Source of the DNA: Streptomyces sp. NBC_01260
GTDB lineage: Bacteria > Actinomycetota > Actinomycetes > Streptomycetales > Streptomycetaceae
Direction: 5' to 3'
Assembly (NCBI RefSeq): GCF_036226405.1
Contig: NZ_CP108464.1
Coordinates: 4,216,001 to 4,280,000 of the forward strand
DNA length: 64,000 nucleotides
In this document: positions 1 through 64,000 of the stretch, in pieces
How the letters are laid out: each line of letters begins with the position of its first letter
How positions within the stretch are numbered: the first letter of the stretch is position 1
Position numbers and translations under genes: made by a program
Notes under the pieces: model-generated
The model's input: the letters and a program-made list of their open reading frames with translations, nothing else
What the model was told of the DNA's origin: nothing
Databases searched by the model: none

Positions 1-188
1 TCGACCGCATCGTGATGCTGCTGGCCGACGAGCCCAACATCCGCGAGACGATCGCCTTCCCGCTGAACGGCAACGCCCAGGACCTGATGATGGGTGCTCC
101 CACGGTGCTGGACGAGACCCGGCTGCGCGAGCTGAACATCCAGCTCCGCAAGCCGGTCGCGCCCGCGAAGGACGCCACCGAGAAGTAG
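1..188 (+). CDS. aspS: Aspartyl-tRNA synthetase, C-terminal end (partial)
   Basis: Only the last 61 or so codons are present; the reading frame starts at base 3 and ends with TAG at 186-188. The segment [19 protein letters not shown] followed by [12 protein letters not shown] matches motif 3 and the C-terminal end of bacterial class II aspartyl-tRNA synthetases, where the motif 3 arginine binds ATP. The enzyme charges tRNA-Asp in the cytoplasm. A strong hairpin terminator follows 28 bases after the stop, so this is the end of a transcription unit. Confidence rests on a short but highly conserved tail; other class IIb synthetases (Lys, Asn) have a similar but distinguishable ending. Confidence 0.85.
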
Positions 189-216
189 CCCGTCAGCTGC
201 ACCGGGTTTCACGTGA

Positions 217-248
217 AACAGCCCCTGGCCACCCGGCCGGGGGCTGTT
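217..248 (+). terminator. Terminator after aspS
   Basis: Perfect 9-bp arms AACAGCCCC and GGGGCTGTT enclose a GC-rich loop. There is only a short T run, as is usual for Streptomyces terminators. It lies between aspS and the separately transcribed dioxygenase gene. Confidence 0.7.
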
Positions 249-381
249 CCGTGTCCCGGCCGTGCCGACTGCCCGCACCGGACGGCCTGCCCACACGGGG
301 ATGCGGCCCGCACCGCAATCACACAGGAACCCACAGCCTGTGCTCACGCCCCTGCCAGCTGGGCTCCCTAGCCTCCCCTGC

Positions 382-1335
382 ATGACAGAGAATCAGGGAC
401 CCGCGCACAAGAAGGATCTGACCCGTCGCCGGATGATCCTCGCCGGTGGCGCGGCCGTGGCCGCGGCCGGAATCGGAGCCGGAGCCGTCGCGAACGCCTC
501 GGCCGGTGAGAGCGGCGGCGAACGTGGCGGCAGCGGCGGCGGGAAGAAGCCCACCGGGCAGGGCGAGGCGTGTTACCGGCTCACCTCGGAGACCACCGAG
601 GGCCCGTACTACATCGACGCCGACAAGATCCGTAAGGACATCACCGAGGACAAGGAGGGCATCCCGATGACCCTCCGCCTCAAGGTGATCGACTCCGACA
701 CCTGCAAGCCGCTCAAGCGGGCGGCCGTCGACATCTGGCACTGCGACGCCCTGGGCGTCTACTCCGGATACGAGAGCATGAGCACGGGCGGTCCCGGCGG
801 TCCGGGCGGCGGCACCCCGCCGACCGGCGCCCCCACGGACGCACCGACCGGCGCCCCCACCGGTACGCCCCCGACCGGCGGCCCCGGCGGCCCCGGCGGC
901 GGTGGCGGCGGGCACAGCGAGCCCACCGACGACGAGCGCTATCTGCGGGGCACTCAGCTCACCGACCAGCACGGGTACGTGGAGTTCCGGACGATCTTCC
1001 CGGGCTGGTACCAGGGCCGTGCCGTGCACATCCACACCAAGGTGCACGTCGGCGGCAGGATGACCGACGCCGGGTACGAGGGCGGGCACACCTGCCACAC
1101 CGGCCAGTTCTTCTTCGCGGAGTCCGCGGTCCTCGACTCGGCGAAGGCCGAGCCGTACTCGGCCAGCACCACCACCCGCACGACCCTCACCGAGGACACC
1201 ATCTACGACCAGAGCGGTGTCACGGGCGGGCTGATGAAGCTCTCGTACCGGAAGAACCACATGGCGCGCGGTGTCGTCGGCTCGATCACCATGGGCGTGG
1301 ACCCGGACGGGACGCAGGACGGGACGGGGATGTGA
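382..1335 (+). CDS. Tat-exported intradiol ring-cleavage dioxygenase-like protein
   Basis: The 317-residue product starts at the ATG that puts a twin-arginine signal first (TRRRMILAGG, then an alanine-rich hydrophobic stretch), so it is probably folded in the cytoplasm and exported. The mature part has the intradiol dioxygenase fold signatures: TEGPYYID, DIWHCDALGVYSGY, and FPGWYQGRAVHIHTKVHV, which supply the two Tyr and two His ligands of the non-haem Fe(III). Family members open catechol-type aromatic rings between the hydroxyls. An insertion of about 45 Gly/Pro/Thr-rich residues (about 175-220) sits between the first tyrosine motif and the catalytic core. The substrate cannot be read from sequence; exported members may act on lignin- or humus-derived aromatics. 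Confidence 0.85.
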   Translation: MTENQGPAHKKDLTRRRMILAGGAAVAAAGIGAGAVANASAGESGGERGGSGGGKKPTGQGEACYRLTSETTEGPYYIDADKIRKDITEDKEGIPMTLRLKVIDSDTCKPLKRAAVDIWHCDALGVYSGYESMSTGGPGGPGGGTPPTGAPTDAPTGAPTGTPPTGGPGGPGGGGGGHSEPTDDERYLRGTQLTDQHGYVEFRTIFPGWYQGRAVHIHTKVHVGGRMTDAGYEGGHTCHTGQFFFAESAVLDSAKAEPYSASTTTRTTLTEDTIYDQSGVTGGLMKLSYRKNHMARGVVGSITMGVDPDGTQDGTGM

Positions 1336-1409
1336 TCGCACCGACCTGACCCGATCGCGCCGATCGGCCCACCGACGCCTCCTCAGGCCTCCGTTCCCCC
1401 GCGGAGCCG

Positions 1410-1449
1410 AAGGGCCCGGAACCGGAGCAGTACCCGGTTCCGGGCCCTT
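1410..1449 (+). terminator. Terminator after the dioxygenase gene
   Basis: Perfect 15-bp inverted repeat: AAGGGCCCGGAACCG at 1410-1424 and its complement at 1435-1449, with a 10-base loop. The rest of the 323-bp gap (1336-1658) holds no gene I can support; the promoter of the next gene must lie in 1450-1645, but no clear -35/-10 pair stands out. Confidence 0.75.
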
Positions 1450-1658
1450 CGTGATGTGCGCCGACAGACGTGCACCGACAAGGGCTGCGCGCATACAAGT
1501 GCATGAATCACGCGAACGGGTACAGCCGGATGGCCCCGGTGCCGGATTGGCCGGTCCCGGCTGCGGCAAAGACTGCCTGGGCCGACATCGGCACAGCGGA
1601 CCTCACGCCGCGTCCGCAAAGCCCCCGCGGCTTCGCCGCCGACTGCTGAGGAGCCACC

Positions 1659-2465
1659 GTGTCCGTGCCCCGTCCGAGCGTTCCCCTGCGGCTCCCGTAC
1701 GTCGTCTGTGCCGTCTTCGTCCTGCTGCTGGCCGCGTGCGGAACGGGCGGCGTCGTCGGTTCTCGTGAGCGCGGTGCCCCCACGAGGACCGCGGGCGCTC
1801 CCGGCCCGTCGGCGGGCGGCGCGTCGGCGGCCGGGCCCGCCGCCGCACCGCCCAGAGCGTCGCCCGCCCCGCCGCGGGAGATCCCGGGGCTCGGCCCGCG
1901 GACCAGGGCGGCGATCCCGGCAGGCACCCGGCAGGTGTTCGTCGTCACGGGCGAGTCCCCGGACTCCAGCCGCTCCACCGCCGTGCTCTACACCCGGGAC
2001 GGCCCCGCCGCGGACTGGCGGGCCACGGCGCCCTGGGCCGCCCACAACGCCCTGAACGGCTGGACGGCCGAGCACTGGGAGGGCGATCTGCGCTCACCCG
2101 TCGGCGTCTACACGCTGACCGCGGCGGGCGGCCGGCTCGATCCCCCGTCCACGGTGTTCCCGTACGACCTGAGCCCGGACTTCACGGTGGAGGGCGAGGG
2201 CTTCCACGGGGAGCCGCTGGAGGGTTCCTTCGACTACGTCATCGCCATCGACTACAACCGCCTCCCCGGCACCTCCCCCCTGGACCACACCCGTCCGCTC
2301 GGCACGGAGCGTGGCGGCGGCATCTGGATCCACGTCGACCACGGCGGCCCCACCCAGGGCTGCGTCTCGATCAGCGAGGACCGGATGAAGGAGCTGCTGA
2401 GCCTCCTCGACCCGGCCAAGGACCCCGTCGTCGTGATGGGGGACGCCGCGTCCCTGGGCGGCTGA
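1659..2465 (+). CDS. Lipoprotein with L,D-transpeptidase (YkuD-like) catalytic domain
   Basis: A 268-residue protein with a GTG start 5 bases after a GAGGAG-type ribosome site. Residues 1-27 are a lipoprotein signal with lipobox LLAAC (Cys about 26), followed by a Pro/Ala-rich linker to about residue 80. The C-terminal half runs through a YkuD-like region (RSPVGVYTLT, the usual substrate-facing strand) to IHVDHGGPTQGCVSI, the HxxxxxxxxGC catalytic signature with Cys as nucleophile. Such proteins make or edit 3-3 crosslinks in peptidoglycan or attach proteins to it on the outer membrane face. The motif is slightly non-canonical (TQGC rather than SHGC), so a related hydrolytic role is possible. 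Confidence 0.7.
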   Translation: MSVPRPSVPLRLPYVVCAVFVLLLAACGTGGVVGSRERGAPTRTAGAPGPSAGGASAAGPAAAPPRASPAPPREIPGLGPRTRAAIPAGTRQVFVVTGESPDSSRSTAVLYTRDGPAADWRATAPWAAHNALNGWTAEHWEGDLRSPVGVYTLTAAGGRLDPPSTVFPYDLSPDFTVEGEGFHGEPLEGSFDYVIAIDYNRLPGTSPLDHTRPLGTERGGGIWIHVDHGGPTQGCVSISEDRMKELLSLLDPAKDPVVVMGDAASLGG

Positions 2466-2533
2466 AGTCGCTGCGCGCCAGGTCCGCGGACCGTAACCTG
2501 GAGACTGCCCGACCGGCTCTCGAGGAGGCAGGC

Positions 2534-2758
2534 GTGAGCGTGGTCGACGACGGTGTGCTGACACAGGAGGTCTTCGAGGACCTGGCCCGTCATGCCATAC
2601 GCGCGGAAGAAGCGCTGCGACTGGAGTTCGTGCACTCCCAGCCGGACGGTGTGCGGTACGAGACGGTGGTGACGGTCCCGTTCGGCAAGACGGTCCGGCT
2701 GCCCGACCCGGTGGGCATCGAGCTGGACACCGAACCGCTCAAGAACTGGGTCCGCTGA
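2534..2758 (+). pseudogene. Uma2-family nuclease remnant with in-frame internal deletion
   Basis: The reading frame encodes only 74 residues. The N-terminal half (MSVVDDGVLTQEVFEDLARH...LRLEF) looks like the start of Streptomyces Uma2 proteins, and the C-terminal half (HSQPDGVRYETVVTVPFGK, then PVGIELDTEPLKNWVR) looks like their usual end. Uma2 proteins are about 190 residues; the middle, which carries the PD-(D/E)XK acidic and lysine residues, is missing. The two ends are joined in frame at about residue 34, next to the word VHS that normally precedes the C-terminal strand. A good ribosome site (GAGGAGG) still precedes the GTG start, so it may still be made, but it cannot be a nuclease. The family assignment is from memory of family sequences. 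Confidence 0.65.
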
Positions 2759-2790
<32 letters not shown>

Positions 2791-2795
2791 CGGCA

Positions 2796-2841
2796 CGCGA
2801 GAAGGGGCGGGACCGTCAGTGTGGTCCCGCCCCTTCTCGCG
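2796..2841. terminator. Bidirectional terminator between the Uma2 remnant and metG
   Basis: Perfect 19-bp arms (2796-2814 and 2823-2841; CGCGAGAAGGGGCGGGACC and its complement) around an 8-base loop. It lies 15 bases from the metG stop and serves both convergent units. Confidence 0.85.
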
Positions 2842-2855
2842 TACGTACGAACCCC

Positions 2856-4469
2856 TTACTCGGGCTTCTCCTCCAGGCGCGGGAACAGCACCGCGCCCTT
2901 CGTCACCGTCGCGCCCGCCGGCAGCCGGCCCCAGCCGGCGGCTTCCTGCACACGCTGTCCGGAGAGCGCGCCCAGGGACTCCTCGGCGCCCAGGCACTCC
3001 CACAGCTTCTGCGAGGTGTCCGGCATGACGGGGTTCAGCAGGACCGCGACACCGCGCAGCGCCTCGGCGGCCGTGTACAGGATCGTCGCGAGACGGGCCC
3101 GGCCCTCGGGCGACTCGTCCTTGGCGACCTTCCAGGGCTCCTGCTCCGTGATGTAGCCGTTGACCTGCTTCACGAAGTCGAAGATCGCCAGGATGCCGCC
3201 CTGGAAGTCCAGCTCCTCGCCGATCTTCCGGTCGGCCGTCGCGACGGCCTTCGCCAGCCCGTCCCGCACCGCCTGCTCGGCCTCACCCGCGGCCGTGGCC
3301 CCGGGGAGCGCACCGCCGTAGTACTTGCCGACCATGGCCGCGAGGCGCGAGGCCAGGTTGCCGTAGTCGTTGGCGAGCTCGGAGGTGTAGCGGGCGGTGA
3401 AGTCCTCCCAGGAGAACGAGCCGTCGCTGCCGTACGCGATGGCCCGCAGGAAGTACCAGCGGTAGGCGTCCACGCCGAAGTGCGAGGTCAGATCCTGCGG
3501 CTTGATGCCCGTCAGGTTCGACTTCGACATCTTCTCGCCGCCGACCATCAGCCAGCCGTTGGCGACGACCTTGCCGGGCAGCGGCAGCCCCTGCGCCATC
3601 AGCATCGCCGGCCAGATGACCGAGTGGAACCGCAGGATGTCCTTGCCGATCAGGTGCACGTTCGCCGGGAACGTACCGTCGAACTTCTCCTGGTTGGCGC
3701 CGTAGCCGACCGCCGTCGCGTAGTTGAGCAGCGCGTCGACCCATACGTAGATGACGTGCTTGTCGTCCCACGGGACCGGGACGCCCCAGTCGAAGGTCGA
3801 GCGCGAGATCGACAGGTCCTGGAGACCCTGCTTGACGAAGTTCACGATCTCGTTGCGGGCCGACTCGGGCTGGATGAAGCCGGGGTTGGCCGCGTAGAAC
3901 TCCAGCAGCTTCGGGCCGTACGCGCTGAGCTTGAAGAAGTAGTTCTCCTCCTTGAGGATCTCCACCGGCTTCTTGTGGATCGGGCACAGCTTCGTGCCGT
4001 CCTCCGCCTCGATCAGGTCGCCGGGGAGCTTGTACTCCTCGCAGCCCACGCAGTACGGGCCTTCGTATCCGCCCTTGTAGATCTCGTCCTTGTCGTACAG
4101 GTCCTGCACGAACTCCTGCACACGGTCGGTGTGCCGCTTCTCCGTGGTACGGATGAAGTCGTCGTTCGCGATGCCGAGGTGCTCCCAGAGGGGCTTCCAG
4201 GCCTCCTCGACGAGCTTGTCGCACCACGCCTGGGGTGTGACGTTGTTCGCCTCGGCCGTGCGCATGATCTTCTGACCGTGCTCGTCCGTGCCGGTGAGGT
4301 ACCACACCTTCTCGCCGCGCTGACGGTGCCAGCGGGTGAGCACGTCGCCTGCGACGGTCGTGTAGGCGTGGCCCAGGTGAGGAGCGTCGTTGACGTAGTA
4401 AATGGGGGTCGAGACGTAGAAACTCCGCACGTCCTCGCCCCCCTGCTTCTCTGATCCAGTGGCCGCCAT
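2856..4469 (-). CDS. metG: Methionyl-tRNA synthetase
   Basis: A 537-residue class Ia synthetase. It has the HIGH-type motif APHLGHAYT near residue 35, a zinc-binding connective peptide with paired cysteines (CVGCEEYKLPGDL...KLCPIH), the WDD/IYVWVDALLNY substrate-pocket region, and KMSKS in GGEKMSKSN near residue 313. The C-terminus ends after the anticodon-binding helical domain, so this is the short form without the fused Trbp111-like tRNA-binding domain. I chose the ATG at 4469 because conservation starts there (RSFYVSTPIYYVNDAPHLG); the frame is open further upstream only as GC-rich readthrough. It charges initiator and elongator tRNA-Met in the cytoplasm. Confidence 0.96.
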   Translation of the reverse strand: MAATGSEKQGGEDVRSFYVSTPIYYVNDAPHLGHAYTTVAGDVLTRWHRQRGEKVWYLTGTDEHGQKIMRTAEANNVTPQAWCDKLVEEAWKPLWEHLGIANDDFIRTTEKRHTDRVQEFVQDLYDKDEIYKGGYEGPYCVGCEEYKLPGDLIEAEDGTKLCPIHKKPVEILKEENYFFKLSAYGPKLLEFYAANPGFIQPESARNEIVNFVKQGLQDLSISRSTFDWGVPVPWDDKHVIYVWVDALLNYATAVGYGANQEKFDGTFPANVHLIGKDILRFHSVIWPAMLMAQGLPLPGKVVANGWLMVGGEKMSKSNLTGIKPQDLTSHFGVDAYRWYFLRAIAYGSDGSFSWEDFTARYTSELANDYGNLASRLAAMVGKYYGGALPGATAAGEAEQAVRDGLAKAVATADRKIGEELDFQGGILAIFDFVKQVNGYITEQEPWKVAKDESPEGRARLATILYTAAEALRGVAVLLNPVMPDTSQKLWECLGAEESLGALSGQRVQEAAGWGRLPAGATVTKGAVLFPRLEEKPE

Positions 4470-4560
4470 GGTCGAAATCCTAACGGTCCGGGGGAGGTCC
4501 ACTCGCACCGATAAACCCGGCGCCGGGCGCGGAGCGCTTCGCGGCGAGCTTCTCGGAGAG

Positions 4561-4590
4561 CTTTGCGAAACATCGCTTCCCGTAGCAAAG
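4561..4590. promoter_or_regulatory. Dyad in the metG / response-regulator divergent region
   Basis: CTTTGC at 4561-4566 and GCAAAG at 4585-4590 form an inverted repeat with an 18-bp spacer, in the least GC-rich part of the gap between metG and the response regulator. It could be an operator of the two-component system or an initiation region; there is no independent support. Confidence 0.3.
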
Positions 4591-4641
4591 ACGCATCCTG
4601 GGATGGAGTGGACACGCATGCACGAGGCAGAGGACATCACG

Positions 4642-5295
4642 ATGCGGGTACTGGTCGCCGAGGACGAGGAGATCCTGGCGGAGCTGGTCGCCACCGGGCT
4701 GCGGCGGGCGGGGTTCGCCGTCGACACGGTGTACAGCGGTGATGCCGCCCAGGCCTATCTGGGGCTGCACGACTACGACGTCGTCGTCCTGGACCGCGAC
4801 CTGCCCCGGGTGCACGGCGACGACGTGGCCCGCGGCCTCGTGGCCTCCGGCTCCCGGACCAGAATCCTGATGCTCACCGCCGCCGGGTCCATGGAGGACC
4901 GGGTCTCCGGGCTCGACCTGGGCGCCGACGACTATCTCGGCAAGCCGTTCGAGTTCCCCGAACTCGTTTCGCGGGTACGCGCGCTGCGGCGGCGCAGCGC
5001 CCGCCCCGTACCGCCGCAGCTGGAGCGGTACGGAATCCGGCTCGACACCGTACGCCGTACCGCGTCCCGCGACGGGCGGGAGCTGGACCTCTCGCCGAAG
5101 GAGTTCACCGTGCTGCAGCTGCTGCTGGAGGCTGATGGCGGGACGGTGAGCGCGGAGGAGCTGCTGGAGCGGGCCTGGGACGCCAATGCCGACCCCTTCA
5201 CCGGGGCCGTCCGCGTCTGCATGAGCAAGCTGCGCGGCAAACTCGGCGAACCGGCGGTGATCCGCACCGTGCAGGGTGTCGGGTACGCCCTGTGA
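4642..5295 (+). CDS. OmpR/PhoB-family response regulator
   Basis: A 217-residue protein with receiver domain 1-115 (acidic pair in VAEDEE, phospho-accepting Asp in VLDRDLP, Lys in YLGKPFEF) and a winged-helix DNA-binding domain at about 125-215 ([36 protein letters not shown]). The ATG at 4642 follows a GAGGCAGAGGA ribosome site; an in-frame ATG at 4618 would add eight residues. The next gene, the sensor kinase, starts inside its stop codon (GTGA), so the two are co-translated. The stimulus is unknown. Confidence 0.9.
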   Translation: MRVLVAEDEEILAELVATGLRRAGFAVDTVYSGDAAQAYLGLHDYDVVVLDRDLPRVHGDDVARGLVASGSRTRILMLTAAGSMEDRVSGLDLGADDYLGKPFEFPELVSRVRALRRRSARPVPPQLERYGIRLDTVRRTASRDGRELDLSPKEFTVLQLLLEADGGTVSAEELLERAWDANADPFTGAVRVCMSKLRGKLGEPAVIRTVQGVGYAL

Positions 5296-6488
5296 AGCGT
5301 CCGGCCCGGGTGCCGCACTCCACGATCAGGACCCGGATCGCGCTCGTGTACGGCGGGGTGTTCCTGGTGCTCGGCACGGCCCTGCTCGTCACCGTCAACC
5401 TGGCCTCCCGCGCCGGTACGGACTCGCAGGCCCGCTCCATCGCCCGCACGGCCGCGGTCGTCCAGCCCGGCTACGCGGTGAACGGCCCCCTCGTCACCCG
5501 CCGGAACCTCGGCCCGCCGACCGTCTACGACCTCACCGACCACGTCAGCGACGCGGCCGGTCATCAGCTGCTCATCTGGTCCGCCGCCTCGCTGCTCGTG
5601 ATGACGGCCTGCGCGGTGGGTGTCGGATGGTGGACCGCGGGGCGGGTCCTGCGGCCCGTCCACGCCATGACCGCCAAGGCGCGCAGGCTCTCCGAGCACA
5701 CGCTGCACGAGCGGATCGCCTCCAGCGGCCCCGACGACGAGCTCAGGGAGCTCGGCGACACGCTCGACGCGCTGCTCGCCCGGCTGGAGAGGGCCTTCGA
5801 CAGCCAGCGGCGGTTCATCGCCAACGCCTCGCACGAGCTGCGGACCCCACTGGCCACCCAGCGGGCGGCGATCCAGGTCGGCCTGGACGACCCGACGCCG
5901 GACGACCTCGTGCGGACCCGGCAGACGCTCCTGGACAACAACCGGCGCAGCGAGCGGCTCATCGAGGGACTGCTGGTGCTGGCGCGCAGCGAGCGCGGGC
6001 TCGCGAAGGGCGAGCGGGAGGACGTGGACCTGGCCCGGGTGGTGGCGGAGGAGGCGGGCCGGCATCCGGGGGTGACGGTCGAGACCGTGCCCTGCGCGGT
6101 GCTGGGGAACCGGATGCTGCTGGCCCAGCTGGTGGGCAATCTGCTGGCCAACGCGGTGACGTACAACGTGCCCGGCGGGACGGTGGAGGTGTCGCTGGCC
6201 ACCGGGGGCGGGAACGGGGTGCTCGTGGTGCGCAACACCGGTCCGGTGGTGGACGGGGCGGACATTCCCGGGCTGTTCGAGCCGTTCCGGCGGGGCGAGG
6301 GCAGGGACCGGATGGGGCCCGGCTCCGGGCTCGGTCTTTCGATCGTACGTTCTGTAGCAGTGGCGCACGGCGGTACGGTCACGGCGGTGCCGGGCCCGGA
6401 GGGCGGGCTCGCCGTGACCGTACGCCTGCCGGCCGATCAGGCTCCGGCGGCGACCCAGGCGGGCAGCGCGGCGAGCACCTCGCGGTAG
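5292..6488 (+). CDS. Sensor histidine kinase, partner of the 4642 regulator
   Basis: A 398-residue kinase. Membrane segments lie at about 13-35 and 95-118 with a short, roughly 60-residue extracytoplasmic loop between them. A HAMP linker ([16 protein letters not shown]) follows, then the H-box [16 protein letters not shown] (His about 183), N-box [10 protein letters not shown] and G-box [20 protein letters not shown]. It should autophosphorylate and pass phosphate to the upstream regulator. The last 52 bp overlap the 3' end of the convergent vWA gene, so the extreme C-terminus ([16 protein letters not shown]) is written over by the other gene on the opposite strand. Confidence 0.9.
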
Positions 6489-7963
6489 AACGCGGCGTCC
6501 GCGACCTCGCGCGGGGCGGGGCCCGCGTGGAAGAAGCCGGCGTTCGGGGCGTCCAGCTTCCGCAGGAAGTCGAAGCTCTTCCCGTCCGCGTCGCCGAACG
6601 CGACGAACTGGAAGAACAGCGGCAGCCGTGCCGCGTCCGTCAGGGCCTGGCGGGCGGCCTGCTTGGCGTCCGGCGGGCCGTCCGTCTGGAAGATCACCAG
6701 CGCCGGGCCGGTGGCCTCGGTCTTCTCGTAGTGCGCGACGACCTCCTCGACGGCGCGGTGGTAGTTCGTCCGGCCGAGCCGGCCGAGGCCCGCGTTCAGC
6801 TCGTCGATCCGGCCCTCGTGGCCGGACAGCTCGACCGTGCCGGTGCCGTCGATGTCCGTCGAGAAGAAGACGACCTGGACGGTGGCGCTCTCGTCCAGGT
6901 GCGCGGCGAGAGCGAGGGTGCGGTCGCCCAGGTGCTGCGCGCTGCCGTCCTTGTAGAACGGCCGCATGGAGCCGGAGCGGTCCAGGACCAGGTAGACGGT
7001 GGCGCGCAGGCCGGTCAGCCCGTGCGCCTTCAGCCCGGCCTGGGCGGCCTTGTACGGGGCGACGAGCTCCGGTGCGCGGGACTTGACCCGGGCGAGGGAG
7101 AGCGCGGGCTTGCCGTCGGCGGGGGACACGGGGGACACGGGGGTCACCGTGATCTCCGTGATCTCCGCGATCTCCGGAGTCTCCGAGGCGGCGACGGGGG
7201 CGGCGGGTGCGGAGGCCGGGGCGGCCGCGGCGGCTGCGGCGGCCGGTTCGGGCTCCGCTTCGGGTACGAGTTCCGGTTCCGGTTCGGGGGCCGGGTCCAT
7301 GTCGATGGTGATCGGCTCGGGCGCGGTCGCGGCGGCGACCGGCTCGGCGGCGACCGGCTCGGCGGGGGCGGGGACTTCGGCCTCGGCTTCAGTCGTGACC
7401 TCGGCGGCGACCGGCTCCACGGCGGCGGGGGCCGCTGCCGGAACCTCAACGGGCTCCGGGGCCACGGCATCCGCCGCTTCCTCGACCGGCTTCGACTCCG
7501 ACTCCGACTTCGGCTCCGGCTTCGGCTCCGACTTCGGCTCCGACTTCGACTCCGGTTCCAGTTTCGGTTCCGTCTTCGCCTCCGCGGCCTTCGTCCTGGG
7601 CCCGGAGCCCTGCGACGGCACCGTGGGTGTGGCCCTGGGTGCGGGGGCGGCGGCCTTGTCGAAGGCGGCTGCCACCAGATCCGTCGCCAGATCGCCGTCG
7701 TCCTTGGCGGACTGGGACGTGGCGGACCCGGACGAGGTGGACCGGGACGAGGTGGGGGAGGCCGGGGCCGGTACCGAGACCTTGGCGGCCGGGGCGGGTT
7801 CGGGATCCGGCTCGGCCTGCACAACCGGTTCGTCCACCGCCACCGACTCCGACTCCGCGGGCCGGGTGCGCTCGCCCTGGGGCGGGACCGTGGCCGTCGT
7901 CCGGCCGTCCTGCTCCGTGACGTCACGGCCGAACACCTTGCGCAGCAAGCTCCGAATGCCCAT
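6437..7963 (-). CDS. vWA-domain protein, TerF-like, with a long low-complexity linker
   Basis: A 508-residue protein. A short basic N-terminus ([20 protein letters not shown]) leads into about 250 residues rich in Pro, Ala, Glu and Ser with near-tandem S/K-E-P-K units around 7495-7560 ([19 protein letters not shown]). The C-terminal 230 residues are a von Willebrand A domain with MIDAS DRSGSM, the later conserved Thr region (GRTNYHRA) and IFQTDGPPD. This resembles the TerF/vWA subgroup linked to tellurite and membrane-stress systems, but no TerD-like genes are nearby. It probably acts as a metal-dependent protein-binding scaffold. No transmembrane segment is seen. Confidence 0.75.
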
Positions 7964-8230
7964 GGGCGAGGCCTTTCACGTGAGTTGGGTGCGATGAATG
8001 TCCGTACTGCGGGAATTGATCCCTGGCCAGGGCGGATACGTAAGGTTAGCGGCCGGATCCGGCCGTTCGGTGGCGCGGCCCGCCTGAGGGACAACTGAGC
8101 CGAAACCGATTCCGGACCGAGTCCTGTAACCGTGGAGTGGTGGTCTGATGTACGTCATTCACATGTATTTCTGTAGTGCCGAGTTGCCGGGTTGACGCGA
8201 GCAGCCGGGTCCCTCGCGCAGGAGGCGCAC

Positions 8231-8236
8231 TAGAGT
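8231..8236 (+). promoter_or_regulatory. -10 box for a probable leaderless transcript
   Basis: TAGAGT ends 7 bases before the ATG at 8244, the spacing expected if transcription starts at the start codon. The nearest AGGAGG (8219-8225) is too far from the ATG to be its ribosome site, so leaderless translation fits. No good -35 box is visible. Confidence 0.45.
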
Positions 8237-8243
8237 CGGAAGC

Positions 8244-8648
8244 ATGGTTTCCGGTGAGGCGCCGCAGGCGGCGGGCAGCGTTCGGGTCGACGTCTGGATC
8301 TGGTCGGTCCGGCTGACGAAGACGCGTGCGCAGGCTGCCGCCGCCTGTCGCGCGGGGCATGTGAAGGTGGCCGGCGAGCGTGCCAAGCCGGCCCAGGCGT
8401 TGCACGTCGGCGACGAGGTACGGCTGCGGCACGCGGGCCGGGACCGGGTCGTGGTCGTGTCGAAGATCGTGAAGAAGCGGGTCGGGCCTCCGGTAGCGGC
8501 GGAGTGCTTCGTCGACAACAGTCCGCCTCCGCCGCCGCGTGAGGCCGCGATCCAGGTGCCGGTGCGGGACCGAGGGGCGGGTCGGCCGACGAAGCGGGAC
8601 CGGCGCGAGATGGAGCGGTTGCGGGGGGACGGGCCGGCTGCGGAGTGA
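8244..8648 (+). CDS. hslR: S4-domain RNA-binding protein, Hsp15-like
   Basis: A 134-residue protein with an S4 domain at about 12-75 (VRVDVWIWSVRLTKTRAQAA, CRAGHVKVAGERAKPAQALHVGDEVRL), as in Hsp15 and in ribosomal protein S4. A basic tail (GRPTKRDRREMERLRG) follows. In E. coli Hsp15 recycles stalled 50S subunits that still carry nascent chains. Actinobacterial copies are commonly annotated the same way; the detailed role here is inferred. It is a single-gene unit with a probable leaderless start. Confidence 0.85.
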   Translation: MVSGEAPQAAGSVRVDVWIWSVRLTKTRAQAAAACRAGHVKVAGERAKPAQALHVGDEVRLRHAGRDRVVVVSKIVKKRVGPPVAAECFVDNSPPPPPREAAIQVPVRDRGAGRPTKRDRREMERLRGDGPAAE

Positions 8649-8707
8649 CCGGGGTCGTCCGGCGGCCGCTCCGCCCGCGATCGCCGGGCGGGCTCCGAGG
8701 ATGTCCC

Positions 8708-8727
8708 CAAGCGCCGGACGGGCTTGA
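8708..8727. repeat. Streptomyces short interspersed repeat, one degenerate copy
   Basis: AAGCGCCGGACGGGCTTGA in the 100-bp gap between the Hsp15-like gene and the FUSC gene carries the core GCCGGACGGGCT that recurs at 25879, 25935, 25996 (inverted) and 46432 (inverted). A weaker version (GCGATCGCCGGGCGGGCT) sits just before it at about 8679-8696. Confidence 0.55.
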
Positions 8728-8748
8728 CGCGGGCGCGCGGGGGTGGGG

Positions 8749-10704
8749 TCAGGGCTGCGGGGACGCGATCGCCCTGGCCGCTGCCACCTCCTGGCGCAGC
8801 GGGGCCAGTACGCCCTCCTCGTCGCCGGGGAGTTCGGCGCGCACCTCCACCAGCACTTTGCTCGCCCTGATGCCCGCTGCCAGTTCGCGGAGCTGGTGCC
8901 GCACCTCGGCGACCTCTGCCGGGTCCGGTTCCGGCGCCCCGTGGTTGACGCGGACCCGGGCCGCGGTCGTGGCGTCCACGATGCGTTCCACCGCGACGAC
9001 CAGGGGCCACCACGCGGCGGCCCGGCGGCCGGTCGGAGGCGGTTCCGTCAGGGCGCGCTGGAACTCGGAGCGTACGGACGACAGATCGCGGTAGATGCGG
9101 CGCCGGGCCCGTACCCGTTCCGCCCGGTCACCGGAGGCGTCCGGTTCGAAGGCGTAGGCCACGTAGTCCGCGATGTCCGTCACCGCGTCGGCCAGTCGGT
9201 GGCCGATCCGGGTGTGCCAGCTCTCCGGCCACAGCAGGTATCCGGCCACCAGGACGATGCCGCAGCCGATCAGGCTGTCCAGGAAGCGCGGCCAGACCAG
9301 GTGCACGCCCTGATGGTTCAGCAGGTCGGACAGGAGCAGGATGACCGGGGTGACAGCCGCCGTCTGGAAGGCGTAACCCTTCGCCGTGAACGCCGGGATC
9401 AGCGCGGCGAGCAGCACCATCACCGGCACGTCCCACCAGCCGATCGGCACCTTCGCCAGCACCGGCGCCGCGATGACGAGACCCGCGGCCGTGCCCACCG
9501 AACGCAGCACGGCGCGGGAGAACACCGAGCCGAAGTCGGGCTTGAGGACGAAGGTGACGGTCAGCGCCACCCAGTAGGAGCGCGGCACGTCGACCAGTGA
9601 GGTCAGCGACTGGGCCAGCCCGATGCAGAGCGCGAGACGCAGCCCGTACCGCCACGAGGGCCCGGACAGCAGCACGTTGCGGGTGGCGCGCCGCACACGT
9701 ACACCCAGCGCGGCGGGCCGTCCGAGCCGGTCGTCGACGTTGTACGGATCGGGTTCGGCCTTGTGGACGACCGCGGCGGCGTGCCGCAGGGCACTGTCCA
9801 CGGCCAGGGTGGCGGGCGAGTCCGGTGCGGGCAGGGCGGGTTCGGCGCCGCCGGTGCGGCTCTCCTCGATGTCGTCGGCCAGCTTCCGCACCGCGGCCGG
9901 GATCTCGGGAGGCAGCGGACGCCGCCGCAGGTGCACCGCCGGGGCCGCCTCGACCAGCGGGATGATGACGTTGAGCTGCGACAGCATCCGCACCATGGCG
10001 CCGCTGCGGCCGTGGTAGCGGGCGCGGCGGGCGAGGACCAGGTCGTAGGAGGTGTTGAGGGAGTGGGTGACGGCCTGCCGCTTCTCCTCGTAGGCGTCGG
10101 TGCCGGCTGCGGCGAGCAGATCGGCGACCGTGCAGTACGTCCCGGCGACCGAGACGCGTTCCGGCAGTTTCCGCCGCAGCGGCCAGGCCAGCAGGGTCAG
10201 GGCGAGGACGAACAGTCCGCCGAGCGTCAGCAGCAGCGGCGCCACCCACCAGGGGTCCGGCATCGGGAGCCCGGCGCCCACCACCGAGTTGAGCAGGAGC
10301 AGCAGCCCCGACACGGAGGCCACGGCGCCGATCGTCGACATCATGCCGGAGACGAGCCCGATGACCGTGAGCACGGCGACGGCGCCCCAGCCGGTCCCGT
10401 GCACGAGCGTGCCGATCATGATGCCGAGCGCGCCGAACAACTGCGGCACGGCGATGTTGAGGATGCGCATCCGGTACGCGTCGGCGGTGTCGCCGATCAC
10501 GCCGGAGAGCGCGCCCATGGAGACCAGCGCCCCGTACACCGGCCGGTCGACGGCGAATCCGGCGGCGAGCGGCGCGGCCAGGGCGACGGACGCGCGGGCG
10601 ACGGCGGCCCAGGGGACGGGGGTGGGCTGCGGGCGCAGTCCGTACCGGAGCCAGACGGGCGGCATCCCCCGCCGCGGTGCCGCGGCGGAACCGGTGCCTG
10701 ACAA
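8749..10704 (-). CDS. FUSC-family inner-membrane protein (aromatic acid exporter-like)
   Basis: A 651-residue membrane protein with the two-module architecture of the FUSC/YccS/AaeB group. The N-terminal hydrophobic module (about residues 35-190) carries VYGALVSMGALSGVIGDTA. A soluble stretch follows (200-330). The second hydrophobic module (about 350-500) carries DVPRSYWVALTVTFVLKPDFG and ends with LVAGYLLWPES, the family hallmark. A cytoplasmic helical C-terminus follows (YRDLSSVRSEFQRALTEPP). Members are proposed to export hydroxylated aromatic acids or act in envelope maintenance. The next gene upstream on the strand is unrelated and short. Confidence 0.85.
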   Translation of the reverse strand: MSGTGSAAAPRRGMPPVWLRYGLRPQPTPVPWAAVARASVALAAPLAAGFAVDRPVYGALVSMGALSGVIGDTADAYRMRILNIAVPQLFGALGIMIGTLVHGTGWGAVAVLTVIGLVSGMMSTIGAVASVSGLLLLLNSVVGAGLPMPDPWWVAPLLLTLGGLFVLALTLLAWPLRRKLPERVSVAGTYCTVADLLAAAGTDAYEEKRQAVTHSLNTSYDLVLARRARYHGRSGAMVRMLSQLNVIIPLVEAAPAVHLRRRPLPPEIPAAVRKLADDIEESRTGGAEPALPAPDSPATLAVDSALRHAAAVVHKAEPDPYNVDDRLGRPAALGVRVRRATRNVLLSGPSWRYGLRLALCIGLAQSLTSLVDVPRSYWVALTVTFVLKPDFGSVFSRAVLRSVGTAAGLVIAAPVLAKVPIGWWDVPVMVLLAALIPAFTAKGYAFQTAAVTPVILLLSDLLNHQGVHLVWPRFLDSLIGCGIVLVAGYLLWPESWHTRIGHRLADAVTDIADYVAYAFEPDASGDRAERVRARRRIYRDLSSVRSEFQRALTEPPPTGRRAAAWWPLVVAVERIVDATTAARVRVNHGAPEPDPAEVAEVRHQLRELAAGIRASKVLVEVRAELPGDEEGVLAPLRQEVAAARAIASPQP

Positions 10705-10729
10705 TGCGTCCCCCTCCGGTGTTCAGCGG

Positions 10730-10981
10730 TCAGCCGCGGTATCCCTCGACCTCGTCGGCCGGGCGGACCCGGGCCTGTGACGGGTCCTCCCCGAACTCAC
10801 TCAGTGCGCGGCGCTGCCGCAGCAGGTCCCAGCACTGGTCGAGCCGGACCTCCACCGTACGCAGTCGCTTCTGCTCCTCGGCGGTGAGGCCCGGGTCCCG
10901 GCCGCCGCGGTCGCGCAGGGTGCGCTCCTCCGCGACGAGCCCGTCGATGCCGCCGATGATGTCGTGCTCCTGGTCGTCCAT
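10730..10981 (-). CDS. DUF2630 family small protein
   Basis: An 83-residue, charged, mostly helical protein. MDDQEHDIIGGIDGLVAEER at the start and LDQCWDLLRQRRALSEFG, then VRPADEVEGY, at the end match DUF2630, a short actinobacterial family of unknown function. The sequence suggests a helical hairpin with no signal peptide. It lies 25 bp upstream of the FUSC gene on the same strand and may be co-transcribed with it. Confidence 0.85.
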   Translation of the reverse strand: MDDQEHDIIGGIDGLVAEERTLRDRGGRDPGLTAEEQKRLRTVEVRLDQCWDLLRQRRALSEFGEDPSQARVRPADEVEGYRG

Positions 10982-11030
10982 GACGTCTTCGTTCCTCTCG
11001 GTGAGCTTGGAGATGTCCTTGTGGCGCGGT

Positions 11031-11990
11031 TCAGCGGCGGCCGTGGTTGCGCAGCACGATGACGGTCTTGCCGCGGGCCCCGCCGGTCCGGTTGCGGTCC
11101 AGGGCCTGCGGGGCCTTCTCCAGCGGGAGTTCGACGTCGATGGGGACGCGCAGCACGCCCTCCGCGGCGCCCGCGGCCAGGACGTCCAGCAGGACGGGGC
11201 TCGGGTCGAGCCGGAAGTCGATGCCGCGCACGCCCTCGGGGAGCGCCGCCCCGGCCGCGACGCCGCGGGTGCTGAGCGCGATACCGCCGGGCCGGACCGT
11301 CGAGGCGTGGGCCGCGAACGCCTCCGGGGTGCCGGAGACCAGATCGGCCAGCGCGTCGATGCCGTCCGGGCAGACCGCCCGCACCGAGTCGGCCGTCGGG
11401 CCCCGGGTGGTGTCGACCGTGGCGGCGGCTCCCAACGACCCCATCCTGGACCGCTCGTCGCCGCGCACCGCCGCGATCACGCGCACGTCCCGGGCCCTGG
11501 CGAGCTGGGTCAGACAGCTGCCGACGCCGCCCGCCGCGCCGATGATCAGCAGGCTCTCGTGGCCGCGGAGCACCGCCGTCTCCAGGATCTGCGCGGCCGC
11601 CATCCCGGCGGACGGCAGCGCGGCCGCGATCCGGGCGTCCAGGCCGCGCGGGACGAGGGTGATGGCGGCGTCCTGCGGGACGCAGACGTAGTCGCAGTAC
11701 GTACCGGCGCCGACCGGCGGGCCGGCCCGGCCGAAGACCTTGTCACCGACCCGGAAGCGGTTGTCGCCGCCGCCGATCATGTCCACCCGGCCCGCGAAGT
11801 CCACGCCGACGACCAGCGGGAACACATGCGGGACCTGTCCGTCCAGGGAGCCCTCGGCCGTCTGCCAGTCGTAGGGGTTGAGGGAGGCGTACTCGACCCT
11901 CACCCGTACCTCGCCGGATGCCGGTTCCGGCTTGGGGACCTCGACCAGTGCGGGGTCGGCCCGGAATGCGCCGACGGCGATGGCTCGCAT
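11031..11990 (-). CDS. Zinc-independent MDR-family NAD(P)H quinone oxidoreductase-like protein
   Basis: A 319-residue medium-chain dehydrogenase/reductase. The GroES-like N-terminus (residues 5-110: NPYDWQTAEG, VVGVDFAGRV, FRVGDKVFGR) precedes a Rossmann domain with GAAGGVGSCLTQLARA (about 150-165) for NADP(H). The zinc ligands of alcohol dehydrogenases are absent, placing it with quinone oxidoreductase/crotonase-like reductases. It is cytoplasmic with unknown substrate, and about 50 bp upstream (on the minus strand) of the DUF2630 gene. Confidence 0.85.
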   Translation of the reverse strand: MRAIAVGAFRADPALVEVPKPEPASGEVRVRVEYASLNPYDWQTAEGSLDGQVPHVFPLVVGVDFAGRVDMIGGGDNRFRVGDKVFGRAGPPVGAGTYCDYVCVPQDAAITLVPRGLDARIAAALPSAGMAAAQILETAVLRGHESLLIIGAAGGVGSCLTQLARARDVRVIAAVRGDERSRMGSLGAAATVDTTRGPTADSVRAVCPDGIDALADLVSGTPEAFAAHASTVRPGGIALSTRGVAAGAALPEGVRGIDFRLDPSPVLLDVLAAGAAEGVLRVPIDVELPLEKAPQALDRNRTGGARGKTVIVLRNHGRR

Positions 11991-12084
11991 ATGGAAGACC
12001 TCCCAGTAGCCCCGGCCAGTGCACGCAATCCACTCTTCCCCGGCCCGCCCGCGCGCGCACGTCGGCGCCCGCGGGACGCATCCG

Positions 12085-12981
12085 TCACGCGTCGGGCGTC
12101 GGTACCGGCAGCACCCGCTGGGCCCAGATCCGGGCCGCCACCGCGCACACCGCCAGGGCCAGTCCGGTACCGAAGACGATCCACACCGTCGTGCGCAGGG
12201 ACGCCGTCAGCGCGTCGTAGACCGCGGCCGCCCCGTCGGTCTCGTTGCCCGGCACCTCGGCCAGCACCCGGTTGCGGGCGAGGGCGATCACCCCGCGCAG
12301 CAGCAGCGCGCCGGCCGCGAAGCCGGTTCCGGCGACGGCGGTGGCGGCCAGCGCGGCGAGCGCGGAGCCCCGGCGGCCGGGCCCGCCGCGCACCCAGGCA
12401 ACGGCCACGGCCAGCAGGGCGAACACCAGCGTGCCGACGGCCGGCCAGATACTCGCGGCCCGCAGCCACCGGAAGCTCTGGCGCAGCTGGTCGGCCCGGT
12501 CCGCGGAGACGATCTGGATGTCGGTGTGCTCGATGGGGATGCGGTCGGCGAACGGCACCCCGTTGTCCAGCAGGTTCTGCTTCACCTGTTCCGTCACGGG
12601 CGCCAGGTCGATGGTGACGCTCTTGCCGCTCCCGCCGTCCAGCGCGGCGGTGACGGCCTCGTGGGCGGTGCGGTTGGCGGCGGTCCAGGCGGCCCGGAAG
12701 GCATCGGTGGTGGTGAAGGACTCCACGGCCTGGTGCAGGAAGCCGCGCACGGTGTCCGTGAGCGGACCGACGTCGATCTGCTTCATCGCCTCGTCGGTGA
12801 TCAGGTCGGCCACGGTCTTCTGCACAGCGGGATCGGAGGCGAGCGGTGCCACGGCGGCGACGTAGCGGTCCGTGTTGTCGATCTCCAGATCGACCCAGGC
12901 GGAGAGCGCGCTCAGCGGCACCAGAACGGCGAGGAGCACCAGAAGTGCCGCCGAGAGCGCCGTGGAGAAGAAGGTCCGCAC
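12085..12981 (-). CDS. Uncharacterised four-helix membrane protein with extracytoplasmic domain
   Basis: About 298 residues if translation starts at the GTG at 12981 just before the first membrane segment (FFSTALSAALLVLLAVLVP). An external domain follows (about 30-180: DNTDRYVAAVAPLASDPAVQ, then two conserved-looking helices), then three more membrane segments (WPAVGTLVFALLAVAVAW; ALAALAATAVAGTGFAAG; VWIVFGTGLALAVCAVAA). Similar proteins are widespread in Streptomyces without assigned function. The start is uncertain because no strong ribosome site precedes 12981, and the frame is open upstream across the divergent gene. Confidence 0.7.
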   Translation of the reverse strand: MRTFFSTALSAALLVLLAVLVPLSALSAWVDLEIDNTDRYVAAVAPLASDPAVQKTVADLITDEAMKQIDVGPLTDTVRGFLHQAVESFTTTDAFRAAWTAANRTAHEAVTAALDGGSGKSVTIDLAPVTEQVKQNLLDNGVPFADRIPIEHTDIQIVSADRADQLRQSFRWLRAASIWPAVGTLVFALLAVAVAWVRGGPGRRGSALAALAATAVAGTGFAAGALLLRGVIALARNRVLAEVPGNETDGAAAVYDALTASLRTTVWIVFGTGLALAVCAVAARIWAQRVLPVPTPDA

Positions 12982-13101
12982 CTCACCAGGGAATCCCGGA
13001 TGGGCCGGGAGCGCTCCGGGCCGTGCGCCATTCGAGTTGCCGGGCGGCGCGAGCAGGTGTGCGCTGGAGGGAAGAGGGGGCGACGGAAGGAGCTTCCCGC
13101 C

Positions 13102-13500
13102 ATGGCCGCACATGCTTCGGTGCAGGCACACGGAACGCGCGCGCCCGCACAGCGTCACTCCATCCTCAGCTGGGCGCTGCCCGTCACGCTCGGGGTGATC
13201 CTCGGCTGGTACGCGACGTCCATCGTCCGGGGCGGCGGAGTGCTCACGGGCGGGCAGCTCGCCCTCGGACTGATCTCGGGCGCCGTCCTCGCGGTGCTCT
13301 GCTTCGGCCTGGGCCGGATGCAGAAGCGGCTGCCGCGCGAGCTGCGGGCGGCTGCCTACGGCGCGCTGTTCGGCGGCTCGATCGGCTTCCTGTACAGCCT
13401 GTCGGACAAGAGCGTGCTCGCGGCCTCGGTGCTGGGCCTGCTGACCGGGGCGGCCATGCTGGTAGCCGCGTTCTACGTCTTCTACACGCACGAGAACTGA
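13102..13500 (+). CDS. Small four-helix membrane protein
   Basis: A 132-residue protein with four hydrophobic segments (ILSWALPVTLGVILGWYA, LALGLISGAVLAVLCFGL, AAYGALFGGSIGFLYSL, ASVLGLLTGAAMLVAAFYVF) and a positively charged turn after the second (GRMQKRLPREL). The ATG follows GAAGGAG with good spacing. It diverges from the preceding membrane protein gene. I do not recognise the family; similar small proteins occur throughout Streptomyces. Confidence 0.75.
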   Translation: MAAHASVQAHGTRAPAQRHSILSWALPVTLGVILGWYATSIVRGGGVLTGGQLALGLISGAVLAVLCFGLGRMQKRLPRELRAAAYGALFGGSIGFLYSLSDKSVLAASVLGLLTGAAMLVAAFYVFYTHEN

Positions 13501-13537
13501 GCACCTCGGCCCCGGTGCGCATCCCTCCGTGAGCCAT

Positions 13538-13570
13538 CCTTGACCTTCTCCGCGGGGGAAGGCCAAGGAT
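13538..13570 (+). promoter_or_regulatory. MerR-type promoter with 19-bp spacer and operator dyad
   Basis: -35 TTGACC (13540-13545) and -10 AAGGAT (13565-13570) are separated by 19 bp, the overlong spacer typical of MerR-regulated promoters. An imperfect dyad CCTTGACCTTC ... GGAAGGCCAAGG spans the spacer and resembles CueR/SoxR-class operators. The next gene, 28 bases downstream, encodes a MerR domain, so autoregulation by DNA untwisting is the simplest reading. Confidence 0.75.
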
Positions 13571-13597
13571 CGGCGTGCCGGGCGAGCACCGCCCGGT

Positions 13598-14737
13598 ATG
13601 AGGAGGCACGAGGTGACGGACGACGGGCAGGGGCGGCCGCCCGAAGCGGCGCTGATGACGATCGGGGCGTTCGCCCGGCTGTCCCGGCTGTCCGCGAAGA
13701 CGCTGCGCCGATACGACGAGCTCGGTCTGCTGCGGCCCGCTCTGGTCGACCCGGTGAACGGCTACCGGTACTACGGCCGGGCGCAGGCGCGGACGGCCAG
13801 GCTGGTGGCCTGGCTCCGCCGGATCGGCATGCCGCTCGCCCGGATCACGGAGGTGATCGCGCTGGACGCCGGCGCGGCCGCCACGGCGATCCGGGGGTAC
13901 TGGGCGCAGGTCGAGGCCGAGACAGCGGTCCGCCGGGACCTCGCCACCTTCCTCATCGACCAGCTGTCGACGGAGGAAGCCATGACACAGGTGGGAACGC
14001 TCGGAATCCGGTACGCGGCACGCACCGACATCGGTGCGGTGCGGGAGACCAACCAGGACGCGGCGTACGCCGGAGCCCGGCTGCTCGCGGTCGCCGACGG
14101 GTTCGGCGAGGGCGGCGCGGGGGCGAGCACGGCGGCGATCGACGCCCTGAAACCGGTGGTGCGGGCGGCGGTGCCGGCCGCGGAGCTGCTGAACATCCTG
14201 CACGACGCGGCGGAGCGGGCCGCGCGAGCGGTGCGGGACGCGGTGGCGGGGAGCGGGGCGCCCGACGAGTCGGGGACCACGCTGACCGCGATGGTGTGGA
14301 CGGGTGCGCGGCTGGGGCTCGTGCACATCGGGGACTCGCGGGCGTATCTGCTGCGCGGGGGCGAACTGTTCCGGATCACGCACGACCACAGCCTGGTCCA
14401 GTCGATGATCGACGACGGCTCGCTCACCGAGGAGGAGGCCGCCTCGCACCCACAGCGGGCGCTGCTGCTCAAGGCGCTGTCGGGCGGCGGCCAGGACGGC
14501 TCCGGGCCGGCCGAGGGCTCCGGTCCCGACCTGGGGGTGCGGGACGCCCGTGCCGGTGACCGCTATCTGCTCTGCTCGGACGGGCTCTCGGCGGTCGTCG
14601 ACGGCAGGGAACTGGCCGGCGTGCTCGCCGCGGCGGACGGCCCCGGCACGGCTGTGCGCGAGCTGGTCGCGCTGGCCGGTGCGGCGGGCACCCCCGACAA
14701 CGTGGCCTGTGCGGTGGCGGACGTCGTGGCGCTGTGA
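13598..14737 (+). CDS. MerR transcription regulator fused to a PP2C protein phosphatase
   Basis: A 379-residue fusion. Residues 18-90 are a MerR winged helix (MTIGAFARLSRLSAKTLRRYDELGLL, VNGYRYYGRAQ) and 90-125 its dimerisation helix. Residues 135-379 are a PP2C/PPM phosphatase: RETNQDAAY, VADGFGEGGAG (metal-binding Asp-Gly), SGTTLTAMV, HIGDSRAYLLRGG, THDHSLVQ, LLCSDGLSAVVD and PDNVACAV are all in family order. The metal-binding aspartates look intact. In place of the usual small-ligand sensing C-terminus, the DNA-binding module carries an enzyme, which suggests that phosphorylation state or metal could gate transcription. It stands alone behind a MerR-type promoter and before a terminator. 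Confidence 0.88.
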   Translation: MRRHEVTDDGQGRPPEAALMTIGAFARLSRLSAKTLRRYDELGLLRPALVDPVNGYRYYGRAQARTARLVAWLRRIGMPLARITEVIALDAGAAATAIRGYWAQVEAETAVRRDLATFLIDQLSTEEAMTQVGTLGIRYAARTDIGAVRETNQDAAYAGARLLAVADGFGEGGAGASTAAIDALKPVVRAAVPAAELLNILHDAAERAARAVRDAVAGSGAPDESGTTLTAMVWTGARLGLVHIGDSRAYLLRGGELFRITHDHSLVQSMIDDGSLTEEEAASHPQRALLLKALSGGGQDGSGPAEGSGPDLGVRDARAGDRYLLCSDGLSAVVDGRELAGVLAAADGPGTAVRELVALAGAAGTPDNVACAVADVVAL

Positions 14738-14743
14738 CGGCAC

Positions 14744-14786
14744 GGGGCGGGCCCGCGCGATCGTGCTGAACGCGCGGGCCCGCCCC
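14744..14786. terminator. Bidirectional terminator between the MerR-PP2C and universal stress genes
   Basis: Perfect 16-bp arms GGGGCGGGCCCGCGCG (14744-14759) and complement (14771-14786), with an 11-base loop, between two convergent genes. Confidence 0.8.
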
Positions 14787-14807
14787 CTGCTCGTGTCGCG
14801 TCGGGCG

Positions 14808-15230
14808 TCAGCCGCGCACCACCGTCACCGGGCACGGCGCGTGCTGGGTGACGTGGAGGCTGACCGAGCCGAGCAGGGTGGCCTTGAAGCCGCTGTATCC
14901 GCGCGCGCCCACGACCAGCAGACTCGCGCCCTTGGCCCGGTCCAGCAGGGACTGCGCCGGGTTGCCGATCACCACGACCTTGCTGACCGCTGCGGCACCC
15001 ACCGCGCCGAGGGCCTCCTCCAGCGCCTCGGTGAGCGACACGGTGGCCAGGGCCTGCGGGTCGAAGTCCTCCGGCAGGCCCGGCATCATGGACGCCCAGC
15101 TGGTGGAGGGGTACTCCCAGCTGTTGACGGCCTCGACCGTGTCACCGGTCAGCTCTGCCTGGCGTACGGCCCAGTGCAGTGCCTTGATCGACGACTCGGA
15201 GCCGTCAACGCCCACCACGATCCTGCCCAT
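14808..15230 (-). CDS. Universal stress protein (UspA family)
   Basis: A 140-residue single-domain Usp. It opens with IVVGVDGSESSIKALHWA (ATP-binding Asp) and ends with VVGARGYSGFKATLLGSVS followed by CPVTVVR, which fits the G-2x-G-9x-G(S/T) nucleotide-binding pattern, so it is of the ATP-binding type. Such proteins accumulate in stress or stationary phase. It is a single gene ending at a bidirectional terminator. Confidence 0.95.
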   Translation of the reverse strand: MGRIVVGVDGSESSIKALHWAVRQAELTGDTVEAVNSWEYPSTSWASMMPGLPEDFDPQALATVSLTEALEEALGAVGAAAVSKVVVIGNPAQSLLDRAKGASLLVVGARGYSGFKATLLGSVSLHVTQHAPCPVTVVRG

Positions 15231-15345
15231 CTCTGCCTCCAGCTCGGTTCGGCACGGTTGCAGGGGTGCGCCGTGCGGATTCCCGGCGACGCGCCCTCCC
15301 GCCCAACTCTAATCAAATCGGACGAAAGCGCGGCGCCCGGGTCGG

Positions 15346-15999
15346 TCAGGTCTGCCGGAGGCCGGCCAGTTGCTCCTCGAACGGGACCACCTCGTCGTCC
15401 AGGCCGAGGGCCCTGGACGCCCCGGAGACGGCCCGGCCGCCGGTGATCGCGCTCGCCAGCTCACCGCCCGCGCGCCGGATCCTTGCCGGCAGTCCGTCGG
15501 TGTACCCGTCGCCCGACGCACCCCAGTCCTCCGACGCCGCGTACACCGACGTCGGCAGCGTGACGGCCCGCAGGTAGCCGAAGAGCGGGCGCATCGCGTG
15601 CTCCAGCACCAGCGAGTGCCGGGCGGTCCCGCCGGTCGCCGCGACGACGACGGGCTTACCGGTCAGCGCGGTGTTCTCGACGAGGTCGAAGAACGACTTG
15701 AACAGCCCGCTGTACGAGGCGGTGAAGACCGGGCTGACGGCGATCAGCCCGTCCGACTCCGTCACCGCCGCGATCGCTTCCTCCAGCGTGGCCGAGGGGA
15801 ACCCGGTCACCAGGTGGTTGGCGATGTCGACGGCCAGGTCGCGCAGCTCGATCACCCGGATCTCGACCGGGCGGTCCTGCTCGGCGTCCAGCCGGTCCCG
15901 GGCGGCCCCGGCCAGCCGGTCGGCCAGCAGCCTGGTCGACGAGGGGCGGCTCAGCCCGGCCGAGACGGCGACGATCCTCAGTGGTTCGGTGGCGAACAC
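15346..15999 (-). CDS. NADPH-dependent FMN reductase (SsuE-like flavodoxin fold)
   Basis: A 217-residue flavodoxin-like protein. IVAVSAGLSRPSSTRLLADRL at the start is the FMN phosphate-binding loop, and SPVFTASYSGLFKSFFDLV is the family segment that contacts the isoalloxazine ring. The GTG start is 4 bp after the stop of the upstream LLM oxidoreductase gene, so the two form an operon. The pairing suggests that this reductase supplies reduced FMN to the two-component flavin monooxygenase next door. Confidence 0.88.
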   Translation of the reverse strand: MFATEPLRIVAVSAGLSRPSSTRLLADRLAGAARDRLDAEQDRPVEIRVIELRDLAVDIANHLVTGFPSATLEEAIAAVTESDGLIAVSPVFTASYSGLFKSFFDLVENTALTGKPVVVAATGGTARHSLVLEHAMRPLFGYLRAVTLPTSVYAASEDWGASGDGYTDGLPARIRRAGGELASAITGGRAVSGASRALGLDDEVVPFEEQLAGLRQT

Positions 16000-16003
16000 G
16001 GTG

Positions 16004-17089
16004 TCAGCTCTCCTTCGCGTTGGCGGCGACGACGGCCGGGTGCAGGGGCGCGGACTCGGGGACCCCGGCCGGCCGCAGGGCGGCGAACTCCTTGCGCAGC
16101 ACCGGTATGACCTCCTCGCCGAGGATGTCGAGCTGCTCCAGGACGGTCTTCAGCGGCAGCCCCGCGTGGTCCATCAGGAACAGCTGGCGCTGGTAGTCGC
16201 CGACGGCGTCCCGGAAGGACAGCGTCCGCTCGATGACCTCCTGCGGGGAGCCCACGGTCAGCGGGGTCTGCTGGGTGAAGTCCTCCATCGAGGGGCCGTG
16301 CCCGTAGACCGGTGCGTTGTCGAAGTACGGGCGGAACTCCCGTACCGCGTCCTGCGAGTTCTTCCGCATGAACACCTGGCCGCCGAGGCCCACGATGGCC
16401 TGCTCGGCGGTGCCGTGCCCGTAGTGCGCGTACCGCTGCCGGTAGAGGCTCACCATCTTCTTCGTGTGCTCGATGGGCCAGAAGATGTTGTTGTGGAAGA
16501 AGCCGTCGCCGTAGTACGCGGCCTGCTCGGCGATCTCCGGGGAGCGGATGGAGCCGTGCCAGACGAACGGCGGGACGCCGTCCAGCGGGCGCGGGGTCGC
16601 GGTGAAGGACTGGAGCGGCGTACGGAACGTGCCCTCCCAGTCGACGACCTCCTCGCGCCACAGCTTGTGCAGCAGGGCGTAGTTCTCGATGGCAAGCGGC
16701 ATGCCCTGGCGGATGTCCTTGCCGAACCAGGGGTAGACGGGGCCGGTGTTGCCGCGGCCCATCATCAGGTCGACGCGGCCGTCGGCGAGGTGCTGGAGCG
16801 TGGCGTAGTCCTCGGCGATCTTCACCGGGTCGTTGGTGGTGATCAGCGTCGTGGACGTGGACAGGATCAGGTTCTCGGTGCGGGCGGCGATGTAGCCGAG
16901 GGTGGTCGTGGGCGAGGACGGGACGAACGGCGGGTTGTGGTGCTCGCCGGTCGCGAAGACGTCGAGGCCGACCTCCTCCGCCTTCTGCGCGATGGCGATC
17001 GTGGCCTTGATCCGCTCGTGCTCGCTCGGCGTCCTGCCGGTCGTCGGGTCGGTGGTGACATCCCCGACGGTGAAGATCCCGAACTGCAT
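16004..17089 (-). CDS. LLM-class flavin-dependent oxidoreductase (luciferase-like)
   Basis: A 361-residue bacterial luciferase-like TIM barrel. MQFGIFTVGDVTTDPTTGRT begins the first strand, FATGEHHNPPFVPSSP is the family active-site region, and GRVDLMMGRGNTGPVYPWFG and PFVWHGSIRSPEIAEQAA are further barrel motifs. It uses reduced FMN made by the downstream reductase gene to oxidise an unknown substrate (typically sulfonates, alkanes or xenobiotics). ATG at 17089, with GGAGG 10 bases upstream. An AT-rich divergent promoter region lies between it and the small membrane protein gene. Confidence 0.9.
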   Translation of the reverse strand: MQFGIFTVGDVTTDPTTGRTPSEHERIKATIAIAQKAEEVGLDVFATGEHHNPPFVPSSPTTTLGYIAARTENLILSTSTTLITTNDPVKIAEDYATLQHLADGRVDLMMGRGNTGPVYPWFGKDIRQGMPLAIENYALLHKLWREEVVDWEGTFRTPLQSFTATPRPLDGVPPFVWHGSIRSPEIAEQAAYYGDGFFHNNIFWPIEHTKKMVSLYRQRYAHYGHGTAEQAIVGLGGQVFMRKNSQDAVREFRPYFDNAPVYGHGPSMEDFTQQTPLTVGSPQEVIERTLSFRDAVGDYQRQLFLMDHAGLPLKTVLEQLDILGEEVIPVLRKEFAALRPAGVPESAPLHPAVVAANAKES

Positions 17090-17100
17090 GGCGCCCGCCT

Positions 17101-17140
17101 CCAATATTGTTGAACATTGAACTATGTGAACACACCCTAC
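17101..17140. promoter_or_regulatory. AT-rich divergent promoter with GTTCAA repeats
   Basis: The minus strand reads GTTCACA, GTTCAAT and GTTCAAC in succession within 25 bases, in the only AT-rich part of the 156-bp gap before the LLM oxidoreductase. One -35/-10 reading is TTGTAG-17-CAATGT. The repeats may bind a regulator; the regulator gene is not adjacent. Confidence 0.35.
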
Positions 17141-17245
17141 AACGGAGTACCCCCTCTCTCTATTCCACGAGGCCGTCCGGCGCCGGGTCTGGGTACGCTG
17201 AACGGCTACGGAGGCCGCCCGGGCCCCGCGTCGACGGAGGCAGAC

Positions 17246-17443
17246 ATGAGCGGGACCGGCCCCGCGCGAGACGGCGGCGCGCCGCGGCCCGCGCGCGAGA
17301 CGGACCGCGACTACGGCGGCGGCAGCGAGGCCTGGAAGGAACGCGGCGTCGCCCTGCGCGTCTTCATCTACGTCTTCGCCACGCACCTGTTCGCGGGCTT
17401 CGTCTGGATTCTGTTCTACGTGGGCGAACACGCCAAGAAATGA
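17246..17443 (+). CDS. Small single-helix membrane protein (DUF6126-like)
   Basis: A 65-residue protein with a charged N-terminal half (ARETDRDYGGGSEAWKERG) and one C-terminal membrane helix (LRVFIYVFATHLFAGFVWILFYVG). It resembles DUF6126, a Streptomyces family of unknown function. The ATG is chosen because it follows GGAGG at 17236-17240; upstream in-frame codons lie in the promoter region. Confidence 0.7.
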   Translation: MSGTGPARDGGAPRPARETDRDYGGGSEAWKERGVALRVFIYVFATHLFAGFVWILFYVGEHAKK

Positions 17444-17597
17444 GCGACCCGGCGGGGATCAGGCCGCCGGGCCGCCGGGCTCCTCGGTGTGCGGGCTCCG
17501 CCCGCCGAGCAGGCGCTCCCGGCCCCACGCCCCGAGCGGGCTCAGTGCCTCGTTGAATGTGCCGTGCCGTGGGGCCGGGGCGCGCTACCATCCCCGC

Positions 17598-17639
17598 ATG
17601 ACCTCCGTACCGTGCCGGAACTGGTGGCGCTCCTCCTAG
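17598..17639 (+). CDS. trpS leader peptide MTSVPCRNWWRSS (Trp-Trp control codons)
   Basis: A 13-codon reading frame with tandem TGG TGG at codons 9-10 (17622-17627), ending in TAG. It has no convincing ribosome site, but a TACCAT -10-like box at 17586-17591 puts the start of transcription near the ATG, so it may be translated from a leaderless end. It lies 136 bases before the tryptophanyl-tRNA synthetase start and is followed by a hairpin terminator. Ribosome stalling at the Trp codons would couple charged tRNA-Trp to readthrough. An inducible TrpRS under ribosome-mediated attenuation is known in S. coelicolor. Confidence 0.8.
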   Translation: MTSVPCRNWWRSS

Positions 17640-17650
17640 GAGCGGCCACC
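17624..17650 (+). promoter_or_regulatory. Leader 1:2 pause hairpin overlapping the Trp codons
   Basis: GGTGGCGCTCCT (17624-17635), which includes the second Trp codon, pairs with AGGAGCGGCCACC (17638-17650) with one bulge. This is segment 1:2 of a classic attenuator. Segment 2 can instead pair CGGCC (17643-17647) with GGCCG at 17669-17673, inside the left arm of the terminator, giving a weak antiterminator. Confidence 0.65.
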
Positions 17651-17666
17651 TCTTCTGCGCGGGACC

Positions 17667-17697
17667 AGGGCCGTTCGACATGGACGGCCCTTTTTCT
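17667..17697 (+). terminator. Attenuator terminator upstream of trpS
   Basis: AGGGCCGTTC pairs with GGACGGCCCT (17667-17676 and 17682-17691) around a 5-base loop and runs into TTTTT at 17691-17695, followed by CTCT. A U-tract this clear is unusual in Streptomyces. It stands 79 bases before the trpS ATG. Confidence 0.85.
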
Positions 17698-17775
17698 CTG
17701 CCCTCTTGCGGGTACGGGCTCCTCGCCCGGCGGGCCGTCCTCCACGCACACACCGACGCGAGGAGAGACCCACTC

Positions 17776-18834
17776 ATGAGCACGACCTGTGCCGACGCCG
17801 CCCCGGAGACCACTCTGGAGGAGCGAATCCGGCGCGACCCCGCCCGCTTCCGGGTCCTGACCGGCGACCGGCCCACCGGGGCGCTCCACCTCGGGCACTA
17901 CTTCGGCACCCTCCACAACCGGGTGCGGCTCCAGGACCTCGGGGTGGAGACGTTCGTCGTCATCCCCGACTACCAGGTGCTCACCGACCGGGACGTCGCC
18001 GAACGGCTCGTCGCGACCATGGAGGGGCTGCTGCTGGACTACCTGGCCGTCGGCATCGACCCGGAACGCTCGGTGATCTTCAACCACAGCGCCGTGCCCG
18101 CGCTCAACCAGCTGCTGCTGCCGTTCCTGAGCCTGGTCTCCGTCGCCGAACTGGGCCGCAACCCCACGGTCAAGGACGAGATCGCGCACTCCCGGCAGTC
18201 CTCCGTCAGCGGTCTGATGTTCACCTACCCGGTCCATCAGGCGGCCGACATCCTGTTCTGCAAGGGCAATCTGGTGCCGGTCGGCCAGGACCAGCTGCCC
18301 CACCTCGAAGTGGCCCGGACCGTCGCCCGGCGGTTCAACGAGCGCTACGGACAGGTCTTCCCGGAACCCGAGGCGCTGCTCTCCGCCGTGCCGCAGCTGC
18401 TCGGCACCGACGGCACCAAGATGAGCAAGAGCCGCGCCAACTCCATCGCGCTGAGCGCCGACGCCGACGAGACGGCACGCCTGATCAAGGGCGCGACAAC
18501 GGACGCCGACCGCCACATCACCTACGACCCCGAGGCGCGGCCCGGCGTGTCCGGCCTGGTGCTGCTGGCCGCGCTCTGCCTCGACCGCGATCCGCACGAC
18601 GTGGCCGGGGAGATCGGCGGCGGGGGCGCGGCCGCCCTGAAGCGGACCGTGACCGACGCGGTCAACACCCGGCTGGCACCGATGCGGGCCCGACGGGCCG
18701 AGTACGCACGGGACATGGGGTACGTCCGGTCCGTGCTGCGGGCCGGCAACGAGCGCGCCAACGCCATCGCCGACGCGACACTGACGCAGGTGCGGGAGGT
18801 CATGGGGGGTCTGGTACGGGGCCACTCGTCCTGA
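17776..18834 (+). CDS. trpS: Tryptophanyl-tRNA synthetase, attenuation-controlled
   Basis: A 352-residue class Ic synthetase with HIGH-type motif GALHLGHYFG (about 36-45), DYQVLTDRD, TYPVHQAADILF, VPVGQDQLPHLEVAR and KMSKS in DGTKMSKSRANS (about 215-222). The ATG follows AGGAGA. The leader peptide and terminator just upstream suggest that it is made only when charged tRNA-Trp is scarce. Streptomyces often has two TrpRS genes, one inducible and resistant to the TrpRS inhibitor indolmycin; the leader makes this one a candidate for the inducible copy, but resistance cannot be read from sequence by eye. It ends 4 bp from the convergent NAD-binding gene. Confidence 0.95.
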   Translation: MSTTCADAAPETTLEERIRRDPARFRVLTGDRPTGALHLGHYFGTLHNRVRLQDLGVETFVVIPDYQVLTDRDVAERLVATMEGLLLDYLAVGIDPERSVIFNHSAVPALNQLLLPFLSLVSVAELGRNPTVKDEIAHSRQSSVSGLMFTYPVHQAADILFCKGNLVPVGQDQLPHLEVARTVARRFNERYGQVFPEPEALLSAVPQLLGTDGTKMSKSRANSIALSADADETARLIKGATTDADRHITYDPEARPGVSGLVLLAALCLDRDPHDVAGEIGGGGAAALKRTVTDAVNTRLAPMRARRAEYARDMGYVRSVLRAGNERANAIADATLTQVREVMGGLVRGHSS

Positions 18835-18838
18835 CCGG

Positions 18839-20839
18839 TCAGCGACGCGTCAACGAGCCCCGCCTGCGCAGGAGTTCGGCCAGACCGCGCCGGGTGGCGG
18901 CGATGACCACCCGGTCGGTGGGCTGGAGCACGTACCCGGGGTGCAGGTTCCACACGAGGCCGCCGGGGCGCTCCGTGCCCGCTCCGGGGGCCTGCGGGGG
19001 CGGGACGGGCGCCGCCAGGTCCGGGCGGCGGTCGGCGGTCGGGGCGACGTCCAGCGCGAGGACCCGCCAGGCGCCGGACCGGAACGCCTGCTCCACCGTC
19101 CGGCCCTCCAGCTGCGGATGCCCGGCCACCTCGATCGCGGCGAACAGCATCACCTTCCGCTCGACCGGCACCGCCCCCAGGATCTGCCGGCCCATCATGG
19201 CGACGGCGAACGAGGGCGCGGCCAGATGGGAGACCGAGCGGGAGCGGGTCAGCGCCTGCGGGTGGGCGGTGCGCAGGGTGCGGTAGACGGCGGTGGCGAA
19301 CTCGTCGTCGAACAGGCGCAGCGTCACCCGCAGATCCGGCTTGACCGAGCGGGCGTACAGCGCGGCCTCCAGATTGGTGGTGTCGATGCTGGTCAGGGCG
19401 AGCAGGGCGCGGGAGCGCCGGATCTTCGCCGCCTCCAGCACGCCCTCCTGCGTGACGTCCCCGATGACCACCGGCACGTGCAGCCGCCGGGCCACCGGGA
19501 TGCCGCGCGCGTCCGGGTCGTCCTCCACGCACACCACGGGGATGCCGAGTTCGCGCAGCTGGACGAGGACGCGGGTGCCGATCTTGCCGAGGCCCAGCAG
19601 CACCACGTGTCCGGACAGCCCGCGCGGCGGGCGGCGCAGCGAGGAGACGGTACGGAGCGAGCCGAAGGCCTCCAGCACCCCGGCGACGAGCAGCGGCAGG
19701 AGCATCAGCCCGGCGACCCCGGACAGGAGCTGGATGATCTGGCGGGCGGTGGGATCGCCGATGGCCGGGTCGCCCATCGCGAACAGGTCGAGCAGGGTCA
19801 GATAGGCGGCGTGCAGCGGATCGTCCCCGGTGGTGAACGTGGACGCCACCGCGAGTCCGAGGACGGCCGTGCCGACGCCCAGCGCGGACCAGCGCAGCCG
19901 GCGCGAGAAGATCTGGCTCAGCGGTGCGCCCCGGCCGCCCATCCGGGGCGTCGGGGAGGCCGGACCGCTCTGGCTGACGGCCTCCAGGACGACGGTTCCG
20001 CGCCCGGTCGCCGCGGCCACCTCGGTCTGGTCGGGCAGGAGCCGGGGGCCCTCGTCGCCGCTGCTGTCGGAGCCCTCGGTGCCCGCCGGGTCATGGGTGG
20101 TGGAGGAGAGCAGGGCCAGTGTGCACAGGCCCGGGTCGGCGACCTGGCCGTCGCGGGGCGGGGTGCGTTCGGCGGCCCGAAGGAGCAGGCCCTCCGCCTG
20201 GATCACCTTGCTGGATCCGGCGAGCGCGGTCGCCGCGAGGGCGGGGGCCGCGGTGTCGGCGTCGGACAGGACCGTGGTGGAGGCGTCCAGCGCGGTCTGG
20301 TCGAGCCCCGGCGAGGCGACGGCGGCCGCCTGGTCGAGCAGGGTCTCCAGATGCTGGCCGAGCTTGCGGTTGTAGAGCCGGATCACCAGCCGGACGCGGG
20401 GGTTGAGCCGGCGGGCGGTCAGCGCGGCGCGGATGTTGCGCTCGTCGTCGTCGTAGACGAGGGCGAGCGCGGCGGCCGTGTCGACACCGGCCTCCTCCAA
20501 CGCCTCGTCGGAGGGCTCGGGCGCCTGGAGGATGCGCACCGCCTCCACCCCGGCGTTGGTGTCGCTGTCACCGTTCCCGGCGCCGTTGCCGCCGTTGCGG
20601 CTCATCGCCGACGACATCCGGCCGAACAGGGCGGCCGCCCGCCCGCGCCCGGTCAGCGGCAGTTCCGGCCGTCTCGGATCGGGCCCCGGCGGCAGGACGA
20701 GGGTGACCCGTTCCCCGTAGACGTAGCGCAGTTCCACGGCGAGCCGCTGGGCGAGCGCGTCGTCGCCGCAGACGACCATGTGGCCGGAGAACGGGGAGCG
20801 TTGGGGCTGCTGCGGAAGTGGGGGCACATGACCCAGCAT
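18839..20839 (-). CDS. Double NAD-binding (TrkA-N/RCK) protein with two-helix channel-like core
   Basis: A 666-residue protein in the arrangement NAD-binding domain / two membrane helices / NAD-binding domain. The first Rossmann-like region begins MVVCGDDALAQRLAVELR (about 20-140) and contains a Gly/Asn-rich insertion. Helices lie at about 335-355 and 385-410 with a loop LTLLDLFAMGDPAIGDP where a potassium channel would have TVGYGD, so the filter is degenerate, as in CASTOR/POLLUX-like proteins. The second TrkA-N domain has VVLLGLGKIGTRVLVQLRE (about 430-450) and a C-terminal domain near VLQPTDRVVIAATRRGLAEL. The ATG is 40 bp downstream of the ATPase gene on the same strand, which suggests an operon. 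The ion carried is unknown. Confidence 0.8.
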   Translation of the reverse strand: MLGHVPPLPQQPQRSPFSGHMVVCGDDALAQRLAVELRYVYGERVTLVLPPGPDPRRPELPLTGRGRAAALFGRMSSAMSRNGGNGAGNGDSDTNAGVEAVRILQAPEPSDEALEEAGVDTAAALALVYDDDERNIRAALTARRLNPRVRLVIRLYNRKLGQHLETLLDQAAAVASPGLDQTALDASTTVLSDADTAAPALAATALAGSSKVIQAEGLLLRAAERTPPRDGQVADPGLCTLALLSSTTHDPAGTEGSDSSGDEGPRLLPDQTEVAAATGRGTVVLEAVSQSGPASPTPRMGGRGAPLSQIFSRRLRWSALGVGTAVLGLAVASTFTTGDDPLHAAYLTLLDLFAMGDPAIGDPTARQIIQLLSGVAGLMLLPLLVAGVLEAFGSLRTVSSLRRPPRGLSGHVVLLGLGKIGTRVLVQLRELGIPVVCVEDDPDARGIPVARRLHVPVVIGDVTQEGVLEAAKIRRSRALLALTSIDTTNLEAALYARSVKPDLRVTLRLFDDEFATAVYRTLRTAHPQALTRSRSVSHLAAPSFAVAMMGRQILGAVPVERKVMLFAAIEVAGHPQLEGRTVEQAFRSGAWRVLALDVAPTADRRPDLAAPVPPPQAPGAGTERPGGLVWNLHPGYVLQPTDRVVIAATRRGLAELLRRRGSLTRR

Positions 20840-20879
20840 GCCTGTTCCCTTCTCGGGGTCGCTTCTCCGATCGCCGCCG

Positions 20880-23800
20880 TCAGTGGTCCCCGGGGGGCCC
20901 GGACGGCGGCCGGGCGAGGAGCTGGCGGGGGTCCGCCGCCCGGCTGATCGCCGATTCGACCGCCGCGATCCGGTCCGCGAGCAGTCCCAGTGCGGCCACC
21001 GCACGGGTCACGGGGTCGCCGTCCGGCCCGCCGAGCGCCTGGGCGCGGACGTAGCCGGCGGTGACGGCGGACCAGCGGGCGGCCCGCTCCGGACCGAGTG
21101 TTCCGCGCAGTGCGGCGAGCTTCAGCAGGGCGGCCTCCGCGCCCGAGGTGAGCGTCTGGGCCTCGCCCGCGTAGTGGTCGTCGATGACGTCGGACAGTTC
21201 GGCGTCGTTCATCACGGGCACGATCCGCTCGGCGATCCGGTTCATGTTGCGGTACGAGCCCTGCAGCCGGAACGGCGGTTCGGTGCGCGTCGTGTCCGTC
21301 TGCGCCGCCGAGGCGATGTAGGCGGCGTTGACGGCGAGAACGGTGTCGCGTGCGGTGAGCAGATGGCGCAGCACGGCGACGACGCGTTCCACCTCGACGG
21401 GCGCGTACGGGTGCTCCAGCCGGTTCGCACCGGAGGCGGGTTCCGTGCCGGCGGCGAGCCGCAGCAGCAGTGCGAGGTCGTCGCGGGACCGCCCGGCGAG
21501 CGGGGCCAGCACCGGGTTGGCGGTCAGCGCGTTCTCCACGAAGCTCAGCGCGAAGACGTCCTCCCGGCCGCTCAGCACCTCGCCGAGATTCCAGACGTCG
21601 GCCCGGTTGGCGAGCATGTCGGGAATCCGGAACCGCTCCCCGGACTCGGTGTAGGGGTTGCCCGCCATGCACACCGCGAACCGCTTGCCCCGCAGGTCGT
21701 AGCTGCGCGGCTCGCCGTCCCGCACGCCCTCGATCCGGCGGGTGGCGTCGCAGAGCGGGATGAACTTCTGGAGCAGTTCCGGTGAGGTGTGCTGGATGTC
21801 GTCGAGGTAGAGGAGGGTGTTGTTGCCCGCCTCCAGCGCGAAGTTGATCTTCTCGATCTCCTGGCGCGCGGTCGCGCTGCGCGCCTGCGCGGGGTCCAGC
21901 GAGGTCACGTCGTGGCCGAGGTTGGGTCCGCTGATCTTGACGAGGACCAGGCCGAGCCGGTCGGCGACGTACTCCATCAGCGTCGTCTTGCCGTAGCCGG
22001 GCGGCGACACGAGCAGCAGCAGGCCCTGCGAGTCGGTGCGCCGGTCGGCGTCGGCGGTGCCGAGCTGCTTGGCGAGGCTGTCGCCGATCAGCGGCAGGTA
22101 CACCTCGTCGAGCAGCCGGTTGCGGACGAACGCCGACACCACGCGCGGCCGGTGGTCGTCCAGCCGCAGCCGGGTGCGCTCGGCTGCGGCCAGTGCGGTG
22201 CGCCGTCGCTGGTAGGCGCGGAAGCCGGGCGCCGTGACCGTGCGGAACTCCTCGGTACGGGAGAGGAGTTCGTCGATCCGCAGGGGCAGCCGGCCCCGGT
22301 CGATGCGCGGGTGGACACCGAGGAGCCCGTCCACGGTCGCGGTGAGCGGCGCCTCGCCCTCGTACCGGCGCACGGTGGGTTCCGGGCAGAGCTCCACGGC
22401 GACGGCCTCCGCGAGATCGCCGTCGTCGAGGTCCGAGCCGCTCGCGCGGGAGTACGCGCTGAGCCACCCCTCGACGAGCTGGCGGCGGGCCGGCAGGTCG
22501 TCCCCCAGGGCCGCGAGATCCTCGTCGTAGGCCGAAGTGCCGGTGGTACGGCGGAACTTGTCCAGGAAGGTGCGGACGCCGGCACTGGTGACGAACCCCT
22601 CGGGGCCGCTCGTCAGTTCCTCGAAGAGGTACGAGGCGACGGCCCGCGAGCCCTCGCCCGCGATGACGCCCGCCCACTCCTCCTGGAGCGCGGCGACGGC
22701 CGGGGCGAGCCCGAAGGTGTCGCGGGCGCGGGCCAGCGAGCGGGCCCGGCGGGTCCAGGAGGTCCGTCGGGCCTCGTCCGCCCGGTGCGCCCAGAAGAGC
22801 TGGGCGGCGGCCCGGACGGCGGGCGGGCAGCGCAGCAGTCCGGCTCCGGCACGCAGGCGCAGCAGTACGGTCAGGATCGCTGCGGCGTCCTCGTCGTGGA
22901 CGCCGCGCTGATACCCCTCGTCGTACGCGGCTGCCGCGGACTCCCTGACCAATGCGGCGAGTTCGTCCGGTTCCAGGGAGGCCAGCCGGTCCGCGCCCTG
23001 CTCGGCCAGCAGCCGGGCGGCCAGGTGCTCGCCGCGGTAGACGGACGGGGACTCGGAGGGCAGCTGCTGGTCCCAGTACGGGCGGGTCTCGACGAAGGCC
23101 GGGTCGGTGACCGGCATCCGGTAGTCGGTCCCGGTGACCGCGAACGCGAGCCCGTCCCCCTGGGGGACCAGCGTCAGATCGAACGGCTGGGTGTTCACCG
23201 CGAACCGATGGCGGCCCAGCCGGATGGTCGCCCCGCCGTCCGCGTACAGCTCGCTGCGGTCGCGCAGCGCCCGCAGGGCCTCCTGGCGGGCCGCGAGCAG
23301 CTGCCCCTCCAGCTCCTCGGCCCGTACCGCGTCGCCGAGTTCGCGCAGCTCGGCCGCGGTGCGGCGGACCTTGGCGACCATCGGGTCGGAGGCGAAGCAG
23401 GTGTGGACGGCGTCCGCGTCGGGCAGCGCGGCGCTGCGGCGGGCGACCGTGTCCAGCACCCGGACGGCGGACTGGGCGAGGCGCTCGGTGCGGCGGGCGA
23501 CGGCGTCCTGAAGGGTCTGCCTGCGGGCCGAGAACGCCTCGTACACCTCCGTCCGCCGCTCGCCCAGCGCGGTCAGGAAGTCGTCGAACTCGGCGAACCG
23601 CGCCTCCAGGTTCTCCAGCTGGAGCAACAGCCGCGCGAGCTGCTCGTCGCAGGCACCGGGGGTGCCCGCGGCGGCCAGCGCCCCCGTCACCGCCTGTCCC
23701 AGCAGGGCGAACTCGGCGGCGAACTCGGCCCGTCCCTCGTGGTCGAGGAGTTCACGGCGGCGGGCGTCGAGCGTGGCGCGGGCCCGGTTCACCCCGCCGA

Positions 23801-25814
23801 GCACCTCGGCGATCCGCTCCAGGATCGAGGTACGGACCACGCCGTCACCGATGTCGAGCCCGGTGACGACGTCGGTGACCGTGCTCAGCCCGTCCGTCAT
23901 CCCCGCCAGCCGGTCGCCGAGCGCGGCGGCGTCGGTGACGGTGGCGAGCGCGGACGCCTCCTCGGTGAGGCGGGCGATGTCCTCGTGGTACCCGGCGAAC
24001 GCGCCGTCCCTGGCCAGGAACGCGACCGCGCGCCGGCCGGCCGAGGCCAGGTCGTCGGCGGTGGCGGCGGTGAGTTCGGCGATCCGCTCGGTGTCCGCGT
24101 ACCGCATCTCGCCGAGCGTGGCCAGATGGCCGTGCGCGGTGCGGAGTTCGGTGAGCCGGGTGACCCAGTCGGCGGCGTACTGCGGGGCCTCGCCGCGGAC
24201 CCGGCGCACCAGTGCGGTGATCCGGTCCGCGCTCTCGGCGAGCGCGTCGGCGGCCTGCCGGGTCAGTTCCTGGACGCCCTCGAACTCTGCGAGGACCTGC
24301 TGCGCGGTGTCCCGGAGCGCGGTCAACGGGTCGGCGAGAGAGCCGAGTTCGCTGTCCCCCAGCCAGTGGTAGCGGTCGGTGGCCCGGGTGCAGTCGGCCA
24401 CCAGCCGCGCGTAGACCGCGCCGGTCGGGCTGGTCGCGTCGGCGCTGTGCGCGAGCGCGAGGCAGTCGGAGATGCCGCGCACCAGGTCGGCGTTGCCGAT
24501 CCGGGCCAGCGGGCCGGTGCCGGCGGGGCGGGAGGCGGCGTAGGTGTCGGAGACGTACGGCGTCTGCCAGCGCTGCAACGGGTGCACCCGGGCCGGTCCG
24601 GCGTCCGGGCCCTCCACCGGTTCCCGCAGGAGTACGAGCGTCCCGTCGTCGAGCAGGGCGTGGCCGCGGCCCTGGAGCGGGGTGGCGACCTCCTGGCGGA
24701 TCACGTTGTAGGGGAGCAGCAGGCTGCGGCCGTTGTCCCGGGAGCGGAACGCGTAGAGGACGTCCTCGCCGTTGGGGGAGCGGACGGCCCCCTCGAAGGC
24801 GGGCTCGGTGAGCGGCCGCGCGATGTCGAAGGTCTTGGCGGCGCCGGTGGTCAGGTAGAAGCCGCCGGGGAAGATGATCCCCTGGTCCTCGGGGAGCCGG
24901 TGGCAGGCCGGGCCGATGCCGTCCAGCCGCAGCACGGTGCCCAGGAGCGAGTTGAACACGAGGTGGCGGGTGGCCTCCTCCTTGTACGGGCGGATGCGGA
25001 GCAGGACCAGCGGGCCGAGCTCCGCGTACTCGACCTCGGCGTCGGCGAGTGACTGGAGGGGCTCGGTGACCGGCTCCCGGTAGATCCCGTCCGGGGTGTC
25101 CGTGTCGTTGACGGTCTTGACGGTGAGGTGGCCGCCGAGGGTGGTGACGTACAGCCGCGCGTCGCTCCCGTCGCCCGTACCCCCGATCGCGATGTGCGGG
25201 TGCCGGCCGGGGAGGTGGGACTCGCGTCCGGCGACGGTCCAGGTGAAGTCGTGCGACGGCGGGAACACGTGGTCGCGTTCGCCGCGGGCGTCGAGGAACG
25301 CGCCGGGTGTGCCGTCGGCGTCGAGGGCCCAGCGCAGGACGCGGATGTCCTCGGCGCTCTCGCCGGTCCGGAACACGGCCAGGAGCCGGCCGTCGGTACG
25401 GCGCAGCCGCAGCAGCCGGGCGTCGCGGTAGTAGCGGTGCAGCCCGTTGAACTCGCGGACGAACGCCTCGTCGGTGAGGAGCGGGCCGGTGCCGGGTGTC
25501 AGCTCGGCGTCGTACAGCGCGAGTACGTCGTCGACGGCGGGCTCGTCGCCCCGGCCGGGGCCGCGTTCGAAGCCGAACAGCAGCCGGCCGCCGATCGCGA
25601 CGAGGTCGCGGGGGGTGGAGGGCTGCTCGGTACGGATGCGCTCGCTGCCGAGCAGCCGCAGTCCGGTGGAGCCGAACTCCTCCGTGCGGCGGGAGTTGAG
25701 CGCCTCGGCCCGGCGGGTGAGCTCCGCGGCCTGGGTGCCGAGCCGGCGGCGCAGCACGTCGTAGGCCCCGGCCTCCACGGGGCCGCCCGGGGGCGGCGGG
25801 GTTCCGGTGTCCAT
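20880..25814 (-). CDS. Giant DUF3686/AAA+ ATPase, annotated elsewhere as DNA repair ATPase
   Basis: 1644 residues. The N-terminal 500 residues form a beta-rich domain of DUF3686 type (LRLLGSERIRTEQPSTPRDL, LLFGFE, RYYRDARLLRLRRTDGR). About 500-1000 is long, Ala/Arg-rich and helical, probably coiled coil. The C-terminal AAA+ module has Walker A VSPPGYGKTTLMEYVADRLG near residue 1270 and Walker B TLLYLDDIQHT near 1338, followed by FAVCMAGNPYTESGERFRIP, a sensor 1-like Asn. It resembles MoxR/dynein-type AAA+ more than repair enzymes; the repair label in databases is weakly founded. It lies downstream of the flotillin gene and 40 bp upstream of the channel-like gene. Confidence 0.8.
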   Translation of the reverse strand: MDTGTPPPPGGPVEAGAYDVLRRRLGTQAAELTRRAEALNSRRTEEFGSTGLRLLGSERIRTEQPSTPRDLVAIGGRLLFGFERGPGRGDEPAVDDVLALYDAELTPGTGPLLTDEAFVREFNGLHRYYRDARLLRLRRTDGRLLAVFRTGESAEDIRVLRWALDADGTPGAFLDARGERDHVFPPSHDFTWTVAGRESHLPGRHPHIAIGGTGDGSDARLYVTTLGGHLTVKTVNDTDTPDGIYREPVTEPLQSLADAEVEYAELGPLVLLRIRPYKEEATRHLVFNSLLGTVLRLDGIGPACHRLPEDQGIIFPGGFYLTTGAAKTFDIARPLTEPAFEGAVRSPNGEDVLYAFRSRDNGRSLLLPYNVIRQEVATPLQGRGHALLDDGTLVLLREPVEGPDAGPARVHPLQRWQTPYVSDTYAASRPAGTGPLARIGNADLVRGISDCLALAHSADATSPTGAVYARLVADCTRATDRYHWLGDSELGSLADPLTALRDTAQQVLAEFEGVQELTRQAADALAESADRITALVRRVRGEAPQYAADWVTRLTELRTAHGHLATLGEMRYADTERIAELTAATADDLASAGRRAVAFLARDGAFAGYHEDIARLTEEASALATVTDAAALGDRLAGMTDGLSTVTDVVTGLDIGDGVVRTSILERIAEVLGGVNRARATLDARRRELLDHEGRAEFAAEFALLGQAVTGALAAAGTPGACDEQLARLLLQLENLEARFAEFDDFLTALGERRTEVYEAFSARRQTLQDAVARRTERLAQSAVRVLDTVARRSAALPDADAVHTCFASDPMVAKVRRTAAELRELGDAVRAEELEGQLLAARQEALRALRDRSELYADGGATIRLGRHRFAVNTQPFDLTLVPQGDGLAFAVTGTDYRMPVTDPAFVETRPYWDQQLPSESPSVYRGEHLAARLLAEQGADRLASLEPDELAALVRESAAAAYDEGYQRGVHDEDAAAILTVLLRLRAGAGLLRCPPAVRAAAQLFWAHRADEARRTSWTRRARSLARARDTFGLAPAVAALQEEWAGVIAGEGSRAVASYLFEELTSGPEGFVTSAGVRTFLDKFRRTTGTSAYDEDLAALGDDLPARRQLVEGWLSAYSRASGSDLDDGDLAEAVAVELCPEPTVRRYEGEAPLTATVDGLLGVHPRIDRGRLPLRIDELLSRTEEFRTVTAPGFRAYQRRRTALAAAERTRLRLDDHRPRVVSAFVRNRLLDEVYLPLIGDSLAKQLGTADADRRTDSQGLLLLVSPPGYGKTTLMEYVADRLGLVLVKISGPNLGHDVTSLDPAQARSATARQEIEKINFALEAGNNTLLYLDDIQHTSPELLQKFIPLCDATRRIEGVRDGEPRSYDLRGKRFAVCMAGNPYTESGERFRIPDMLANRADVWNLGEVLSGREDVFALSFVENALTANPVLAPLAGRSRDDLALLLRLAAGTEPASGANRLEHPYAPVEVERVVAVLRHLLTARDTVLAVNAAYIASAAQTDTTRTEPPFRLQGSYRNMNRIAERIVPVMNDAELSDVIDDHYAGEAQTLTSGAEAALLKLAALRGTLGPERAARWSAVTAGYVRAQALGGPDGDPVTRAVAALGLLADRIAAVESAISRAADPRQLLARPPSGPPGDH

Positions 25815-25878
25815 GCGGGGCGGCTCCTTACGGGTGGGCGGATCTGTGGGGTCCGGGGCGGCCGGGCGGCCCGGCGTT

Positions 25879-25903
25879 GTCCTCGATCGCCGGACGGGCT
25901 CGA
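25879..25903 (+). repeat. Streptomyces interspersed repeat, copy 1 in the ATPase/flotillin gap
   Basis: GTCCTCGATCGCCGGACGG continues to GCTCGA; the core is GCCGGACGGGCT. It is one of three copies in the 244-bp gap 25815-26058, which has no gene. Confidence 0.8.
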
Positions 25904-25934
25904 CCGGGGTTCGGGTGCCACCGGGGCACCGTCC

Positions 25935-25959
25935 GTCCTCAACCGCCGGACGGGCTTGA
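25935..25959 (+). repeat. Streptomyces interspersed repeat, copy 2 in the ATPase/flotillin gap
   Basis: GTCCTCAACCGCCGGACGGG continues to CTTGA, in the same orientation as copy 1 and 56 bp downstream of it. Confidence 0.85.
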
Positions 25960-25995
25960 CCGGCCCGCCCCTGCCGTGGATCCGCGGGCGGCCTT

Positions 25996-26020
25996 TCCAG
26001 CCCGTCCGGCGATCGAGGAC
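25996..26020 (-). repeat. Streptomyces interspersed repeat, copy 3 (inverted) in the ATPase/flotillin gap
   Basis: TCCAGCCCGTCCGGCGATCG then AGGAC is the reverse complement of the unit. It can pair with copy 1 or 2 to make a long hairpin between the flotillin and ATPase genes. Confidence 0.85.
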
Positions 26021-26058
26021 AGGGCGTTGCTCCGGAGGGGCCGGGGCGACGCGTCCGG

Positions 26059-28161
26059 CTACGACACCGGCGTACCGTTCCGGGACGGGGCCGGTACCTC
26101 GTTCAGGCGTACGTCCGCGAGGCCCAGCTCCCGCGCGTGGTCCAGGAGCCGGCGGACCTGGTCCGCCCCCGCACCCCCCACCCCCGGCGCGGCCATCATC
26201 CGCATCAGCAGCGCCGACACCGTCAGGTTCTGCACATCACCCGACGACACCGACCCCAGCACCCGCGTCAGATCGTCCGTGAACGACGAGGTGCCGTTCA
26301 GCCACGGCCCCGCGAGCGCCTGCGCCGTGTCCGAGTTCCCGACGAAGCCGTCGAGGCTCTTGCCCATGGAGATGGACGAGACCAGCCGGTCGAAGAAGAC
26401 CGACTCCCCGCCGACGATGTCGATGTCGGCGTTCTCCAGCCCGGCGGACACGATCGTCGCCTGCGCCTCGGCGACCTGCCGCTGCACATCCAGCCCGGCG
26501 AGCCGGATCTCCTTCTCCGCCTCCAGCCGCAGCCGGTACTCCTCGTGGCCGCGCGAGGCGTCGTCCAGGGCGGCCATCGCGGCCGCCTTGTCGGTGAGCC
26601 CCGCCGCCTCGGCCTTCAGCTTCTCGCCGATCATCGCCGCGTCGGCCGTCGCCTGGGCCTGTGTACCCTCCGCCGCCGCCAGCGCCTTCAGCCTGGAGCC
26701 CTCCGCCTCGGCCCTGAGCCGGGCGGACGTCGCCTCGGCCTCGGCCAGGCCGGTCTTCTCGATGACCTCGGCCGCCGCGTCCCGTACCTGCACCTCCGCG
26801 AGGCCGGCCGCGGCCGACTCCGCCTGGACGCCCTCGGCCAGCCGCAGCTTCGCGCGGGCGTCCAGGTCCGCGGTCTTCAGCCGGGCCTCGGCGAGCGTGA
26901 GCTGCTCGGCCGCCCGGTGGGTGGCCGAGGCCTCGGCGGCCTCCGCGGCCTTGATGTCCTTGACCAGCTGCTCCTGGGCCTCCGCCTCGGCGGCGATGAT
27001 CACCGACTTGCGGGTGCGCTCGGACTCCTCGACCGACCGCAGCGTCTTGATGGACTCCTCCTGCTCGGCGACCGTACGGTCGACCGCGATCCGTTCCCGG
27101 ATCACATCGGCGACCTCGCGGCGCTCGGCCTCGACCTCCTTCGTCGCGGCGATCCGGTTGAGCTCGGTCTGCCGCTCGCGCCCGATGACCTCGATCATCC
27201 GGTCCTTCTCGATGCGCTCGTTCTCCACCGCGATGACGCGCTCGCGGTTCTTCTGCGCGACCGCGATCTCCCGCGCCTGGTTCTCCCGCTGGATGCCGAG
27301 CTGCTCCTCGGTCCGGATGAACGCCCCCTGCGCACCCAGGCGTTCCTCCTCCTGGACCCGGGCGGTCGCCGCCTCCTCGCGGGCGCGCAGCGTCTCGACC
27401 TCGCGGCGCTGCTTGATCTCGGCCTCGGCCTGCCGGCGTTCCAGCTCCAGAATGGTCTCCCGGGCGTCGACGTCCTGCCGGGTGATCTCCTTCTGCTCGG
27501 TGCGCTGGAACTCGTTGGTCCGCACGTGCTCGATCGCGGTCAGCTCGGTGATCTTCCGAATGCCCTGTGCGTCAAGGATGTTGGCGCCGTCCAGCTGCAC
27601 CATCGGCGTCTGCTCGAGGAAGTCGATCGCGGCGTCGTCCAGGTGGTAGCCGTTCAGATCGGTGCCGATGACGCGGATGATCCGGTCCCGGAACTCCTCG
27701 CGCTTGGTGTACAGGTCGACGAAGTCCAGCTGCTTGCCGACGGTCTTGAGCGCCTCGGAGAACTTCGCGGCGAAGAACTCCTGGATCGCCACCTTGTCGC
27801 TGGCCCGTTCCGTCCCGATGGCCTGGGCGACCTTGATGACGTCCTCGACGGTCTTGTTGACCCGTACGAAGAACGTGATGTGGATATCGGCGCGGATGTT
27901 GTCCTGGCAGATCAGCCCCTCGCGCCCGGTGCGCCGGATCTCGATGGTCTTCACCGAGATGTCCATCGATTCGGCCTTGTGCAGCACCGGCAGGACGACG
28001 GCACCGGTGAAGGTCACATCGACCTTCTTGGTCTTGGAGATGATCAGGGCCTTGCCCTGCTCCACCTTGCGGAAGAGCCGGGTGACGATCAGCAGCAGGG
28101 CGATCGCGATGAGCAGGACCACGGCGATGAGCAGGCCGAGGCCCAAGGAGATGGCTTCCAT
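26059..28161 (-). CDS. Flotillin-family SPFH protein, YqiK-like
   Basis: 700 residues. One N-terminal membrane helix (ISLGLGLLIAVVLLIAIALLLIVTRLF), an SPFH/band-7 domain (about 35-210: KVEQGKALIISKTKKVDV, MDISVKTIEIRRTGREGL, CQDNIRADIHITFFVRV), then about 400 residues of charged coiled coil rich in A-E-A-E-A repeats and a C-terminal oligomerisation segment (MGKSLDGFVG). The length and the neighbouring OB-fold gene match E. coli YqiK/YqiJ rather than short FloA proteins. It forms ring- or cage-like assemblies on the membrane. The upstream YqiJ-like gene is 120 bp away on the same strand. Confidence 0.9.
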   Translation of the reverse strand: MEAISLGLGLLIAVVLLIAIALLLIVTRLFRKVEQGKALIISKTKKVDVTFTGAVVLPVLHKAESMDISVKTIEIRRTGREGLICQDNIRADIHITFFVRVNKTVEDVIKVAQAIGTERASDKVAIQEFFAAKFSEALKTVGKQLDFVDLYTKREEFRDRIIRVIGTDLNGYHLDDAAIDFLEQTPMVQLDGANILDAQGIRKITELTAIEHVRTNEFQRTEQKEITRQDVDARETILELERRQAEAEIKQRREVETLRAREEAATARVQEEERLGAQGAFIRTEEQLGIQRENQAREIAVAQKNRERVIAVENERIEKDRMIEVIGRERQTELNRIAATKEVEAERREVADVIRERIAVDRTVAEQEESIKTLRSVEESERTRKSVIIAAEAEAQEQLVKDIKAAEAAEASATHRAAEQLTLAEARLKTADLDARAKLRLAEGVQAESAAAGLAEVQVRDAAAEVIEKTGLAEAEATSARLRAEAEGSRLKALAAAEGTQAQATADAAMIGEKLKAEAAGLTDKAAAMAALDDASRGHEEYRLRLEAEKEIRLAGLDVQRQVAEAQATIVSAGLENADIDIVGGESVFFDRLVSSISMGKSLDGFVGNSDTAQALAGPWLNGTSSFTDDLTRVLGSVSSGDVQNLTVSALLMRMMAAPGVGGAGADQVRRLLDHARELGLADVRLNEVPAPSRNGTPVS

Positions 28162-28281
28162 GACAGTCCTTGGCGGCTGGTGGTACGGAGAATGAGAGGT
28201 GGAGGGGCACGGCTCGCTGTCCGGGCGTGGCGGTGCGGACCGGTGCCGCGCGCGGCGGTGCGGTGCGGGTGGGCGCGGGGC

Positions 28282-28941
28282 TCAGGCGGTGTGGCCGGGG
28301 GCCGCACGCCGGTGCGTGGGCAGCGGCTGCGGCGGTCCCGGGTCGAGCGCCTTGTCGTACGGCGAGACCCAGAAGAACTCGCCCGCGGCGTCGTACGCGT
28401 ACAGCAGCCCCGAACTCCCCGAGGTCAGCTCCGCGTCGTGCGGCCGCAACTGCCGCACCTGGACGATCGCGGTGGACCCGTCGGCCGCGGCGACCTCGGC
28501 CTGGCCGAGGTCCGAACCGACCGAGCCGGTACGGACCGTGCAGACCCGGCCCAGGAAGTCCTGGCGCGATGGCGGGGGCTGGTCCGGGAAGAAGCGGCGG
28601 AAGTGGTGCACGAGCACCCGCACCACGGCCCAGGCGATCAGCAGCGCGCCGACGAGGACGCCGACGGCGAGCGCGGCCCGGGTGGTACCGGTGGTGGCGG
28701 TGCGGTGCAGCAGGACCGAACCGGTCAGGGACGTGAACCAGGCGACGGCCACCATCACGGATACCGAGACGGTGACCGGCACACCGCCGACCCCGGCCAG
28801 ATCGGCGTCGAGGTCCGCGTCGAACGCGTGGTGGTCGGCCGCGCCGACCAGGACGAGCAGCCAGAAGGCGATCACGACGACGAGCGCCGCGGCGAAGAGA
28901 ACGGCCGGGAAGGACAACGTCGCTGTCAGGAACTCCCGCAT
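28282..28941 (-). CDS. YqiJ-like OB-fold membrane protein
   Basis: A 219-residue protein. Three membrane helices (FPAVLFAAALVVVIAFWLL; TVSVSVMVAVAWFTSLTGS; LAVGVLVGALLIAWAVVRVL) are followed by a soluble OB-fold-like domain (about 125-200: RQDFLGRVCTVRTGSVGSDL, AIVQVRQLRPHD). It is related to NfeD, the usual genetic partner of flotillins. ATG at 28941; the in-frame extension upstream runs into the palindrome region and is not coding. It is the first gene of the yqiJ-flotillin-ATPase-channel block. Confidence 0.8.
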   Translation of the reverse strand: MREFLTATLSFPAVLFAAALVVVIAFWLLVLVGAADHHAFDADLDADLAGVGGVPVTVSVSVMVAVAWFTSLTGSVLLHRTATTGTTRAALAVGVLVGALLIAWAVVRVLVHHFRRFFPDQPPPSRQDFLGRVCTVRTGSVGSDLGQAEVAAADGSTAIVQVRQLRPHDAELTSGSSGLLYAYDAAGEFFWVSPYDKALDPGPPQPLPTHRRAAPGHTA

Positions 28942-29010
28942 CGGTCCCACCCCCTGCCGTCGCGCCGGCACGACGTGCCGGCGTCTGCGCGTGGTCCGGC
29001 GTGACCCAGG

Positions 29011-29043
29011 TGCTGCGGTACCGCCGTCAGCGGTACCGCAGCA
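29011..29043. promoter_or_regulatory. Double palindrome GCGGTACCGC in the yqiJ/pucR divergent region
   Basis: Two copies of the self-complementary 10-mer GCGGTACCGC (29015-29024 and 29030-29039) are embedded in a perfect 14-bp inverted repeat with a 5-base loop. No gene ends here (the flanking genes diverge), so a terminator is unlikely. An operator for two dimers, or a 5'-UTR hairpin for the yqiJ-like gene, fits better. The regulator could be the PucR-type protein encoded next to it. Confidence 0.6.
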
Positions 29044-29053
29044 GCCGGATCGT

Positions 29054-29098
29054 CCCCCGTCCCCCCGTTGCACCCCCGTGTTTCCCCCGTGGTCCCCC
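29054..29098 (-). other. Candidate G-quadruplex: five tracts of five or six G on the minus strand
   Basis: Five C tracts of length 5-6 start at 29054, 29061, 29073, 29084 and 29094. Read on the minus strand they give G5 and G6 runs separated by loops of 2-6 bases, a textbook intramolecular quadruplex pattern with about 10-bp periodicity. It lies 113-157 bp upstream of the yqiJ-like start and on the side that would be its non-template strand. Confidence 0.6.
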
Positions 29099-29248
29099 GG
29101 TTGGTGCTGACCGGATCGTGTCATCCGGGGCCGGGCCGTCGCACTGCCGGAATACGGCAATCTTTCTCCACCCTCGATGCCGGGCACCGGCACTGGGCCG
29201 TAAGCGTTGTGTAAATATCAGTAACGAAGCAGAACTGGGGGCGTACGC

Positions 29249-30334
29249 GTGCCGGAGCCGGAGATTCCCGACAGCTTTCTCGAGGGCTACGCCCGCGTAC
29301 TGGGGGAGGTCGCCGTCACCGGACGCCGGCTCACCCGGGAGGAGGTGGAGACCCGCCGCGCCCTGGGCAGGCAGGCCGCCGAGGCCGGACACCAGCTGCG
29401 CGCCCTGGTCCGTATGCACCTGGCCGAGACCCGTACCTCCTGGCCGGCCGCCGCCCCCGGCGCCACGACGGCCGCCGTGGCCGCGGTCGCCGAGAGCGTG
29501 CTGGCCGCGGCGGAGCAGGCGGTCGACGCGTTCGCCGAGGGCTTCGAGCGGGCGCAGCGGCTCACCGTGCGGCGGGAGGAGGCGGCCCGCCGGGAGTTCA
29601 TCGACGACCTGCTGTACGGGCGCAGCGACCTGGGCCGGCTCGCCGAGCGGGCCACGCGCTTCGGGCTGCGGCTCTCCCGCGCCCATGCGGTGGCGGTGGC
29701 GGCGGGCCCCGAGGCGTACACCGAGACGGATGCCGTGCCCAGGCATGTGGAGTCGGCGCTGCTGGCCCGGTTCGGCGGCCGGAAGATCCTCATCACGACG
29801 AAGGACGGGCGGCTGATCTGTATCGCGCCCGGCAGTCAGCCCGACGTCCTGAGGTACTTCGCCAAGCAGGCGCACGCGGCGACGGACGGCGGCCGGGTCG
29901 CCGTCGGCCGCGCCCACCGGGGCCCGGGCGGTGTCGTCCAGTCGTACGACGAGGCGCTCGACGCGCTCGATCTGGCCGACCGGATGGGCCTGGACGATCC
30001 GGTGCTGTACTCCGCCGACCTGCTGGTCTACCCGGTGCTGACCCGGGACCGGCAGGCGATGTCCGATCTGGTGCGCAGCGAGCTGGGCCCGCTCCAGCAG
30101 GCGCGGGGTGGTGCGGAACCGCTGCTCAAGACGCTGTCCGTGTACTTCGAGTCGGGCTGTGTCGCGGCCGAGACGGCCCGCCGGCTGGCGCTGAGCGTGC
30201 GCGCCCTCACCTACCGGCTGGAGCGGATCCACCAGCTGACCGGCTCCGACCCCTCCGACCCGATGCACCGCTACACGCTGCAGACGGCGGTGATCGGGGC
30301 CCGGCTGCTGGACTGGCCGGCGAAGGAGGTGTGA
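29249..30334 (+). CDS. PucR-family transcription regulator (CdaR-like C-terminal HTH)
   Basis: 361 residues, GTG start. A variable N-terminal helical part (1-110) is followed by a GGDEF-like middle region (about 125-270: RREFIDDLLYGRSDLGRLAE, HAVAVAAGP) and the PucR C-terminal helix-turn-helix (about 285-350: LLKTLSVYFESGCVAAETAR, LALSVRALTYRLERIHQLTG). PucR-type proteins act as activators or repressors of catabolic and stress genes. It diverges from the yqiJ-flotillin block and is upstream of the MFS gene, either of which may be its target. Confidence 0.85.
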   Translation: MPEPEIPDSFLEGYARVLGEVAVTGRRLTREEVETRRALGRQAAEAGHQLRALVRMHLAETRTSWPAAAPGATTAAVAAVAESVLAAAEQAVDAFAEGFERAQRLTVRREEAARREFIDDLLYGRSDLGRLAERATRFGLRLSRAHAVAVAAGPEAYTETDAVPRHVESALLARFGGRKILITTKDGRLICIAPGSQPDVLRYFAKQAHAATDGGRVAVGRAHRGPGGVVQSYDEALDALDLADRMGLDDPVLYSADLLVYPVLTRDRQAMSDLVRSELGPLQQARGGAEPLLKTLSVYFESGCVAAETARRLALSVRALTYRLERIHQLTGSDPSDPMHRYTLQTAVIGARLLDWPAKEV

Positions 30335-30481
30335 GCCGCCCACCTGCCGATCTCCCGGTTCTGCCGGGTCCCGGCAGGACCGTGCCCCGGCGACGCTCCC
30401 CGCATGCGGGCAGGCCCACCTCCACCTAGCGTGATCAGTCGGGGGATTCTGGCGGTGTGCGCAACGAGGGAGATCCACACC

Positions 30482-31978
30482 ATGGCCCGACACGCGCGTC
30501 AGCCAAGGAAATCGGCCGAGAGCGGGGAGGGGCGCGGTCCGTCGCACCGTTGGTGGGTGCTGGCGGTGATCGGGCTCGCCCAGCTGATGGTGGTGCTGGA
30601 CGCGACGATCGTGAACATCGCGCTGCCCTCCGCCCAGCAGGACCTCGGCTTCAGCGACGGGAACCGCCAGTGGATCGTGACGGCGTACGCCCTCGCCTTC
30701 GGCTCGCTGCTGCTGCTCGGCGGCCGCATCGCCGACCTGGTCGGCCGCCGGGTGGTGTTCCTGACCGGGCTGGTCGGCTTCGCGGTGGCCTCGGCGATCG
30801 GTGGTGCCGCCCCGAGCTTCGAGGTCCTGGTGCTGGCCCGCACCCTCCAGGGCATGTTCGGCGCGCTGCTGGCCCCGGCCGCGCTCTCCCTGCTCACCAC
30901 GACGTTCACCGTCCCGAAGGAACGGGCGAAGGCCTTCGGCATCTACGGGGCCATCGCGGGCACGGGCGGCGCGGTGGGGCTGCTGCTCGGCGGGGTGCTC
31001 ACCGAGTACCTGGACTGGCGCTGGTGCCTGTACGTGAACCTGCTGTTCGCGCTCGTCGCCTTCGTCGGCGGCTGGCGCCTGCTCACCGCGGGTGCGCCCA
31101 CCGACCGCCCGAAGCTCGACATCCCGGGGACCGTGCTGGTCTCGGCCGGGCTCTTCTGCATCGTGTTCGGGTTCTCCAGGGCCGAGACGCATCCGTGGAG
31201 CTCACCCGACACCTGGGCATTCCTGCTGGCCGGGGTGGTGCTCGTGGCGGCGTTCGTGTGGTGGCAGACCAGGGCCGCGCATCCGCTGCTGCCGATGCGG
31301 GTGGTGCTCGACCGGGACCGGGCCGCGTCGTACCTCGCGATGTTCATCTCCGGCGGCGGCCTGTTCGGGGTGTTCCTGTTCCTCACGTACTTCCTGCAGA
31401 AGAGCCTGTTCTACTCGCCGGTCAGTACCGGTCTGGCGTTCCTGCCGATGATCGCCGTGATGATCGTGACGTCCGTGACGACGACCAACGTCCTGGTGCC
31501 GAGGGTCGGCGCCAAACCGATCGTGCCGCTCGGCATGGGTATCGCGGCGGGCGGCATGGTGTGGCTGACCACCCTGGACCTGAACAGCACCTATTTCGCC
31601 CATGTGCTGCCCCCGCTGGTCTGCCTGGGGCTCGGACTGGGCATGATCTTCGCCACGGCGATGAACCTGGCCACCGCCGGGGTCTCCGCCCGGGACGCCG
31701 GAGTGGCCTCGGCGATGGTCAACACCAGCCAGCAGGTGGGCGGCTCCATCGGTACGGCGCTGCTGAACACCCTCGCCACCAGCGCGGCCGCCGACTACCT
31801 GGCCGGCCGCCGCCCGACCCCGGCCGCCGTCGCCCAGGCCCAGCTGGAGAGCTACTCCACCGCGTACTGGTGGTCCGCGGGCTTCTTCGCCGTCGGACTG
31901 CTGCTCACGGTGACCCTCTACCGGCGGGGCGTGCCGCAGTCCCACCTGGTGGACGAGCCCGCACCCGTACGGGCCTGA
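30482..31978 (+). CDS. DHA2-family MFS drug exporter
   Basis: A 498-residue protein with 14 predicted helices. LAQLMVVLDATIVNIALPSA is the DHA2 motif D region, GGRIADLVGRRVVF is motif A, and [28 protein letters not shown] is the antiporter motif C region. It is a proton-coupled exporter in the membrane, probably for a small organic molecule. ATG at 30482. It lies 147 bp after the PucR gene on the same strand, so local control is possible. Confidence 0.92.
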   Translation: MARHARQPRKSAESGEGRGPSHRWWVLAVIGLAQLMVVLDATIVNIALPSAQQDLGFSDGNRQWIVTAYALAFGSLLLLGGRIADLVGRRVVFLTGLVGFAVASAIGGAAPSFEVLVLARTLQGMFGALLAPAALSLLTTTFTVPKERAKAFGIYGAIAGTGGAVGLLLGGVLTEYLDWRWCLYVNLLFALVAFVGGWRLLTAGAPTDRPKLDIPGTVLVSAGLFCIVFGFSRAETHPWSSPDTWAFLLAGVVLVAAFVWWQTRAAHPLLPMRVVLDRDRAASYLAMFISGGGLFGVFLFLTYFLQKSLFYSPVSTGLAFLPMIAVMIVTSVTTTNVLVPRVGAKPIVPLGMGIAAGGMVWLTTLDLNSTYFAHVLPPLVCLGLGLGMIFATAMNLATAGVSARDAGVASAMVNTSQQVGGSIGTALLNTLATSAAADYLAGRRPTPAAVAQAQLESYSTAYWWSAGFFAVGLLLTVTLYRRGVPQSHLVDEPAPVRA

Positions 31979-31986
31979 CCCCGGCC

Positions 31987-32022
31987 CTCAGCGGTCGCTG
32001 CCCGCTCTCAGCGGTCGCTGCC
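31987..32022. repeat. 20-bp-period direct duplication at the end of the oxidoreductase gene
   Basis: CTCAGCGGTCGCTGCC occurs at 31987-32002 and again at 32007-32022. The second copy contains the stop codon of the minus-strand gene at 32008; the first copy, just beyond the stop, would encode a second in-frame-like stop. It is a small recent tandem duplication. Confidence 0.9.
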
Positions 32023-32535
32023 GGCGGTCCGGACGCCCTCCGTGAGCCGTACGAACGCGATGGACTCGCCCACGGCCCGGTAGCCCTCCGCGCTGCCGTC
32101 GACCGCGAACCCCAGGTACGAGCAGAGCCGCCGCGCGATCCGGGGGTGCCGGGGCGCGTACCGCACCATCAGCTCGCCGCCCTCCTCGGCCGGCAGATCG
32201 GCCGCCGTCACCGCGTGGAACCGGCGGCCGACCTGCACGGTGGCCTGCGGCGTACGTTTCAGATTGGCGTACCAGTCGGCGGCGGGCCCGAATCCGGACG
32301 CCACCGTCCAGCTCCGCCGGCCGTCCACCGTCGCGGACTCGACGACCTCGACGGCGGTCCGGCGCGGCTGTCCCGAGGTGCGCCCGGTGTGGACGAGGAG
32401 CAGCAGGCGCCCCCGGAACAGTGGTCCGAGCCCGACCCGGAACATATGGACGGGCAGCCGGACGGCGGTACGCCGCCAGCCGGTCGGAGGGGCCGGGTGC
32501 CGGGGTTCGGGCGAAGCTTCGGATTGATGCGTCAC
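32008..32535 (-). CDS. Deazaflavin (F420)-dependent nitroreductase-family protein
   Basis: A 175-residue split-barrel protein. It contains LLLVHTGRTSGQPRRTAVEV and SGFGPAADWYANLKRTPQATVQVG, the signatures of the DDN/deazaflavin-dependent nitroreductase family, in which WY and the following Asn-Leu region bind F420 or a related flavin. The GTG at 32535 starts right at the edge of a GTGCAA-TTGCAC dyad. It diverges from a MarR gene, a typical pairing for a redox or quinone-stress response. Confidence 0.8.
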   Translation of the reverse strand: MTHQSEASPEPRHPAPPTGWRRTAVRLPVHMFRVGLGPLFRGRLLLLVHTGRTSGQPRRTAVEVVESATVDGRRSWTVASGFGPAADWYANLKRTPQATVQVGRRFHAVTAADLPAEEGGELMVRYAPRHPRIARRLCSYLGFAVDGSAEGYRAVGESIAFVRLTEGVRTAGSDR

Positions 32536-32536
32536 G

Positions 32537-32551
32537 GTGCAAACGTTGCAC
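32537..32551. promoter_or_regulatory. Probable MarR operator GTGCAA-N3-TTGCAC
   Basis: A perfect 6-bp inverted repeat with a 3-bp centre (ACG), placed against the start codon of the oxidoreductase gene and in the divergent gap to the MarR gene at 32667. The size and position suit a MarR dimer controlling both genes. Confidence 0.55.
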
Positions 32552-32666
32552 AATCCAAAGATGTGCGCCACCGTCGCACGCCGTGGGCCGGGGGGCCGGT
32601 ACGACACCTTTCGGTCACGGTCCGGCCCGGGTGCGAGTACGGCCGTCCGGCACGGTACAAAGGGGC

Positions 32667-33218
32667 ATGGCCGCGCACGAACAGGCATCTGAGGAACGAC
32701 CGTCCGCCCCGCGCCGGGACGACGTCGATGCGGTGACGCGGGCGGTGCTGACGGCGTCGAGACTGCTGGTGGCCGTCTCCGCGCGGTCGCTGGCGGCGTT
32801 CGAGGACCGGGTGACGCTGCCGCAGTTCCGGCTGCTCGTGGTCCTGGCCACGCACGGGGACGCCAAGCTGGTCTCACTGGCCGAGCGGCTGGGCGTCAAT
32901 CCGTCGACCGCCATGCGCATGCTGGACCGGCTGATCGTCGCCGGTCTCGCCGAACGGCAGGTCAACCCGGCCAACCGCCGCGAGACGGCGCTGCGGGTGA
33001 CCCCGGAGGGGCTCCAGCTGGTCGAGGACGTCACGGCCGGCCGCCGCCGGGAGATCGCCTCGATCGTCGAACGCCTCGCGCCGGAGCAGCGGTCCGCGCT
33101 GATCGAGGCGCTGACGGCGTTCACCGCGGCGGGCGGCGAGCCGGCCGTGTCCGGGGGCGGCGCGGACGCGTACCCCCTGGGCTGGGTGCCCGACCTCCCC
33201 GCCGCCCCGGACGGCTGA
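32667..33218 (+). CDS. MarR-family transcription regulator
   Basis: A 183-residue winged-helix regulator. VTLPQFRLLVVLATHGDAKL, SLAERLGVNPSTAMRMLDRL (recognition helix) and ERQVNPANRRETALRVTPEG (wing) are in family order. Helical dimerisation segments flank them. ATG at 32667 after AAAGGGG. It diverges from the F420-type oxidoreductase, whose promoter carries a fitting dyad. Confidence 0.93.
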   Translation: MAAHEQASEERPSAPRRDDVDAVTRAVLTASRLLVAVSARSLAAFEDRVTLPQFRLLVVLATHGDAKLVSLAERLGVNPSTAMRMLDRLIVAGLAERQVNPANRRETALRVTPEGLQLVEDVTAGRRREIASIVERLAPEQRSALIEALTAFTAAGGEPAVSGGGADAYPLGWVPDLPAAPDG

Positions 33219-33221
33219 CGT

Positions 33222-34472
33222 TCAGTCGGCGGTCGGAGCCAGCTCCTCCCGCGGCACGGTCACCCGGGCGGCGGGAGCCGCGCCGCTGCCGGCCCCGGGA
33301 GCCGTGCCGCCGTCCTTGCCGCGCCACTTCTGGATCAGTTCGACGGCGGGCTGGGTCCAGCGCGCGGTGAGCGGGCCGACGATGACCAGGATCAGGACGT
33401 ACGCGGTGGCGATGGGGCCGATGCGCGGCTCGGTCGCCACGGCCAGACCGGCGATGACGATGGAGAACTCGCCGCGGGCGACGAGCGTGCCGCCCGCCCG
33501 CCAGCGCCCACGCGATCCGATACCGGCCCGCCGGGCCGCGTACCAGCCGGTGGCGATCTTGGTGAAGACGGTGACGACGGCCAGCAGCGCGGCCGGGAGC
33601 AGCACCGGCGGGATCTCCGCGGGATTGGTGGAGAGCCCGAAGAACACGAAGAAGACGGCGGCGAAGAGATCCCGCAACGGGGTCAGCAGCTTGCGCGCGC
33701 CCTCCGCGACCTCTCCGGAGAGCGCGATGCCGACGAGGAACGCCCCGACGGCCGCCGAGACCTGAAGCTGCTGGGCCACCCCGGCGACCAGGACGGTCAG
33801 CCCGAGCACGACGAGCAGCAGCATCTCGGGATTGTCGGAGGACACGGCCCGGCTGATCAGCCGCCCGTGCCGCAGCGCGAGATAGAGCACGAACCCGACG
33901 GTGCCGAGCGCGACGAGCAGCGCGATGCTCCCCCCGGCGAAGCCCACGCCCGCGAGCATCGCGGTGAGCAGCGGCAGATAGACGGCCATCGACAGGTCCT
34001 CGATGACCAGCACCCCGAGGATGACGGGCGTCTCCCGGTTGCCGAGCCGCCCCAGATCGGCGAGGACCTTGGCGATCACCCCGGACGAAGAGATCCAGGT
34101 GACCCCGGCCAGCGCCACGGCGCCCACGGGCCCCCACCCGAGCAGCAGCGCGGCGACGGCGCCGGGGGTGGCATTGAGTACGAAGTCCACGGCCCCGGAC
34201 GGATATTGCGTCTTCAGACTGGTGACGAGCTCACTGGCGCTGTACTCCAGCCCCAGCAGGAGCAGCAGCAGGATGACACCGATCTCGGCGCCGACGGCGG
34301 TGAACTCCTCACTGGCCCCGAGCGGCAGCAGCCCGCCCTGGCCGAAGGCGAGTCCGGCCAGCAGATAGAGGGGGATCGGCGAGAGCCCTATTCGCCCGGC
34401 GAACCGCCCGATGATGCCCAGCCCCAGAATGACGGAGCCGAGCTCCACCAGCAGTGCGGTCGTGTCGTGCAC
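33222..34472 (-). CDS. CPA2-type cation/proton antiporter (KhtU/KefB-like)
   Basis: A 416-residue membrane protein with about 12 helices. It has GRIGLSPIPLYLLAGLAFG, LGLEYSASELVTSLKT, SSSGVIAKVLADLGRL and VLVIEDLSMAVYLPLL (the conserved Glu-Asp of CPA2 proteins), and LVARGEFSIVIAGLA near the end. A short cytoplasmic tail follows without the TrkA-N domain of KefB; the RCK part is instead supplied by the upstream gene, as in KhtTU. It probably exchanges K+ (or Na+) for H+. Confidence 0.9.
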   Translation of the reverse strand: MHDTTALLVELGSVILGLGIIGRFAGRIGLSPIPLYLLAGLAFGQGGLLPLGASEEFTAVGAEIGVILLLLLLGLEYSASELVTSLKTQYPSGAVDFVLNATPGAVAALLLGWGPVGAVALAGVTWISSSGVIAKVLADLGRLGNRETPVILGVLVIEDLSMAVYLPLLTAMLAGVGFAGGSIALLVALGTVGFVLYLALRHGRLISRAVSSDNPEMLLLVVLGLTVLVAGVAQQLQVSAAVGAFLVGIALSGEVAEGARKLLTPLRDLFAAVFFVFFGLSTNPAEIPPVLLPAALLAVVTVFTKIATGWYAARRAGIGSRGRWRAGGTLVARGEFSIVIAGLAVATEPRIGPIATAYVLILVIVGPLTARWTQPAVELIQKWRGKDGGTAPGAGSGAAPAARVTVPREELAPTAD

Positions 34473-34474
34473 GA

Positions 34475-34945
34475 TCAGCCCTCCGCAATGATCTCGGAGA
34501 GCGTGTCCACGCCCTCGCGCGTACCGACGGCGACGAGCGTGTCCCCGATGGCCAGCCGGAAGTCCGGCCCGGGTGACGGATGCGCACTGTGCGTCCGCAA
34601 CACCGCCACGATCGAGGCCCCGGTCCGGGTCCGCGCCCGGGTGTCCCCGAGCAGCCGGCCGCCGTACGGGGATCGCGTCCCGAGCGGTATGTGCTCGGTG
34701 ACCAGATCAATGCCATCGGTCCGTACGGCGTCGATCGGCGCAGCGTCGATGAGGTGCGCGAGCCCGGTGGCCTCCTGTGGAGTCAGGGGTACGGAGAGCC
34801 GGCACGAATCAGGATCGTCCTGGTCGTAGAACCCGATGAACCGGCGCCCGTCGTGGTGCACGACGACGGAGATGTGCTGGCCCGACTCGGTGGTGTAGTC
34901 GTACTGCACTCCGACTCCGGGCAGCGTGGTGCGGTGGGTTCCCAT
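34475..34945 (-). CDS. TrkA-C domain regulatory subunit (KhtT-like)
   Basis: A 156-residue soluble protein. An N-terminal part of about 70 residues (YDYTTESGQHISVVVHHDGR) is followed by a TrkA-C/RCK-C domain at about 80-155 (TGASIVAVLRTHSAHPSPGP, FRLAIGDTLVAVGTREGVDT). It probably binds a nucleotide (c-di-AMP in B. subtilis KhtT) and gates the antiporter encoded 2 bp downstream. ATG at 34945 behind GGGAGG. Confidence 0.88.
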   Translation of the reverse strand: MGTHRTTLPGVGVQYDYTTESGQHISVVVHHDGRRFIGFYDQDDPDSCRLSVPLTPQEATGLAHLIDAAPIDAVRTDGIDLVTEHIPLGTRSPYGGRLLGDTRARTRTGASIVAVLRTHSAHPSPGPDFRLAIGDTLVAVGTREGVDTLSEIIAEG

Positions 34946-35128
34946 GGCTTCCTCCCGAGGAGTGCGACGCTCACAAAACGCACTTGGTGATCTCTTTAGT
35001 CCCGCATTACCCTAACCGGACCTTCCGCTGCGCCGGGGGTGCGGGTTTCGGCCCTCCGGTGACGGGGGCGGGCGGTTTGATCACCGGAGGGGTGCCTCGT
35101 TTTGATCAGGCCGCATACCCTCGGCCAC

Positions 35129-35539
35129 ATGCCTCGCCGTTCGGATACACCGCGCCGGCTGGTCGCCTCCGGGCGCGTGTACATGTGGACGATGCGCCAC
35201 AGCCACCGGAACAAGGACGGCAGCCCCGCGGACTGCCGCCAGACCCTCACGCTGTCCCCGCAGCCGTCCGGCACCGGCGGCCCGCTGCGCATCGTCTTTG
35301 ACCGCGGCCCCGGCCGGTACGTCCCGGGCGGGGCACCCCTCGGCTCCGGGGACGTGGGCTTCATCCGGGGCCCGGACCTGAACCTGCACGAACCGGGCGC
35401 CGTCCGGGCGCTGCTCGACGTGGCACTGGCCCGTGGGTGGCAACCGGACGAGCGGAGGGTGGAGGAGGTCGACGGCTGGTCCCTGTTGGAGGCGGCCGCC
35501 GCCATGCGAGCGAGAGACACCGGCCCCGAGGGCCCGTAG
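35129..35539 (+). CDS. Hypothetical 136-residue protein
   Basis: A soluble, mixed alpha/beta protein, RHSHRNKDGSPADCRQTLTL to SLLEAAAAMRARDTG, with an N-terminal basic patch (PRRSDTPRRLVASGR). I do not recognise the family. The ATG at 35129 sits 8 bases after a TACCCT box, so it may be leaderless. It lies alone between the KhtT divergent promoter and the convergent flotillin gene. Confidence 0.55.
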   Translation: MPRRSDTPRRLVASGRVYMWTMRHSHRNKDGSPADCRQTLTLSPQPSGTGGPLRIVFDRGPGRYVPGGAPLGSGDVGFIRGPDLNLHEPGAVRALLDVALARGWQPDERRVEEVDGWSLLEAAAAMRARDTGPEGP

Positions 35540-35673
35540 GGGTGCTCCCCTTCGCCTGATCTGGACAGGGGCGCTGACCGTGCGCGTCGATCTTGCGGGG
35601 CGAGGGTGGACGCACGCGTGCCCGGGCGGTGGGGAACCGGCCGGGCACGTGTGGGTGTTGCTGTGGTGGACGG

Positions 35674-37119
35674 TCAGTCCGTGACTTCGATCTTGCCGTT
35701 CTGGGCGGTGGTGGTGGCGGTGTCCGACTGGGCCGGGATCTCCGTCTTCGGGGTCGCGCCCTTGAGGTTCTTGAGCAGGGCGGCGAGGTCGACGCCCGTG
35801 GTGGAGCTGAGGAGCTCCATGCCCTGGGCGACGTTGTCCGTGACGGTGCGCGAGAGCTGGCTCGCGCCGTCCGTCGAGATCACGGTCAGCTTGTCGATGG
35901 CGCTCAGCGGCTCGGACGCCTTGGCGACGACCTGCGGGAGTACCTCGACGAGCATCTGGAGCACGGCCGCGTCGCCGTACTGGGCGAAGGCGTCCGCCTT
36001 CTTCTGCATGGCCTCGGCCTCGGCCGAACCCCTCGCGGCGATGGCGGCGCCCTCGGCCTCGCCCTCGATGCGTACGGCGTCGGCCAGTGCGGAGCGGTGC
36101 AGCTTCTCGCCCTCACCGGTCAGGCGGGAGCGCTCCGCGTCCGCCTCGGCCTGCTTCACCTGGGCGATACGGCGGGCTTCCGCCTCCTGCTCGGCCTGGT
36201 AACGGGCGGCGTCGGCGGGCTTGCGGACCTTGGTGTCGAGCTCGCGGTCGGTCAGTGCGGCCTGGCGCTCGGCGACCTTCTCCTGCTCCTGGAGGACCTC
36301 CTGCTGGCGGGCGGCCTCGGCGAGGGGACCGGCGGCGTTCGCCTTCGCGGCGGCCGCTTCCGTCTCGGCCTTGATCTCGGCCTGCTTGAGGTAGAACGTC
36401 CGCTCGGCGATGGCGATTTCCTCGGCGGCCTTCAGCCGGGCCTGCTCCGAGGCGCGGCGGGCGATCGCCTCGGCGATGTCCGCCTCCTGCTTGGCGCGGG
36501 CGGCCTCCGGGCGGCCGAGGTCCTCCAGGTAGGAGCCCTCGGTGGTGATGTCCTGGATCTGGAAGGCGTCCAGGATCAGGCCCTGGCCGGACAGGCTGGC
36601 CTCGGCCTCCTCCGCCACCTGGCCGGCGAACGCGGCCCGGTCGCGGATGATGTCCTCGACCGACATCCGGCCGACGATGGCGCGCAGCGCGCCGGAGAGC
36701 ACTTCCTGGGTGAAGCCGACGATGCCGTTCTGCTGCTGCAGGAAGCGCTGGGCGGCGGCCCGGATCGCGTCCTCGCTGCCGCCGACCTTGACGATCGCGA
36801 CGCCTTCGAGGTTGGACTTCACCCCGCGCAGTGTGACGGCCCCGCGCACGGCGATCGGGATGTGCCGGCTGGAGAGGTCCAGGGTGAACTTCTGCTGGAC
36901 GAACGGCACGACGAAGACGCCGCCGCCGACGACGACCTTCTGGCCGCTGTTGTCGATGCTGGCCCGCCCGGTCACCGGGTCGACGGACTTTTTGCCGCGG
37001 CGGCCGGTGATGATGAACGCCTCGCTGGGCCCGGCGACCTTGTAGCGGGTGATGACCACGAGGGCCAGCAGGACGAGGAGTACGACGACTCCGACGATGG
37101 CGATCAGGACTGGACTCAT
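35674..37119 (-). CDS. Flotillin-family SPFH protein (second flotillin in the window)
   Basis: 481 residues. N-terminal helix (VLIAIVGVVVLLVLLALVVI), SPFH domain at about 30-200 (GPSEAFIITGRRGKKSVDPV, HIPIAVRGAVTLRGVKSNLEG, FLQQQNGIVGFTQEVLSGAL), then a coiled coil rich in EAEARR and a C-terminal segment. It is the classical flotillin/FloT length, unlike the 700-residue one at 26059. The NfeD gene is immediately upstream (75 bp), the standard flotillin partner. It probably organises membrane microdomains. Confidence 0.92.
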   Translation of the reverse strand: MSPVLIAIVGVVVLLVLLALVVITRYKVAGPSEAFIITGRRGKKSVDPVTGRASIDNSGQKVVVGGGVFVVPFVQQKFTLDLSSRHIPIAVRGAVTLRGVKSNLEGVAIVKVGGSEDAIRAAAQRFLQQQNGIVGFTQEVLSGALRAIVGRMSVEDIIRDRAAFAGQVAEEAEASLSGQGLILDAFQIQDITTEGSYLEDLGRPEAARAKQEADIAEAIARRASEQARLKAAEEIAIAERTFYLKQAEIKAETEAAAAKANAAGPLAEAARQQEVLQEQEKVAERQAALTDRELDTKVRKPADAARYQAEQEAEARRIAQVKQAEADAERSRLTGEGEKLHRSALADAVRIEGEAEGAAIAARGSAEAEAMQKKADAFAQYGDAAVLQMLVEVLPQVVAKASEPLSAIDKLTVISTDGASQLSRTVTDNVAQGMELLSSTTGVDLAALLKNLKGATPKTEIPAQSDTATTTAQNGKIEVTD

Positions 37120-37194
37120 AAGGGTGTCCCCCTCTGCCTCCCGACGGGGACGGCAGTTCTGTTGCGAGCGGTGGTGGCCGGCCGGCTTGCCGGC

Positions 37195-37704
37195 TCAGCG
37201 TTCGACGGGGCGGACCGAGACCGAGGTGGTCGAGAGTGTGGCCTCGACCCAGATCTCGGTGCCGCGTTCGACCGGCACGGGGCTCTTCGCCGACAGCTTC
37301 ACGACATGACCCCCCAACCGCAGCAGTACCTCGCCGTAGCCGTCGGCCGGAATGGCCGTGACCACGGAGCCGGCCGAGCCGATGAGATCCGCGTCCCGCG
37401 GCGTGGCGTTGGTCTGGTCCCGCATCAGGGCCTGGCTGAACTTCCAGGTCAGCCAGGCGGCGACCAGACCGGCCAGGACACCGGCCCCGACGGCGGCGAA
37501 CGTGCCGACGCCGGTCGTGCCGAGCACGATGGCGCCGCCGAAGCCGAGCATCGAGACGAAGCCGGCGATCACCGGAAGGGAGAGCAGCCCGTCGAAGAGG
37601 CCGTCCAGTACGCCTCCGAAGAGGCCTTCGAGGATTCCGTCGAAGATCAGGGACAGTGCGAGCAGCACGACTCCCGCAATACCGAGACCGAGAAACAAGG
37701 TCAC
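37195..37704 (-). CDS. NfeD-like membrane protein, flotillin partner
   Basis: A 169-residue protein with three to four N-terminal hydrophobic segments (LGIAGVVLLALSLIFDGIL; LPVIAGFVSMLGFGGAIVLG; GVGTFAAVGAGVLAGLVAAW) and a C-terminal OB fold (about 105-165: DLIGSAGSVVTAIPADGYGE, GTEIWVEATLSTTSV). It is the short form without the ClpP-like protease domain. GTG at 37704 is chosen because GGGAGGGG lies 6 bases upstream. It forms an operon with the flotillin gene at 35674. Confidence 0.85.
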   Translation of the reverse strand: MTLFLGLGIAGVVLLALSLIFDGILEGLFGGVLDGLFDGLLSLPVIAGFVSMLGFGGAIVLGTTGVGTFAAVGAGVLAGLVAAWLTWKFSQALMRDQTNATPRDADLIGSAGSVVTAIPADGYGEVLLRLGGHVVKLSAKSPVPVERGTEIWVEATLSTTSVSVRPVER

Positions 37705-37786
37705 GTGATCACCCCTCCCGATCTGCGGAATCCCCCGAACATTTCCGTCGAACTGGCTGGATGGTCCCATACATACCGGTCCGGCG

Positions 37787-37809
37787 ACACTGCCGGGGCC
37801 CGGCAGTGT
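37787..37809 (-). terminator. Terminator after the peroxiredoxin gene
   Basis: Perfect 10-bp arms ACACTGCCGG (37787-37796) and CCGGCAGTGT (37800-37809) with a 3-base loop, one base beyond the stop codon of the minus-strand peroxiredoxin gene. Confidence 0.75.
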
Positions 37810-37810
37810 T

Positions 37811-38296
37811 CTAAGCGCTCTGGATGCCGGAGAGGTGGCCGGCCAGCGTGTCCAGTGACTGGAACGTGGCGCCGAGGAGCGCCACGTGCTTCCAGCGCAG
37901 TACCCCTTCGGCGTCGATCAGGAACACCGCCCGCCGTACCCCGATGCCGGGCGCCGCCACCCCGTACGCCCGCGCGATCTCACGGCCGGTGTCCGCCAGC
38001 AGCGGCATGCGCAGGCTGTGGGCGCGGGCGAAGGACTCATGGCTGTCCACATCCTGGGGACTGATCCCCCAGACCTCCGCGTCGAGTCCCTCGAAGGTCT
38101 CCATGCCCAAGGAGTACGAGCAGAGCTGCTTGGTGCACACGGCCGTGTTGTCGCCGGGGTAGAAGGCGAGGACCACGGCCCGGCCGCGGGCGGCGGAGAG
38201 CGTGTAGTCGCGGCGTTCGAACGCGTCACCGTCGAGCGCGCCGCCCGCGAGTGTGAAGTCCTGGACGGTGCTGCCGAGTTGCGGTGAAGATCCCAT
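37811..38296 (-). CDS. Thiol peroxidase of the Bcp/PrxQ group
   Basis: A 161-residue thioredoxin-fold peroxidase. VVLAFYPGDNTAVCTKQLCSY holds the active-site PxxxxxxC with the peroxidatic Cys and a nearby second Cys, as in PrxQ. It reduces hydroperoxides with thiol donors. Followed directly by a terminator; single-gene unit. Confidence 0.9.
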   Translation of the reverse strand: MGSSPQLGSTVQDFTLAGGALDGDAFERRDYTLSAARGRAVVLAFYPGDNTAVCTKQLCSYSLGMETFEGLDAEVWGISPQDVDSHESFARAHSLRMPLLADTGREIARAYGVAAPGIGVRRAVFLIDAEGVLRWKHVALLGATFQSLDTLAGHLSGIQSA

Positions 38297-38394
38297 GGCG
38301 TGTCCTTTGGTGTCCGGCGCTGCGGCGGTGGTGCCGCCCGTGCTCCGTACAGCATGCTCGGTACGGCTTCACCCATCCGCACCAGGAGGTATGC

Positions 38395-39105
38395 ATGACG
38401 CTACGACAACCGCCCGAGGCGGCGGTACTCCTGCTGCACGGCGGACGGGAGACCGGGCTCGGGGCGCCGCTGCCCGGACCGTTCAACCTGCCGGCGCTGC
38501 GGATGCGTCCGTTCGCGCAGGCACTGGGGCGGGCGATGGCGGGGGGCGTCCTGGTGCGCGCCGTCCGGTACGGGCACCGGGGCTGGAACGGGTCCCGGGC
38601 GGACCCGCTGCACGATGCCGTGCGCGCCCTGGACGAGCTGCGGCGTGCGGCGGGGGAGATTCCGGTGGTGCTGGTGGGGCACTCGATGGGCGGCCGCGCC
38701 GCACTGCACGCCGCCGGGCATCCGCTGGTACGGGGTGTGGTCGGTCTCGCCCCGTGGTGCCCGGACGGGGACCCGGTCGAGCAGCTCGCCGGGCGGGACG
38801 TCGTCCTCGTGCACAGCACCCGCGACCGCGTCACCAGTCCGGCGGCCTCCCGCACGCTCACCGCACGGGCCCGCCGGGCCGGGGCCCGTACCTGTCTGGT
38901 CACCGTGCACGGCAGCGACCACGCGATGCTCCGCCGCGCCCCCGCCTGGCACCGGCTGACCACCGCCCTGGTCACCGGGCTGCTGGGTCTGTCCCCGCTC
39001 CCCGGCCCCGTCGCCGAGGCCCTGCGGCTGCCGCCGGGGGCCCCGGCGGAGGACGGGGCGGTGGATGCGGACCGGCTGATCCCGGCGGCGCGGACAGCGG
39101 GATGA
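38395..39105 (+). CDS. Alpha/beta-hydrolase
   Basis: A 236-residue hydrolase. AVLLLHGG begins the first strand. The nucleophile is in VVLVGHSMGGRAALHA (Ser about 93), the acid in VLVHSTRDRVTSP (Asp about 150), and the base in HGSDHAMLRR (His about 177), giving a complete triad. ATG follows AGGAGG. The substrate is unknown; there is no signal peptide, so it acts in the cytoplasm. Confidence 0.85.
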   Translation: MTLRQPPEAAVLLLHGGRETGLGAPLPGPFNLPALRMRPFAQALGRAMAGGVLVRAVRYGHRGWNGSRADPLHDAVRALDELRRAAGEIPVVLVGHSMGGRAALHAAGHPLVRGVVGLAPWCPDGDPVEQLAGRDVVLVHSTRDRVTSPAASRTLTARARRAGARTCLVTVHGSDHAMLRRAPAWHRLTTALVTGLLGLSPLPGPVAEALRLPPGAPAEDGAVDADRLIPAARTAG

Positions 39106-39272
39106 GCGGGGCGAGCGGGGCGGTGCCGCCGGGCAGCCCCCGCTGATCGGCGGCGAGCGGTTCCGGTTCGGGCGGCCGGTGCGGGCGGTCTGGGGATGCG
39201 GGGGCGGTGCGGGCGGCCGACGATGGAGGGCCGGGCAGTCGGGCGGCCCGCGCCCGGTCACAGGAGGTTGCC

Positions 39273-41039
39273 TTGCAGGCCGATGTGTACGCCGACAGTC
39301 CGCCGCCGCTCGACACCATGGCGCTCGCGGCCCTGATCGGCGGAACCACGGCCGGGGTGGGGGTCCTGGACACCAAGCTGCGCTACCTCTATGTGAACCC
39401 GGCCCTCGAACGGCTCAACGGCGTCCCGGCCGCCGATCACCTGGGCCGCACCGTCGCCGAGGTGCTCCCCGAGGTCGACGCCCGCGAGGACCTGATGCTG
39501 GCGGTGCTCTCCGACGGCCGGTCCCGTGAGATCACCTCCAGCGGCCGGACCCCCGCCATGTCCGCCTCCGCCCGGCGTTACTGGCACGGCGCCTACCACC
39601 GGCTGGAGGTGGCCGGCCGGGTGGTGGGCGTCGCCGGCATCCTGCTGGAGGTCACGGCCTCCGACGAGGAGCAGCGCCAGCTGGCCCAGGCCCGGCGCCA
39701 TCTGAGTCTCCTGGACAGTGCGAACACCCGCATCGGCACCACGCTCGACATGGACACCACCTGCGCCGAGCTGGTCGACCTCGTCGTCCCGGGGCTCGCC
39801 GATCTCGCCACGGTCGAGGTCTTCCCGCCGGACGTCGCCCCGCCGGTGCGTCCCGCACCGCCCGGGGTGACCCGACTGAGGCGGGCGGCGGTGACGGCGG
39901 TGCCGAGGCTGCGCGCGCGGGTCGCGCGGTTCGGGGTGGCCGGCGACTACGTCGACTACCAGGAGGAAGCGGCGGTGACGCGCTGTCTGGCCACCAACCA
40001 GCCGGTCATCGAGAACCTGACCGGGGACGAGCGACTGGGCCGCGCCGCGCCCTCCCCCGAACGGGTTGCCACCTACCGGGCCCTCGGGATGCACTCGGCG
40101 GTCATCGTTCCGCTCTCCGTGCGCGGCGGGCCGATCGGCGTCCTCGGCCTGGTCAGGGCGGGGGACTCGCCGGCCTTCACGGAGCAGGACGTGGTGGTCG
40201 CCCGGGAGCTCGCCGGACGGGCCGCCGTCGACCTCGACCACGCGCGCCGGTTCGCCCACGAGCACACCATCGCCCTGGAGCTCCAGCGCTCCCTGCTCTC
40301 CGAACCCCGCCAGCCGCACCCGCACATCGAGGTCGCCACCCGCTATCTGCCGGCGGACCGGAGCGTGCTGGTGGGCGGCGACTGGTTCGACATCATCCCG
40401 ATGCGCGACGGACGCCACCTGAAGGCGATCGGCGATGTGATGGGGCACGGGGTGGAGGCGGCCGTCGCGATGAGTCACTACCGCTCGCTGCTGCGGCTGC
40501 TCGCCGACGAGGAACTGCCGCCGCACCGCATCCTGGAGCAGCTCGACCGGATGGTGGAGCGGTCCGGTCTCGACCGGGCGGCGACCTGTCTGCTGGCGGT
40601 GGTCGACCGGTCCGGCGCGATGTGCCAGGTGTCGAGCGCGGGCCATCTGCCGCCGGTCTTCATCGATCCCGGGGCGGCGGGCACCCGGCTGGGCGACGTA
40701 ACGGCGGGGCCGCCACTCGGCACCGGGTTCGGCGGCTACCGGACGACGGAGGTGCGGTGCACCCCGGGCACGGTGCTGTTCATGTACACCGACGGCCTGG
40801 TGGAGCGGCGCGGCGAGGACATCGACGTGTCCGTCGGCCGGCTCCGGGAGCTGACCCTGCCGGAGAGCGGGAATCTGGAGGAACTGCTGGACGAGGTGCT
40901 CGACCGTTTCGGTCCGGGCGCCGAGGACGATATCGCGGTGATGGCCTCGCGGGCCCGTTTCGCCCCCTGGCGGCGGATGCGCGGCGGGGCGAAAGCGAGG
41001 AGGGGCGAGCCCGGGGCAGGTGAGCCCGAAGAGGTGTGA
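39273..41039 (+). CDS. PAS-GAF-SpoIIE serine phosphatase
   Basis: 588 residues. A PAS domain (about 15-125: GTTAGVGVLDTKLRYLYVN) is followed by a GAF domain (about 150-325: LVDLVVPGLADLATVEVFPP, IVPLSVRGGPIGVLGLVRAG) and a SpoIIE/PP2C phosphatase (about 345-560: ELQRSLLSEPRQPHPHIEVA, VLVGGDWFDIIPMRDGR, AIGDVMGHGVEAAVAMSHYR, VLFMYTDGLVERRG, PGAEDDIAVM) with metal-binding Asp residues intact. Such proteins dephosphorylate anti-anti-sigma factors. The TTG start at 39273 is chosen because AGGAGG (39262-39267) is 5 bases upstream; the first ATG would lose the start of the PAS domain. Confidence 0.9.
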   Translation: MQADVYADSPPPLDTMALAALIGGTTAGVGVLDTKLRYLYVNPALERLNGVPAADHLGRTVAEVLPEVDAREDLMLAVLSDGRSREITSSGRTPAMSASARRYWHGAYHRLEVAGRVVGVAGILLEVTASDEEQRQLAQARRHLSLLDSANTRIGTTLDMDTTCAELVDLVVPGLADLATVEVFPPDVAPPVRPAPPGVTRLRRAAVTAVPRLRARVARFGVAGDYVDYQEEAAVTRCLATNQPVIENLTGDERLGRAAPSPERVATYRALGMHSAVIVPLSVRGGPIGVLGLVRAGDSPAFTEQDVVVARELAGRAAVDLDHARRFAHEHTIALELQRSLLSEPRQPHPHIEVATRYLPADRSVLVGGDWFDIIPMRDGRHLKAIGDVMGHGVEAAVAMSHYRSLLRLLADEELPPHRILEQLDRMVERSGLDRAATCLLAVVDRSGAMCQVSSAGHLPPVFIDPGAAGTRLGDVTAGPPLGTGFGGYRTTEVRCTPGTVLFMYTDGLVERRGEDIDVSVGRLRELTLPESGNLEELLDEVLDRFGPGAEDDIAVMASRARFAPWRRMRGGAKARRGEPGAGEPEEV

Positions 41040-41087
41040 GCCCGACGGCCCGGGGCGCTGTCAGTGGCGGCTGCGAGGATCGGTGTC

Positions 41088-41474
41088 ATGAAGCCGTTCC
41101 TCCTCGCCGACATCGAGGCCGCAGTGCGCAGCAGCTGGGGCGCCGACACCACCACGCCCGAGCACCGGCCGCACTGGACCCCCGGCAATCCTGCCCGGGA
41201 CCAGTGCGGGGTCACCGCCCTGGTCCTGCACGACCTGCTGGGCGGTGACCTCATACGCGGTGAGGTCCGGGTCGACGGGGTGCGCACGGACTACCACTGG
41301 TGGAACCGGCTGGGCCCGGGGACGGAGATCGACCTGACCCGTGAGCAGTTCGCCCCCGAGGAGATCGTCTGCGGCGGCACGGTGATTCCGCGTCCCCCGG
41401 AGATCGTCCGCCTGCGCGAGGAGTACGAGCTGCTCAGGGACCGGGTCCTGGAGCTGCTCCACGGCCGGGCGTAG
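41088..41474 (+). CDS. YunG-family protein
   Basis: A 128-residue protein, WTPGNPARDQCGVTALVLHD through DYHWWNRLGPGTEIDLTREQ, with a conserved-looking Cys, His and Tyr-His-Trp-Trp patch, like B. subtilis YunG. The function is unknown. ATG at 41088; separated from the phosphatase by 48 bp. Confidence 0.75.
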   Translation: MKPFLLADIEAAVRSSWGADTTTPEHRPHWTPGNPARDQCGVTALVLHDLLGGDLIRGEVRVDGVRTDYHWWNRLGPGTEIDLTREQFAPEEIVCGGTVIPRPPEIVRLREEYELLRDRVLELLHGRA

Positions 41475-41477
41475 CGG

Positions 41478-42338
41478 TCAGCCCAGTTCGAGGCTGGTGA
41501 TGCCGAACAGCCCGGTGTGATCGACGTCCGGAGCCGGCCCGGTGTACATGCGGGCCGTCTCGAACGACGGGGTGAGCCCGAGCTGTCCGGCGAGCCGTAC
41601 CGCCGCCGGGTTGACGTCGGGTACGTCCACGGCGACCGGGGTGGACGGGTCGGTGGCCGCGAGCGCGCTGACCAGGGCGGCGGCCGTCTCCGGCGTGGCC
41701 GCGTACAGCGGGCCGATGCGTGAGGACGTACGGCAGGCGCGCAGCACGGCGAGCCCCCGCACCTCTCCCTCGCGCAGCGCGACCAGCGCGGTGCGGCCGG
41801 GGATGGTGGTCCAGGCCGCCAGGAAGCCGTCGCGCTCCGCCGGGAAGAACCGGCGGTCGTACGCGGTGACCTGGCCGAAGGGCAGGGTGCGGGCGTCGGC
41901 GAGGGTGACGCCGGGCGGCGGCGCGATGTCCACCGGCACCAGTCCCTCGTACCGCATGTTCGTCCAGGCCGGGCGGAAGCCGGATCTGCGGTAGTTGGCC
42001 TGCTGTTCCACCACCCCGTCCAGGCCGGTGTTCCGCCCGCCCAGCCGGGCCGTCCCGGTGGCCCAGAGCCGGCTCCCGTAGCCCTGGCCGCGCAGCTCCG
42101 GGCGGGTGAGGTAGAAGCCCAGGAAGCCGTGGTCCACGCCGTAGCGGATCACGGAGACGCAGGAGACGGGCGCACCGTCGAGCCTGCCGATCAGGAAGCC
42201 GCAGGGGTCGGCGGCGAAGAAGGCCTGACCGTCGGTCAGGCCGGGGTTCCAGCCCTCGGCATGGGCCCAGTCCGCCATCATCCTGATGTCGTCCGCGCTT
42301 GCTGTGGTGATCTCGAATGTCGGCACGGAACCACCCAT
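41478..42338 (-). CDS. GNAT acetyltransferase with C-terminal second domain
   Basis: 286 residues. The first half has the acetyl-CoA loop RPELRGQGYGSRLW (about 77-90) and a usual GNAT start (EITTASADDIRMMADWAHAEG). The C-terminal half (from about 150) is a degenerate GNAT/sterol-carrier-like repeat (AFGQVTAYDRRFF, LVALREGEVRGLAVLR), as in YitH-type proteins. Substrate unknown. Confidence 0.85.
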   Translation of the reverse strand: MGGSVPTFEITTASADDIRMMADWAHAEGWNPGLTDGQAFFAADPCGFLIGRLDGAPVSCVSVIRYGVDHGFLGFYLTRPELRGQGYGSRLWATGTARLGGRNTGLDGVVEQQANYRRSGFRPAWTNMRYEGLVPVDIAPPPGVTLADARTLPFGQVTAYDRRFFPAERDGFLAAWTTIPGRTALVALREGEVRGLAVLRACRTSSRIGPLYAATPETAAALVSALAATDPSTPVAVDVPDVNPAAVRLAGQLGLTPSFETARMYTGPAPDVDHTGLFGITSLELG

Positions 42339-42376
42339 ACCCGGGGCGCGGGTGGTTCAACGACCACCCGTCTCGT

Positions 42377-43771
42377 TCACCACCCCGTCCAGAGCAGGTG
42401 GTTGACGAGCAGGGCGACGACGGCCTGGGCGGCCAGCCAGCCGCGGCGGCCGGGCGCGGGCAGCAGGGCGGCGGCGGGCAGCAGCCAGAGCATGAAGGGC
42501 TGCCAGATCCGTTCGGTCTCCGCCTTGCTCATCCCGGACAGGTCGGCGGCCAGCAGCATGAGGAACGCCGCGAGCACGAGCAGGACCAGCCGCTGCGGTG
42601 CGGCCGTGGTCCCCGTCCGCAGCGCTCGCACGGCCCCGGGCGCGGCCGCCGCGGTCCGGCGCAGACCCGCGACCGTCGCGAGTCCGACGGCGGTCACGGT
42701 GCAGGCGAGGTTGGCCCAGACCCAGTACCAGTACGGGCGGAATCCGCCCGCCGCCTGGTAGTAGCGCTCGACCAGCAGGTGGTAGGCCTCCCACCAGTTG
42801 AAGCCCGCCAGTGTGAAGGCGACCGGGACGACCAGGGCCCCCAGGGCGAAGAGGGGGAGGGGCCGGGCGGTCCGGGTGAGCAGGAGAACGGTCAGGAGCA
42901 GCAGCGCGATGAGCGCCAGACCGTAACTGAGGTAGCAGGTCAGGCCGTACAGCAGCCCCGAGCCGAGGGCGGCGGCCCCGGGGCTGCGGACCTTCCCGGT
43001 CGCGGCCAGGGCCAGCAGGGCGACGGACCAGGCGGCGACGGCGGCGAAGTAGCCGTCCGCCGAGGTGCCGGCCCAGACCGCGACCGGTGCGAGGACCAGG
43101 AAGGGCGCGGCGCGGCGGGCGGTGCGTTCGTCGGCCAGCACGCGGACGGCGATCAGCGCGGCCACCGCGGCGGTGCTGCCGGTCACGATGCACCAGACCC
43201 CGGCCCAGGCGCCGCCGCCGAGCCCGATGCGGTCCAGCAGGACGAAGGTGAGGGTGGCGCCCGGCGGGTGGCCGGCCACATGGGCGGGCCAGTTGCCCGG
43301 CGGGCCGATCAGGATGTGGTCGTTGAAGCCGCGCAGGGCGGCGCCGATGTCGTCGAAGCGGCCGATGACCCTGAGGTACTCGTGCTTGGTGGTCAGGCGT
43401 TCGGCGATGCCGCGGCCCCAGCCGTCGATCAGCGCCAGGGAGAAGACCCAGGCGAGCGAGGCGCCCCAGCAGCTCAGCAGCAGGGTCCGCCAAGGCAGCC
43501 GTTCGGCGAGGACGGGACCGTACGCGATGACGGCCACGGCGACGGTGGGCGCGGCCGCGGTGCCGGGGCCGATGTGCGGGTACCAGGTCGCCAGCAGCGG
43601 TGGCCAGTGGACGTACAGGGTGTGGTCGGCGTTCTCCACGGCCCAGCCGACGAGGGCGGCGGCGACGACGAGCAGTGCGCCCGCACCGGCCGCGGCCAGG
43701 TCGGGGCGGTGGCCGGTGCGGTGGTCGCTCTCCGGTTCGGTGCGCTGCTCCGGGCGGTCCTTGGTCTTCAC
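42377..43771 (-). CDS. Integral-membrane glycosyltransferase-like protein
   Basis: 464 residues with about 11 membrane helices (AGALLVVAAALVGWAVE; CWGASLAWVFSLALI; WAGVWCIVTGSTAAVAALIA; others). The first periplasmic loop, DHTLYVHWPPLLATWYPHIG, and ATLTFVLLDRIGLGG resemble GT-C mannosyltransferases that use lipid-linked sugar. It may be a polyprenyl-sugar transferase, consistent with the neighbouring GT2. Its promoter shares the motif at 43822-43839 with the epimerase gene. Confidence 0.7.
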   Translation of the reverse strand: MKTKDRPEQRTEPESDHRTGHRPDLAAAGAGALLVVAAALVGWAVENADHTLYVHWPPLLATWYPHIGPGTAAAPTVAVAVIAYGPVLAERLPWRTLLLSCWGASLAWVFSLALIDGWGRGIAERLTTKHEYLRVIGRFDDIGAALRGFNDHILIGPPGNWPAHVAGHPPGATLTFVLLDRIGLGGGAWAGVWCIVTGSTAAVAALIAVRVLADERTARRAAPFLVLAPVAVWAGTSADGYFAAVAAWSVALLALAATGKVRSPGAAALGSGLLYGLTCYLSYGLALIALLLLTVLLLTRTARPLPLFALGALVVPVAFTLAGFNWWEAYHLLVERYYQAAGGFRPYWYWVWANLACTVTAVGLATVAGLRRTAAAAPGAVRALRTGTTAAPQRLVLLVLAAFLMLLAADLSGMSKAETERIWQPFMLWLLPAAALLPAPGRRGWLAAQAVVALLVNHLLWTGW

Positions 43772-43821
43772 CCAGGCACGGTATGCACGCCGGGGCGGTG
43801 CGGGCGGGTGCTGACGGGGCG

Positions 43822-43839
43822 CGTCACCGAACCGTCAGA
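43822..43839 (-). promoter_or_regulatory. Shared promoter motif, copy upstream of the GT-C-like gene
   Basis: On the minus strand TCTGACGGTTCGGTGACG, ending 51 bp before the start codon. It matches TCTTACGGTCCCGTGACG upstream of the epimerase (52 bp before its start), 15 of 18 positions identical. Confidence 0.6.
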
Positions 43840-43877
43840 TTCCGCACCCGACCGGGGCCACGGCGGACAGCAGCCGG

Positions 43878-44177
43878 ATGACGTCAGACGGCGGGTCTGC
43901 TGCTGCTGCGGCGCTCGCTCGGCCCGCGCCCCGGCCTGGTCGGCTTCGTCCGGTGCCGGTCTTCCTGTCCGGTCTGCTCCTGCTGATGTGGTGGCCGCTG
44001 ATCACCCGGCACACGAAGCGCTACGAACCGGCGAGCGGCCTCTCCCCCGACGTGTTCCTGGGGAACTGGCTGCTGATCACGGCCACGCTGTTCGCGTGGT
44101 CGGCGCTCTGGCCGGTCGTCAGGACGCTGCGGCTGCGGCGCAGGGAGACGAACGTGCGGCCGTCCGCCTCCCACTGA
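43878..44177 (+). CDS. Possible small two-helix membrane protein overlapping the methyltransferase gene
   Basis: 99 residues with two hydrophobic stretches (VPVFLSGLLLLMWWPLI; LGNWLLITATLFAWSALW). Its last 157 bp lie opposite the 3' end of the methyltransferase gene, which is an unusually deep convergent overlap. There is no strong ribosome site. Either this gene is real or the methyltransferase reading frame runs too far; the two hydrophobic segments and the positive charges after each (RHTKRYE, RTLRLRRRE) speak for a real membrane protein. Confidence 0.5.
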   Translation: MTSDGGSAAAAALARPAPRPGRLRPVPVFLSGLLLLMWWPLITRHTKRYEPASGLSPDVFLGNWLLITATLFAWSALWPVVRTLRLRRRETNVRPSASH

Positions 44178-44830
44178 TCCGCGGTGAGCCAGCCCAGGAG
44201 CCCGGCGTACCGGAGCAGTGCCGGGGTGCCGAGCCGGGCCCAGGGGAAGGGTGCGGCGGGCGCGGGCCGGGCCCGGTCGGCGCGTCCGTCGTCCAGCTGG
44301 ACCCGGACCCGCTCGTCGATGTCCTGCGGCGCGGTCTCCGCGATGAGCAGCCCGCCGGGGGCGAGCACGGCCGCCGTCCGGTGCAGGAGCCGGCGCGGGT
44401 CGCCGCCGATGCCGATGTTGCCGTCGACGAGCAGGACGGTGCCCCAACGGCCCTCGCCCGGAAGGGGTTCGAAGACCGAGCGGTGCAGCGCGGAGCCGCC
44501 GACCCGCAGGGTGCGGGCCACCGCCGCCTCGCTCACGTCGATGCCGAGCGCGCGGTGGCCGCGGGCCGCGAGCGCCGCGACCAGCCGGCCGGGCCCGCAC
44601 CCGATGTCCAGGACGGGTCCCTCGCAGCGGTGCAGCGCCGACAGGTCCGCGGCGTCCGCGCCCGCGCACCAGCGCTCCACGTCCAGCGGCAGCAGCCAGC
44701 CGTCCGTGCGGCGCAGGAAGAGCGGGCCGTGGCCGTTGCGCAGGGCGTTGGCGTACGGGTCGGTGCTCCAGGAGGTGGCGTCCGGGGGCGGCGGGCGGAC
44801 CGTTTCGTGCTGGGGAACCGTCTGGCTCAT
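44021..44830 (-). CDS. Class I SAM-dependent methyltransferase
   Basis: 269 residues. The SAM-binding motif I is VLDIGCGPGRLVAALAARG (about 74-92), with GIDVSEAAVARTL (acidic residue of motif II) after it. The usual family end is near EADGRTFVSLRR; the last 37 residues overlap the opposite-strand small membrane gene and may be readthrough. ATGA overlap at 44827-44830 with the DUF2064 gene makes a GT2-DUF2064-methyltransferase operon. Confidence 0.8.
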   Translation of the reverse strand: MSQTVPQHETVRPPPPDATSWSTDPYANALRNGHGPLFLRRTDGWLLPLDVERWCAGADAADLSALHRCEGPVLDIGCGPGRLVAALAARGHRALGIDVSEAAVARTLRVGGSALHRSVFEPLPGEGRWGTVLLVDGNIGIGGDPRRLLHRTAAVLAPGGLLIAETAPQDIDERVRVQLDDGRADRARPAPAAPFPWARLGTPALLRYAGLLGWLTADQWEADGRTFVSLRRSRSVLTTGQSADHANSVAVISSQFPRNTSGERPLAGS

Positions 44831-45594
44831 CGGGCCACCGCCCCGGTCAGTGCGGCGAGCACGGCGGCGAACCGGCCGTGCGGTGCCAGGGCGGCGACGT
44901 CCACGGCGTCGGCCGCCGTGTCCACGTCCCGCAGCCGGGGCAGATCACGCACCGTCAGCCCGGCTTCGACCAGCCGGCGGCGCTGCACCGCGCCGGTCTC
45001 CGGCACGGACATCGGTACCCCGCGCAGCAGTTCGGGGTCCGGCTCGGCGAGCCCCAGCGCCCAGAAGCCGCCGTCCTCGGCCGGGCCGAACCAGGCGTCG
45101 CAGCCGTCCCAGGAACCGGGGGAGAGCGCGGGCGCCAGATCGGCGGCGGTGATCTGCGGGGTGTCCATGCCGATGAGGAGCGTCGGCCCCGTGCAGCCGC
45201 CGAACGCGGCGGCGAGCCGTTCGTCGAGACCGCCCGCGCACTGGCCCACCACCTCGATGCCCGGCGGCAGCCAGGGTCCGGGCGCCCCGTCGAGGACGAG
45301 CACCCGCCGCGCGGCGGGCAGGGCGAGGACGGTGCGCAGGGTGTCGGCGAGCGAGGCCTCGGCGAGCCGGGCGGCCTCCTGCGGGGTGAAGGGCGGCGTC
45401 AGCCGGGTCTTGACCCGGCCGGGCAGCGGTTCCTTGGCGATGACCAGCAGGGTCACCGCCCCGACGGCTTCGCCTTCGGCTCCGGTGACGGCTCCGGTTG
45501 TGGCGCGGTTCGTCGTTGCGTCCGCTCCGGCCCCTGTGCGGCTCGTTCCGCCGGTCGCTCCGGGCCCGGCGCCGGTACACGCGGTCGGGTTCAC
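44827..45594 (-). CDS. DUF2064 / TIGR04282-type glycosyltransferase-like protein
   Basis: A 255-residue protein of the GT-A fold. LLVIAKEPLPGRVKTRLTPP is the family nucleotide-binding start, LLIGMDTPQITAADL the DxD region, and EDGGFWALGLAEP the C-terminal signature. It is distantly related to cofC and MobA-like nucleotidyltransferases. A variable Ala/Gly/Thr-rich N-terminus (1-45) precedes it. It overlaps the GT2 gene by GTGA at 45591-45594. Confidence 0.85.
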   Translation of the reverse strand: MNPTACTGAGPGATGGTSRTGAGADATTNRATTGAVTGAEGEAVGAVTLLVIAKEPLPGRVKTRLTPPFTPQEAARLAEASLADTLRTVLALPAARRVLVLDGAPGPWLPPGIEVVGQCAGGLDERLAAAFGGCTGPTLLIGMDTPQITAADLAPALSPGSWDGCDAWFGPAEDGGFWALGLAEPDPELLRGVPMSVPETGAVQRRRLVEAGLTVRDLPRLRDVDTAADAVDVAALAPHGRFAAVLAALTGAVAR

Positions 45595-46295
45595 CGGGTC
45601 ACCCCCACGGGAACGGGCGCCTCGCCCAGCACGGCGCGCATGTCGCGCACCGCGTGCCAGGTGCCCCGCCAGGTGCCGGTGACCTTCGACTTCCCGGTGC
45701 GCGAGAGGTACGGGACATCCGTCTCGGCCACCCGCAGCCCCGCGTCCGCCGCCCGCACCACCATCTGCAACGGGTATCCGCTGCGCCGGTCGGTGAGGCC
45801 GAGCGCCAGCAGGTCCGCCCGGCGCGCGGCGCGCATCGGCCCCAGGTCGTGCAGCCGCAGCCCGGTACGTCTGCGCAGCAGCCGGGACAGCGCCAGATTG
45901 CCCGCGCGGGCGTGCAGGGGCCAGGCGCCGAGCCGGTCGGGGCGGCGGCGGCCGAGCAGCAGATCGCTCTCGCCGTCCGCGATCCGGCGGACGAAGCCGG
46001 GGAGCAGCCCGGGGTCCAGGGACCCGTCGCAGTCGCAGAAGCAGACGAACTCCGCCTCGGCGGCGAGCAGCCCGGCGTGGCAGGCGGAGCCGAAACCGCG
46101 CCGCGGCTCGTGCACCACCGTCGCGCCGAGTGAACGGGCCAGTTCGGCCGAGCCGTCGGTGGAGCCGTTGTCGACGACGATCGCGCGCCAGCCGCGCGGG
46201 ATCGCGCCGAGCACCCCGGGCAGGGCGGCGGCCTCGTCCAGACAGGGCAGCACGATGTCGGCGCGGGGGCCGGAGTTATCGGGGGAGTCGGTCAC
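45591..46295 (-). CDS. Family 2 glycosyltransferase
   Basis: A 234-residue GT2. ADIVLPCLDEAAALPGVL, IVVDNGSTDGSAELARSLG and FVCFCDCDGSLDPGLLP (DxD-like) are the nucleotide-sugar and metal-binding motifs. There is no C-terminal membrane helix. GTG at 46295; first gene of the GT2-DUF2064-methyltransferase operon, divergent from the response regulator. Confidence 0.9.
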   Translation of the reverse strand: MTDSPDNSGPRADIVLPCLDEAAALPGVLGAIPRGWRAIVVDNGSTDGSAELARSLGATVVHEPRRGFGSACHAGLLAAEAEFVCFCDCDGSLDPGLLPGFVRRIADGESDLLLGRRRPDRLGAWPLHARAGNLALSRLLRRRTGLRLHDLGPMRAARRADLLALGLTDRRSGYPLQMVVRAADAGLRVAETDVPYLSRTGKSKVTGTWRGTWHAVRDMRAVLGEAPVPVGVTR

Positions 46296-46332
46296 CCGGC
46301 TCACCCTACGGAGCCGAAACCGACAATTCGGG

Positions 46333-46357
46333 CCACGGTTTCTTACGAAACGTGGAC
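46333..46357 (+). promoter_or_regulatory. Shared promoter motif, copy upstream of the 46419 regulator
   Basis: TCTTACGAAACGTGGAC (46341-46357) matches the TCTKACGnnnCGTGAC pattern of the copies at 43822 and 49524 and lies in the correct orientation 62 bp before the regulator start. It is also part of the near-palindrome CCACGGTTTCTTACGAAAC, continuing to GTGG (46333-46355), in the gap between the divergent GT2 operon and the two-component genes. Confidence 0.5.
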
Positions 46358-46418
46358 ATCGACCGTGTGGCGGTGTCCGCGCGCCCGGCGCGCGGGGAGC
46401 GGGTGCCAGGGTGGGGCC

Positions 46419-47270
46419 ATGCAGCCCGCCATTCCAGCCCGTCCGGCGTCCGAGGGCCGGGGAGCCGGGGGCGAGGCCCCCGACCCCGCCCCTGCCCCCG
46501 ACCCCGCCCCTGCCCCCGGCCGTGAACCTGCCCCTGCCCCCGTCCCCGTCCCCGGCCACGTTCTCGTCGTGGACGACGATCCGACCGTCTCCGAGGTCGT
46601 CGCCGGATACCTGACCGGTGCCGGCTACGACGTGGCCCGCGCGGCGGACGGCCCGGCCGCGTTGGAGTGCTTCGCCCGCCGCCGCGCCGACCTGGTGGTG
46701 CTGGACCTGATGCTGCCCGGCATGGACGGCTTCGAGGTCTGCCGCCGGATGCGGGCACACGGACCGGTGCCCGTGATCATGCTGACCGCGCGCGGCGACG
46801 AGGACGACCGCATCCTCGGCCTGGAGACGGGGGCGGACGACTACGTCACCAAGCCGTTCAGCCCCCGCGAACTCGTCCTGCGTGTCGACTCCGTGCTGCG
46901 CCGTGCCGGCGCGGCCGCCGTACCCGCCGGCCGCTCGGCGCTGATCGAGGGCGCGGGCCTGGTCCTCGACCCGGCGGCCAGGCGCGCGAGCCGGGACGGC
47001 CGGGTGCTGGCCCTCACCCTGCGCGAGTTCGACCTGCTCGCCTTCCTGCTGCGCCACCCGGGCCGGGTCTTCACCCGGGAGGAGCTGATGCGCGAGGTCT
47101 GGGGCTGGGACTTCGGCGACCTGTCGACGGTGACGGTCCATGTGCGCCGACTGCGCGGCAAGGCCGAGGCGGACCCGGCCCGCCCGGAGCTGATCCGTAC
47201 GGTCTGGGGTGTGGGCTACCGCCTGGACCTGCCGGCCGGCGCCCCCGACGCCTGCGGAGCGCCGTCATGA
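46419..47270 (+). CDS. OmpR/PhoB-family response regulator with a repeat-derived N-terminus
   Basis: 283 residues. A 45-residue Pro/Ala/Asp-rich leader precedes the receiver domain ([14 protein letters not shown]; phospho-Asp in [13 protein letters not shown]; Lys in [10 protein letters not shown]) and the winged helix (about 195-275: [41 protein letters not shown]). The leader is encoded by an interspersed repeat copy (46432-46456) and two 18-bp tandem copies (46482-46517). No later in-frame start would keep the receiver domain intact, so the ATG at 46419 is likely real. It overlaps the kinase gene by ATGA. Confidence 0.88.
46432..46456 (-). repeat. Interspersed repeat copy translated within the regulator gene
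   Basis: TTCCAGCCCGTCCGGCGTCC and the following GAGGG match the reverse complement of the repeats at 25879 and 25935. Here it lies inside a coding region, where it encodes residues such as [14 protein letters not shown]. Confidence 0.75.
46482..46517 (+). repeat. Two tandem copies of an 18-bp unit in the regulator leader
   Basis: GACCCCGCCCCTGCCCCC at 46482-46499 and 46500-46517; encodes two DPAPAP repeats. Confidence 0.85.
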
Positions 47271-48373
47271 CGGACATGCTCCTCATCGCGCTCTTCGCGT
47301 TCCTGGGCGCGGCGGCGGCCGGGCTGCTGGGCGCGCTCGTGCTGCGGTTCTTCCGGCACCGCTCGCTCGTCGTCTCGCTGACCGTCGTCGCCGCCGTCGC
47401 CGTGACCGCGATGCTCGCCGGGACGCTGGCCGTCGCCTGGGCGATGTTCCTGTCGCCGCACGACCTCCAGGTGGTCACGACCGTCGTCGCCATGGCCGCC
47501 GTCGTCTCGCTCCTCACCGCGATGCTGCTCGGCCGCTGGGTGGCCGCGCGGAGCCGCGACCTGACCCTCGCCGCCCGCTCCTTCGGCGACGGCGGCACCT
47601 TCGCGGCCCCTGCGGCCCCGGCCACCGCCGAACTCGCCGCGCTCACCCGCGAACTGGCCGCCACCAGCGCCAAGCTCGACAGCTCACGCGAACGGGAGCG
47701 CGCCCTGGAGACCTCGCGGCGGGAACTCGTCGCCTGGATCTCGCACGATCTGCGTACCCCGCTCGCCGGACTGCGGGCCATGTCGGAGGCGCTGGAGGAC
47801 GGCATGGCCGTCGACTCGCGGCGCTATCTGCGGCAGATACGCACCGAGGTGGAGCGTATGAACGACATGGTCGGCGACCTCTTCGAGCTCTCCCGCATCC
47901 ACGCCGGTTCGCTCACCCTGACCCCCACCCGGATCTCCGTGTACGACCTGGTGGGCGACGCGCTCGCCGGTGCCGACCCGCTGGCCCGCGAGCACGGCGT
48001 ACGGCTGGTCGGCGACCGGATCGAGGCGGTGCCCGTCGAGGTCGACGGCAAGGAGATGAGCCGGGTCCTGGGCAACCTCCTGATCAACGCGATCCGCCGC
48101 ACCCCCGCCGACGGCACCGTGGCGGTGGCCGCGCAACGCACCGGCGGCGGTGTGGTCCTGTCGGTGACCGACGGCTGCGGCGGCATCCCGGAGGAGGACC
48201 TGGCCAGGGTCTTCGACACCGGATGGCGCGGCAGCCACGCCCGTACGCCCCCGGCCGGCGCGGGCCTCGGGCTCGCCATCGTGCGCGGGATCGTCGAGGC
48301 GCACGCCGGCCGGGCCGAGGTCCGCAACGTCACCGGCGGCTGCTGCTTCGAGGTCACCCTGCCGGTGGCGTGA
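47267..48373 (+). CDS. Sensor histidine kinase, partner of the 46419 regulator
   Basis: 368 residues. Two membrane helices near the N-terminus ([40 protein letters not shown]) and a third at about 68-85, HAMP-like linker, H-box [17 protein letters not shown] (His about 162), N-box [10 protein letters not shown] and G-box [17 protein letters not shown]. Its ATG overlaps the regulator stop (ATGA), so both proteins are made together. Very little is extracytoplasmic, so it probably senses membrane or intramembrane signals. Confidence 0.9.
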
Positions 48374-48410
48374 GCGTGCGGGGGCGGCGGACGCGGGGGC
48401 AGCGGGCCGG

Positions 48411-49472
48411 TCAGCTCGTGGCCATGTCCCGCTGCGGGGCCGCCGCGAACTGCGCCATCCCCTCGGCGAAGCCCACCGCGGGCTTCCAGCCCAGCTCGTC
48501 GCGGAGCCGCCGGGAGTCGGCCGTGACATGGCGTACGTCCCCGAGCCGGTACTCACCGGTGATTACCGGGGCCGGGCCGCCGTGGGCCGACGCCAGCGCC
48601 GCGGCCATCTCGCCGATGGTGTGCGGCTCCCCGCTCCCGGTGTTGTACGCGGCGAAGCCGCCCGGCCGGAGCCCGGCAACGGCCTCCAGCGCCACCACGT
48701 TCGCGGACGCCACGTCCCGCACATGGACGAAGTCCCGCCGCTGGGCGCCGTCCTCGAAAACCTGCGGCGACTCGCCCCGGGCCAGGGACGAGCGGAAGAA
48801 CGAGGCCACTCCCGCGTACGGGGTGTCGCGCGGCATCCCCGGCCCGTACACGTTGTGGTAGCGCAGCGACAGCGCCCGGCCGCCGGTGGCGCGGGCCCAG
48901 GAGGAGGCGAGGTGTTCCTGGGCGAGCTTGGTCGTCGCGTACACATTGCGCGGGTCCACGGGCGCGTCCTCGCCGACGAGCCCCGGGGTCAGCTCCGTAC
49001 CGCAGGACGGGCAGAGCGGCTCGAACCGGCCCGCGGCCAGATCGGACTGCGCCCTCGGCCCCGGCCGGACCGGCCCGTGGAGCCGGCAGTCGTAGCGGCC
49101 CTCGCCGTAGACCACCATCGATCCGGCGAGCACCAGGCTCCGCACCCCGGCCGCGGCCGCGGCGGCGAGCAGCACGGCCGTCCCGAGGTCGTTGCACCCG
49201 ACGTACTGCGGGGCGTCCGCGAAGTCCTTGCCCAGGCCGACCATCGCCGCCTGGTGGCACACGGCGTCGATGCCGCGCAGCGCGCGGTCCACGGCCTCGC
49301 GGTCGCGCACGTCCGCCACGATCAGCCGGCTGTCGGCCCGCCGGTCCGCTCCCTCGCCGTGCGCCGAGGGGAGCAGGGCGTCGAGCACCACCGCCTCGTG
49401 CCCGGCCGATGTGAGGGTCCGGACGATCTCCGACCCGATGAACCCGGCTCCGCCGGTGACCAGTACGCGCAT
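48411..49472 (-). CDS. NAD-dependent epimerase/dehydratase with a Cys/His insert
   Basis: 353 residues of the extended SDR type. VLVTGGAGFIGSEIVRTL (NAD-binding), YATTKLAQEHLA (catalytic Tyr-x3-Lys), NVYGPGMPRD and YNTGSGEPHTIGEM are present. Between residues about 125 and 170 is an insert with RYDCRLHGPV and EPLCPSCGTEL, two Cys-x2 or Cys-His pairs that could bind a metal. It likely acts on a nucleotide-sugar. Its promoter carries the shared motif at 49524-49541. Confidence 0.85.
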   Translation of the reverse strand: MRVLVTGGAGFIGSEIVRTLTSAGHEAVVLDALLPSAHGEGADRRADSRLIVADVRDREAVDRALRGIDAVCHQAAMVGLGKDFADAPQYVGCNDLGTAVLLAAAAAAGVRSLVLAGSMVVYGEGRYDCRLHGPVRPGPRAQSDLAAGRFEPLCPSCGTELTPGLVGEDAPVDPRNVYATTKLAQEHLASSWARATGGRALSLRYHNVYGPGMPRDTPYAGVASFFRSSLARGESPQVFEDGAQRRDFVHVRDVASANVVALEAVAGLRPGGFAAYNTGSGEPHTIGEMAAALASAHGGPAPVITGEYRLGDVRHVTADSRRLRDELGWKPAVGFAEGMAQFAAAPQRDMATS

Positions 49473-49523
49473 GAGCGCAACGCTAGGGCGCGGCGGCCGG
49501 TGGGCGCGGTTGCGCGGTCGGCA

Positions 49524-49541
49524 CGTCACGGGACCGTAAGA
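49524..49541 (-). promoter_or_regulatory. Shared promoter motif, copy upstream of the epimerase
   Basis: On the minus strand TCTTACGGTCCCGTGACG, 52 bp before the start codon. The position, sequence and orientation match the copy before the GT-C-like gene. Confidence 0.6.
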
Positions 49542-49598
49542 ACCGACCCGTTCGGCGGGACGGCTTCCGGCGTCCCCCTCTTCCCGCCCCCGGACGGC

Positions 49599-50255
49599 TC
49601 AGCCGAACAGGAACGCGCAGGCCGTGGCCGCGCCCAGCGCGGTCCCGGCGGTCACCTGGCCGACCGTGTGGTAGCCGAGCGCGACCCGTGACCAGCACAC
49701 GGCGGCCGTCATCAGGTACCCGAACAGCCACCACGGCGAATGGACCACGGCGAGCAGGGCGACGACGGCCGAGGCGACCGAGGCGTCCACCGAGATCTTC
49801 CAGACCGTGTTCACGGCCAGCAGGACGACGGTCATCGCCCAGAGCCCGAGCATCGCGGTCAGGATGCCGGTGGGGGCGCCGCCCAGCACCATGACCGCCG
49901 AACCGGTGCCGATGGAGCCGAGGATGACGAGGAAGATCGGGGCCCGCTTGGTGCGGTCGACGACATGGCGGTCGCCCCAGGTGCCGCGTCCGCGCTCCCA
50001 CTCGATGTAGCCGGCCGGGACGATCCCGGCGCACAGGGCGCCGAGCAGTCCCCACAGCAGCCCCGTCCACTCGCCCGCCGCCGCGAATCCGGTCGCGAGC
50101 ATCCCGGCGAGCAGGAGATTACGTGGCTGGAAGACATCGGTCACCGTACGGGCGGTGGAGGTGGTGCGGGCGGCGGTCCCCGCGCTGTCGGCGGTGTCGG
50201 ACGGGCCGGACGCGTCGGCGCTGTTGGCGGTGTCGGACGTGTCGGCGGTGCTCAT
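49599..50255 (-). CDS. PAP2-like membrane protein with altered catalytic motif
   Basis: 218 residues. An N-terminal Ser/Thr/Asp/Ala-rich stretch (MSTADTSDTANSADAS...) precedes five or six helices. WSRVALGYHTVGQVTAG matches PAP2 motif 3 (SRxxxGxHxxxD-like). The second motif normally has a His (about ...SVHTA...), but here it reads KISVDASVASAVVAL, so the acid catalyst is missing. It overlaps the upstream MAB_1171c-like gene by ATGA (50252-50255). Probably not an active lipid phosphatase. Confidence 0.7.
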   Translation of the reverse strand: MSTADTSDTANSADASGPSDTADSAGTAARTTSTARTVTDVFQPRNLLLAGMLATGFAAAGEWTGLLWGLLGALCAGIVPAGYIEWERGRGTWGDRHVVDRTKRAPIFLVILGSIGTGSAVMVLGGAPTGILTAMLGLWAMTVVLLAVNTVWKISVDASVASAVVALLAVVHSPWWLFGYLMTAAVCWSRVALGYHTVGQVTAGTALGAATACAFLFG

Positions 50256-51511
50256 GCTGTCTGCTCCTTGGCTGCTGCGGAGGACTCCAGGACCTGCCGG
50301 GCCCGTTCCGCCGTGACCGTCCGGTACGCGGCGGCGACCCGGACCAGCCAGGCGACCTCGCCGTCCTGGTCGGTCGCGTGCTGGGTGCCGAAGGCCGCCG
50401 CGTCCCCCGGGGCCGCGCCGTCGCCGTGGGCCGCGAGGGCTGCCTTGATCCAGTACGCGTCCGTGAGCGGTCCCGTGCGCTCCCGGTCGGTGGTGCCGGC
50501 CCCGGCGGCGGCCCCGGCGGCCGCGAGGAGGGTGTCGGGGGCGTAGTGGCGCAGCTTCTCCACCGCGTCGGCGATGTCCGCCGCCCAGCGGTCGATCCGC
50601 AGGTCCGCCGGGGTGTCGAACCGGGTCAGCTCGCGGACCAGCGATGCCGGGGGGTCGAAGGGCTGGTCGGGGAAGGCCGCCATCAACTCGTACCAGAGCG
50701 CGTGCAGTCGCACCTGGGCGCGCCAGAGCTTCGCCCGGCGGCGGACGTTGCTCAGGGCGGGGATGGAGGCGCCCACCGCGAAGAAGGTGAACAGCACGAC
50801 CTGCGAGGCCTCGGTGATCTCGTCGAAGTCCAGCGCGAAGGCCTCGCTCGGCGGGTCGATCACGCTCACCCAGAGGAACAGCGTCCGGCTGACGGTGTAT
50901 CCGACCCCGATGAACATCGCGAACGTCATCATGCCGAGGCCGATCCGCAGCCGGCGCAGCCCGGCGCTCGCGGTGGCCAGCGCCCACTGGTAGGCGCAGA
51001 CGGCGGACGCGGTGCCGAGGTAGAGGTAGAACACGCTCATGTAGAGCGTCGCGCCCCACTGCCCGGCGTGGTCGGCGACGAAGCGGTCCGAGGGGACGGA
51101 ACGGTCGACGACCGTGAAGAACAGCACCGTCAGCAGCACCAGCGTGGCGACCGACGCCTTCGCGGCGACCTGCTGGATCAGCCGGGCGAACCGTACGTGC
51201 CGCGGGACGTCCCCGGCGTCGGCGTACTGGCCGTAGATGGCGACGATGTAGCTGAGGATGGCCAGGATCGCGACGGTCGCCGTGTAGTGCTTGATCAGCA
51301 CCGAGAGGTCGGTGACGGAGCTGTCGTTGAGCCCGATGCGCACGACCCGGGTCTTGGTCCACAGGGCGGCGGCGAATCCCGCGTAGCAGCCCCACAGGGC
51401 CCGGCGGCGTCTGTCCTCCTCGTCGCCCCAGAGGGCGGCCGGCATGCGCCACAGGGCGACGGCTGTCATCAGGCCGGCTATCAGGTAGCCGGCCAGGTCG
51501 AGCGGGGTCAC
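50252..51511 (-). CDS. MAB_1171c-like membrane protein (DUF6545-like)
   Basis: 419 residues. Seven helices in the first 270 residues (LAGYLIAGLMTAVALWRM; ILAILSYIVAIYGQYA; VATLVLLTVLFFTVVD; TMTFAMFIGVGYTVSRTLF; others) and a soluble C-terminal domain (ALWYELMAAFPDQPFDPPAS, IDRWAADIADAVEKLRHYAP). It resembles the family called MAB_1171c putative transporter. Its genes often sit with XRE and ImmA/IrrE genes, as here. Role unknown. Confidence 0.75.
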   Translation of the reverse strand: MTPLDLAGYLIAGLMTAVALWRMPAALWGDEEDRRRRALWGCYAGFAAALWTKTRVVRIGLNDSSVTDLSVLIKHYTATVAILAILSYIVAIYGQYADAGDVPRHVRFARLIQQVAAKASVATLVLLTVLFFTVVDRSVPSDRFVADHAGQWGATLYMSVFYLYLGTASAVCAYQWALATASAGLRRLRIGLGMMTFAMFIGVGYTVSRTLFLWVSVIDPPSEAFALDFDEITEASQVVLFTFFAVGASIPALSNVRRRAKLWRAQVRLHALWYELMAAFPDQPFDPPASLVRELTRFDTPADLRIDRWAADIADAVEKLRHYAPDTLLAAAGAAAGAGTTDRERTGPLTDAYWIKAALAAHGDGAAPGDAAAFGTQHATDQDGEVAWLVRVAAAYRTVTAERARQVLESSAAAKEQTA

Positions 51512-51571
51512 GGCGGACGTCCTCGGGGTGGGGGGAAAGGGGTCGGCTGCGGACCGGGGGCCGGTCCGGTG

Positions 51572-52132
51572 CTACGTGCGGCGGAACAGACCGCGGCGGC
51601 GGTGGGCGACCGGGCGGGAGAGCGAGTTGGCGAGCCGCCCCACCATGTCATCGCTCGTCACCTCCCTGGCCATCCGAGGGATGAGCGAGGCACCGAATTC
51701 GGCCATGCGTTCGTCGTGGGTGTCGTACTGCGCGCGGGCCTGTACGGCGTCCGGGGACCGGAGCGCGTCGGTGCCGACGACCCGGGAGATCAGCGAGGTG
51801 TCGAAGACGGGCAGCAGCCGCTGGAGCTGCTCGGCGTCCAGCGAGGTGCCGTGGTCGAACCACTCGTGGCACAGCTCGTGCAGGATGACGTGCTGGGTCT
51901 GGTACGCGGTGGGGCGCCGGCGGTGGAGGACGAAGCTGGTCCCGCCGGCCTTCAGCCGCAGCCCGCAGGCGCCGTTGACGCGCGCCAGCCGGTCGGGCAT
52001 CTCGTGCAGCACGATGGTGCGGCCGCCGGCCGCCTCCATGTTCGCCACCAGTCCGGCGATCGAGAAGGGCGCGGGCAGGGGGAGCCCGGCCAGTCCGGCC
52101 TCGCACTCTTTCCGCAGTTGGCGCAGGGACAT
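51572..52132 (-). CDS. ImmA/IrrE-family metallopeptidase-like protein
   Basis: 186 residues. The zinc site is HVILHELCHEWFDHG (HExxH), and YDTHDERMAEFGA supplies the third ligand (Glu). Such peptidases cleave a partner regulator, often one encoded next to them. It lies 5 bp after the XRE regulator gene, so that protein is the likely substrate. Confidence 0.88.
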   Translation of the reverse strand: MSLRQLRKECEAGLAGLPLPAPFSIAGLVANMEAAGGRTIVLHEMPDRLARVNGACGLRLKAGGTSFVLHRRRPTAYQTQHVILHELCHEWFDHGTSLDAEQLQRLLPVFDTSLISRVVGTDALRSPDAVQARAQYDTHDERMAEFGASLIPRMAREVTSDDMVGRLANSLSRPVAHRRRGLFRRT

Positions 52133-52137
52133 GGGGC

Positions 52138-52584
52138 CTAACTCCGTGGTCCGCCGTCGACCGGGCGCTGCCGGCTCTTCGCGTCCTCCAGCAGAGCGAG
52201 CGCGAACTGCAGCAGCTCCGGGGGCAGTCCGTCCTCGTCGAGTCCCCGTCCGGCCAGTCCGCTGATCTCCCCGGTGCGCCGCTTGGCCAGGAACTGCAGA
52301 CCGTCGACGACGTCGTCGACGACCTCGGACTCCTCCTTGAAGAAGCGCCAGTCCACGCCGAAACCGAGGCCGAGCGCCTTGAGGATGTCCTCGGAGGGCT
52401 GGGTGACCTTGCCGGCCAGGATGTTGGAGAAGTAGCTGTGCGAGAGCGATCCGCCGCGCTCCTTGACCAGGTCCGCGAAGACCCGCCCCGAGATCTTCCG
52501 GCCGGGGAAGGTCTTCTCGACCATGTACTCGACCTTCTGCCGCAGCGTCCGCAGCTCCGGCGCGCGTTCTTCGCCGCTGTCCAT
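52138..52584 (-). CDS. XRE-family regulator, partner of the ImmA/IrrE protein
   Basis: 148 residues. A helix-turn-helix at about 10-75 (VEYMVEKTFPGRKISGRVFA, LSHSYFSNILAGKVTQPSED) is followed by a helical tail (WRFFKEESEVVDDVVDGLQF). ATG at 52584 is preceded by GGGGGCC, a weak ribosome site. It heads the four-gene operon XRE-ImmA/IrrE-MAB_1171c-PAP2 and is the likely target of the peptidase. A structured leader at 52791-52936 lies upstream. Confidence 0.85.
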   Translation of the reverse strand: MDSGEERAPELRTLRQKVEYMVEKTFPGRKISGRVFADLVKERGGSLSHSYFSNILAGKVTQPSEDILKALGLGFGVDWRFFKEESEVVDDVVDGLQFLAKRRTGEISGLAGRGLDEDGLPPELLQFALALLEDAKSRQRPVDGGPRS

Positions 52585-52790
52585 CCGGCCCCCCACGTGT
52601 CCGTCCCCCGCCCGGTGCCTGTCCGGCGCCGCGCGGTGTCCGATTCGGTCAACGGGCTCGTACTGTAACCAACCCGGTCCGTCGTCCCCGGCGCGGGAGC
52701 CGCGGGCGCATCGAACGGGGACGTAGCGGCACATCCTGTGCCGGTGTACAGAGGCAGGGTTGCGCAAATACTCTACGTCACTGTTAACTC

Positions 52791-52936
52791 GAAAAAACAC
52801 GGGCAGGGGACCACGAGGGGAGCCCCTTGCCCGTGAATTCGGCGACGAGGCGTGCGCGAACGAGGCCTCCCGTGACGGGGAGAGGTGCGCACAGGGGTGT
52901 AGCCCTTCACGACGGGGGATGCGTGAAGGGCTACCC
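52791..52936 (-). ncRNA. Candidate small RNA or operon attenuator, about 145 nt
   Basis: Three helices follow each other on the minus strand. The 5' stem GGGTAGCCCTTCACG pairs with CGTGAAGGGCTA then CCC (52936-52922 and 52911-52895). A middle stem pairs arms at 52887-52892 and 52852-52857 and encloses a second CCUC/GGAGG-type stem. The 3' stem CACGGGCAAGGGG pairs with CCCCTGCCCGTG and runs into six U (52797-52792). It starts at a near-consensus promoter at 52941-52969. It is either an independent sRNA, or a 5' leader whose terminator controls entry into the XRE operon. It matches no RNA family I can name. Confidence 0.65.
52798..52835 (-). terminator. Intrinsic terminator of the structured transcript
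   Basis: Minus-strand CACGGGCAAGGGG (52835-52823) pairs with CCCCTGCCCGTG (52809-52798), followed by six T at 52797-52792. It is a strong, U-tailed terminator of a kind rare in this genus. Confidence 0.85.
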
Positions 52937-52940
52937 GTGC

Positions 52941-52969
52941 ATTATGGCCCGAGGTCCCGCAGTCATCAA
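52941..52969 (-). promoter_or_regulatory. Strong HrdB-type promoter of the structured transcript
   Basis: -35 TTGATG (complement of 52964-52969) and -10 CATAAT (complement of 52941-52946) with a 17-bp spacer, five and five of six positions close to consensus. Transcription should start near 52935, exactly at the 5' foot of the first hairpin. The gap 52585-53130 has no gene beyond this transcript. Confidence 0.7.
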
Positions 52970-53117
52970 CTGACCCGCCGGTCAGTGTTCTTGGCGGGTG
53001 CGGTGTCCGCTGCCCGCGGATACGGCGGAAACGGCCGGGAGCGCGGCCGGGCCGGCGGCCCCGGGGACGGCCTGCTCAGATAACTTCCCCCGTCCGGCCA
53101 GGTAAATCTGTCGCGGC

Positions 53118-53123
53118 TATGAT
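53118..53123 (+). promoter_or_regulatory. -10 box for a probable leaderless MerR-like gene
   Basis: TATGAT ends 8 bases before the ATG at 53131, placing the start of transcription at the start codon. An in-frame ATG at 53119 lies inside this box and is unlikely to be used. Confidence 0.5.
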
Positions 53124-53130
53124 AGAGACG

Positions 53131-53523
53131 ATGGCTCGCACAACGAGAGTTTCTCCTCCGGTCAACGAAGTCGGCGACACGCGGCAGGTGCCCATGCCCC
53201 CCGATACCCCTCCGCATCCCACCGACCGTCTCGATGACGACGACTACCCCGCCTACACCATGGGCCGCGCCGCGGAGATGATCGGCGCCACGCCCGGATT
53301 CCTCCGTGCGATCGGCGAGGCCAGGCTGATCACCCCCCTGCGGTCCGAGGGCGGCCACCGCCGCTACTCCCGCTACCAGCTCCGCATCGCCGCCCGGGCC
53401 CGGGAGCTCGTCGACGGGGGTGCGCCGGTCGAGGCCGCCTGCCGCATCGTGATCCTGGAGGACCAGCTCGAAGAGGCGCTCCGGCTCAACGAGGAGCTGC
53501 GCAGGCCCGCTCCGGGCGGCTGA
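53131..53523 (+). CDS. Small MerR-like DNA-binding protein
   Basis: 130 residues. An N-terminal disordered segment (1-45, with PPDTPPHPTDRLDDDDY) is followed by a MerR winged helix (YTMGRAAEMIGATPGFLRAI, LRSEGGHRRYSRYQLRIA) and a short helical tail (AACRIVILEDQLEEALRLNE). It is a stand-alone DNA-binding module without an effector domain. It diverges from the structured transcript. Confidence 0.85.
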   Translation: MARTTRVSPPVNEVGDTRQVPMPPDTPPHPTDRLDDDDYPAYTMGRAAEMIGATPGFLRAIGEARLITPLRSEGGHRRYSRYQLRIAARARELVDGGAPVEAACRIVILEDQLEEALRLNEELRRPAPGG

Positions 53524-53553
53524 TCAGCCTCTGAGGCCGCGCTTTCCGGCTGT

Positions 53554-54642
53554 TCACCCCACCGCCGCCTCCGCCGTGCTGCCCCGTTCGATGAGGCGGG
53601 GCAGCGGCACCTGGATGGTGTGCGCCGTGCCGCCGTCGAGCAGCGCGGTCAGCTCCCGCGCCGCGAGCCGCCCGAACGCGACCGTGTCCCTGGACAGCGC
53701 GGTCAGCCACGGAGCCGTCAGCCGGCACAGCGCGGAGTCCTCCCACGACACCACCGACACATCGGCCGGGACCCGGAAGCCGAGGCCCGCCGTGACCGCC
53801 ACCCCGGCCGCGGCCATCACGTCGTTGTCGTAGATCAGCGCGGTCGGCGGGGTGTCCTGCTCCAGCACCCGGCGGGTCACGGCCGCGCCCTCGGTGTCCG
53901 AGTAGTCCGTGGTCACCGAGTGGGCCTCGGTCAGTCCGCGCCGGTCGGCCTCGATGCGCAGGGACCGGATGCGCCGGTCGGTGTGCGCGAGTGAGGGCAG
54001 CCCGGCGATGTGGACGATGCGCCGGTGCCCCAGCTCGTGCAGCCGGCCGACGACGGCCGCCATCGCTCCGGCGTCGTCGGCGCGGATCTGCGAGAGGCCC
54101 GGGTGGGGGCCGGTGTCGCTGCCGGGGAGGGCGCCGATGACGACGCCGGGCAGGCCCAGTTCGTCCAGCAGGCCGACGCGGGGGTCATCGGTGCGCGGGT
54201 CGACGACGAGTACGCCGTCGACCCGCCGCTCGGCCCACCAGCGCCGGTAGACCGCGCACTCGGCCGTCACGTCCTCCGCCACCTGGAAGAGCAGCCCGAG
54301 CCGGCGTTCGGCCAGGACCTCCTGGATGCCGGAGATCAGCTGGAGGAAGAAGGAGTCCACGCCCAGGTTCGCCGCCGGACGGGCCACCACGAGACCCACG
54401 GTGGCCGAGCCCTCGCCCGACAGCGCACGGGCCGCGGTGCTCGGATGCCAGCCCAACTGCTCGGCCACGCGCCGGATTCGGTCACGGGTGATCGCCGAGA
54501 CCCCCGGGCGGTCGTTGAGCGCGAAGGAGACGGCGCTCTCCGACACTCCGGCCCGCTGGGCGATGTCCTTCATGGTCGGCCGTCGTGCGGGCGTGCGTCT
54601 GGCCGGCGAAGTGTCCCCGGCCGGCGGCCTCTTCGGTGTCAC
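53554..54642 (-). CDS. LacI-family repressor of the N-glycan locus
   Basis: 362 residues. Residues about 22-70 hold the helix-turn-helix and hinge (MKDIAQRAGVSESAVSFALN, WHPSTAARALSGEG), then a periplasmic-binding-like sugar domain (VGLVVARPAANLGVDSFFLQ, RVDGVLVVDPRTDD, ALIYDNDVMAAAGVAV). GTG at 54642 is chosen because GGAGAG lies upstream. It diverges from the ABC operon, with a 12-bp dyad operator between them. Effector probably a manno-oligosaccharide. Confidence 0.92.
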   Translation of the reverse strand: MTPKRPPAGDTSPARRTPARRPTMKDIAQRAGVSESAVSFALNDRPGVSAITRDRIRRVAEQLGWHPSTAARALSGEGSATVGLVVARPAANLGVDSFFLQLISGIQEVLAERRLGLLFQVAEDVTAECAVYRRWWAERRVDGVLVVDPRTDDPRVGLLDELGLPGVVIGALPGSDTGPHPGLSQIRADDAGAMAAVVGRLHELGHRRIVHIAGLPSLAHTDRRIRSLRIEADRRGLTEAHSVTTDYSDTEGAAVTRRVLEQDTPPTALIYDNDVMAAAGVAVTAGLGFRVPADVSVVSWEDSALCRLTAPWLTALSRDTVAFGRLAARELTALLDGGTAHTIQVPLPRLIERGSTAEAAVG

Positions 54643-54753
54643 CGAGTGCCTCTCTCCTGCGTTCCCTGTGGCTCTCATGGGTCGTCGGGTTCGCTCTCCC
54701 CCGGGGGCATCGTAGGGCTTCCGGGTCCATTGGTCGAGTGAGGTGCTCCGACA

Positions 54754-54793
54754 ACTAATGCGCTTGAGCTGATGGCACCTAAAGCGCATTAGT
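54754..54793. promoter_or_regulatory. LacI operator: 12-bp inverted repeat
   Basis: ACTAATGCGCTT (54754-54765) and AAGCGCATTAGT (54782-54793) are perfect inverted arms with a 16-bp spacer, between the divergent LacI gene and the ABC operon. Each arm has the GCGC centre of LacI half-sites. The rest of the 340-bp gap (54643-54982) holds a possible promoter near TTGACT at 54872-54877 and no further gene. Confidence 0.8.
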
Positions 54794-54982
54794 CATTGAT
54801 CTTCAATGTGTCTCGACTCCGCTCTGACCTGCGAGTATGCCGAAGGGTGCGGCTTAGTTGCGGGAAATGTATTGACTTTCAGTCACGCGCATTGCAGGGT
54901 CTGCTGGGCGAACGCATCCGGCCGGTCCGCGACCTCCGGTTCGCCGTCCGCACGCCTGGTCCGAGCAAAGGAGCCGTTCACC

Positions 54983-56269
54983 GTGCGCATCTCTCGCAGA
55001 GCAGTCGCCACTGCCGCCGTCCTCGCCACCGTCCTGCCGTTGAGCGCCTGTGGCGGCGGGTCGGGGACCGGCTCGTCCGATGCCTCGGGCAAGGTCGAAG
55101 GCAAGATCACCTTCCAGACCTGGAACCTCCAGGCGAACTTCAAGGACTACTTCAACGGCGTGATCGCGGACTTCGAGAAGAAGTACCCGGGAACCGACGT
55201 CAAGTGGGTCGACCGGCCCGGCGAGGGCTACGCGGACAAGATCAGCGCGGACGCGGCCGGCGGCACCCTGCCGGACGTCGTCAATGTGTCGCCCGACCTG
55301 GTGGCCCCGCTGGCCAAGGCGGGCATCGCGCTGGACCTCGACAAGGCGGCGTCGAAGTACCGCAAGGAGTACCTGCCCGGCGCCTGGCAGAGCCATCAGA
55401 TACCGGGCACGGAAGGGACGTTCGCCTTCCCCTGGTACCTCAACACCGGGCCGATGTTCTACAACAAGCGCCTCCTCAAGGACGCCGGGCTCGACCCGCA
55501 GGATCCGCCGTCCACGTACGACGAGGTCTTCTCGGACGGCCTGAAGCTGGCCGAGAAGAGCAAGGGCAAGGTCGCCACCCTCGCGAACGTGCCCACCATC
55601 GAGGACTTCGGCCGCTACGGCGGACAGCTGATGAACAAGGAAGGCACCGGCTTCGCCTTCAACGACGCCAAGGGCATCGAACTCCTCACCCATTTCAAGG
55701 AGTTGTACGACGCCAAGGCGCTGGACCCGCAGGCCCTGACCGCGACCCCGGAGTCTTCGGGGCACAAGTTCCTCACCGAGTCCGTGGCGATGAACCCCGG
55801 CAGCGCGCTGGACCTGGCCAACTTCAAGAAGCAGGCCCCTGGCCTCTACAAGAACATCGGGATCACCGACCAGGTCAGCAGCACCGGCAAGGCCAACATG
55901 TACGTCATGGGCATCATGGTGAACGCGCAGACCAAGCAGAAGCCCGCCGCCGTGGCCTTCGCCCACTACATGACCGACGCGACCCGCCAGATGGAGTTCG
56001 CGAAGAAGGTCGCCATCTTCCCCAGCACCGCCGGATCGCTCGACGACCCGTACTTCACCAAGGAGGACGGCACCGACGAGACCCGCGTCCGGGTCGCCGC
56101 CGCCAAGTCCCTGAAGACGGCCGTCAATTACACGCCGGTCCTGTTCAGCGACCAGATGAAGACCGAGCTGCGCAACCAGATCGCCAGGGCGCTCCAGGGG
56201 AAGCAGAGCCCCAAGGAAGCCCTTGACAACGCTGTCAAGGCGTGTAACCGGCTGTTGCAGCAGAGCTGA
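54983..56269 (+). CDS. Sugar ABC transporter substrate-binding lipoprotein
   Basis: 428 residues. Lipobox LSAC (Cys about 23) after a basic start and hydrophobic stretch (RISRRAVATAAVLATVLPLS). The mature part is an extracellular solute-binding protein of family 1 (ITFQTWNLQANFKDYFNGVI, FAFPWYLNTGPMFYNKRLLK, SVAMNPGSALDLANFKKQA). GTG at 54983 with AAGGAG upstream. First gene of the importer operon; likely binds N-glycan or manno-oligosaccharide. Confidence 0.92.
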   Translation: MRISRRAVATAAVLATVLPLSACGGGSGTGSSDASGKVEGKITFQTWNLQANFKDYFNGVIADFEKKYPGTDVKWVDRPGEGYADKISADAAGGTLPDVVNVSPDLVAPLAKAGIALDLDKAASKYRKEYLPGAWQSHQIPGTEGTFAFPWYLNTGPMFYNKRLLKDAGLDPQDPPSTYDEVFSDGLKLAEKSKGKVATLANVPTIEDFGRYGGQLMNKEGTGFAFNDAKGIELLTHFKELYDAKALDPQALTATPESSGHKFLTESVAMNPGSALDLANFKKQAPGLYKNIGITDQVSSTGKANMYVMGIMVNAQTKQKPAAVAFAHYMTDATRQMEFAKKVAIFPSTAGSLDDPYFTKEDGTDETRVRVAAAKSLKTAVNYTPVLFSDQMKTELRNQIARALQGKQSPKEALDNAVKACNRLLQQS

Positions 56270-56277
56270 GCCCCCCA

Positions 56278-57180
56278 GTGACTACGCCTGCCCCCGCCCC
56301 CGCCCGCCGGATCAGCCGCCATCTGCCCCTCAGCCCCTGGCTGTTCGCGGCCCCCGGACTGATCGTGGTCGGCGCCTTCAGCCTCTACCCGTTCCTCAGC
56401 ACGCTGATCAACGCCTTCACGGACCGGCGGACCCTGGTCCCGGGGAAGTTCGTCGGCCTGGCGAACTTCCGGGAACTGCTGCACGACGAGATGTTCTGGA
56501 CCGGTCTGCGCAACAGCGCGCTGTACGTCCTGGTCGTCGTCCCGGCACTCGTCATCCTGCCGCTGCTGCTGGCGATGCTCGTCCAGCGGCACATCCCCGG
56601 CATCACCTTCTTCCGCTCCGCCTTCTACACCCCGGTCGTCGCGTCCATCGTCGTCGTCGGCCTGATCTGGGTGTGGATGCTCGACGACCGGGGGCTGATC
56701 AACGCGGTCCTGGAGGCCGTGGGCATCGGCAAGGTCGGCTTCCTCAGCGACCAATGGCTGCTGCTGGGCAGCGCGATGGCGGTCACGGTCTGGAAGGGGC
56801 TCGGCTACTACATGATCATTTACCTGGCCGCGCTGTCGAACGTACCGAGGGAGCTGCACGAGGCCGCCTCCGTGGACGGTGCCGGGGTCGTGCGCCGCTT
56901 CTTCACCGTCACCGTTCCCGCCATCCGCTCCACCATGGTGCTGGTCGCGGCGCTGTCCTCGGTCTCCGCCTTCAAGGTCTTCTCCGAGGTCTATCTGATG
57001 GCCGGCCCCTCCGGCGGCCCGGCGGGTGAGGACACCACCCTGGTGATGCTCGTCCAGCGGGTCGGCACCGGGCTGACCGGGCGGGTCGGATACGCCTCCG
57101 CCATCTCGGTCGTCATCTTCGTCGTCACCGTCGGCCTGATGCTCCTGGTGCTGCGCGCCGACCGCAAGGAGGACGCGTGA
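56278..57180 (+). CDS. Sugar ABC transporter permease 1 (MalF-like)
   Basis: 300 residues, six helices. The EAA loop is ELHEAASVDGAGVVRRFFTV, which docks the ATPase. GTG start 8 bases after the binding-protein stop. No ATPase gene is present in the window, so a shared MsiK-type ATPase is likely. Confidence 0.92.
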   Translation: MTTPAPAPARRISRHLPLSPWLFAAPGLIVVGAFSLYPFLSTLINAFTDRRTLVPGKFVGLANFRELLHDEMFWTGLRNSALYVLVVVPALVILPLLLAMLVQRHIPGITFFRSAFYTPVVASIVVVGLIWVWMLDDRGLINAVLEAVGIGKVGFLSDQWLLLGSAMAVTVWKGLGYYMIIYLAALSNVPRELHEAASVDGAGVVRRFFTVTVPAIRSTMVLVAALSSVSAFKVFSEVYLMAGPSGGPAGEDTTLVMLVQRVGTGLTGRVGYASAISVVIFVVTVGLMLLVLRADRKEDA

Positions 57181-58037
57181 GTTTCCTGAAGACCACCGAC
57201 GCCGAAGGGCGCCGCGTCCCGCCCTGGCAGCTCGTCCTGCGGTACGTGCTGCTGCTCGCCGTACTGGTGCTGACCGTGGGGCCGTTCCTGTGGCAGCTCT
57301 CGACCTCGCTGAAGGGTCCGGGCGAGGACATCTTCAGCTCGCCGCCGAAGTTCTTCCCCAGCGATCCGACCCTGGACAACTACAGCAGGGTCGCCGACAC
57401 CATCCCGGTGTGGGACTACGCCTTCAACTCCCTCAAGGTCGCCGCCGCCAACGTGGTCACCAACTGCGTCGGCGCCGCACTGGCGGGCTACGCACTGGCC
57501 CGGCTGCGCTACCGGGGGCGCGGGGCCGCGACGCTGGCGTTCATCCTCGCCATGCTGGTCCCCGTGGAGGGCATCATCATCGCCCAGTTCACCACCATGC
57601 GTGATCTCGGGCTGAACAACACCCTGCTCGGGGTGCTGCTGCCGGGGTCCATCGGGGCGATGAACGTCCTGCTGATGCGCAACGCCTTCCTGAACCTTCC
57701 GCAGGAGGTGGAGGAAGCGGCCTTCGTGGACGGTGCCAATGTCTGGCAGCGCTTCCTCCGGATCGCGCTGCCCTCGGTCAAGGGCACCCTCGCCGTTGTC
57801 GCGATCTTCGCCTTCATGGGCTCATGGGACGACTTCCTGTGGCCGCTGATCGTCCTCAGTGACCCGGAGAACTTCACCCTGACCATCGGGCTGAACTACC
57901 TGCACGGCACCTTCGCGAACGACGAACGGCTCGTCGCCGCGGGCACCATCATCGCCGTGCTTCCGCTCATCGTGCTGTTCGCCGGTCTGCAGCGCTTCTT
58001 CTTCCGGGGCGTCGGCGAAGGCGCCGTCAAGGGCTGA
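57177..58037 (+). CDS. Sugar ABC transporter permease 2 (MalG-like)
   Basis: 286 residues, six helices. EAA loop VEEAAFVDGANVWQRFLRIA. It overlaps permease 1 by GTGA (57177-57180). Forms the channel with permease 1. Confidence 0.92.
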   Translation: MSFLKTTDAEGRRVPPWQLVLRYVLLLAVLVLTVGPFLWQLSTSLKGPGEDIFSSPPKFFPSDPTLDNYSRVADTIPVWDYAFNSLKVAAANVVTNCVGAALAGYALARLRYRGRGAATLAFILAMLVPVEGIIIAQFTTMRDLGLNNTLLGVLLPGSIGAMNVLLMRNAFLNLPQEVEEAAFVDGANVWQRFLRIALPSVKGTLAVVAIFAFMGSWDDFLWPLIVLSDPENFTLTIGLNYLHGTFANDERLVAAGTIIAVLPLIVLFAGLQRFFFRGVGEGAVKG

Positions 58038-58115
58038 CCCGCCCGGCCCCGGCCCGCAGGACCGGCCGCAACCGACCGCCGCCCCCGCACCACAGAACCA
58101 GGATGCCTGTTCCGT

Positions 58116-59369
58116 ATGAGCCCCTCCCCGCTCCGATTCGGCGCCAACTACACGCCCAGCCAGGGCTGGTTCCACCACTGGCTGGACTTCGACCTCGACG
58201 CCGTGCGGGCCGACCTGGACTCGATCGCCGGTCTCGGCCTCGACCACATCCGGGTCTTCCCGCTCTGGCCGCTCTTCCAGCCCAACCGCACCCTGATCCG
58301 CCCGCGCGCCGTCGAGCAGCTCGTCCAGCTGGCCGACGCCGCCGCGGAACGCGGGCTCGACGTCAGCGTGGACGGGCTCCAGGGCCATCTGTCGAGCTTC
58401 GACTTCCTGCCCGCCTGGACCCGGACCTGGCACCGGCGCAACATCTTCACCGATCCCGACGTGGTCGCCGGACAGGCCGAGTACCTGCGCACCCTGGCCG
58501 CCGCCCTCGCCGACCGGCCCCACTTCATCGGGATGACGCTCGGCAACGAGATCAACCAGTTCTCGGGGGAGCCGCACCCCGACCCGGACCGCATCACCCC
58601 CGAGCAGGCGGGCAGTTGGCTGACCCGGATGCTCGACGCCTGCGAGGAGGGGGCGCCCGGGAAGCTCCATCTGCACGCCGAGTACGACGCCTCCTGGTAC
58701 CAGGACGACCACGCCTTCACTCCCGCGCACGCGGCCCGGATCGGGGCCGTCACCGCCGTGCACTCCTGGGTCTTCAACGGCACCGCCCAGCGGCACGGCC
58801 GTACCGGCACCGCCACCGAGCACCACGCCGCCTACCTGATCGAGCTCTCCAAGGCCTGGGCCCTCGACCCGCACCGGCCGGTCTGGCTCCAGGAGGTCGG
58901 CGCCCCCGCCCCGCTGATCCCGGCCGAGCACGCCGCCGAGTTCACCGCGGCGACCGTCGAGAACGCGCTGGACTGCGAGGACGTCTGGGGCGTCACCTGG
59001 TGGTGCTCCCACGATGTGTCCCGTTCACTGGCCGACTTCCCCGAACTCGAATACGGGCTGGGGCTGTTGACCAACGACCGGCAGGTCAAGCCGGCCGGGC
59101 GGGCCATCGCCGCGATCGTCGAGGAGCAGCGCGGCAGGACCCGCCGACCCGCGCCCCGGACCACCGCCCTCGTCGTCGGCACCGGCGACGACACGACCGC
59201 GCCCCGCCGCTCCACCTGCGCGCCCGGGGGCGAGGTCTTCGAGGCCTTCGCCCGGCTCACCGCGGACGGGGTCCGGCCCACGACCGTCCTCGCGAGCAGG
59301 GCCGGGGACCCGCAGTACCTCGCCGCCCGCGGCATCACCGAGGTCATCACACCCGACCAGGTCCGGTGA
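58116..59369 (+). CDS. GH5_18-like beta-mannosidase (cytoplasmic)
   Basis: 417 residues, no signal peptide. LRFGANYTPSQGWFHHWLDF, LGLDHIRVFPLWPLFQPNR, IGMTLGNEINQFSGEP (acid/base Glu) and PVWLQEVGAPAPL (nucleophile Glu) fit the GH5 TIM barrel, subfamily 18 in type. Such enzymes hydrolyse Man-beta-1,4-GlcNAc of the N-glycan core. It follows the importer genes and precedes the secreted GH85, which supports this substrate. Confidence 0.85.
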   Translation: MSPSPLRFGANYTPSQGWFHHWLDFDLDAVRADLDSIAGLGLDHIRVFPLWPLFQPNRTLIRPRAVEQLVQLADAAAERGLDVSVDGLQGHLSSFDFLPAWTRTWHRRNIFTDPDVVAGQAEYLRTLAAALADRPHFIGMTLGNEINQFSGEPHPDPDRITPEQAGSWLTRMLDACEEGAPGKLHLHAEYDASWYQDDHAFTPAHAARIGAVTAVHSWVFNGTAQRHGRTGTATEHHAAYLIELSKAWALDPHRPVWLQEVGAPAPLIPAEHAAEFTAATVENALDCEDVWGVTWWCSHDVSRSLADFPELEYGLGLLTNDRQVKPAGRAIAAIVEEQRGRTRRPAPRTTALVVGTGDDTTAPRRSTCAPGGEVFEAFARLTADGVRPTTVLASRAGDPQYLAARGITEVITPDQVR

Positions 59370-59451
59370 CCGCGCCCCGGTCCGTGACCACCCCGCCCCC
59401 AACCGCCCCGCACAGCACCGGAATCGCACCTCACACGATACGGAGCGCACC

Positions 59452-61521
59452 ATGAACCGGCCCCAGCCCCGCCCGGCCGCCCCCACCCGACGCACCGTGG
59501 TCCTCGCGGGCGCCGGAACGGCCGCCGCCCTCCTGGCCCCCGCCTCCGCGGGCTCCGCCGCGGCCGCCACCGGCGACCGGACCGGGGGCGCGCGGCAGCC
59601 GTACGCCTCCTACTGGTTCCCGGACTCACTGCCGGCCGGGGACCCCGGCGACGGTGTCACCTGGCGCAGCCTGAAGGCGTGGCGCCCCGAGAGCGACCCC
59701 GACCTGGCGTTCAACACCTCGGCCGTCCCGCTCGCGGAGCGTTTCACCCCCGTCCCGGTGAACACGACGGCCCGCACCGGCCAGGCACGGATCACCTCCC
59801 TGGTCGCCTTCGGGAACACCGCGGGCAACCCGTCCCAGGGCTCCGCCACCGCCGACACCTACGCCCTGAACCACTGGGCGTACATCGACGAACTCGTCTT
59901 CTGGGGCGGCTCGGCGGGCGAGGGGCTGATCCTCGCGCCCAACGCCCCGGTGGTGGACGCGGCGCACCGCAACGGCGTCCCGGTGCTCGGCACCGTGTTC
60001 CTGCCGCCCGTGCACCACGGCGGCGAGCTGCGCTGGACGCGCGACCTCGTGCAGCGCGACGGTGCCGGACGCTTCCCGCTGGCCGCGAAGCTCGTGGCGG
60101 CGGCGCTCGCGTACGGCTTCGACGGCTGGTTCATCAACGCGGAGACGGAGGGCGGGGACGCCGCGCTCGGCGCCGAGATGCTCGCCTTCGTCACCGACCT
60201 GCGGGCCCGCGGCGAGGCGGCGGGCCTGCGCATCACCTGGTACGACGCGATGACGGTGCGGGGCGAGGTCGGCTGGCAGGGCGCCCTCAACGCGCAGAAC
60301 ACGGCGCTGTTCGAGCAGGCGGACTCGATGTTCGTGGACTTCCGCTGGACCCCCGCGACGCTCGCCGCCTCCGGGAGGGCCGCCGAGGCCGTCGGCCGGA
60401 GCCGCTACGACCTGTGGGCGGGCGTCGACGTCGAATCGACCGGCTGGAACCGGTCCGTCGACTGGGACGCGATCATTCCGGCCGAGGGGCCGCACACCGT
60501 CAGTTACGGCTTCTACCGGCCGGAGTGGACCCTCAACCACCTCCCCGACGACCGCACCCCCGGCCAGTTCCACGCCGCCGACCAGCGGTTCTGGACCGGG
60601 CAGTCCCTCGACCCGGCCCGCCCCGACCGCGCCGGCGGCTGGCGGGCCCCCGCGACGGCGGTGGCCGACCGCTCGACCGTCGACCGCCTGCCGTTCGCCA
60701 CCACGTTCAACACCGGCCACGGTCTGCGCTGGTACGAGGACGGCCGGGTCTCCTCGGACTCCGAGTGGAACCACCTCGGCCTCCAGGACCGGCTGCCCGG
60801 CCGCCGCTGGGTGGTCCGTACCGAGGGCCGCACCCCGTCCGTCGCCTTCGACTTCACCGACGCCTGGCGCGGTGGCAGCAGCCTGCTGGTCGACGGCGAC
60901 CTGGACGCCCCCGCCACCGTCGAGCTGTACGGCACCCGGCTGCCGCTCACCCGGCGCACCGTCGTCGAGCTCACCCACCGGACCGACACGGAATCAGGAC
61001 CGGTCACCGTCGAACTCGCCGTCGCCCTGCACGAGCCGGACCGGCCGGGGGACCCGATCGCGTACACCTGTGTCCCGGCGGGCGAACTCCGGGCGGGCGG
61101 CACCGGCTGGACCACCTCCACCCTCCGGCTGAACTCCCTCTCCGGGACCGTCCGCGCGCTGGGGGTGCGCCTCACGGCGGCCGGTCCGGTGCGCTGGCGG
61201 CTCGGAGCCCTGGCCGTACGGGACACGGCGCGGACCCCGTCCGCACCGGCCGGACTGCGCGTCACCGGCGCGTCCTCGGGAGCCGGCGGCACCGACCTGC
61301 GCTTCGGCTGGCACCGGGCCCCCGCCGCCCCGCGCCACTACGAGCTGCACCGGGTCCTGCCCGACGGCACCCGGCGCTTCCTCGGCGGCACCTGTGGAAC
61401 CGCGTTCTTCGTGCCGGGCCTTCGGCGGGAACCGGGCGAGAAAAGCGCTCGTTTCCAGGTCAGGGCCGTCGGCGAGCTGTACACGACCTCCGGCGCCGCC
61501 TCCGTCGCGCACCGCTGGTAA
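59452..61521 (+). CDS. Tat-secreted GH85 endo-beta-N-acetylglucosaminidase
   Basis: 689 residues. A twin-arginine signal (TRRTVVLAGAGTAAALLAPA) targets it for export. The catalytic TIM barrel spans about 50-370 (YASYWFPDSLPAGDPGDGV, YIDELVFWGGSAGEGLILAP, FDGWFINAETEG with the catalytic Glu and the Asn that orients the substrate). A C-terminal beta-sandwich and a possible FnIII-like domain follow (PSAPAGLRVTGASSGA). GH85 enzymes cut the chitobiose core of N-glycans, releasing the oligosaccharide for import. Confidence 0.9.
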   Translation: MNRPQPRPAAPTRRTVVLAGAGTAAALLAPASAGSAAAATGDRTGGARQPYASYWFPDSLPAGDPGDGVTWRSLKAWRPESDPDLAFNTSAVPLAERFTPVPVNTTARTGQARITSLVAFGNTAGNPSQGSATADTYALNHWAYIDELVFWGGSAGEGLILAPNAPVVDAAHRNGVPVLGTVFLPPVHHGGELRWTRDLVQRDGAGRFPLAAKLVAAALAYGFDGWFINAETEGGDAALGAEMLAFVTDLRARGEAAGLRITWYDAMTVRGEVGWQGALNAQNTALFEQADSMFVDFRWTPATLAASGRAAEAVGRSRYDLWAGVDVESTGWNRSVDWDAIIPAEGPHTVSYGFYRPEWTLNHLPDDRTPGQFHAADQRFWTGQSLDPARPDRAGGWRAPATAVADRSTVDRLPFATTFNTGHGLRWYEDGRVSSDSEWNHLGLQDRLPGRRWVVRTEGRTPSVAFDFTDAWRGGSSLLVDGDLDAPATVELYGTRLPLTRRTVVELTHRTDTESGPVTVELAVALHEPDRPGDPIAYTCVPAGELRAGGTGWTTSTLRLNSLSGTVRALGVRLTAAGPVRWRLGALAVRDTARTPSAPAGLRVTGASSGAGGTDLRFGWHRAPAAPRHYELHRVLPDGTRRFLGGTCGTAFFVPGLRREPGEKSARFQVRAVGELYTTSGAASVAHRW

Positions 61522-61561
61522 TCCACCCCACCCGCACCCCACCCATATCGGAGCCACCCTC

Positions 61562-64000
61562 ATGCACGACGACCGCAGTCTGGTCGAAGCCCGTCTGAAG
61601 CGCGTCCTCGACGAGCGCATCCGGCCGGCCGTATACCCGGAATCCGTACCGCTGGACGTCGCCGTCTGGAACGCACCGGGCGAGCCCGTCCCGGTCGCCG
61701 AGGGGCTGGCCGGTGCCACCGAACCGATCGCGGTCGGCGACCGGTGGGGCGCCCCGTGGGGCACCTGCTGGTTCCGGGTCTCCGGGACGGTCCCCGAGGC
61801 CTGGGCGGGCCGGACCGTCGAGGCGCTGCTCGACCTCGGCTTCGACGAGAACATGCCGGGCTTCCAGTGCGAGGGCCTCGTCTACCGCCCCGACGGCACT
61901 CCGGTGAAGGGCCTCAACCCGCGCAACCAGTGGGTGCGCGTCGGCGCCCCCGCAGCCGGTGGCGAGGAGGTGCTGCTGCACATCGAGGCCGCGTCCAACC
62001 CGGTCATCCTCGACTACCACCCCTTCCTGCCGACCCGGCTGGGCGACAAGGAGACCGCGGGCAGCGAACCGCAGTACACCCTCGCCCGGATGGACCTCGC
62101 CCTCTTCGACGAGAACGTGTGGAACCTCGTCCAGGACCTGGAGGTGCTCGGTGAGCTGATGCAGGAGCTGCCGGTCGAGGGCGCCCGCCGCTGGGACATC
62201 CTGCGGGCCATCGGCCGCTCGCTCGACGCGGTCGACCTCCAGGACGTCAACGGCACCGCGGCCGCCGCCCGCGAGCAGCTCGCCGCCGTCCTCGCGACGC
62301 CCGCGCAGCCGTCCGCGCACCGCATCAGCGCCGTCGGCCACGCCCACATAGACTCGGCCTGGCTGTGGCCGCTGCGCGAGACGGTCCGCAAGGTCGCCCG
62401 TACGACGTCCAACATGACCGCCCTGCTGGAGGACGAGCCCGACTTCGTCTTCGCGATGTCGCAGGCCCAGCAGTTCGCCTGGATCAAGGAGCACCGCCCC
62501 GAGGTCTACGCCAAGGTCAAGCAGGCCGTGGCGGACGGGCGGTTCGTGCCGTCCGGCGGCATGTGGGTCGAGTCCGACACCAACATGCCCGGCTCCGAGG
62601 CGATGGCCCGCCAGTTCGTGCACGGCAAGCGCTTCTTCCTCGACGAGTTCGGCATCGAGAACGACGAGGCGTGGCTGCCCGACACCTTCGGCTTCGCGGC
62701 CGGACTGCCGCAGATCATCAAGGCCGCGGGCTCCAAGTGGCTCCTCACGCAGAAGATCTCGTGGAGCCAGACCAACAAGTTCCCGCACCACACCTTCCAG
62801 TGGGAGGGCATCGACGGCACCCGGATCTTCACGCACTTCCCGCCCGTCGACACCTACAACTGCTCCATGAAGGGCAGCGAGATCGCCCACGCGGCGAAGA
62901 ACTTCAAGGACAAGGGAGTCGCGCGGCACTCCCTCGCGCCGACCGGCTGGGGCGACGGGGGCGGTGGCACCACCCGCGAGATGATCGCCAAGGCGGCCAG
63001 GATGCGCAGCCTCGAAGGCTCCGCGACGGTCACCTGGGAGACGCCCGCCGACTTCTTCACCAAGGCGGAGGCGGAGTACCCGAACGCACCGGTGTGGGTC
63101 GGCGAGCTCTACCTGGAGCTGCACCGCGCCACCCTGACCAGCCAGGCGAAGACGAAGCAGGGCAACCGCCGCAGCGAGCACCTGCTGCGGGAGGCCGAGC
63201 TGTGGGCCGCCACCGCCGCCGTGCGGACCGGCTCCGCCTACCCGTACGAGCAGTTGGACCGGATCTGGAAGACGGTGCTGCTGCACCAGTTCCACGACAT
63301 CCTGCCCGGCTCGTCGATCGCCTGGGTGCACCGCGAGGCGGAGAAGACGTACGCGGCCGTCGCCGAGGAGCTGAACGGCATCGTCGACACCGCGCAGCGC
63401 GCGCTGGCCGGCGATACCGCGACGGGACGGACCCTGCTCTTCAACTCCGCCCCGCACGCCCGCGGCGGCGTCCCGGCCGGTGCGGCGACTGCCGTCACGG
63501 CCGCCGGCGGCGGCACGCTCGCACCGCGCGAGGGCGGCGGGTTCGTCCTGGACAACGGTCTGCTCCGGGTGGAGATCGACGCCCGCGGACTGGTCGTCTC
63601 GGCGTACGACATCGGTGCCGGGCGCGAGACGGTGGCCCCGGGCCAGGCCGCGAACCTGCTCCAGATCCACCCGGACTTCCCGAACATGTGGGACGCCTGG
63701 GACGTCGATGAGTTCTACCGCAACACCGTCACCGACCTGACGGACCTCGACGAGCTCACCCCCGTCCAGGAGGAGGGCGCCGTATCCGTACGGATCGTCC
63801 GCGGCTTCGGTGACTCGAAGGTCACCCAGCTGCTGACCCTCGCGCCGGGCGTCAAGCGGCTCGACATCGACACCGAGGTCGACTGGCACGAGACGGAGAA
63901 GTTCCTCAAGGCGGCGTTCCCGCTGGACATCCACGCCGAGCGGTACGCCTCCGAGACGCAGTTCGGGCACTTCTACCGGGCCACCCACACCAACACGAGC
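61562..64000 (+). CDS. GH38 alpha-mannosidase (3' end beyond the window)
   Basis: 813 codons are visible and the frame stays open at the window edge. VGHAHIDSAWLWPLRETVRK holds the zinc-binding His-x-Asp, EAWLPDTFGFAAGLPQI the nucleophile Asp, and VLLHQFHDILPGSSIAW a second His-Asp pair. It is cytoplasmic (no signal). It removes alpha-1,2/3/6 mannose from imported glycans before the beta-mannosidase acts. ATG at 61562 after ATCGGAGCC. GH38 enzymes are about 1000 residues, so roughly 200 are missing. Confidence 0.95.
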   Translation, partial: MHDDRSLVEARLKRVLDERIRPAVYPESVPLDVAVWNAPGEPVPVAEGLAGATEPIAVGDRWGAPWGTCWFRVSGTVPEAWAGRTVEALLDLGFDENMPGFQCEGLVYRPDGTPVKGLNPRNQWVRVGAPAAGGEEVLLHIEAASNPVILDYHPFLPTRLGDKETAGSEPQYTLARMDLALFDENVWNLVQDLEVLGELMQELPVEGARRWDILRAIGRSLDAVDLQDVNGTAAAAREQLAAVLATPAQPSAHRISAVGHAHIDSAWLWPLRETVRKVARTTSNMTALLEDEPDFVFAMSQAQQFAWIKEHRPEVYAKVKQAVADGRFVPSGGMWVESDTNMPGSEAMARQFVHGKRFFLDEFGIENDEAWLPDTFGFAAGLPQIIKAAGSKWLLTQKISWSQTNKFPHHTFQWEGIDGTRIFTHFPPVDTYNCSMKGSEIAHAAKNFKDKGVARHSLAPTGWGDGGGGTTREMIAKAARMRSLEGSATVTWETPADFFTKAEAEYPNAPVWVGELYLELHRATLTSQAKTKQGNRRSEHLLREAELWAATAAVRTGSAYPYEQLDRIWKTVLLHQFHDILPGSSIAWVHREAEKTYAAVAEELNGIVDTAQRALAGDTATGRTLLFNSAPHARGGVPAGAATAVTAAGGGTLAPREGGGFVLDNGLLRVEIDARGLVVSAYDIGAGRETVAPGQAANLLQIHPDFPNMWDAWDVDEFYRNTVTDLTDLDELTPVQEEGAVSVRIVRGFGDSKVTQLLTLAPGVKRLDIDTEVDWHETEKFLKAAFPLDIHAERYASETQFGHFYRATHTNTS

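Follow-up and report, generated by a model that had tools for sequence, protein, structure and literature searches.

In the trp leader of Escherichia coli, tandem Trp codons act through 1:2, 2:3 and 3:4 logic ahead of a biosynthetic operon, and the leader peptide has a ribosome site. Going by the title of their 2020 paper, Canestrari et al. reportedly described leaderless polycysteine attenuators of mycobacteria. Vecchione and Sello are said, again by title, to have described in 2010 (J Bacteriol 192:3565) the ribosome-mediated attenuation of an auxiliary, antibiotic-resistant tryptophanyl-tRNA synthetase (TrpRS) gene, reportedly that of Streptomyces coelicolor. In 2005, Seliverstov et al. predicted attenuators ahead of trpS and leuS in some Streptomyces, and a candidate upstream of trpS2 in S. 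avermitilis is among them (PMC1262725, in the available part of the text). For S. lividans, the trpL2-trpS attenuator is described, in the available part of its report, as having a 13-residue leaderless leader and two hairpins; no U-rich stretch was found there (Droste et al. 2021, PMC8079986).

We analysed a stretch of 64,000 nucleotides from Streptomyces sp. NBC_01260 (the window; all positions refer to it unless stated otherwise), in which a 98-base leader RNA (17598-17695, + strand) lies ahead of a TrpRS gene. By their titles, the 2010 study concerns the mechanism that we propose here and the same kind of gene, and the mycobacterial attenuators use leaderless short ORFs, as predicted for the window leader, but contain Cys codons. 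Against the E. coli trp leader model (Rfam RF00513) the window scored 20.6 bits, below the gathering cut-off of 41. The trpS2 locus of S. avermitilis resembles that of the window in that a classical attenuator is predicted ahead of an additional trpS, whereas the word "leaderless" appears 0 times in the available part of that paper (PMC1262725). The trpL2 system shares with the window a 13-residue leader before trpS, reported to be leaderless in S. lividans and predicted to be so here, but its peptide, MMTRTCTQLWRAA, contains one Trp and that of the window two (PMC8079986, available part). This peptide is identical at 12 of 13 residues to two leaders of the TrpRS lineage that we call type B, and at 4 of 13 to the window leader, which suggests that the S. 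lividans trpL2 gene belongs to type B. The window attenuator is not of the trpL2 type, as both its leader family and its enzyme lineage differ from type B. An exact degenerate pattern back-translated from the trpL2 peptide matched 0 of 291 genomes. The kind of system is already known, from the 2010 title for attenuation of an auxiliary TrpRS gene and from the 2021 report for a leaderless leader, and the window attenuator is a further example. The earlier note on this DNA had called a leaderless leader unusual, a view that must be given up, since trpL2, trpL1 and leuL2 of S. lividans are all reported to be leaderless (PMC8079986, available part). In the literature searched, which did not include the likeliest papers of 2009/2010, there was no report of a leaderless leader on a TrpRS gene of the window's lineage (type C), nor of the outer helix P0.

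The window locus and its TrpRS lineage

The locus comprises a putative -10 box, a short ORF with two Trp codons, three mutually exclusive helices, an outer helix P0 and the trpS gene (Table 1).

Table 1. Features of the trpS leader region in the window
Feature	Position	Strand	Remarks
Putative -10 box TACCAT	17586..17591	+	6 nt, then ATG
Predicted leader ORF MTSVPCRNWWRSS and stop, 13 codons	17598..17639	+	ATG 17598-17600
Putative regulatory Trp codons 9 and 10, adjacent	17622..17627	+	Conserved among relatives
Predicted pause / anti-antiterminator hairpin 1:2	17623..17650	+	17623-17634 with 17638-17650; covers Trp codons
Predicted antiterminator 2:3, 8 bp	17640..17676	+	17640-17647 with 17669-17676
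Predicted terminator 3:4 and U run	17667..17695	+	Stem 17667-17677 with 17681-17691; U run 17691-17695
Predicted outer helix P0	17610..17662	+	17610-17615 with 17657-17662
Shine-Dalgarno sequence GAGGAG of trpS	17760..17765	+	Read in sequence
Auxiliary tryptophanyl-tRNA synthetase, 352 aa	17776..18834	+	TIGR00233

The 13-residue leader with adjacent Trp codons and the pause hairpin over them, both claimed in the earlier note, were recovered, as was the U-tailed terminator; only its distance from trpS had to be corrected, since the U run ends 80 nt, not 79, before the trpS ATG. Free folding of the 98 nucleotides gave -56.1 kcal/mol, compared with -35.6 for shuffled sequences (sd 3.47, z -5.91; 0 of 200 as good), and a terminator scan of 17450-17850 returned one site, where shuffles gave 0.1. 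The predicted energies were -21.5 kcal/mol for 1:2, -13.6 for 2:3 and -18.7 for 3:4 (ten pairs, 17667-17676 with 17682-17691). A strict promoter scan of the same interval found no promoter. Rfam at gathering scores gave 0 matches in the whole window; a relaxed search of 17500-17800 gave six at E <= 10, all under their cut-offs, among them anti-hemB (20 of 49.5 bits, E 0.016) and the above-mentioned Trp_leader (E 0.062). Neighbouring genes encode, according to Pfam, a universal stress protein (14811-15230), an FMN reductase (15349-15999), a luciferase-like monooxygenase (16007-17137), a DUF6126 small protein (17117-17440) and a 1644-residue DUF3686 ATPase (20883-25814).

The trpS product scored 234.3 bits against TIGR00233 (cut-off 176.75) and contains HLGH and KMSKS, which we take to be the synthetase motifs. 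Its best named match, from S. laculatispora, is 96% identical at the protein level, and the nearest solved structures, presumably both from Deinococcus, are 1yi8 and 2a4m, of which 2a4m carries the name tryptophanyl-tRNA synthetase II. The class I W/Y synthetase family occurs at three places in the organism's own genome: the housekeeping TrpRS is 34.7% identical to the window TrpRS, and the third member, 27% alike over part of its length, is presumably a TyrRS. On sequence grounds the window gene is a member of an auxiliary TrpRS lineage, type C. Among 71 genomes of the genus, the housekeeping TrpRS was found in 71, type B in 45 and type C in 16; type B is 45-51% (44-51% in another comparison) and type C 34-38% identical to the housekeeping enzyme (35% for the window gene). 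Types B and C occurred together in 2 of the 71 genomes, with about 10 expected (Fisher p 3e-6, kinship ignored). At E <= 1e-60, the type-C lineage was present in 55 of 295 genomes of the genus. TrpRS relatives also turned up on plasmids and in phage records. SGR_3809 of S. griseus is described as an indolmycin-resistant TrpRS in the available part of PMC6804068; it may belong to type C, judging from the type-C gene of S. griseus BIG105 (L085).

Conservation of the leader and its helices

We examined 137 type-C loci, 57 from a genome search and the best 80 of 365 contig matches (the collections overlap); 27 are duplicates over the first 100 leader nucleotides. The distinct leader sequences number 103, L112 included. 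A leader-finding pattern, built after the first leaders had been inspected, matched an ORF at 130 loci. The leader of L112, whose 5' part is replaced, was rejected as spurious, so that 129 of the 137 loci were counted as carrying a genuine leader. Absence of the leader from orthologous loci, which the earlier note held to speak against its proposal, is thus not what was found. Seven loci had no leader ORF (L048, L050-L054 and L060). At L048 the contig ends 270 nt upstream, and the presence of a leader cannot be judged; L060 (G126:C104) is a degraded second trpS copy, in which the hairpins and Trp codons are kept and the start reads CTG. L050-L054 form one clade nested among leader-bearing genes (support 96), and all five of their genomes also carry a type-B TrpRS, with a predicted leaderless leader in 5 of 5 (L220-L224). 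Pfam annotation of 10 of the 44 ORFs around the leader-less L247 revealed no obvious biosynthetic cluster.

For each leader we took whichever in-frame ATG or GTG gave a length closest to 13 codons, and the 13-codon length of 96 leaders is therefore partly a product of construction. In 77 of the 103 distinct leaders, however, the range of 9-22 codons contains a single in-frame start, which yields 13 codons in 74 of the 77. Adjacent Trp residues are present in 96 of the 103 leaders and a single Trp in six, reading NRW in L014, L017 and L071 (first Trp codon CGG) and QSW in L117, L119 and L135, which come from Actinoplanes and Winogradskya. Among the 96 leaders taken as 13 codons long, the kept residues are Trp10 (96), Trp9 (93), Arg11 (96), Cys6 (90) and Ser12 (87), and residues 2-5, 7 and 8 vary. 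The leader occurs in several families of Actinomycetota, in genera that include Streptomyces, Embleya, Streptosporangium, Microbispora, Nonomuraea, Actinoplanes, Kutzneria and Microlunatus. One genome has, on a single contig, two auxiliary trpS copies about 7.8 kb apart (L035 and L036, G168:C40) with the same 20-residue leader, MTSVQQQTQMQTHLSWWRSS.

The helices were evaluated in an alignment (A1) of 68 of the 103 distinct leaders, from which sequences more than 93% alike position by position and, by name, L112, L017, L033, L032, L045, L094, L107 and L111 had been dropped. The main 1:2 helix was paired in 95.1% of cells, with both sides changed in three of 12 pairs. Helix 2:3 was paired in 98.5% of cells and had 13 double-change cells in two of its 8 pairs (11 and 2), and 3:4 was paired in 96.6% with 9 double-change cells; the counts of these cells in 2:3 and 3:4 were reached by 0 of 500 shuffles, a comparison in which related sequences can do better than shuffles even without structure. 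The number of doubly changed pairs was equalled by 32 of 500 shuffles for 2:3, by 11 for 3:4 and by 51 for 1:2 with its outer part. Shifting the partners cut 2:3 pairing to at most 61%. One position changes in concert across all four strands, reading T-A-T-G in 52 and C-G-C-G in 10 of the 68 sequences; C-G-C-G needs three changes on the tree of the 68 proteins (3-4 in bootstrap trees, never 1 in 200), although the well-supported branches alone leave room for a single origin. In two Embleya leaders (L098 and L109), a 2:3 G-C pair is replaced by A-U, while 3:4 has U-G there. What the earlier note had called a possible antiterminator, the 2:3 helix, is therefore well paired and covaries among the 68 relatives. 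P0 was paired in 90.8% of cells; its 12 double-change cells were reached by 0 of 500 shuffles, and its 5 doubly changed pairs out of 6 were equalled by 34 of 500. Five inner pairs beside 1:2, taken from the minimum free energy fold of nt 1-60, were only 50.9% paired and were dropped for P0.

A simple search detected a terminator at 95 of the 103 distinct leaders. Seven of the other eight match the type-C covariance model R1 over its full length, and the eighth, L130, lay outside the R1 search. The single-Trp leader L017 showed no U-tailed stem in the terminator search; R1 still matches it. Three sequence elements of a ribosome-mediated Trp attenuator were found: a short ORF with Trp codons, mutually exclusive 1:2, 2:3 and 3:4 helices, and an intrinsic terminator before the gene. 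The attenuation layout on a synthetase gene proposed in the earlier note is supported by the conservation of Trp codons, frame and three exclusive helices and by compensatory change, all read from aligned sequences.

The leader start and the type-B comparison

Start codons were chosen independently of the -10 box. TANNNT was found 6 nt upstream of the leader start in 86 and 7 nt upstream in 12 of the 102 distinct leaders with enough upstream sequence (L032 omitted), i.e. in 98 of 102. All other spacings from 0 to 33 nt gave 3 hits in total, and dinucleotide shuffles placed TANNNT at 6-7 nt in a mean of 0.745 of 102 leaders (at most 3 in 200 shuffles). The four exceptions are the spurious L112 and L035, L105 and L122, in which an alternative in-frame start has TANNNT at 6 or 7 nt (L035 was judged through its duplicate loci L100 and L101). 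Shine-Dalgarno (SD)-like words precede 7 of 103 leaders, compared with 14 of 14 trpS genes at loci with a match from residue 1. A -35 element was not clearly conserved, with a best match to TTGAC of 4 or 5 out of 5 in 13 of 98 leaders versus 6 of 98 shuffled sequences (one shuffle each). In S. lividans, the distance from the -10 box to the transcription start averages 6.3 nt and 17% of transcripts are leaderless (PMC8079986, available part). With few exceptions, type-C leaders thus share two traits of leaderless mRNAs, a -10 box some 6 nt from the start codon and the lack of an SD. Because of the spacing in 98 of 102 leaders, the trpS leader RNA is likely leaderless, with its 5' end at the leader start codon, in line with the earlier note's suggestion of a leaderless transcript from the TACCAT box.

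Of the 45 type-B trpS loci we fetched 36. At 35 of these, TANNNT stands 6 or 7 nt upstream of a Trp leader that is 12-15 codons long; no leader was found at L206, a partial type-B match. A comparison scan for a short Trp ORF within 500 nt and TANNNT 3-11 nt before it, which is blind to leadered attenuators, gave 0 of 34 housekeeping TrpRS loci, and none of 9 further housekeeping loci (49 nt of upstream sequence for one of them, another being a repeat) had such a leader. Type-B leaders share the 1:2, 2:3 and 3:4 layout (98.4, 99.2 and 99.6% paired), and these helices show no covariation because they are nearly invariant. The type-B P0 covaries: it is 87.9% paired, and both sides have changed in 7 of its 9 pairs, a number reached by 1 of 500 shuffles. 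In 24 of 35 leaders its outermost pair does not form. R1 matched the leader at 34 of the 36 type-B loci (12-33 bits; 26 at E <= 0.01) and at none of 10 housekeeping loci, but only 16 of the 34 matches score above its off-target matches, which reach 22.6 bits. The two attenuators are compatible with shared ancestry and with convergence alike.

Six of the weaker R1 matches from 61 genomes of the family were read by eye. Five of them, one in the organism's own genome (genome positions 7775557-7775648) and four in other genomes, look like unrelated hairpins. The sixth, L255 (G303:C159:7304-7394), in another genus of the family, has a type-B-like leader, MNVCMLSKRLGWWPA, and a seven-T run before a TrpRS gene. 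For several type-B trpS genes the contig ends close by, and in two single-contig genomes rRNA genes are found nearby, upstream of trpS (in L257/G009 a 16S from 809; in L256/G031 a 23S match from 3472, starting at model position 629).

Proposed mechanism and alternatives

We propose that ribosome-mediated attenuation of transcription, acting through a leaderless leader, controls the auxiliary trpS, and we put the probability of this reading at about 0.88. The transcription start, the ribosome positions and the response to Trp-tRNA are deduced from sequence, conservation, covariation and predicted folds. RNA polymerase would start at the A of the AUG at 17598, and a ribosome would load on the bare 5' AUG and translate the 13 codons. 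With ample Trp-tRNA, the ribosome at the stop codon would cover strand 2 (17640-17647), the free strand 3 would form the terminator, and transcription would end before trpS. When Trp-tRNA is short, through Trp starvation or inhibition of the main TrpRS, the ribosome would stall at codons 9-10 and hide strand 1; 2:3 could then pair, and the polymerase would read on into the auxiliary trpS, whose ribosome site is a separate one. The default state would be off, since without translation 1:2 and the terminator form. The inducer would be a lack of charged tRNA-Trp, which TrpRS inhibitors such as indolmycin may cause.

The predicted folds, with mask limits that assume a normal ribosome footprint, are consistent with this scheme. 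With nt 1-39 or 1-42 masked for a stalled ribosome and RNA extending to 80-88 nt, 2:3 was the best structure (-16.6); with nt 1-54 masked for a ribosome at the stop codon, the full RNA formed the terminator and 2:3 was impossible; unmasked RNA formed 1:2 and the terminator. The full-length RNA prefers the terminator even under the stalled-ribosome masks (-24.8 and -23.5, versus -16.6 for 2:3 at 88 nt), and antitermination must therefore be kinetic. Attenuators usually decide while the RNA is still being made.

The same Trp codons could act from a normal leadered mRNA that starts further upstream, with TANNNT incidental, and the poor conservation of the -35 region would suit such an mRNA. We regard this as improbable, given the fixed box spacing far above the shuffle counts, the scarcity of SD-like words before the leader and the leaderless trpL2 reported in S. 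lividans (PMC8079986, available part). Slightly less probable still is a sensor in the form of a nascent arrest peptide with affinity for free Trp or an antibiotic, which would take the place of Trp-tRNA shortage as the signal. The conserved C-terminal WWRS and Cys6 would fit an arrest peptide, but residues 2-5, 7 and 8 vary, and pairing of the RNA can explain the kept Cys and Arg-Ser, because the Cys codon sits in P0 and the Arg-Ser codons in 1:2, both helices with compensatory changes.

It is hardly credible that the terminator serves only to end transcripts of the DUF6126 gene upstream and that the short ORF arose by chance: the gene is on the same strand, but a conserved -10 box lies between it and the terminator, the Trp codons and the 2:3 pairing are conserved, and the leader is kept over genera. 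A T-box or another catalogued riboswitch, for which only the position before a synthetase gene speaks, is just as hard to credit, as Rfam gave no match at gathering scores in the window and only sub-cut-off matches in 17500-17800. Attenuation from a leaderless leader is therefore the reading that we retain.

The P0 helix joins early leader codons to the spacer between strands 2 and 3. Tentatively, and we consider it rather unlikely, P0 might be a timed lock for leaderless initiation, which forms only after the polymerase has passed this spacer, keeps late ribosomes from the 5' end and directs any uncoupled transcript into termination. If so, P0 would be an attenuator part special to leaderless leaders.

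Sequence comparison by itself indicates that the leaderless start has been retained in the Trp attenuators of spare TrpRS genes across several families of Actinomycetota. Such attenuators would stand on two TrpRS lineages that are rarely together in a genome, and the same scan found none before the housekeeping enzyme. The leader may serve as a small natural system in which to study how the first ribosome on a leaderless mRNA stays synchronized with RNA polymerase; the findings also predict which TrpRS genes would answer to Trp shortage or to TrpRS inhibitors.
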